The notes under the pieces: model-generated
Seen by the model: only the letters and a program-made list of their open reading frames with translations
What the model was told of the DNA's origin: nothing
Database searches by the model: none
Shown: piece by piece, positions 1-34,170 of the stretch
Numbering within the stretch: the stretch's first letter is position 1
Layout: every line of letters begins with the position of its first letter
NCBI GenBank assembly: GCA_028715545.1
Contig: JAQURP010000008.1
Span: forward strand, 1 to 34,170
Reading direction: 5' to 3'
Length of the DNA: 34,170 nt
DNA from: Methanocellales archaeon
GTDB taxonomy: Archaea; Halobacteriota; UBA148
Made by a program: the position numbers and the translations under genes

Positions 1-348
1 CCAACGTCGACGGAGGATAGGATGAGGATCATATCAAGCGCTGCCCATGGCTTCATCTATTTGGTCAGTCTGCTAGGGGTCACTGGAGCCAGGGAAGAAC
101 TCTCTGTGGCAGTAAAGGATATGGTCGGCAAAGTCCGAAGGGCTGCGAAGAAAGAAAATCCCATAGCTGTTGGTTTCGGCCTTTCTTCTCCCGGTCACGT
201 ACGAGATGTCATCAGGTCAGGTGCTGACGGTGCCATTGTCGGAAGTGCTATAGTGAATATCATAGCCAAGAACAATGATGATGAAGAAAAAATGCTGCGT
301 GAGATTAGGGAATTTGTCTCGCAGCTCAAAGAGGCAACACATATTTAA
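1..348 (+). CDS. trpA: Tryptophan synthase alpha chain, C-terminal part (truncated by window edge)
   Basis: Frame 1 reads PTSTEDRMRIISSAAHGFIYLVSLLGVTGAREEL...VGFGLSSPGHVRDVIRSGADGAIVGSAIV, typical TrpA C-terminal motifs; ORF is open to the window start. Confidence 0.93.
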   Translation, partial: PTSTEDRMRIISSAAHGFIYLVSLLGVTGAREELSVAVKDMVGKVRRAAKKENPIAVGFGLSSPGHVRDVIRSGADGAIVGSAIVNIIAKNNDDEEKMLREIREFVSQLKEATHI

Positions 349-450
349 GAGAGTTAAAGATAACAACCATAGAAATTATAAACATTATTTATCATTTTTA
401 ACACCATATCCAATCAAACCCTTAGTACATATTCAAACAATTATCAAAAC

Positions 451-735
451 ATGAAAGACAGAAAAATCCTGAAGATTGGATCAAGCTATATGATCACTCT
501 GCCCATGGACATCGTGAGAGGCTTCGGCTGGAACGAGAACACTAGGATAAAGGTACTAAAGGATAACGGGGAAAAAGACGCTGGAGATAGGAGAGGCGTG
601 AAAGCTTTATATCTGGTAATTAGATTTGGGCAACGTTCCCAAAGGATGAAGAGTAGCGAAGCCTTTTATTCGCTGTTAGGCGATAAACTGTTGCAATGCT
701 TGCCAAGCTCCTATAATGTCGCCAGGAGCGCCTGA
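451..735 (+). CDS. Small AbrB/SpoVT-like DNA-binding protein (C-terminal part uncertain)
   Basis: N-terminus MKDRKILKIGSSYMITLPMDIVRGFGWNENTRIKVLKDNGE resembles a swapped-hairpin AbrB domain; 3' end overlaps the convergent ORF at 676-1008. Confidence 0.5.
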   Translation: MKDRKILKIGSSYMITLPMDIVRGFGWNENTRIKVLKDNGEKDAGDRRGVKALYLVIRFGQRSQRMKSSEAFYSLLGDKLLQCLPSSYNVARSA

Positions 736-1008
736 GAAAGCATGCGTCATCGTCCTGCCTGTTTTTGATTCAGTGTCAATTCTCAAAACACCTTTTTTAA
801 TAAGTCCTTTCTCCGAATATTTCATGTCCACTATATCTTCAAAACGAATAGTAATGGCATTGTCTCTTGGTATTAAACCCGTCCTTGCGAAAAGAAGTAT
901 CTTCTTCTCTGTTATGTACAGAACATATCTTCCTGAACCGTATTCTACTGTCCCACTGGTCTGAAACGTGATATTCTCAGCTGCTCCTATAAAATCTTCA
1001 AGGGGCAT
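676..1008 (-). CDS. PH-domain-like small protein
   Basis: 110-aa ORF with the pattern GSGRYVLYITEKKILLFARTG...ITIRFEDIVDMKYSEKGLIKKGVLRI, similar in style to bacterial PH domains. Confidence 0.5.
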   Translation of the reverse strand: MPLEDFIGAAENITFQTSGTVEYGSGRYVLYITEKKILLFARTGLIPRDNAITIRFEDIVDMKYSEKGLIKKGVLRIDTESKTGRTMTHAFSGAPGDIIGAWQALQQFIA

Positions 1009-1146
1009 ATAAAAAAGTTAGTATATCTACCCATAAACTTTTCGGTATCTGCAAATCTACTCTCCTAAAGCAAGTTACCCCTCTCTAAATTACTTTCCAG
1101 TTCTTGTCCACTTTTATAGCAGAACGAGACAAATAGGCATGGCCCC

Positions 1147-1447
1147 GTTTAAAATCAGACTATATTGGGATTGAAAGACTATATTAATGGTATATCTTCG
1201 TCGTTAAACGAGTTAAAATCAGACCATAGTGGGATTGAAATTAGGTTTGGGGGTAAAGTTTTATCCAACGTTAAAATCAGACCATAGTGGGATTGAAATC
1301 TTGGACGTATCACAAGAAAAATCTCAAAGTCGTCGCGTTGCAAAAAGAGTCTAATAAAACGAGGATTGAAACGTTGAAGTCAGTATTTGCCTTGCTGTGA
1401 ACTCTAACCCGCATTGCAAAAAAGTCTAATAAAACAAGGATTGAAAC
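1147..1447 (+). CRISPR. Degenerate cas-less CRISPR array with two different repeat families
   Basis: Repeat A: GTTTAAAATCAGACTATATTGGGATTGAAA (1147-1176), GTTAAAATCAGACCATAGTGGGATTGAAA (1212-1240 and 1270-1298). Repeat B: GTTGCAAAAAGAGTCTAATAAAACGAGGATTGAAAC (1337-1372) and ATTGCAAAAAAGTCTAATAAAACAAGGATTGAAAC (1413-1447). Intervening segments of 35, 29, 38 and 40 bp are unique. Confidence 0.85.
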
Positions 1448-1508
1448 AATCTAAAAAGTGGTACAACAAATGGGGCAGTGCAAATGGCCGGGATGCGAGT
1501 GAAAACAA

Positions 1509-2252
1509 ATGACAGAAATTGCAAATTTATATGAAACAATATTCAAGCGGAAGTCAGTAAGAAGGTACGATCCTAATCCTCTGGATGAAAAAACGCTTGC
1601 AGGGATTTTATCATTCCTGAACACTCTGAAGCCTCTGTATGGCGGTATCAAAACCGAGGTAAAGATTGTGCCTCAAAAAAACGTCTGGAGCCTGCAGCCG
1701 AAAGCCCCGCACTACCTGGCGGTATTTTCCGAAACCAAAGACGGGTACCTGACAAATGTGGGATTTATGATGCAGCAGATGGACCTGTTCCTTTCGTCTA
1801 TCGGCATCGGTGCATGCTGGCAGGGAATACCTAAACTTTCAAAGGAAGCCCTGAGAAGTTCGAATCTTAAATTTGTAATTGTTCTTGCGTTCGGCAGACC
1901 GGCGGAGACATTATACCGGAAGAGTATTTCTGAATTTAAAAGAAAACCCATTGAACAGATACGTGATTTTGCAGGAGCCGATGAATTGCTGGAACCAGCC
2001 CGACTTGCCCCATCCGCCGTAAACAACCAGTCCTGGTTTTTCACCGGCAAAGAAGGTGTTATACACGCATACTGCACCAAGCCGAAGTTCCTAATGGGAG
2101 CATGGATCAGGATTGACATTGGTATAGCTCTCTGTCATATCTGGATTGCCGCAGAACATTTCGACAAAAACGTTGAATTCATTAACAACGAAAAAGTTCT
2201 GAGTAGTCATCCCAAAGGGTGTCATTACATAGGAACTCTTAGTATCAAGTAA
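1509..2252 (+). CDS. Nitroreductase family protein (TM1586-like)
   Basis: MTEIANLYETIFKRKSVRRYDPNPLDEKTLAGIL...; nitroreductase FMN-binding N-terminus (RKSVRRY) and a C-terminal half with LLEPARLAPSAVNNQSWFF. Confidence 0.8.
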   Translation: MTEIANLYETIFKRKSVRRYDPNPLDEKTLAGILSFLNTLKPLYGGIKTEVKIVPQKNVWSLQPKAPHYLAVFSETKDGYLTNVGFMMQQMDLFLSSIGIGACWQGIPKLSKEALRSSNLKFVIVLAFGRPAETLYRKSISEFKRKPIEQIRDFAGADELLEPARLAPSAVNNQSWFFTGKEGVIHAYCTKPKFLMGAWIRIDIGIALCHIWIAAEHFDKNVEFINNEKVLSSHPKGCHYIGTLSIK

Positions 2253-2309
2253 ACAAATGTATCCCCAGAATTCTGTAAAAAGTGGTATAACAAATGGGGA
2301 CAGGTCATT

Positions 2310-2341
2310 CAAGAGGCACATCCATTAAAACAAGTATTGAA
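2310..2341 (+). repeat. Solitary degenerate CRISPR B-type repeat
   Basis: ...ATTAAAACAAGTATTGAAAC matches the 3' part of repeat B (AATAAAACAAGGATTGAAAC). Confidence 0.55.
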
Positions 2342-2372
2342 ACTAATAAAAGGATAATGCCCTTTTATCGAT

Positions 2373-2615
2373 TTACCCAAAAACCTCTCCTAAAATCATC
2401 CCTTTGACTCTTATTTGCTGGAGCTTGCTGGCGAGTATCTTTGCATCATCCAGTTTTCTCTTTTTATCAGCATAGATTGTGAGTAAAAGGCTCCCCTTTT
2501 TCAGTTCCTTCCCTTTTTTTGAATCTTAAAAAATCCCTGTTCCTCTAATTCGCGTTGTATAAATTTCCCTTAATGTCTCGTTGAACTCATCGGGAAAAAC
2601 TATTTTTTCATCCAC
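2373..2615 (-). pseudogene. Enzyme C-terminal remnant with in-frame stop (family not resolved)
   Basis: Minus-strand reading VDEKIVFPDEFNETLREIYTTRIRGTGIF*DSKKGKELKKGSLLLTIYADKKRKLDDAKILASKLQQIRVKGMILGEVFG*; protein-like on both sides of a single TAA. Confidence 0.5.
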
Positions 2616-2657
2616 TCTTATATAAACAAGTCAAGGGCATTTAACCCTTTTTGCCCC

Positions 2658-3119
2658 TTATTGTTTTTCTGGCGGATACCACGACAAAAGCTCCACTTCT
2701 ATGGGAACTATTTGAGAACTATAAGCTCCAAGGTGCCCATATTTTGCACCATATTCAAAAGTTCCATTTATTCTGACTTTCCCATAGTATTCCAAGGGTC
2801 CCATCATTTGTTGTTGATAGAGCTTGTCATAGACTTCTTTGGATATTCCCCCTTCAACCCAGAGCATTCTACCTTTTGGTACAAGGTGCCCCTCAGCATA
2901 TCCTGAATATTCCAACTTCTCACTCAAAACAATGATTTCAAAGCCATTAAAGTAAAAACCCTCTATAGTAACATAACAGCCATCATATTGATCCGGATTA
3001 GTAAACAATTGATCAAATGTAACCTCTTGTGTTTTCGTTGCTGGCTCTTCAATACAACCGATGGTTAACACAATTATCGATAACAACAATACACAAGCTA
3101 GTGCAGTATGTCTATTCAT
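2658..3119 (-). CDS. Predicted secreted lipoprotein
   Basis: Signal sequence plus lipobox-like LTIGC; followed by EEPATKTQEVTFDQLFTNPDQYDGCYVTIEGFYF. Confidence 0.65.
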   Translation of the reverse strand: MNRHTALACVLLLSIIVLTIGCIEEPATKTQEVTFDQLFTNPDQYDGCYVTIEGFYFNGFEIIVLSEKLEYSGYAEGHLVPKGRMLWVEGGISKEVYDKLYQQQMMGPLEYYGKVRINGTFEYGAKYGHLGAYSSQIVPIEVELLSWYPPEKQ

Positions 3120-3638
3120 ATTTAGAATTTTTATTTAGAATTAGATGTAATAAATTTGATTAATAATATGGATGGCGTGTTTATTAACAGGAATAACGGT
3201 ACACTGTTATATTCACCATATAAAAGTATACACAAATGTGATGAATATTCACGCAAGGTGCAAGAATGGGGAAATTCATAAGTTATGTAGAGCATCCGTT
3301 AGCAATGCATTGGTGGGGTTTCCTTTTTTTTACGTTTTCCTGATTATCGGCATCATCACATCAGCTACGAAAATAACGATCGCAAACTTCACACCCATGT
3401 TCTGGCTCTTATTAGCCATTGCCAGTATTTTGGCTATGGTATAGAATGTCACGATACGTATACTAGCCAGTATGAAAAGTTAAATGGAAAAGCATTGATA
3501 TTAAGTGGTGCGATTCTAGCTATATGCTGGAGAATAAGTATTAAGACATCTCAAAAAACTGCATTAATAATGAGTTAAAATGCTGTCAACACTTTAAAAT
3601 GTTGTCAGCATAAACTTTAAAGATGGTAAGGGTGAAAA

Positions 3639-4781
3639 ATGGCAGATAAGACCACATCGATGGCAGATAAGACTACTTCGCCATTAATGGGTACGGTGAA
3701 ATATCGAAATGGAAGCAATTTTCGTAAAACTCTTAATCAAGCTTTAAATATTTTTTTAAAAGATGCTTTGAGAGTTGCCCTCACAAATCCATTACAGGCT
3801 TATTCTTTCGTTAGAACGTTGAGTTGGCAGCAAAAAGCTGCTCGAGTAAGATCGAAATTGGAGCGGGAAGGTATCCATGTACCGCCAATTATGATTCTTA
3901 GTGTCACTAACAGATGTAATCTCCATTGTAAGGGTTGCTATCACCAAGCTTTAGATCGATCATCCCAGCCTGAAATGAGTGAGTCTAAATTAAGGAGTAT
4001 TTTTGTCGAAGCAAAGGAACTTGGGATTTCGTTTATGGTCCTTGCTGGAGGTGAACCTTTGGTTCGTCGGGAGATTTTGGATATGACCAAGAATTTCCCA
4101 GAGATCATTTTTCTAGTATTTACTAATGGTTTGCTGATAGATGATGAAGTGATCGCGAAGCTGAAAGGACAAAGAAATTTCGTACCAGTAATCAGTCTGG
4201 AAGGTTGGGAAGAAGATACAGATGCACGGAGAGGTAAAGGGGTGTATGAGCACCTACAAGGAATAATTGGAAAGATTAAGAGTATAGATTTATTTTGGAG
4301 TGTCGCTCTAACGGTAACAAGGTCAAACTTTGCTACCGTCACTGATGATCAGTTTATACAGGCCTTAACTGATTTGGGTTGTAAGCTGTTTTTCTTTGTC
4401 GAATATACTCCGATTACAGAAGGAACCGAAGACTGGGTCATTACAGATGAGCAGAGAGTAAATCTCTTAGATTTGAGGGATTCATTTCGTTCGAAATTTT
4501 CAGCCCTGTTCATTGCCGTTCCAGGTGATGAAGAAGAAATCGGGGGCTGTTTATCTGCTGGGCGAGGTTTTGTACACGTTAGCGCAGAGGGTAATGTCGA
4601 ACCATGCCCCTTCTCCCCCTATTCGGATACAAACCTAAGGGATTCGTCACTCAAGGATGCCTTGCAATCTGAATTTCTAAAGACAATTCGTCAAAACAAT
4701 GAACAATTGAGTGAAACGGAAGGTGGTTGTGCGCTCTGGATAAAACGTGAATGGGTTCGATCTTTGCAACAGACGGACTAA
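3639..4781 (+). CDS. Radical SAM / SPASM-like protein
   Basis: CNLHCKGC cluster motif, LAGGEPLVR, TNGLLID, and a C-terminal Cys region (GGCLSAGRGFVHVSAEGNVEPCPFSPY). Confidence 0.88.
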   Translation: MADKTTSMADKTTSPLMGTVKYRNGSNFRKTLNQALNIFLKDALRVALTNPLQAYSFVRTLSWQQKAARVRSKLEREGIHVPPIMILSVTNRCNLHCKGCYHQALDRSSQPEMSESKLRSIFVEAKELGISFMVLAGGEPLVRREILDMTKNFPEIIFLVFTNGLLIDDEVIAKLKGQRNFVPVISLEGWEEDTDARRGKGVYEHLQGIIGKIKSIDLFWSVALTVTRSNFATVTDDQFIQALTDLGCKLFFFVEYTPITEGTEDWVITDEQRVNLLDLRDSFRSKFSALFIAVPGDEEEIGGCLSAGRGFVHVSAEGNVEPCPFSPYSDTNLRDSSLKDALQSEFLKTIRQNNEQLSETEGGCALWIKREWVRSLQQTD

Positions 4782-4929
4782 TTTATTTTCTGCAAGTTAA
4801 CTAAAAATAGGTTATTTCTGGTCTTTTTCTTCCTTGAACTAAAAATGAATACGTCGATATTTTTAATCATAATGAAAATATTCCAAGCTATATTATTGAA
4901 TTCATCTATGAAAGTTAGAAAAAGTAAAT

Positions 4930-5358
4930 CTAAATTCGTTCTTTGGTGTCACTATTTGTTTTTGTGATGTAAGGTGGTACCAGCGCTGCAGAAATTGCCA
5001 AAGCAGGTCCTACATACAGACCCGACCACCCGAAAAGTGCTATCATTCCTATCAATATTAGAACCGCCCTCCTCCGAGGCGTTAAATCAGGCTTGTTACG
5101 AACCGCATACATAAATGTGAATAACGCGAGTAATAGGTATATAAAGACGAATAACAGGGTTAAAACTACCTCTCCTTTGAATCCTGTAACTCTAAAGGTT
5201 AACAGAATCTGGTAGATTGTATTGGCAGCAGATCCTAGAAAAGCCAGTCCTGCGAAAGCCGCCAACCACTTGGATATTCCTTTTGGGGCTTTACCCTGCT
5301 TGCTACGCCAGTATAGTATAATTCCTCCTATAACTAACATCAAGATTATTGGTAACAA
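4930..5358 (-). CDS. Uncharacterised small integral membrane protein
   Basis: Four hydrophobic segments; 21 bp downstream of the 5380-5982 gene on the same strand. Confidence 0.6.
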   Translation of the reverse strand: MLPIILMLVIGGIILYWRSKQGKAPKGISKWLAAFAGLAFLGSAANTIYQILLTFRVTGFKGEVVLTLLFVFIYLLLALFTFMYAVRNKPDLTPRRRAVLILIGMIALFGWSGLYVGPALAISAALVPPYITKTNSDTKERI

Positions 5359-5379
5359 GGTGACGAACCGATTCTGACC

Positions 5380-5982
5380 TTACCAGGCATAGACTCCCTG
5401 TAAATTGTATGGGACCATTACTATCTCGATTGGAGTGAATTCCTCAATATAACCCACCGCAAGACCGTAGTTGCCAGTCATATGGTCATTATTGAATACT
5501 ACAAGGTAGTAGACCCCATCCGTTGGAGCTTTCATGTTAAGGTTTACAATCTCGTAGATCCAGCCGGGCGAGAAAGGTTCATATGTAGCTTGTACCGGAT
5601 CGATCCCATTTACAACGATTGTCCCATAACCATCAGGAACTTCAACATAGGCAGGCAAGATGTCCTTTTGGGTATTTCCCGGTACCATCAAGGCGATTGA
5701 AGGTAGGAAACCAGAGTTTGATGGGCTGTTGGGTGTGAATACAGAGATTTGTATCTTATCTCCGCTGTATATCTGGAACTTGTAATAATCACCTTTGTCT
5801 GGATGTTTCAGTTTAGTGTAAATGGCCCAAGATTTCGAAGGATCATCAATCTGGTGTGCGGTTGCTGGGCTGTAATTCTCGTCTGGAAACAGGGGTGAAT
5901 GAGCTAAGGCTGTCGCCACCAACGTAAAAACTAATGCTGTGGTCAATAGTGCTATAAATATTGTGGATCTCATTTGGGACAT
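5380..5982 (-). CDS. Predicted secreted protein, possible PPC-like beta domain
   Basis: N-terminal signal peptide (IFIALLTTALVFTLVATALAHS) followed by DKGDYYKFQIYSGDKIQISVFTP...GVYYLVVFNNDHMTGNYGLAVGY. Confidence 0.65.
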   Translation of the reverse strand: MSQMRSTIFIALLTTALVFTLVATALAHSPLFPDENYSPATAHQIDDPSKSWAIYTKLKHPDKGDYYKFQIYSGDKIQISVFTPNSPSNSGFLPSIALMVPGNTQKDILPAYVEVPDGYGTIVVNGIDPVQATYEPFSPGWIYEIVNLNMKAPTDGVYYLVVFNNDHMTGNYGLAVGYIEEFTPIEIVMVPYNLQGVYAW

Positions 5983-6104
5983 GTGAAATCCAACCTCAAT
6001 TCAGTAATAAGATTCTTTTGTTAATTATTCTTTTTCCTTATTGGGTTTTACAAGTCTCAATTTTAAAACTTTCTGCTATAGCAATGCAATGCTTATGTTA
6101 TCTA

Positions 6105-7160
6105 CTATTCCCTTATTTTAAGATATATGAGCCCGGCGAACAACACTGCAAGACCATGTAGGATTATTGGTATCCATAGAAACTCGAGGCGGATCATATT
6201 CACGAAGCTTCTCCCATAGCCTATTGGTGTTGGTAGGTAGAGCCATACTAAAAAGCCAATATAGGCCAAAGTGACCATCCAGTAAATTCCCCTATCTAAT
6301 TTGAATGCATAGAGGTATGTGAAGACAAACATAAAAGCGAAACCTGAGAAAAACATAGGCCACATAACCGGACTATTAAAAAATGAAGTATTGAAGACTG
6401 CGACTATTACAGCGTGAATAGCGACGTAGCTCTCTAAAAGTATTATCCATTTCTTGTCAAAATGCATCCAAGTCCAAGCCAGCGTAACTTGGGTGAAGAG
6501 CAAGAACATGTAAAAGAACCCAGAGAGCAGTTGTGGATCCGCTGCCATCGGATGGAACCAAAATGTATAGACAAGAGCCCAAGCAAATATGTACATGTGA
6601 CTACGCCTAAAGAATGCAGTAACTTGAGAAGTGAGGGGTTTTCCTAGTTTTCTTCCCATAAAAAGACCACGTCTAGGATTTTCAAGTATTAGCACTATTG
6701 CCAACATGATTATCACCGAGCCCTGACTAGTAAAAATTGGGGTATCCTGTGCGAGTCCATCGAACCATATGTGGGTCTGGATAAGATGCAGTAAAACAAA
6801 GAATAAATTGACTGCTAAGGCCACTAAGCTGTATTTAGGCAAGCCAAAAAAAGAGTGTGATCTAAACCCGTTAAGATCTCTTTGCCCGAAGTAGATCGCT
6901 ACCCAAATTGAGAATTGGTGCCCTAAATATAATAACCAGACTATAATCATTCCCAAGAAGTCACGACTGGGTAACTTCCAGTAGTACCACGATGCCCCTT
7001 GATCAGGGATAAGGGAACCAACAAAATAATTGAGATTTGGCCCAAGTAGCCAAATCAATATAGTGAAACAAAAGGCAAAGATCAATCCGAAAGTCCATAG
7101 GTACAGTGCTGAACTAGACTTCGAATCAATAATCTGAGAGTTCATTGCAATCGCCAACAA
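6105..7160 (-). CDS. Uncharacterised polytopic membrane protein
   Basis: 351 aa with about 9-10 hydrophobic helices; upstream gene of an apparent three-gene operon. Confidence 0.65.
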   Translation of the reverse strand: MLAIAMNSQIIDSKSSSALYLWTFGLIFAFCFTILIWLLGPNLNYFVGSLIPDQGASWYYWKLPSRDFLGMIIVWLLYLGHQFSIWVAIYFGQRDLNGFRSHSFFGLPKYSLVALAVNLFFVLLHLIQTHIWFDGLAQDTPIFTSQGSVIIMLAIVLILENPRRGLFMGRKLGKPLTSQVTAFFRRSHMYIFAWALVYTFWFHPMAADPQLLSGFFYMFLLFTQVTLAWTWMHFDKKWIILLESYVAIHAVIVAVFNTSFFNSPVMWPMFFSGFAFMFVFTYLYAFKLDRGIYWMVTLAYIGFLVWLYLPTPIGYGRSFVNMIRLEFLWIPIILHGLAVLFAGLIYLKIRE

Positions 7161-7280
7161 TATCTTTTATCTAATGGTTTTCACAAATCTATCTCATTTA
7201 AGACTATCTACTATGATCTTTAATATATGCGTTCTTGTTTTGCTAAAAGAGAGTATAAGAGAATATAAGTGTAAAATTTT

Positions 7281-7318
7281 CTAATGTCCACATTGAACGA
7301 ACATTAGGATTTTTTTTT
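7281..7318 (+). terminator. Hairpin plus T-tract
   Basis: CTAATGT (7281-7287) / ACATTAG (7301-7307), followed by T9 at 7310-7318. Confidence 0.4.
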
Positions 7319-7320
7319 AC

Positions 7321-7429
7321 GTTCTTGCACAAAAGTTTAATAAAACAAGGATTGAAACTAAATCTCTTTTGAATCTGGTGATTTCTATTTCATGCCGTTG
7401 AAAAAAGCCTAATAAAATATTGATTTAAA
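7321..7429 (+). CRISPR. Two-repeat CRISPR remnant (B family), last repeat degenerate
   Basis: GTTCTTGCACAAAAGTTTAATAAAACAAGGATTGAAAC (7321-7358), 38-bp unique segment, GTTGAAAAAAGCCTAATAAAATATTGATTTAAA (7397-7429). Confidence 0.65.
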
Positions 7430-8444
7430 TATTTTCCTGATAGTCCGTAATACCTCTCGCCATATTGACAATTAATTTTATTGATCTAACCAATATTCCA
7501 ATTCCTATCCCGAGGGAAATGAAGATTAGGGCTATAGTAACGCCAAAATGCACAGAATCAGCTATTATTGTGTTGGGCATTACACTAAAGTCGAAGGGAA
7601 ACACAGACAAAAGAGTTGCAATTGTGGCCAGCCCAAAGGCATCTATTACAATCTGGAGGACCTCGCGCAATATGTATCTGTCCAATATAATCAAGACAAC
7701 GTGACTTACTATGGTGATTACTAGGGTCGTATTAAGAATCGGCAACCATAAATTAATGTCTTCTGTAAAGAGAGGCTGTCTTATCCAGGTTGTAATGCCT
7801 CCGACAGTTTCCAAATGATAATAAGCAACATACTGATTGAAAAAATTGAAGAATATTAACAAAACAAAACCACAAGCTATGGCAAAGGCAGAAGCAGTTA
7901 TTCTAGCCTCTCGCTTACTTAAGATATGTTTCTCCACTTTAGTGATGATTGGTTTCTCCGAATCTGCATCTGTAATTGGTTCCTTTTTCTGATATTCATC
8001 TGTTGCTCCTATCGAGTCAACCATTTTTTCTGCAATATCTCCGGCCCAGGCTAGCTTGTATCGCTCACCACTGTAGGCTTTGCTCATAAGGATTATCCAT
8101 AGTATGAACCCGAGAATAAATATGATCGAGGAAAATGCACTACCAACTACCGGTATTAGTCCGAAAATAGCCCCCAAAAAGGTAATAGTGCCGAAGACTA
8201 CCATGGACTGGGCAGCATGAAAACGAACCCAGCTATTTTTCTCTTCTAAAATAAAAAATATAATGCCGCTTATCCATCCACCAACATAACATAATGCTCC
8301 AGCAACATTTGGCAATAGCCCTGTGCTTGTTGTGTCGGATATTTTTTGCCTCTCTCGCTTTATTCGCTCTCTTGCTTCAATCCTTGCCTTCTCCTCCTCG
8401 TAGATTCTATTTTTTTCCTCGGGTGATAACTCCATAGTAATCAC
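7425..8444 (-). CDS. Membrane protein with DUF4870-like N-terminal domain
   Basis: GALCYVGGWISGIIFFILEEKNSWVRFHAAQSMVVFG... (DUF4870/Tic20-like pattern), then four more hydrophobic segments. Confidence 0.7.
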   Translation of the reverse strand: MITMELSPEEKNRIYEEEKARIEARERIKRERQKISDTTSTGLLPNVAGALCYVGGWISGIIFFILEEKNSWVRFHAAQSMVVFGTITFLGAIFGLIPVVGSAFSSIIFILGFILWIILMSKAYSGERYKLAWAGDIAEKMVDSIGATDEYQKKEPITDADSEKPIITKVEKHILSKREARITASAFAIACGFVLLIFFNFFNQYVAYYHLETVGGITTWIRQPLFTEDINLWLPILNTTLVITIVSHVVLIILDRYILREVLQIVIDAFGLATIATLLSVFPFDFSVMPNTIIADSVHFGVTIALIFISLGIGIGILVRSIKLIVNMARGITDYQENI

Positions 8445-8663
8445 ATCTTTATTCTACATTTTAATCTTATCTTATAATATAATAGCTATAAATATCCTCA
8501 TTTTAAATAACCAGAGTTGGAGATACGCCTCTTTACCTGGTGGAATTGCTAGATTATGATGGATCAAGGTTTCAATGGATGGACCCATAAAACTAGGATT
8601 GCAGCCTTAAAACAAGTCGAGTCTTACCTGATTTTTTATCTTGGTATCTACGAATTCAGACCG

Positions 8664-8710
8664 ATATATTTAAGCCCCATAAGTGTGTTACTATGTCACA
8701 TACTAACACA
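8664..8710 (+). promoter_or_regulatory. Putative promoter TATA box and 27-bp palindromic operator of the shikimate operon
   Basis: TATA-like ATATATTTAAG near 8664; TGTGTTACTATGTCACATACTAACACA at 8684-8710 is a palindrome except three positions including the centre. Confidence 0.6.
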
Positions 8711-8721
8711 TAGGTGAGAAA

Positions 8722-9519
8722 ATGAGTGATATGGGTAAAAGCGTGCGCATGGAGAGAATCATAGATAGAAAAAGCGGCAATACAGTGATCGTGCCGATGG
8801 ACCATGGGGTTTCTTCAGGCCCCATAGAGGGGCTTATTGACATGAAGAGAGCCATAGATTCCGTTGCAGAAGGAGGAGCGGATGCAGTACTGCTCCATAA
8901 AGGAAGCGTTAGGGCAGGGCACAGAGGATATGGAAGAGACATCGGCTTGATAGTTCATTTATCGGCAAGCACTTCCTTAGGTCCGGATCCGCTCAACAAG
9001 GTGAGGGTTACAACCGTGGATGAAGCGATCAAGCTTGGAGCAGATGCCGTATCAGTACACGTAAACATAGGGGCTGAGAACGAGCCGGAAATGCTCCGCA
9101 ATCTAGGAGAGACCGCACAGATTTGTGAGGAATGGGGGATGCCCTTGCTGGCAATGATGTACCCCAGGGGGCGAAAAGTCACAGATGAGCATGATGTGAA
9201 GTTCGTGAAGCATGTCGCTAGGGTGGGAGCTGAACTATGTGCTGACATCATCAAGACGAACTACACAGGCACACCAGAATCTTTTAGAGAGGTGGTAGAA
9301 GGAACTCCGGTACCAGTGGTTATAGCAGGAGGACCTAAGATGGAGACCGACAAAGAGGTTCTGGAAATGATAAAAGAGGCGATGGATGCTGGTGGTAGGG
9401 GGGTATCAATAGGAAGAAACATATTTCAGCATAGAAATCCAACAAAAATGACGAGGGCAGTGGCAGGTATCGTACACAAAAATATTTCCGTCAAAGAAGC
9501 ATTGGAGATTCTGGAATGA
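8722..9519 (+). CDS. aroA': 2-amino-3,7-dideoxy-D-threo-hept-6-ulosonate synthase (archaeal shikimate entry enzyme)
   Basis: [23 protein letters not shown]...[13 protein letters not shown]...[18 protein letters not shown]; class I aldolase-like ADH synthase, adjacent to DHQ synthase II. Confidence 0.9.
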
Positions 9520-10655
9520 AAAAAAGCATATGGATCAAGGCAGATCAAGGCTCTTGGGAAATTCGCAAAAAAAAGATTACAGACGGTCTGGAGTGCGGAG
9601 TGGATACCGTACTCGTCGATGAGGACGATGTTCCGAAGGTAAGGGAGCTTGGAGATATTAACATAGCTGCATTTTTTCAGAACGGAGAAAGCGATGCGGA
9701 TATTCTGGTGGTGGGGAAAAACAGCGAATGTGATGCCACGATTTCACTTCCGCGAGATTTTAGCGACTCAAGGGACCTAAGCTTGCTCTCCCAGCTAAAG
9801 GTAAAAGAAAGGGAGATAGCTGCATACGTCTTGATAAAGGGAAAAGAATACGAGAAATTTGCAGCCGAGTTAGGGAAGATATGTGACCATCTGATCGTCA
9901 TTGGAACGGATTGGAAGGTCATTCCCCTGGAGAACCTGATAGCAGCGCTACAAAAGCACGATGTAGAGATCATTGCGGGCATAAACAGCTCCTCGGAAGC
10001 TAAGGTTGCCTTGGAAACGCTTGAGCATGGATCAGACGGAGTATTATTGGAAACAAAAGATCTGTCTGAGATCAAGCGAACTGTCCAGATTGCTGAGATT
10101 GCTGGAGTGGAGCCCCTATCTCTAACACCCGCAAAGATCACAAGGGTTAAAGCGGTTGGAATGGGCGATCGTGTATGCGTGGATACCTGCTCGCTTTTGA
10201 GCAAAGGTGAAGGTATGCTGATCGGCTCGCAGTCCAATGGCTTGTTCTTAGTTCATGGAGAAACCGAGGAAAGCCCGTATGTTTCGCCACGTCCTTTCCG
10301 CGTAAATGCTGGTGCAGTTCATGCATATGTGTATGTGGGCGGCAAGACAAAATATCTGTCTGAGCTGCAGAGCGGGGATGACGTAACCGTCGTAGATCAC
10401 CGAGGGCTGTCGAGAAAAGCGACGATAGGACGAATAAAGATAGAACGTAGGCCCCTAATGCTCGTTGAAGCACAGGTTAAAGGTGATAAAATCAAGACTA
10501 TTCTTCAGAATGCAGAGACCATCAAACTGGTGACCCGAGACGGAACTCCCAGAGCTGTCACAGAGCTGAAAGAGGGTGATGAAGTCCTGGTCCATTATGA
10601 GGAAGGTGGTAGGCACTTTGGAATGAAGATCGAAGAGACTATCATTGAGAGATAG
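9516..10655 (+). CDS. aroB': 3-dehydroquinate synthase II
   Basis: [34 protein letters not shown]...[34 protein letters not shown]...[15 protein letters not shown]; diagnostic of the archaeal family. Confidence 0.95.
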
Positions 10656-10667
10656 GAGTATCTATCT

Positions 10668-11351
10668 ATGCGCATAGGTGATGTCGAACTTGATACGCCA
10701 AAAATAGTCGGAGTGATCAATAGCATCGATGAAGTCGATACGGCTGAAAAAACTGGGGCAGACTTACTTGAGATCAGAATGGATTTACTCGACGAGAAAG
10801 AGGATGTGGTAAGGTTCTTTGAAGACGTAACTGATGCCACATCTCTACCGATCATCGCGACCGATCGTCTGAAGAGCGAGGGTGGGTCGTTTGTCGGTTC
10901 CGAAAATCAAAGAATTTCAATGCTGATGTCCGTTATGGAGTACGCCGATGCAGTTGATATCGAGCTTAGGTCAGCAGAGAAGGATTTTGTGATAGAAAAG
11001 GCGAGAAAGAGAAAGATGGTGGCAATCGTCTCCTATCATGATTTCGCTGGAACACCTTCTAAGGAAAAAATGTTGAGAATATTGAAGGAGGCTCGTCAAA
11101 TAGGTGATATTCCGAAGCTTGCAGTCATGGCTAACTCTCTCAGTGATGTCATCTCCTTGCTGGAAGTCACGCTTCAGGCACAAAAGCCCTTTTGCACTAT
11201 AGCTATGGGTTCTCTCGGAAAACATTCAAGAGTGATAGCACCGCTATATGGCTCTGCGTTGACCTATGGTCATGTCGTCGGAGAGGGAAAAGCACCAGGA
11301 CAATTATCTGTAGGGGAACTAAGAAATGTGCTTGATGCCTTGGTGGGATAG
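10668..11351 (+). CDS. aroD: 3-dehydroquinate dehydratase, type I
   Basis: PKIVGVINSIDEVDTAEKTGADLLEIRMDLL...VAIVSYHDFAGTP...KLAVMANSLSDV. Confidence 0.93.
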   Translation: MRIGDVELDTPKIVGVINSIDEVDTAEKTGADLLEIRMDLLDEKEDVVRFFEDVTDATSLPIIATDRLKSEGGSFVGSENQRISMLMSVMEYADAVDIELRSAEKDFVIEKARKRKMVAIVSYHDFAGTPSKEKMLRILKEARQIGDIPKLAVMANSLSDVISLLEVTLQAQKPFCTIAMGSLGKHSRVIAPLYGSALTYGHVVGEGKAPGQLSVGELRNVLDALVG

Positions 11352-12179
11352 ATGAAAAAGATATATGGAGTTATCGGAGACCCGATCGAGCAAAGTCTAT
11401 CGCCAATTATGCATAATGCAGCCTTTCGAAAATTGGGAATAAACGGAGTATACTATGCCTTTCGAGTTAGCTTGGAAAATATGACCAGTGCTATCTTGGG
11501 CGCAAAAGCGCTTGATTTTGGTGGACTGAACGTGACAATACCTCTTAAGGAAAGGGCATTGGATGTGGTCGGTGCTGATCCTATTGCCAAAAAAATAGGT
11601 GCAGTTAATACCATTGATTTTAAGGACAAAATCATCGGCTACAATACCGATGGTATCGGCGCAAAACGGGCTTTGGAGAAGCACAATATCGATGTATCGG
11701 ATAAGAGCGTTTTAATCCTTGGCTCTGGTGGTGCAGCTAGGGCAATTGCGTTTCAGTTCGCACAGGATGGAGCGACACTGGTCATCGCCAATAGAACTGT
11801 ATCTAGGGCAGTTGGGCTCGCACAAGAGGTCAGAGCCATGGGCGAAGGCGATGCAATTGGCATTGGTCTGGAGAGTCTCCCTCTGCTCATAAAAAAAGCT
11901 GACATCTTGGTCAACTCAACTTCGGTCGGGATGCTCCCTCACACGGATAAAACGTTGGTGACTTCAGACCAGATGCACTCTGATTTGGTCGTATTTGACG
12001 TTGTGTACAATCCCATCGAGACTAGATTGCTTAGGGAAGCCAAAAAGGCAGGTGCAATTACCATAGATGGGGTCGACATGCTTGTGCACCAAGGGGCGGA
12101 ATCGTTCAAGATATGGACGTCCCAGAATGCGCCAATAGATGTGATGGGAGATGCTGTGAGATGCGCTCTAAAGTGTTGA
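11352..12179 (+). CDS. aroE: Shikimate dehydrogenase
   Basis: YGVIGDPIEQSLSPIMHNAAF...GLNVTIPLKE...GYNTDGIGA...LILGSGGAARAIAF. Confidence 0.96.
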   Translation: MKKIYGVIGDPIEQSLSPIMHNAAFRKLGINGVYYAFRVSLENMTSAILGAKALDFGGLNVTIPLKERALDVVGADPIAKKIGAVNTIDFKDKIIGYNTDGIGAKRALEKHNIDVSDKSVLILGSGGAARAIAFQFAQDGATLVIANRTVSRAVGLAQEVRAMGEGDAIGIGLESLPLLIKKADILVNSTSVGMLPHTDKTLVTSDQMHSDLVVFDVVYNPIETRLLREAKKAGAITIDGVDMLVHQGAESFKIWTSQNAPIDVMGDAVRCALKC

Positions 12180-13471
12180 TTATCGGCGGGGCAGGGGACA
12201 TGGGGCAGTGGTTTGCACGTGCTCTCAAGAGGAGGGACTATGCAGTCAGCATAGCGGACATCGATCCTCAGGCCCAAGAAGTGGCTAGGGAATTAGGGAT
12301 CGGTTTTGTGGAAGACGTAACAAAAGCAGTGGTCGATTTTGACATCGTGCTAATCTCAGTACCGATAAATGTCACCGAAGAGGTAATAGGCAAAGTAGCA
12401 CCCCATATGCGTCCCGGCAGCTTACTCATGGACATCACATCGGTCAAGAAAGGTCCTATGGGAGCGATGAGAAAGGCGCCAAAAGGCGTTGAGATAATCG
12501 GCACGCATCCAATGTTCGGTCCCACGGTGTCAGAACCCTTAGGTCAGACCGTGATTCTGGTGACGGTGGACGGGCTGTGCGAGAATTGGCTCCCGAAGAT
12601 AGTCGCCCTTTTTGAAGATAAGGGCGCACACGTGGAATTTCTTTCTGCGGAGGAACATGATCAGATGATGGCAGTTATTCAGGGATTAACTCATTTTGCC
12701 TACATAGCAGTCGGTGCTACTATGGATGCCCTTGAGTTCGATCTCAGCAAATCAAGGCGATTTATGAGTCCTGTGTACGAAGTAATGGTCGACTTCGTGG
12801 GGAGAATTCTGGCTCAAAATCCCCACTTATATGCCATGATTCAGGCAAGCCCAGATGTGAAAAAAGTGCATGATACCTTCATAAAACAGTGTTTAGAGCT
12901 GTCGAAGAGCGCTGAGTTTGGAGAAACTGAAAAATTTGTTAGATTGATGAGGAACGCCGCGAGTCATTTTGGCGACACCGAATCCGCCTTAAGAAGGTCT
13001 GACAAGCTCGTTAACGCAAAAATAACAGAGCTTGAGACACTGGTCCAATCTATCGGAGAGGAACGGGGGTTCAGGCATATATATTCTGGTGTTGTGCATG
13101 TTGGGATCGTTAGGAAAGTTACACCTCAGGAGGTTTTGCTGGAGAAGGGGGGAAAAAGGACAGAGTTGAAGATCGAGAATGTCAGTCTGCTTAGTGCAGA
13201 CGAACTTCTCCAGTGGAAGATAGATAACTTGGTGCCCCATAGGAGAGACATATCTGTGGCTTTGTTGGAGAGCGTAAAGCCAGATATTATCGCTGGAATC
13301 CTAGATGGCGTGGATGGCATCCTTTCAGTGGATCAAATTGACACCTATGAGATTAAAAAAGGTCATGTCAGCCTTACATACCGAATAGAAATAAGGGGGG
13401 ACAAAGACCCAAGTGAGGTTCAACATAAGGTGGAAGAATTGTTAGAGGGAATTGGCGGTGAGATACGATAA
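12161..13471 (+). CDS. tyrA: Prephenate dehydrogenase with a C-terminal extension
   Basis: Likely start at 12161 (MRSKVLIIGGAGDMGQWFARALKRRDYAVSIADID), overlapping aroE; GTHPMFGP motif; ~150-aa extra C-terminal region. Confidence 0.88.
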   Translation: MRSKVLIIGGAGDMGQWFARALKRRDYAVSIADIDPQAQEVARELGIGFVEDVTKAVVDFDIVLISVPINVTEEVIGKVAPHMRPGSLLMDITSVKKGPMGAMRKAPKGVEIIGTHPMFGPTVSEPLGQTVILVTVDGLCENWLPKIVALFEDKGAHVEFLSAEEHDQMMAVIQGLTHFAYIAVGATMDALEFDLSKSRRFMSPVYEVMVDFVGRILAQNPHLYAMIQASPDVKKVHDTFIKQCLELSKSAEFGETEKFVRLMRNAASHFGDTESALRRSDKLVNAKITELETLVQSIGEERGFRHIYSGVVHVGIVRKVTPQEVLLEKGGKRTELKIENVSLLSADELLQWKIDNLVPHRRDISVALLESVKPDIIAGILDGVDGILSVDQIDTYEIKKGHVSLTYRIEIRGDKDPSEVQHKVEELLEGIGGEIR

Positions 13472-13528
13472 TTATCTGTCGCATCAAATTATAGTAGACT
13501 TCTTTAACAAAGATCCAGGAGGAAAAAT

Positions 13529-13711
13529 ATGGAGGATCTATCCAGAATAGAATTGACAGCAGGTATCATTGGCGGTATCGGACTTGGGCTGTTGTTGGGA
13601 AGTGAATATTCCGGGAGATATGCAACTCTTTTGGGAGCTGGCTTAATATCGATATTCATTGTTGTTCTGGGTGCCCTGTCTTACCAAATTAAGAAGAAGT
13701 TAGGGGAATAG
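13529..13711 (+). CDS. Small two-helix membrane protein
   Basis: 60 aa; AGGAGG-like sequence just upstream (ccaggaggaaaaat); two hydrophobic segments. Confidence 0.5.
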   Translation: MEDLSRIELTAGIIGGIGLGLLLGSEYSGRYATLLGAGLISIFIVVLGALSYQIKKKLGE

Positions 13712-13936
13712 AATAAATAAAAGGCTACTGAAAGATGGGTATTGGGTGCCAGATTCAATTAAAATAAAAATAGACTATGTTTAAATTTCGCTTGGTGTGT
13801 CTTTGAAAATAAAGTGAGAAATTGACTCCAGGTTAAACGAATAAATAAAAATGGCTGTTAATAGTAGTTGTGTGAAATAAAAATGGGTCGATACAAAATT
13901 CACAAGATTTAATAAATAGAGTAATTAAGATTGAAT

Positions 13937-14385
13937 ATGTTGAAAAGAAAAACCATCCCAAAAAAAGTTCAAATCATTGTATGGAAACGAGATTATTGGA
14001 CTTGCCGATATTGCAATGAGCCTGTTTTTTTAATCCTACATTTAAGCTATTTGAAAAACTAAGTCCAAACCACGGGTATTACCACCCTCATGGTAAAAGT
14101 GATGTTAGACATCAATTTATTGAAAAAAGGATGGCAAGTATAGATCATGTAGTACCTCTCAAAAAAGGAGGTTCTGATGAAATAGATAATTATGTGACTG
14201 CTTGTTGGGAATGTAATTTGAAATTCAGAGAAAAATCATTTGAAGAAAGAAAACCTAAACCACTCCCAATTAATAAAATGGCTGCTAAACTAAATTGGGA
14301 TGGTTTTTCATCTCTTTACATAAAACTTAATAAAAACAAAGATGAATGGATAAAACTCTTAGAATCAGATAGACAAAATGAATAA
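13937..14385 (+). pseudogene. HNH endonuclease, interrupted by a frameshift in a T-tract
   Basis: MLKRKTIPKKVQIIVWKRDYWTCRYCNEPVF (13937 on) continues after a one-base frame change at T7 (14025-14031) into NPTFKLFEKLSPNHGYYHPHGKSDVRHQFIEKRMASIDHVVPLKKGGSDEIDNYVTACWECNLKFREKSF; CxxC...DHVVPLxxGG...CWECN is HNH. Confidence 0.8.
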
Positions 14386-14390
14386 TATGG

Positions 14391-14467
14391 TATAACGCGA
14401 CCCATTTTCACTCTCCTCACAGCTTCGCTGTTCTTAGGCACGTTGCACTCTCGCTAAAGCTAGGCTC
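14391..14467 (+). other. Degenerate/partial attC-like element (left half, E0)
   Basis: TATAACGCG start followed by AGCTTCGCTG...GTTGCACTCTCGCT, resembling the left half of the element at 15206 (GACTTCGCTA..GGTTGCACCTCGCT). Confidence 0.35.
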
Positions 14468-14562
14468 ACTTAACAGCGGATAAACGGCTCAAGTCTTGCA
14501 GACTTTCGCCCAAATTTCTTTCGCTTCGCTCAAGAAACTTCGTTTATCCGCATACGTTATGT
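14468..14562 (+). other. attC-like structured recombination element E1
   Basis: ACTTAAC-A-GCGGATAAACG (14468-14486) ... CGTTTATCCGC-ATAC-GTTATGT (14541-14562): outer 7-bp arms (one mismatch) and inner 11-bp perfect arms with asymmetric spacers. Confidence 0.55.
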
Positions 14563-14632
14563 TCAATTCAGTCTCCTTTAAGTGGAATTCACCAGAAACG
14601 TTTATTAATACGTTTGTATTCGAAAATTTAGT

Positions 14633-15058
14633 ATGAGTATCAATCACGACGCACCCGTGAAAAAGAAAGGAGCATCAAAACCAAAGGACTATTTGGCGCG
14701 CAACTCACGCTATCACAGAAAGTTCGCGATCATGGCGGCAAAAGAGGCCGAGCGAGTCCTCCATATTTTTGAAAAAGAACGTCCAGATGATGATCGCCCG
14801 CGTAAAGCGATACAAGCGATCAGGGATTGGGCGCAGGGAGAGCGGAAGCTGGGAATGGCAGAGGTGCGGAAACTCTCGCTTGATGCTCATGCGGCTGCAC
14901 GCGAATCTAAATCGGACGCAGCAAGATTCGCGGCTCGCGCAGCCGGACATGCCGTCGCAACCTGGCATGTGCCGACTCATGCTATGGGCGCTCCCATATA
15001 TGCTTGCAAAGCTATTGTCGCGAGCAAAGACAAAATGCCTAATGATGGCGGGTTGTAG
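14633..15058 (+). CDS. Putative immunity protein, Imm-5-like
   Basis: RKAIQAIRDWAQGERKLGMAEVRKLSLDAHAAARESKSDAARFAARAAGHAVATWHVPTHAMGAPIYACKAI matches my recollection of the Imm-5-like family. Confidence 0.7.
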   Translation: MSINHDAPVKKKGASKPKDYLARNSRYHRKFAIMAAKEAERVLHIFEKERPDDDRPRKAIQAIRDWAQGERKLGMAEVRKLSLDAHAAARESKSDAARFAARAAGHAVATWHVPTHAMGAPIYACKAIVASKDKMPNDGGL

Positions 15059-15077
15059 GCTGAAAAAACCTTATTTT

Positions 15078-15193
15078 TCGGGCAGTGTTATGTCAGGCCT
15101 TTGCTAGAGAAGAACTACTTCATTTCTTTTACAAAGAAGTAAATTCAGCCCGAACTCAAAAATTTTCCTTCGGAAAGTTGCACTAAATTTTTG
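15078..15193 (+). repeat. Nested inverted repeats downstream of the Imm-5-like gene
   Basis: TCGGGC (15078-15083)/GCCCGA (15148-15153); CAAAAATTT (15157-15165)/AAATTTTTG (15185-15193); GTTATGT at 15087-15093 is identical to the E1 right core. Confidence 0.6.
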
Positions 15194-15205
15194 TCCTTCG
15201 GAGAA

Positions 15206-15303
15206 TATAACACGCATTAATAGACTTCGCTAGGTTGCACCTCGCTCCGTCCAAATATGCTCCGCTACGCTCTGCAAACTTCGGTTAATGCGATACGTTA
15301 GTT
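15206..15303 (+). other. attC-like structured recombination element E2
   Basis: ATATAAC-A-CGCATTAA (left) ... TTAATGCG-ATAC-GTTAGTT (right); same architecture and internal CCAAAT.TGCTCCGCTACGCTC.GCAAACTTCG pattern as E1 with different arm sequences. Confidence 0.55.
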
Positions 15304-15395
15304 GCAATTTGCTACGAGAAACGAACGGAAGCCCTGCTACTGCACTTTCGATACAAAACATTTATCAGTGTTAGTACAATTAAAATAAAATCAAT

Positions 15396-16280
15396 ATGAT
15401 TCCAAGGGACGTATTACAAAAGAGATTCAGAATTTTCATCTTGCTATCTTTGTTTATTTTGTTGATGGAGGTAGCTGGAGGTATATTTACAAACAGCTTG
15501 GCATTGTTAAGTGATGCTGGTCATGTTCTCCTTGATTTACTGGCCCTTCTATTGGCTTATTTTTCAATACGGATTTCGCAAAAGGTCGCGACCAAAAAAT
15601 TTACATTTGGATTTTATAGGGCAGAAATCCTCGTAGCAATTATAAACGGTGCTATGCTCATTTTTGTTACCATTTACATTTTTTATGAATCTTACCTTCG
15701 ATTTCTGTCTCCTCAGCCGATAAAAGGGTCTGAAATGCTTATAATTTCAGCTGTTGGGCTTTTGGCTAATTTATATGTTGTAGTAAAAATGCAAGGTTAT
15801 GAAAAACAAAATCTGAATGTAAGAGGAGCATATCTTCATGTGTTGAGCGATACTCTATCATCGGTTGGTGTTGTCATTGCAAGCATATTAATTGTCATTA
15901 CTGGCAATTACATTTTTGATCCCATAATAAGTGCAATAATAGGATTATTTATTTTAATAGGTTCTCTGCAATTGATAAGAGAATCTGCTCGTATACTCAT
16001 GGAAGCAACGCCCAAGAACATTGATTTAGAGAAATTGTCGAGAGATATTCAAAAAATAAATGGTGTTAAAGAAATTCACGACTTGCATGTTTGGAGTATA
16101 TCCTCAGATGTATACGCACTTAGTTCTCATGTCTTGATAGATGCAAACAATATAAAATCCATGAACAAAATAGTTTCTAACATAAATGAGATGGTTAAAT
16201 CAAAATATAACATAACTCATACTACGATACAATCTGAATGTGAGACTTGTGTTGATGGCGACAATAAGCACAATCATTGA
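15396..16280 (+). CDS. Cation diffusion facilitator (CzcD-like) transporter
   Basis: MEVAGGIFTNSLALLSDAGHVLLDLLALLLAYFS...HVLSDTLSSVGVVIASILI; C-terminal cytoplasmic domain with HDLHVWSISSDVYALSSHVLI. Confidence 0.93.
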   Translation: MIPRDVLQKRFRIFILLSLFILLMEVAGGIFTNSLALLSDAGHVLLDLLALLLAYFSIRISQKVATKKFTFGFYRAEILVAIINGAMLIFVTIYIFYESYLRFLSPQPIKGSEMLIISAVGLLANLYVVVKMQGYEKQNLNVRGAYLHVLSDTLSSVGVVIASILIVITGNYIFDPIISAIIGLFILIGSLQLIRESARILMEATPKNIDLEKLSRDIQKINGVKEIHDLHVWSISSDVYALSSHVLIDANNIKSMNKIVSNINEMVKSKYNITHTTIQSECETCVDGDNKHNH

Positions 16281-16366
16281 TTACTTTTAAGGCAAAGCTT
16301 CCACACAACTTTTATTAGAAAATTATTTAAATAAATTGAATTACGATTAGTTATATGGAATAGGAA

Positions 16367-16672
16367 ATGGAAAAAAAATTTAATGCAATTACAATTATAT
16401 TATTAATAATGCTTATTATCAGGCTTATTGTCCAAGTAATTTTATCTTTCAGCAATTGGATTTCCATTTCATTCGCTGCTTTATACCTTGCTGCTGTGAT
16501 AGGTGTGGTTTTAAAGCAAAAAAGTGGCTCGATATTGACAGAGGTCATTGTAATGATTGATATAACTTTGTCAGCGGTATTTACAACTGGGGCGTATACA
16601 TTTGGGGGAGTTGCCTATGATTTAATCTTAGGATTTTTAGCATATAAAGAATTTAAGCAAATTTCTGATTGA
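16367..16672 (+). CDS. Small membrane protein
   Basis: 101 aa with three hydrophobic segments; same strand as the CDF gene. Confidence 0.5.
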   Translation: MEKKFNAITIILLIMLIIRLIVQVILSFSNWISISFAALYLAAVIGVVLKQKSGSILTEVIVMIDITLSAVFTTGAYTFGGVAYDLILGFLAYKEFKQISD

Positions 16673-16692
16673 TTTTTGTTTGAGGCACATAG

Positions 16693-16708
16693 TATAACAG
16701 CGGATAAA
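16693..16708 (+). other. Left-half attC-like remnant E3
   Basis: TATAACAGCGGATAAA; TAACAGCGGATAAA is identical to the left end of E1 (14471-14484). Confidence 0.4.
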
Positions 16709-16825
16709 TGATAATCATTCCAAAATCGATTAAATGAAAGTTAAAAATCACGATGACACTTCCTTAAATAAAAAATAAGAATTAAAATATCTATTTTCTT
16801 TCAACCCCTCTAAAAAACAAAAAAC

Positions 16826-21119
<4,294 letters not shown>

Positions 21120-21284
21120 CTAAAATCTCGTAAAACTCTAAGAAGATCAGTTTTATGTGTCTAATATATATTGCTCGCACGGAATTTAAGCCTATCGGTT
21201 TATAAAAATCGCTTATGGTGAATGCCATTGACTTTAAAATATGATACAAAATTTTTAGATATATTTACATATGAATATATTCTT

Positions 21285-22307
21285 TTAGGGATGCAGATTT
21301 ATACTCCAACCGCATTTAGGGCAACTGTTCTTTGTGAGGCTTTTTATCACGTTGTATCCATGCCGTTCGATGAGGAGATTATTACATTTCGAGCAGTATG
21401 TATTCTCATATTGATGCCCATGCACATTTCCAAGGTACACGTACTGTATGCCGCACTCTTTGGCAATTCGATGTGCCTCTTCCAAGGTTTTGATCGGCGT
21501 TGGAGGTTTTCCTGTCATCAGATATTGTGGATAAAAACGGGAGAAATGGACTGGAATATCTGCTCCGATGTCTCGGACCCATTCTGAAAACTGCTGGATT
21601 TCATTGAGATCATCATTCCACCCAGGAATCACAAGGTATGTGATCTCCAAGTGAATCCCATAATGTTTCATGCATTCACACGTTCTGAGGACCGGGCTTA
21701 ATCTGGCATTACAGGTTTGCTTATAATGCTCCTCATCAAATGCTTTGACATCCACATTGGCTGCATCCAGGTAGGGTGCTATCTTACTCAGTGCCTTCTC
21801 ACTCATGTAGCCGTTGGTAACATAGACTGTGTATAGGCCGGCTTGCTTGGCTAATTGAGCGGAATCATAGGTGTACTCAAACCAGATGGTGGGCTCATTA
21901 TATGTCCACGCTATACCACCACAATTATATTGCCTCGCAAGCTCTACAGATCTCTCTGGCGTAATCTCCTGTGTTGACACTTCACCTGCATCTGCAGTTG
22001 CAATCATGTAGTTCTGGCAGTTCTTGCACCTAAAATTGCAACCCACAGTTCCAAGCGAGAACACGTTGGACCCCGGGTGAAAGTGAAATAATGGTTTTTT
22101 CTCAATGGGGTCGACGTTCATTGAGGATACGCTGTTGTATATCAGCGTGTATAGTGCACCATTTTGATTCTCTCTGACGCGGCATACTCCTCTTTTTCCA
22201 TCTGAGATCGTGCACTGATGGGCGCACACGCGGCATTTTACCTCCCTCTCTTCCAGGGGCTCCCACAGCATAGCCTCTTTTTTCATCTCATACCCTGAAA
22301 TATTCAT
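21285..22307 (-). CDS. amrS: AmmeMemoRadiSam-type radical SAM protein (PflA-like)
   Basis: CRVCAHQCTISDGKRGVCRVREN...GCNFRCKNCQNYMIA...GIAWTYNEPTIWFEYTYD; C-terminal CSKCNN...CPKCGW. Confidence 0.9.
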   Translation of the reverse strand: MNISGYEMKKEAMLWEPLEEREVKCRVCAHQCTISDGKRGVCRVRENQNGALYTLIYNSVSSMNVDPIEKKPLFHFHPGSNVFSLGTVGCNFRCKNCQNYMIATADAGEVSTQEITPERSVELARQYNCGGIAWTYNEPTIWFEYTYDSAQLAKQAGLYTVYVTNGYMSEKALSKIAPYLDAANVDVKAFDEEHYKQTCNARLSPVLRTCECMKHYGIHLEITYLVIPGWNDDLNEIQQFSEWVRDIGADIPVHFSRFYPQYLMTGKPPTPIKTLEEAHRIAKECGIQYVYLGNVHGHQYENTYCSKCNNLLIERHGYNVIKSLTKNSCPKCGWSINLHP

Positions 22308-23241
22308 GTCCTTTTGCCTTTATCTTGGACATAAAGCCGTTTTCTTTGATCAAAATGTCGCTAGAAGCCACCTCTCCGATGACGGTTAGGTTACATGCCT
22401 TTTGTGCCTTTTCTATACCCTCCGGCTCGGCTGTGAAGAGGAGCTCAAAGTCACCGCCACCATACAATGGCAACTCCAGATTTGGGGAAACGACTCTGGT
22501 TTCATCTAGGATCGGTATCCTATCTCCATAAATCATGAAGCCTATATTGCTTGATGCACTCAGGTCGTATAATGAGAGCGCAAGACCATCGCTTATATCC
22601 ATCATGGATGTCACCACACCTGATTTGGCGAGGGCTATGCCTTCACTAACTCTGGGCTGTGGCTCGAACAACTTCTTGGTCAGTACATCCTTGACGTCCT
22701 CTGAAAGATTCATGTTAATTGCCTGGAAACCTGCTTCTGCGGTCCCCAACTCGCCAGTAACGCAGACCAGATCACCTATTTGGGCTCCGCTGCGCCTCAG
22801 TAAATCATCTTTTTTAATGCACCCTAATGCGGTGCCAACGATCGTTAGTTCCTTATGTTCATCAGTGTCCCCACCAACGATGTTGGTGCTGAATTTTCTT
22901 GCACAGAAATTCATTCCCTCTATTATCTCGTCGACAAAAGAGACCTCTGTATCAGCTGGAAAACCCAATGCGGTGACGATAGCGAGCGGACGAGCGCCCA
23001 TCGCAGCAATATCGCTTAGATTGACGGCCACAGACATCCAACCGATCTGCCAAGGTGTCATCTTATCTGGAAAATCCGTGCTTTGATGAAGCATGTCTGT
23101 AGTTAGTAGGAGATAATCATCTCCCCAATCCAGGACAGCGCAATCATCCTCTCCAGCACTAAGCACCACATTATGCGGCAATGACTTTGAGATTCTGGCT
23201 ACGAGGGCTCTCTCTCCCATATCCTTAATTTTCATGTTCAC
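22288..23241 (-). CDS. thiL: Thiamine-monophosphate kinase
   Basis: KDMGERALVARISK...AGEDDCAVLDWGDDYLLLTTDMLHQSTDFP...MDISDGLALSLYDLS. Confidence 0.95.
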   Translation of the reverse strand: MNMKIKDMGERALVARISKSLPHNVVLSAGEDDCAVLDWGDDYLLLTTDMLHQSTDFPDKMTPWQIGWMSVAVNLSDIAAMGARPLAIVTALGFPADTEVSFVDEIIEGMNFCARKFSTNIVGGDTDEHKELTIVGTALGCIKKDDLLRRSGAQIGDLVCVTGELGTAEAGFQAINMNLSEDVKDVLTKKLFEPQPRVSEGIALAKSGVVTSMMDISDGLALSLYDLSASSNIGFMIYGDRIPILDETRVVSPNLELPLYGGGDFELLFTAEPEGIEKAQKACNLTVIGEVASSDILIKENGFMSKIKAKGHEYFRV

Positions 23242-23250
23242 TCCTTCCTT

Positions 23251-23276
23251 GGATAATCGACGAGGATAATCGACGA
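23251..23276. repeat. 13-bp perfect tandem duplication
   Basis: GGATAATCGACGA x2. Confidence 0.9.
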
Positions 23277-23384
23277 TAAAGACCTAATCAATCTATATCA
23301 TTAATTGAGGGGGTAAAGGCTAAGAGGATGATTCCTGTAAAATTTCTATATCCTCTCAAATAACTTCAAGCTATTCTCATTATT

Positions 23385-23422
23385 ATAAGGGTAGTGTTTA
23401 AAAATAAGGGTAGTGTTTAAAA
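23385..23422. repeat. 19-bp perfect tandem duplication
   Basis: ATAAGGGTAGTGTTTAAAA x2. Confidence 0.9.
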
Positions 23423-23812
23423 TCGTCGGAATGTTAAATTCACATTTTATCTATTTATTTATCTATCTACTTCTACGCTTGGAATAGTCCTCCTCCACTT
23501 TCTTTTCCATATTGTTTTTATATTTTCTCTCCTAGAAACACACCATTTAACCCGATCAGACTGCACTATACTTCACTCCATTGGGTCGTTTAGGCTAATT
23601 AATTGGGCCAAAAGATATTCATGAATCAACTCTCGTTCTGGTTGGTCCCTTCTCAGATTTAAATTTCTGTGATTCGCTCATGTAATTTTCGCTCCAATAT
23701 TCTATTTTATTCATCACTTTAAGTATTAATGGGCAGAAATCGCTTAGGTCTGGTGCAAAAGTTATATAGTAGAATAGCAAATTAAATTATATTCAGTTTA
23801 GGGAGGCAAAAC

Positions 23813-24124
23813 ATGGCAGAAAGAGTAAGAAATAATTTTGGTTTGATAGAGAATGGGGAGGAAGTTGGTACATTCAGTGGGCATCAGCCACGAGATGCTG
23901 CTTTGAAGTGCGCATCAAGAGGGAAGACCAAAATAGTTCTCAGAGAGAAGGGTACTAAAAGGATTCATTTGTTCATAGGCTCAAGAGAGAAGGTTACTGC
24001 CCCGTCCAGAAAACCAGGTTGGTTGCCAGGTATGGTATGGAAGCCCAATGTCAAGAAGGTCGGAGTCAGACACCTGAAATACAACGAGTTATCAAGGAAT
24101 TCACCGGATATCTTCAGGTTTTAA
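23813..24124 (+). CDS. Chromatin protein MC1
   Basis: RNNFGLIENGEEVGTFSGHQPRDAALKCASRGKTKIVLREKGTKRIHLFIGSREKV...RKPGWLPGMVWKPNVKKVG; TATA-like TTATATA around 23760. Confidence 0.93.
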   Translation: MAERVRNNFGLIENGEEVGTFSGHQPRDAALKCASRGKTKIVLREKGTKRIHLFIGSREKVTAPSRKPGWLPGMVWKPNVKKVGVRHLKYNELSRNSPDIFRF

Positions 24125-24145
24125 GTTAGGTAAGTAACCTCTCTT

Positions 24146-24176
24146 TTTTTTCTTTTTTTATTTATTTTTTGTTTTC
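24146..24176 (+). terminator. T-rich termination region after MC1
   Basis: Long T-tracts (ttttttttctttttttatttattttttt) shortly after the MC1 stop, as typical for archaeal termination. Confidence 0.5.
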
Positions 24177-24268
24177 TTTAGCATTGCTCAACTTTGAGAG
24201 AGAAAAAAAATCACACGTAAAAAACCCTCGGAGTAAGGGATTGGTGGTATGTCGTTAAGATTGAATTT

Positions 24269-24694
24269 TCATCTTGATCCGACAACCCCCTCAGAGTCTT
24301 GATATTTTCCTTCATAAGTTTCAGCAGGTGACTTCACTAGTAGAACGAGCATCTGGACTACTCGCTCACCGTGATCCAACATTATCTCTTCATCGCTCAT
24401 GTTTGTTAGGCAAAGGGTCAAGTTGCCTCTAAATCCAGGATCTACGATGCCTCCGCCTAGTAGGAGACCTTTTCTGGCATATGAAGACCTAGTGCGTAGT
24501 ATCCCTGCAGCATCAAGTGGCATTTCAACCCTCTCAAGTGAAGCTACTAATCTCATCGCTTTCGATGGTATGCATACCCCATCCTTAATTGTAAGATCAT
24601 ACGAAGCAGGTTGAAGCGATTGTTCTCTAAATGGTTCGATGACTAAGTTCCCCGTTTTTAGTCTATCCCTGATCTCTTTGGCTGATAATAACAT
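24269..24694 (-). CDS. dcd: dCTP deaminase
   Basis: MLLSAKEIRDRLKTGNLVIEPFREQSLQPASYDLTIKDGV...RTRSSYARKGLLLGGGIVDPGFRGNLTL. The longer ORF to 24790 runs into the tRNA gene, so the start is placed at the internal Met. Confidence 0.92.
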   Translation of the reverse strand: MLLSAKEIRDRLKTGNLVIEPFREQSLQPASYDLTIKDGVCIPSKAMRLVASLERVEMPLDAAGILRTRSSYARKGLLLGGGIVDPGFRGNLTLCLTNMSDEEIMLDHGERVVQMLVLLVKSPAETYEGKYQDSEGVVGSR

Positions 24695-24748
24695 ACTATC
24701 TATCTTTGTATGGGAAAGATTTAATATCTTTTGAACGAGGTTTCCTAT

Positions 24749-24862
24749 GGACTTGTGGGGTAGTGGACTATCCTCTTGGGCTTCGGACACGAAGGTGTTC
24801 TATCCCTTTTGAAAAATCAAGGAAGATACCCAAGGACCTGGGTTCAAATCCCAGCAGGTCCG
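24749..24862 (+). tRNA. tRNA-Arg(TCG) with a 41-nt intron (24787-24827)
   Basis: Acceptor GGACTTG/CAGGTCC, D-stem GGGT/ATCC, anticodon stem TTGGG/CCCAA with loop CTTCGG^A, T-arm CTGGG-TTCAAAT-CCCAG, discriminator G. Bulge-helix-bulge: 4-bp helix CTTC/GAAG flanked by GG^A and AT^A. Confidence 0.88.
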
Positions 24863-24921
24863 ATCACGATGTAACGAAATCTTGAATAATTATATATAAT
24901 ATCCAATACTACCATTTTTGT

Positions 24922-25833
24922 TTGATGGTCAAAAAGGTGCTAAAAAATACGAACTTCATGTTCTTTTTTGCTACTGTACTTGCATTTATCTATCCTAATA
25001 TGGCCATATATTTGGAAAAGTACATGGTCATTGCTCTAATCTTTCTCATGACCTTCTCTCTAACAGAGGTCAGGCTGAGAGGACTGGACATAAGAGCGGA
25101 CCTGGGCTCCATCGCTGTGGCACTTATGCTGAACTATGTCTTTCTTTCTGGCATAATCATGGTGCTGACGATATTGCTGATCCGAGATGTATCTCTTTTC
25201 AGAGGATTTATCGTTATGGCTGCAATCCCTCCTGCGATTGCGACCGTGCCATTGAGCACGCTTTTGAAGGGGGATACCCGCCTTGCGCTCATGGCGAACG
25301 CATCGATCTACATTTTGTCTATCCTTTTGGTGCCGGTTATCCTCCTCATTTCGATAGGAACGAGCACCGTTGAGCCCCTTCAGATGATGGTGGTCTTAAT
25401 GGAACTCATCGTACTCCCGTTGATCATCTCAAGGGCTATCATCAGAATTCCTTACTACGAAATACTAAAGAGGGACCAAAGCATACCGATCAATCTGGGA
25501 TTTTTTATAGTTATATACGTTGTCATCGGTCTCAATCGTGACATACTGTTGCATGAATCAAGCATGCTGTTACTTGTATCGATCATAGCTTTCATGAGGA
25601 CGTTTTTCTCTGGCACGCTCGTGCATAAAATCTGCGGAATATTTAACGTAACGTTTGAGAAAAAAGTCACATATACGCTATTCGGCTCCTACAAGAATCT
25701 GGGTCTTGCTGCAACGATCGCTCTACTACTGTTTGGGGTTAGGGCAACTCTACCATCAGCGGTTTGCATAATATTTGAAACGTTTATGTTCACATATTTC
25801 TCGGTTTTGATGAGAGAGAACATAGCCTCATAG
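24922..25833 (+). CDS. BASS-like transporter family membrane protein
   Basis: About 9-10 TM helices; pattern MAAIPPAIATVPLSTLLKGDTRLALMANASIYILSILLVPVI is similar to bile acid:Na+ symporter-like proteins. Confidence 0.6.
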   Translation: MMVKKVLKNTNFMFFFATVLAFIYPNMAIYLEKYMVIALIFLMTFSLTEVRLRGLDIRADLGSIAVALMLNYVFLSGIIMVLTILLIRDVSLFRGFIVMAAIPPAIATVPLSTLLKGDTRLALMANASIYILSILLVPVILLISIGTSTVEPLQMMVVLMELIVLPLIISRAIIRIPYYEILKRDQSIPINLGFFIVIYVVIGLNRDILLHESSMLLLVSIIAFMRTFFSGTLVHKICGIFNVTFEKKVTYTLFGSYKNLGLAATIALLLFGVRATLPSAVCIIFETFMFTYFSVLMRENIAS

Positions 25834-25987
25834 ATGTTATTGCTTTTGTCAGGGTCGTCGTATATTTTGTTATTGTAAAATGCCACCTTTTCACCACATA
25901 AAAAAATAGAGGGAAAATTAAAAATAAAAAAGTGTAGAAGACCTTAGCCCTCTACTTATTTTGTTTTCCAAGTGTGCCTACAGGGTG

Positions 25988-26518
25988 TCACAAGTCTGTA
26001 TCGTCATAGGTGATCAAAGGACCATCAAAGAGATATTCCGTTGGGTTCCAAGCTTTCATTGCATTTGTCGATGCACCATAATCACTTGAAAGGACTAGCC
26101 ATATCTTAGCACCAGTAGGATAATTTGCGTCAGCAGGATCAGGAAGGTCCATTCCGAGATCAACGGAACATGCCAGATGGATATTTCCTCCTTCATTTGA
26201 TGCTCCACTGGCGATGAGTGCACCTGGGTGGTTTCCAGGCCACGGGTCTCCGTAATAGATCAAGCTATATTCGGTGTTTGGCTCTAAGCCATGACCATTA
26301 AAGACGAAATCAAATGTAGGTCCTGCTAAGTTATATTGCATCTTGCCCCAAGCGCCGCCATCAACTATTGACCAATCACTTGGGTCCTTCTCGTAAAGGT
26401 ACATATGCGCTATGTTACTTTTCCCCGCTTGTCCATTTTTGGCTGCCGTGGCTGTGCCCACTACTGCCACAGACATAACCATTGTTGCTACAACCAGGAA
26501 TGCTATTGCTTTTTTCAT
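25988..26518 (-). CDS. Predicted secreted protein of unknown function
   Basis: Signal peptide MKKAIAFLVVATMVMSVAVVGTATAA followed by a Gly/Asn-rich extracellular-type sequence. Confidence 0.7.
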   Translation of the reverse strand: MKKAIAFLVVATMVMSVAVVGTATAAKNGQAGKSNIAHMYLYEKDPSDWSIVDGGAWGKMQYNLAGPTFDFVFNGHGLEPNTEYSLIYYGDPWPGNHPGALIASGASNEGGNIHLACSVDLGMDLPDPADANYPTGAKIWLVLSSDYGASTNAMKAWNPTEYLFDGPLITYDDTDL

Positions 26519-26589
26519 TTTATGTCACCTCCTTTTCGTTTTATATGGTATATATGGAGGAGGTTAGCTCTCTATTTATAATTAATGGC

Positions 26590-26613
26590 AATATTGCCTA
26601 ATTTAGGCAATTA
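26590..26613. promoter_or_regulatory. Palindromic putative operator, copy 1
   Basis: AATATTGCCTAATTTAGGCAATTA; core TTGCCTAA-T-TTAGGCAA, 76 bp upstream of the 25988-26518 gene. Confidence 0.6.
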
Positions 26614-26764
26614 ATCGGGAGGATGTGGAAGAAAATTTTCTTTACAATCCTAATTTTTTTTATATAATCTGAGTGAAGATTGTACAATACAAAAAAATCT
26701 AATAAGATATTAATTGTTTTTGGAGCTGTGTGGTTTATCTCTATAAAAAAAATAATAGAAGAAA

Positions 26765-26783
26765 GGAAAAGAACTCCTTTTCC
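26765..26783 (-). terminator. Hairpin with T-rich tail on the minus strand
   Basis: GGAAAAG/CTTTTCC, with an A-rich plus strand (minus-strand T-tract) at 26742-26763, downstream of the 26831-28579 gene. Confidence 0.4.
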
Positions 26784-26830
26784 AATCTTCATTTTTATAG
26801 ATTTTTACCTCTTTGTCCTTTAAACTGACC

Positions 26831-28579
26831 TTAGTTTATGGCAGTGGCATCGTAGAACTGTCCGCTGTCAATGCAGATACAAGTACCTTTTCCCATATCG
26901 TGTGGCACGTAGACCTTCACGCTGCCTTCAGCCTCTCCACCGTTTCCATCGCTGGCAATAAATGTAATCTCGTACACCCTACCATCACCAGTTCCAGAAC
27001 GCTCGGATCTAACACGGGCTATGGAAGTTCCTATGCATGCTGGATCTGCATCAGGTGCATGTTCAGCACCTCCAGCACCTTCGATGGAAGTAGTAGGCTC
27101 GTCGCTGGTAATGCCAGTAATGGTGATTGTGACGCTATCACCATCTGGATCTGTGACACCCTCTATGGTTATGTCAACGAACTTGTGGTTGGGTGGCCAG
27201 ATGCAATCTATGCTTGGATGTGCGTCAGAAATGTCTGGTGGCTGGTTGAGGCACGTAACCGTAGTCTCACTTATGGTAGTTGGACCCGTACCGGGTTCAG
27301 CACCGTTGATGGTGGCGGAATTGATGATGTTGGTTCCCGGCGGAGTGCCTAGGTTTACCTGTACCGTCAGCGTTACAGAACCTGATGCTCCGGCCGTAAT
27401 CGTGCCAATATTCCATGTAACAGTGCTACCAGAGTGCGAACCTCCCCCAGTACAAGACACAAACGTCACTTCAGGTGGGAGTGTATCAGTGATCGTCACA
27501 CCGGTCACGTCGTAGGTATTTGTGTTGGTATAGGGAAGTGTGTAGGTAATTGTATCTCCTGGGCTCACACATGCATCTCCAAGCCCATCGTCCTTGCTGA
27601 GGTTGAGCGGGTTGTATGAGATCTCCTTGCCCGGAACAACTATCCCTGTGGGGTCTCCAATGTCGCCCGTCGTGTTAAGCATATTCAGGTTGGAATCGAA
27701 CACTATTATCCTGTCAGTTCCTCCCATACCCTGATCACCTGTAGTGATATATAGCATACCAGTGACCGGATCCACGGCCAATCCTACGACGTTGTCGCCA
27801 ATAGCTCCGCCGGGTAGCGTGCCTATATTTACGGTGGTTTCGGTGTTAGTGCTCAAGTCATATTTGGATAGCAAACCCAGGCTTCCATAAGGACCATAAG
27901 CATTTCCGGTGTAAACGAATCCATTTGATGCGTCAACAGCAATGCCCATGGCATCCTGAGTCACCGAAATATTACCGGCTGACGACCAATCCGCCGTGTT
28001 GAAGATTTTAACCGTATTGGTCACGTCACATACGTAAAGCTTGTCGTTTAATTCGTCGAGTGCTATCCCGTGTGCACCGTCACTATGGGCGCCAGTAACA
28101 TATAATCCGGGCAAGTTCTGGGTACTAATATGAGTCAGTGTTTTGTTGGTTGCATCCCAGGAGTAAACATAGAGTTTATCAGTATTTCGGTCTACGGTAT
28201 ATACTTTCTGATTGTCCTGATCCACGACGATGCCGGCCAGGTTATTTGCATTGGGTGCGGTCACTGTCCCAAGGGTGTTCAAGGTTTGGGCGTCAACTAT
28301 GGCAAGACTGCCAGAATTCTCGAATGTGACGAACAATATTGCTGAATCCGTATCAATGGCAAGCCCAGCACCGCCGTATCCGGTCGCATTTGAGGTCTGT
28401 TGCCAAACCAAGTAATTTGGTGCCGGCTGGATATCATAGGCTGAAATCTGGCTAGTGGAAATGTCCTTATTCACATAGAGCGATTTTGCAGAAGCAGTCC
28501 CCACCATAACAATTGCAAGCACTGTCAAGACTGCAGCAATCACTATAATTGATCTCCATAGATTCTTTTCATTTTTCAT
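26831..28579 (-). CDS. Secreted beta-propeller (YncE-like) and DUF11-type surface protein
   Basis: Signal peptide; repeated GIAVDxxNxxVYVxD segments; then DDGLGDACVSPGDTITYTLPYTNTNTYDVTGVTITDTLPPEVTFVSCTGGGSHSGSTVTWNIGTI (DUF11). Confidence 0.85.
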   Translation of the reverse strand: MKNEKNLWRSIIVIAAVLTVLAIVMVGTASAKSLYVNKDISTSQISAYDIQPAPNYLVWQQTSNATGYGGAGLAIDTDSAILFVTFENSGSLAIVDAQTLNTLGTVTAPNANNLAGIVVDQDNQKVYTVDRNTDKLYVYSWDATNKTLTHISTQNLPGLYVTGAHSDGAHGIALDELNDKLYVCDVTNTVKIFNTADWSSAGNISVTQDAMGIAVDASNGFVYTGNAYGPYGSLGLLSKYDLSTNTETTVNIGTLPGGAIGDNVVGLAVDPVTGMLYITTGDQGMGGTDRIIVFDSNLNMLNTTGDIGDPTGIVVPGKEISYNPLNLSKDDGLGDACVSPGDTITYTLPYTNTNTYDVTGVTITDTLPPEVTFVSCTGGGSHSGSTVTWNIGTITAGASGSVTLTVQVNLGTPPGTNIINSATINGAEPGTGPTTISETTVTCLNQPPDISDAHPSIDCIWPPNHKFVDITIEGVTDPDGDSVTITITGITSDEPTTSIEGAGGAEHAPDADPACIGTSIARVRSERSGTGDGRVYEITFIASDGNGGEAEGSVKVYVPHDMGKGTCICIDSGQFYDATAIN

Positions 28580-28734
28580 TTTTTTCCTCCCCTTTTAGTT
28601 GGGTATTGACTATGTGGCAAGGCTCCCAAAGGCTGCCTTGTATAGCGCCCCCACACTCGGCGCTCTTTATGGAGTTTCATTGTCTCTATTGCTGAAAGGT
28701 CTGATGTTGCTTATATATATAGTTAATTTTAGAT

Positions 28735-28758
28735 AATATTGCTTAATTTAAGCAATTA
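28735..28758. promoter_or_regulatory. Palindromic putative operator, copy 2
   Basis: AATATTGCTTAATTTAAGCAATTA; core TTGCTTAA-T-TTAAGCAA upstream of a TATATATA element of the 26831-28579 gene. Confidence 0.6.
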
Positions 28759-28918
28759 TAATAGAAATACCGAAAAGAAAAGACAGCACCGTAGTAAAAA
28801 AACCTAGCGTAGAAAAGTAGTACACCGTGGCGATTTCAAAAGAACATATTTAGTCAATAGAGCATACCTAAAACTGGGAGCCGAAAAAAGTTGTTTCAAA
28901 AATGGAATCATTCAATTG

Positions 28919-29206
28919 TCATCTTTCATAGATCGTTTGTCCTTCATACGTGATTCGAAATATCCTATGGTACGGTATCATTACCGAAGGGGATCTTCCT
29001 TCAGAATCAGGAGAAATGTTAGCCCCTTTAAAGGTGAGGAAGGACTTTCCTATCTCATCTATCTCATCCCCACGAAAGACCCTGGTATCCTTGGGTGCGC
29101 CCCTGTGAATATAGTAAATGTCGCATCTTGAGAGGCCTAGATCACGCCATTTTATCTCGTTCAATAACTCCCTCGGACGTTTTGATCTGAACATTTTATG
29201 ATGCAT
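28919..29206 (-). CDS. DUF504 / MJ1316-like domain protein
   Basis: RPRELLNEIKWRDLGLSRCDIYYIHRGAPKDTRVFRGDEIDEIGKSFLTF...MIPYHRIFRI. Confidence 0.85.
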   Translation of the reverse strand: MHHKMFRSKRPRELLNEIKWRDLGLSRCDIYYIHRGAPKDTRVFRGDEIDEIGKSFLTFKGANISPDSEGRSPSVMIPYHRIFRITYEGQTIYER

Positions 29207-29563
29207 TTTTTTAGGATATGTATTCAGTATCTAATATGTGTAATACTGTGCTCCATCTCATACCTATATAGTTGTCAAAGCATCTTTTGTAAAGATTATG
29301 CTGGGCTTTGAATCTAATACAAACCTTGGAGTCTATCTTGGATCAGCCCCTCTGTTGAGAATAAGGAAAATATTTTTGAAGTTGGTGAACGGGTATGATA
29401 AAGTCATTACAATTGATTTTTAAGAACTATTTCTTTATTTTATACCTCTATAGGCGCTGTGTATTATGTAGAAGACATATCGTGGAAGACATATAGAAGA
29501 CGAAATTATATTGGTGGGGAATATAGTGATACCGTGGCTTTGTATGTTATGTATTGAGTGCAA

Positions 29564-30964
29564 TCATACAAGCCTTTTTAATTGTGTGCCGATCTTTGCA
29601 TCCAATATTGTCAGGAATTCTTCTTCAGATCCCTTAGGAATAGTTGCCCCTGCTGCTATGTCATGTCCTCCTCCAACGCCCCCTACCTCTTTAGCAGACT
29701 CATGTAGTGCAACTGCTAGATTCAATCCTTGATGAACCAGGTCTTGTGTTCCTCGGGCTGATACTTTTATACCCTCTTCAGAATCAGCAAATGCTATTAT
29801 GGGCAGATTGCGGTTTATTCCTTCTATGTTGCCACTCATCCCTGCAATAATCCCAATGATGGTCTCACGTATGCTGTCTCCTGCATGGAAATATTGGAGA
29901 TTTTGAAGTGCTAGGACCCCCTGCTCCTTGACCAGTTTCAGCCCCTCTGTCAAGTTCTGTCTATGTTGGGCCAGTAAGCTGCGCGCATGTGCATATGCTA
30001 GTCCCCGATCCCCCATGCAAACTGCAAGTCCGACATCTGCATTATCATAGCGTGCTGTGGCGTTCAATAACGTGGAATATTCTGATGCATCCCGCAGCTC
30101 TGTCCCCTCTGCCTCTTTTAGTAGCGTATATACTTCTCCTACCAGGTGCTGTACTTTATATGCAGGCATACCTCTCGTCAAACATAGTTGCATTATTTCT
30201 GAAACGATCCGTTTTTTTTCGTCTCTGCATAGATCGATCCACCTGCGCCAATCATCCTCTTTTAGGCTGATTCCTAGGTTGCGCAAGAATTTGATGCAAT
30301 TATCCTTATCGCCAGTTATGCCAGGTATGTATGGGTACTCACAATACTCTAGCAGTTTGTAGATCGGTCTGGTCTGACGTCCAAAAAGCCGAATATCGGT
30401 TTCAAAGGAAAGCACGCCGGCATCGACGCCTTCGAGCATTATACTGCGGTTCAGGCCTATCAGTCTTCCGGTCCTCATGTCCTGCATGTCTCCGATAGCG
30501 CCTACGATCGCTAAGTCGGCAAGATCGCTATTAGCCCCCATCTTTTTGGCGATCAAGTAAGTAGCTCCAGCACCGCTCAGTTCATCGGTGCCGTTTATGC
30601 CAAATAAATGGGGGTTGAGGTGGTATTTATGTTGGCTTTTTTTTGGCTGATGATGATCGGCGATTATGACCTCAGAATCCAGTTTATCAATCTCATCTGA
30701 CATGCTGGACCCAAGATCAGTAAAGATTATCAACTCGGCACCAAGATCCGCAATTTCACTCAATGTTGGCAAATCCAGTTTCTTCAAAAATCTGGTCTCA
30801 TACTCCATTCCGCATCTATCCAGGGCTTTGCACATAACCGCTGCAGATGTCAAGCCATCGGCATCTATGTGTGAAATCACGATTGCACTCGTGTGCCTTT
30901 TGATCGCTTCAGCGCATTCTGCTGCCTTTTGCATCATCCTTATGATAGCTTGTTCTGATTGCAC
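29564..30964 (-). CDS. Archaeal RecJ-like DHH family phosphoesterase
   Basis: SAIVISHIDADGLTSAAVM...IADHHQPKK...GGVGGGHDIAAGATIPKGSEEEF. Confidence 0.93.
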   Translation of the reverse strand: MQSEQAIIRMMQKAAECAEAIKRHTSAIVISHIDADGLTSAAVMCKALDRCGMEYETRFLKKLDLPTLSEIADLGAELIIFTDLGSSMSDEIDKLDSEVIIADHHQPKKSQHKYHLNPHLFGINGTDELSGAGATYLIAKKMGANSDLADLAIVGAIGDMQDMRTGRLIGLNRSIMLEGVDAGVLSFETDIRLFGRQTRPIYKLLEYCEYPYIPGITGDKDNCIKFLRNLGISLKEDDWRRWIDLCRDEKKRIVSEIMQLCLTRGMPAYKVQHLVGEVYTLLKEAEGTELRDASEYSTLLNATARYDNADVGLAVCMGDRGLAYAHARSLLAQHRQNLTEGLKLVKEQGVLALQNLQYFHAGDSIRETIIGIIAGMSGNIEGINRNLPIIAFADSEEGIKVSARGTQDLVHQGLNLAVALHESAKEVGGVGGGHDIAAGATIPKGSEEEFLTILDAKIGTQLKRLV

Positions 30965-31019
30965 AATAAAATTTTGCTACAACGAAACATCTTTTATGTC
31001 GTTGGTATAAGTGATACAC

Positions 31020-32027
31020 ATGAAAGTTGGGATTATCGGGGGGGCAGGTTATACTGGCGGGGAATTGCTTCGCCTATTAGTAAATCACCCTGATGTTGAA
31101 ATAGTGGCAGTGACATCACGACGCTTCCACGGCAAGCCCGTTTCTGGGGTACACCCTCATCTTTCGGAAGTATTAGATTTGTCTTTTGGGGACCTTTCTA
31201 CAAGTGAAGTTGCGAGAAGCTCTGATCTAGTTTTCACGGCAGTACCGCACAAGACTGCAATGGGCTACGTCCCTGACTTGCTGGCGCAGAACGTCAAAGT
31301 TGTCGATCTAAGTGCTGATTATCGATTGGCTCCTGAGATCTATGAGTCCACATATATGACAACTCACACCGATCGTGCTAGAAGGGCAATATATGGCTTG
31401 CCAGAGCTTCACAGAGCAGAGATCAAAACATCAAACTTGGTGGCAAACCCAGGGTGCTTTTCTACCGGGGCAATATTGGCAGCTGCCCCCTTGGTAAAGG
31501 CGGCCAAAGCAGAAAGAATCGTGTTCGATTCAAAGACAGGCATCTCTGGTGCTGGTATGGAACCCTCAGGGGTCACACATTATCCGAATATAGCAGAGAA
31601 CGTGGTTCCTTATTGTATAACCACGCACCGACATCTGCCAGAAATCAGGCAAGAACTGGGGCTGTTAGGTAAATGCAAAATCAGCTTTACACCGCACATC
31701 ATTCCTTCTGTGCGGGGAATTTTGACGACAGCACACATATTTGTGAGAGAGACGCTTACAAGCGAGTACATATCTGGTCTCTATGAAGAAATGTATGCTA
31801 GCGAGCCATTCATAAGAATTCTAAAGACGATGCCATCGCTGAGCGCAGTTCGAGGCTCCAATTTCTGTGATATCGGTTGCTTTGATGCTGAGGGGGATAG
31901 GATCGTGGTGATCTCTGCCATAGACAATCTGACAAAAGGTGCATCAGGACAAGCTCTTCAGAATATGAATCTGATGTTTGGCCTGGATGAAAAAAGGGGG
32001 CTATGGGTGCCGGGGATGGCGCCATGA
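31020..32027 (+). CDS. argC: N-acetyl-gamma-glutamyl-phosphate reductase
   Basis: MKVGIIGGAGYTGGELLRLLVNHPDVEI...VANPGCFSTGAILAAAPLV...; a GTG start at 31011 is also possible. Confidence 0.96.
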   Translation: MKVGIIGGAGYTGGELLRLLVNHPDVEIVAVTSRRFHGKPVSGVHPHLSEVLDLSFGDLSTSEVARSSDLVFTAVPHKTAMGYVPDLLAQNVKVVDLSADYRLAPEIYESTYMTTHTDRARRAIYGLPELHRAEIKTSNLVANPGCFSTGAILAAAPLVKAAKAERIVFDSKTGISGAGMEPSGVTHYPNIAENVVPYCITTHRHLPEIRQELGLLGKCKISFTPHIIPSVRGILTTAHIFVRETLTSEYISGLYEEMYASEPFIRILKTMPSLSAVRGSNFCDIGCFDAEGDRIVVISAIDNLTKGASGQALQNMNLMFGLDEKRGLWVPGMAP

Positions 32028-32509
32028 AATCCACGCAAGTTAAGGATATTATGGAGAGAAAGGTAGTGGTGTGCATAGTCACTGATTCTGTCAGTCTCGT
32101 CGCAAAAAAATTAAGGAAGAATGGCATAAGCGGCATACCTGTAATGGATGGCGACAAATTGGTGGGCATCATTACAGAAAGCGACATTCTTCGCCTTCTG
32201 CGCACCCCAGAATATTCCAGAGAACTCTGGCTGCCCAGTCCGTTAGAGCTCATCGAGGTGCCGATACGTGAATTGGTGGGGTGGGTTGAGATGAAAAAGG
32301 CGCTAGAGGACCTTGGTAACATGCCTGTGAGAGACATCATGACCAAGCAGGTGTACACGGTCTCACCCAGCGATAGTCTTGAAAGAGCAGCAGAGATGAT
32401 GACCAAGCACGATATCAACAGACTTCCGGTAATCGAGGGTGGCAAATTGGTTGGAATCGTCACAAGAGGCGATATCATAGCTGGACTTGGGGGAGGGGGC
32501 AAAAAATGA
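32024..32509 (+). CDS. Protein with two CBS domains
   Basis: ATGA overlap with the argC stop; VKDIMERKVVVCIVTDSVSLVAKKLRKNGISGIPVMDGDKLVGIITESDIL and a second CBS repeat. Confidence 0.93.
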   Translation: MKSTQVKDIMERKVVVCIVTDSVSLVAKKLRKNGISGIPVMDGDKLVGIITESDILRLLRTPEYSRELWLPSPLELIEVPIRELVGWVEMKKALEDLGNMPVRDIMTKQVYTVSPSDSLERAAEMMTKHDINRLPVIEGGKLVGIVTRGDIIAGLGGGGKK

Positions 32510-33663
32510 AGCTTCTGAGCGGAGGGGTATGCGCTGTACCTGCTGTTAAGGCTTATGGCATAAAAGAAGATGTGCAAGGTCTTGCTGTCATAACTGGAAA
32601 AGGTAATACTGTCGGTGTTTTTACCCTAAATAAAATCCGGGCTGCACCGGTTATCGCTACAAGTAGACGCTTGCCAGGCATCATGAATGCTGTTGTCGCA
32701 TATAGTGGTAGCGCCAACGCGTTTACTGGTAAAAAGGGTATCCAAGATGCGGAAAGGATGGCTCTACTAGTGGCCAGTGCATTGGGCATTGATCCTGAAT
32801 CCGTGGGGATCGCTTCCACCGGCATCATCGGACGCCCAATCAATATGGGTTGGATTGAGGATCATGTGGGAAATGTACTGTCGGGTTTGACCTCAGAGCC
32901 AAGCGGTAGCGAGGCGGCAACAAGGGCAATCATGACAACCGACACGATACTCAAACAAATGGCAGTCGAGATCGACGGCGTACACATAGGAGGGATAGCA
33001 AAGGGCTCTGGCATGATAGAGCCAGACATGGCAACGATGCTTTCTTTCATCTACACTGATGTTGAGATGCCCACAGAATCGCTGCACAAATGCCTGAGGG
33101 AGTCGGTAGACAAGAGCTTTAACATGCTGGTCGTGGATGGTGACACTAGCACGAATGATATGGTCCTTCTGACCGCGACTGGCGACAAGAGGACATCTGA
33201 GGAAAGATTTCAGGAAGGTTTGGATTTCGTATGCATGCAACTGGCAAAGATGATAGCAAGAGATGGTGAAGGCTCGACCAAATTCATCGAAGCTTGTATC
33301 AGAGGTGCAAGGTCAAAAGACGATGCAATAAAAGCGGCAAAGGCAGTTGTGCGATCTCCTTTAGTGAAGGCCACAGTCTTTGGTGAGGACCCCAACTGGG
33401 GGCGCATCGTAGCTGCCATAGGGCGATCTGGTGCTGAGGTTAAAGAGGGTAAAATTACTCTAGAGTTCTCGAATGGTACTAAAACCGTGACAATAGTCAA
33501 GGAAGGAAATATCATCGATAGCGGCAAGAAGGCAAAAGAGGTCATGGCTGGTAATGAGTTAATCCTAATCGTGGATCTGGGACTTGGAAAGCACGAGGCA
33601 ACAGCCTGGGGTTGCGATCTAACCTATGATTATGTCAAGATTAATTCGGCTTATATGACATGA
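32506..33663 (+). CDS. argJ: Bifunctional glutamate N-acetyltransferase / ornithine acetyltransferase
   Basis: GGVCAVPAVKAYGIKEDVQGLAVI...MATMLSFIYTD...VDGDTSTNDMVLL; ATGA overlap with the CBS gene. Confidence 0.96.
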   Translation: MKLLSGGVCAVPAVKAYGIKEDVQGLAVITGKGNTVGVFTLNKIRAAPVIATSRRLPGIMNAVVAYSGSANAFTGKKGIQDAERMALLVASALGIDPESVGIASTGIIGRPINMGWIEDHVGNVLSGLTSEPSGSEAATRAIMTTDTILKQMAVEIDGVHIGGIAKGSGMIEPDMATMLSFIYTDVEMPTESLHKCLRESVDKSFNMLVVDGDTSTNDMVLLTATGDKRTSEERFQEGLDFVCMQLAKMIARDGEGSTKFIEACIRGARSKDDAIKAAKAVVRSPLVKATVFGEDPNWGRIVAAIGRSGAEVKEGKITLEFSNGTKTVTIVKEGNIIDSGKKAKEVMAGNELILIVDLGLGKHEATAWGCDLTYDYVKINSAYMT

Positions 33664-33927
33664 ATTTTTTTTTAGTTCGTGAAAGGTGACAAAATGTTCG
33701 GAGCTAGTTTATAAAGAAGGTGTTATCGTTGTTTTAGTTGGTAATATTGATAAATATATAGAAAATGATTTAAGACACAAAATAAATAAATAAATAAAAA
33801 ATTAGATAAATCTGCTGGTTTTGAATTACAGAAATTTAGGATCAAATTGATTAATAAATAGGATAGTAAGACTAAAAAAGAAATCAAAAAACATTTTAGG
33901 TTTAGATATCTCAAATCTATTTAGATA

Positions 33928-33964
33928 AAGCCCATCTTCCCAACATACATTGGGGTGTGGGCTT
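33928..33964. repeat. Stable imperfect hairpin
   Basis: AAGCCCA-TCTT-CCCAA-CATACA-TTGGG-GTG-TGGGCTT. Confidence 0.6.
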
Positions 33965-34170
33965 CTACTTAAAATCAAATATTTTACTCAAAAACATGAT
34001 TTTTGGTTTTAGCTTATTGTAAAAAACGGTCTATCTTATTATAAAAAAAATTAAAAATGAGCGGAAGCCTCCTCATTCGGTTGAACACAATGTTATGGTC
34101 TTCTTTAGTATGCGACCGCTCTTCTTTTCTATGCGATCCCGATTTTAACATTTATTATAACAGATATACT

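Follow-up and report, generated by a model that had tools for sequence, protein, structure and literature searches.

What placed a series of accessory genes, each followed by a palindromic element resembling the attC sites of integron cassettes, between two housekeeping genes of an archaeal chromosome? The window, by which we mean the whole stretch of 34,170 nucleotides analysed here, comes from a Methanocellales archaeon (genome G000), and the genes in question lie between tyrA (12113-13471) and gyrA (16826-19210, - strand). The original prediction saw in this interval a CALIN-like array in an archaeon, probably acquired from outside. Our analysis indicates that the segment 13867-16709 is very probably a three-cassette CALIN whose attC type belongs with a recombinase that is sister to IntI, lacks the IntI insert and would move such cassettes. 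That the host is archaeal is borne out by an MC1 protein and by relatives matching contigs of Methanophagales, Archaeoglobi and Methanoperedenaceae.

Organization of the array

The tyrA-gyrA interval contains four accessory genes, all on the + strand as originally described (an HNH endonuclease, an Imm5-like protein, a CDF transporter and a 101-aa membrane protein), together with two complete attC-type elements, E1 and E2. The elements are built from a YAAC-type box and an arm of 8-11 bp, followed by a complementary arm and a GTTRRRY-like box. A leader (13471..13866, + strand), with a 60-aa ORF at 13529-13711, runs from tyrA to the first cassette, which begins within the insertion point GTTGTGT (13867..13873, + strand).

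Cassette 1 (13868..14556, + strand; 689 bp) consists of the HNH gene (13937..14385; PF01844, 1.8e-9) and E1 (14468..14562, + strand), in which the boxes R'' ACTTAAC and R' GTTATGT (14556-14562) enclose the arms L'' GCGGATAAACG and L' CGTTTATCCGC. The HNH frame is interrupted by a single frameshift within a stretch of seven T residues (14025-14031), and its open part (14131-14385) covers only the C-terminal 84 aa; either an assembly error or decay may be the cause. Two elements, E0 and E1, had been placed after this gene. E1 stands; E0 (GTATAAC, 14390) is rejected as a full attC, being an R-box-like heptamer that even the unfiltered covariance model leaves uncalled.

Cassette 2 (14557..15297, + strand; 741 bp) carries the Imm5-like gene (14633..15058, + strand; PF21805, 2.8e-34) and E2 (15205..15303, + strand), with R'' ATATAAC, L'' CGCATTAA, L' TTAATGCG and R' GTTAGTT (15297-15303). 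Plasmid records gave just five matches to the Imm5-like gene, all below 60% identity, and the idea that it travels on plasmids as a cassette was dropped. Cassette 3 (15298..16709, + strand) holds the gene for a CDF family cation efflux transporter (15396..16280, + strand) and that for the 101-aa membrane protein (16367..16672, + strand), whose corresponding region in genome G001 also adjoins gyrA. It closes with E3 (16692..16709, + strand; GTATAACAGCGGATAAAT), the left half of a truncated attC, common to G000 and its congeners G002 and G003. The proposal that E3 is such a left half agrees with its 14 nt of identity to E1 and its unfiltered model score of 10.2 bits, which mark it as real but degenerate. 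Conserved hairpins with GTTGCACT lie 5' of E1 (14400-14465) and of E2 (15080-15200), and hairpins of this kind precede attCs in G002 and G009 too.

E1 and E2 are attC sites

In place of IntegronFinder or HattCI, which had been suggested for the purpose, we used covariance models of our own. The first of these, R1, was derived from five copies, and in a first survey over 60 relatives it found further copies in 15, mostly within the genus, family and order of the genome with a few other families, and gave no match in the remaining 45. A later model, R3, was trained on recombinase-adjacent attCs only (see below), with no sequence of the window's genus in the training set. Searched over the whole of G000, R3 retrieved E1 at 6.6e-13 and E2 at 2.3e-8, upholding the claim that the two are complete and related, along with seven more sites; an attC search of three control genomes gave zero matches. 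The copies are scattered over chromosomes, with nine in G000, 16 in G003 and 37 in the GoM-Arc1 chromosome GB37.

The R boxes of this family were compared with RYYYAAC/GTTRRRY in two alignments (A3 and A8), where AAC is retained in 59/62 and 73/77 copies and the GTT of R' in 55/62 and 63/77, most copies being at most one mismatch from the R-box consensus. The arms are asymmetric near a conserved ACTTC. Class 1 (classical) attCs share the R boxes alone with the R3 model, their arms and motifs being different from those found here (CCCAAAT, ACTTC).

Among 62 copies, stem positions were 87% paired as compared to 69.5% after shuffling and about 34% in slid controls, and the stems held 201 double-change cells against 73 in shuffled data, in an alignment that had been fitted to the tested structure. 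The covariation thus shows a single-strand structure that is conserved while the sequence of its stem varies, and the fold of E1 agrees with it: the bottom strand of E1 folds with z = -3.8, and 0/200 shuffles did as well. The fold of E2 alone was no better than that of shuffles, and its status as an attC therefore derives from the family model and from an orthologue in G003 (L113:2674-2757). Folded single strands would be the substrate of recombination.

Cassettes are gained and lost between sister species

Alignment of the locus in three congeners revealed where the cassettes begin and end. The last part of the leader, AATAAAAATGGCTGTTAATAGTA, is alignable in G000, G002 and G003, and homology stops in all three at the G|TT of the insertion point, beyond which each genome has a different first cassette: the HNH cassette in G000, the CDF cassette in G002 and a 90-aa cassette in G003. 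Cassette 1 is missing at this locus from both congeners, cassette 2 is present in G003 and not in G002, and cassette 3, which has homologues in both, heads the array in G002. Polymorphic content of this kind, which the original prediction had proposed to look for, has precise borders. In G002 the CDF cassette is joined precisely at the R-box with which E2 ends in the window. The Imm cassette of G003 shares its starting R-box with the one in the window, but a different attC arm precedes it.

A second locus behaves in the same way. Between contig C2 of G000 and contig C8 of G002, one methyltransferase cassette is precisely present in the former and absent from the latter, with the junction GTTATGTG, and the left edge of the C2 array reads ...ACTT|GTTATGC, where G001 and G004 differ. 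As read from these aligned junctions, the gain and loss of cassettes at the G|TT of an R-box is the integron crossover rule.

The array is an archaeal CALIN of a resident system

We use CALIN for two or more attC sites that are separated by less than 4 kb and have no integron integrase nearby. E1 and E2 are about 740 bp apart, and the search for intI that had been proposed gave no TIGR02249 match anywhere in G000; since the genome has no intI, the array is a CALIN, and the reading of the locus as a CALIN-like array in an archaeon, with G|TT cassette borders, further copies in the genome and polymorphic content, is sustained. None of the outcomes named beforehand as refuting it was seen within the reach of our own covariance models. 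A classical integron, in the sense of an IntI with the I2 insert in the same genome, was found neither in G000 nor in seven attC-bearing relatives.

The array is thereby an archaeal CALIN of a kind already published (Ghaly et al. 2022, PMC9668308). The portions of that paper on archaeal integrons likewise describe attC arrays in the chromosomes of archaeal MAGs, mostly without intI. They also report six archaeal IntIs described as having the IntI-specific domain, in contrast to the recombinase associated with these arrays here, which lacks it, and they contain no polymorphism of cassette junctions between sister species such as we see at this locus.

The suggestion that the array was probably acquired from outside is not supported as it was stated. 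The same attC type occurs in G002, G003 and G004, across the order and in several other families of the phylum. Given this distribution, the array belongs to a resident system, whose individual cassettes may nonetheless move horizontally.

A sister clade of IntI accompanies these attCs

In two genomes, G033 and G006, attC copies were found beside a tyrosine recombinase other than IntI. Among 397 genomes of the phylum, 28 contain a member of this recombinase family, and attCs were detected at 12 of the 26 recombinase loci examined there, many of which reach the contig edge just downstream of the recombinase; all 24 sites lay downstream and on the recombinase strand. In 146 kb of control sequence, made up of fifteen regions (seven with distant recombinases, eight drawn from the same genomes), there was no attC.

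A scan of GTDB genomes extended this set to 80 named recombinase loci in archaea and bacteria, most of them from metagenome assemblies. The archaeal loci belong to Methanophagales, Alkanophagales, Methanoperedenaceae (GoM-Arc1), Archaeoglobi, Altiarchaeota and Nanohalarchaeota, and the bacterial ones, isolates among them, include Nitrospirota, WOR-3, Atribacterota, Dehalococcoidia, Spirochaetes and Clostridia. At the 80 loci, attC matches numbered 71 downstream (63/71 on the same strand) and 6 upstream, with 334 kb of upstream and 204 kb of downstream sequence searched; 63 of these 77 matches have E below 0.01, and the weakest of the others reach E = 1. The nominal binomial p-value of the downstream bias is 2e-23, a figure that counts the sites as independent, though they are not. 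A downstream attC was present at 36 of the 45 loci that had either a match or no less than 1.5 kb of sequence on that side, and none was detected at the other 9. The single-contig GoM-Arc1 chromosome GB37 (1.92 Mb) combines its 37 attCs with two clade recombinases and no IntI over the cut-off. Across seven attC-bearing genomes, IntI over the cut-off was found in none, and six have a clade recombinase. As separate observations, attC matches lie just 5' of the recombinase gene at L230, L236, L256 and L260, as if the gene were inside an array, and decayed copies of the recombinase occur (L082 of G034, L005, L006), one without the catalytic arginine region and the others truncated or frameshifted.

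The recombinase is related to IntI and distinct from it. The two recombinases tested fail TIGR02249 (237 and 215 bits, cut-off 265) and pass NF040815 recomb_XerA_Arch (253 and 242, cut-off 220), a family annotated as site-specific tyrosine recombinase/integron integrase. They differ from it in having an attI-like site and attC arrays and in making up a clade of their own next to IntI, with full support. In the tree they make up one clade (100/99), which is sister to IntI with moderate support (90/81) and stands apart from Xer and other archaeal recombinases. The nearest solved structures are Vibrio IntIA and archaeal XerA. Alignment to IntIA leaves residues 170-240 unmatched, the place of the IntI-specific insert, and the distance from KGxKxR to HxLRH is 58-62 aa in 75/75 loci measured, indicating that the insert is absent. 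A C-terminal SPL motif is common to the recombinase and IntIA, and the catalytic R-K-H-R-H-Y residues are conserved (GLRxxE, KGRKDR, HSLRH, LGH and YTH in alignment A7). An AlphaFold model had pLDDT 71 and pTM 0.47, with a poor C-terminus.

The regions downstream of 77 recombinase genes share an attI-like motif (log-likelihood 827, as compared to a shuffled maximum of 384), made of inverted repeats followed by TTCGGATATGAACGA|GTTRNRYG, beyond which the sequences diverge. It lies no more than about 200 nt past the terminal conserved SPLD codons of the recombinase gene, and a few of the loci lack a good match. Like a classical bacterial integron, these loci present an integrase gene, an adjacent attI-like site ending in a GTTRRRY-like core, same-strand cassettes, folded attCs and G|TT crossover. 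In contrast to it, the recombinase lacks the IntI insert and has an N-terminal HARP-like part, integrase and cassettes have the same orientation, and the arrays are many, small and dispersed.

A model for the origin of the array

Sequence comparison establishes the attC sites, the cassette junctions, the recombinase clade and its association with the sites, and the evidence for recombination is entirely comparative. From it we infer that the clade recombinase catalyses the reaction. Each cassette starts at the TT of an R-box GTT, stops at the G of the following one (the last cassette stops in a truncated attC) and comprises one or two genes and then an attC with a complementary, sequence-variable stem. 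The clade recombinase would act on these attCs as IntI does on classical ones, and a tyrosine recombinase, now gone from G000, would have moved cassettes in and out as complete units, with G|TT as the crossover point. At a threshold of E = 1e-60, no clade member was found in G000 or the other genomes of its family, so the link of the clade to the window rests on the shared attC type, and one of two assumptions is needed: G000 may have kept its cassettes after losing the recombinase, or may receive its activity in trans.

Alternative explanations

One variant, compatible with the model above and with about an even chance of being correct, concerns the entry site: cassettes may insert at scattered attG-type sites, the tyrA leader being one of these and not a decayed attI. 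The dispersal of the sites over the chromosomes would fit such insertion, as would the G000 C2 array edge at GTTATGC. So would the weak score of the window leader on the attI-like motif (8.3 bits, which ranks third among the 507 GTTs of the + strand). On the other side, the leader of G002 is the top attI-like match in its own locus, and visual inspection shows in the leader both an inverted repeat (TTAAACG...CGTTTAA in G002) and a spacing to GTT that resemble those of the attI-like motif. These matches are suggestive only, and the window leader may be either a decayed attI or an attG-type site. Insertion at attG is known in bacteria (Loot et al. 2024, as cited in the relevant passages of PMC12444791), where cassettes likewise settle at many chromosomal places outside the integron platform; those passages describe it for bacteria with a classical IntI.

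It seems unlikely that this is an ordinary integron whose cassettes a classical IntI moves in trans, the non-IntI recombinase being no more than a neighbour. Such an IntI does exist in a congener: contig C69 of G002 (L010; 2.5 kb) bears a truncated classical IntI that scores above the TIGR02249 cut-off, next to two cassette genes (one for an HNH protein, the other a 120-aa ORF), and its tetranucleotide correlation of 0.86 is inside the range of other G002 stretches; the contig could be genuine or misbinned. The R boxes shared with class 1 attCs would suit such an enzyme, and the experimental portions of PMC9668308 report that IntI1 recombined 8/9 archaeal attCs at frequencies like those of a classical attC. 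Against this, IntI over the cut-off was found in only 1/60 relatives and in none of the seven attC-bearing genomes, the cassettes borne by the G002 IntI have no R3 score, and it is the other recombinase that sits 5' of the same-strand arrays with its own attI-like site.

The elements are highly unlikely to be terminators or dispersed palindromic repeats of the MITE or REP kind. Their dispersal, their palindromic form 3' of genes and the presence of some conserved hairpin sequence upstream would match, but R boxes, variable yet complementary stems, gene-then-element arrays and exact gain and loss at R' are unexpected for MITEs or terminators.

Implications

Integrons are defined by an IntI with the I2 insert, and standard searches require such an I2-bearing IntI. 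We consider it likely that the recombinase described here represents a second integron platform across many archaeal and bacterial phyla, based on an IntI-sister integrase without I2, and that the window array is an orphaned part of it. What is new about the array lies in the likely identity of its source platform. If this is true, either attC recombination has no need of I2 or the clade binds attC differently, and the clade could explain the integrase-less look of most archaeal arrays and possibly of part of the bacterial ones. The origin of I2 has been presented as a chicken-and-egg paradox, in that it is unclear how it was selected before attC sites existed (Escudero et al., PMC4792948); an I2-less sister clade at attI-like sites before attC arrays would make this question testable. 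We found no earlier description of such a platform in the open-access literature, which was the scope of our search; one is possible in subscription papers and preprints, which lay outside it.

Additional observations

Contigs C36 of G000 (L054) and C1 of G003 (L060) share their 187-aa and cupin cassettes but hold them in another place with respect to a TauE-like gene, a rearrangement that is real and includes a duplicated flank of about 70 bp. Two viral contigs carrying the 16-nt motif TAACAGCGGATAAACG were searched and no attC sites were found in them. An Rfam search of the window gave no match to an attC-like family; it gave one match to a CRISPR direct repeat (RF01320) at 2307-2343. On the - strand of the window, positions 561-681 hold a further attC-like left half (GCCTAACAGCGAATAAAAGGCTTCGCT...CCCAAAT; R3 E = 0.018), the right half of which has been lost.
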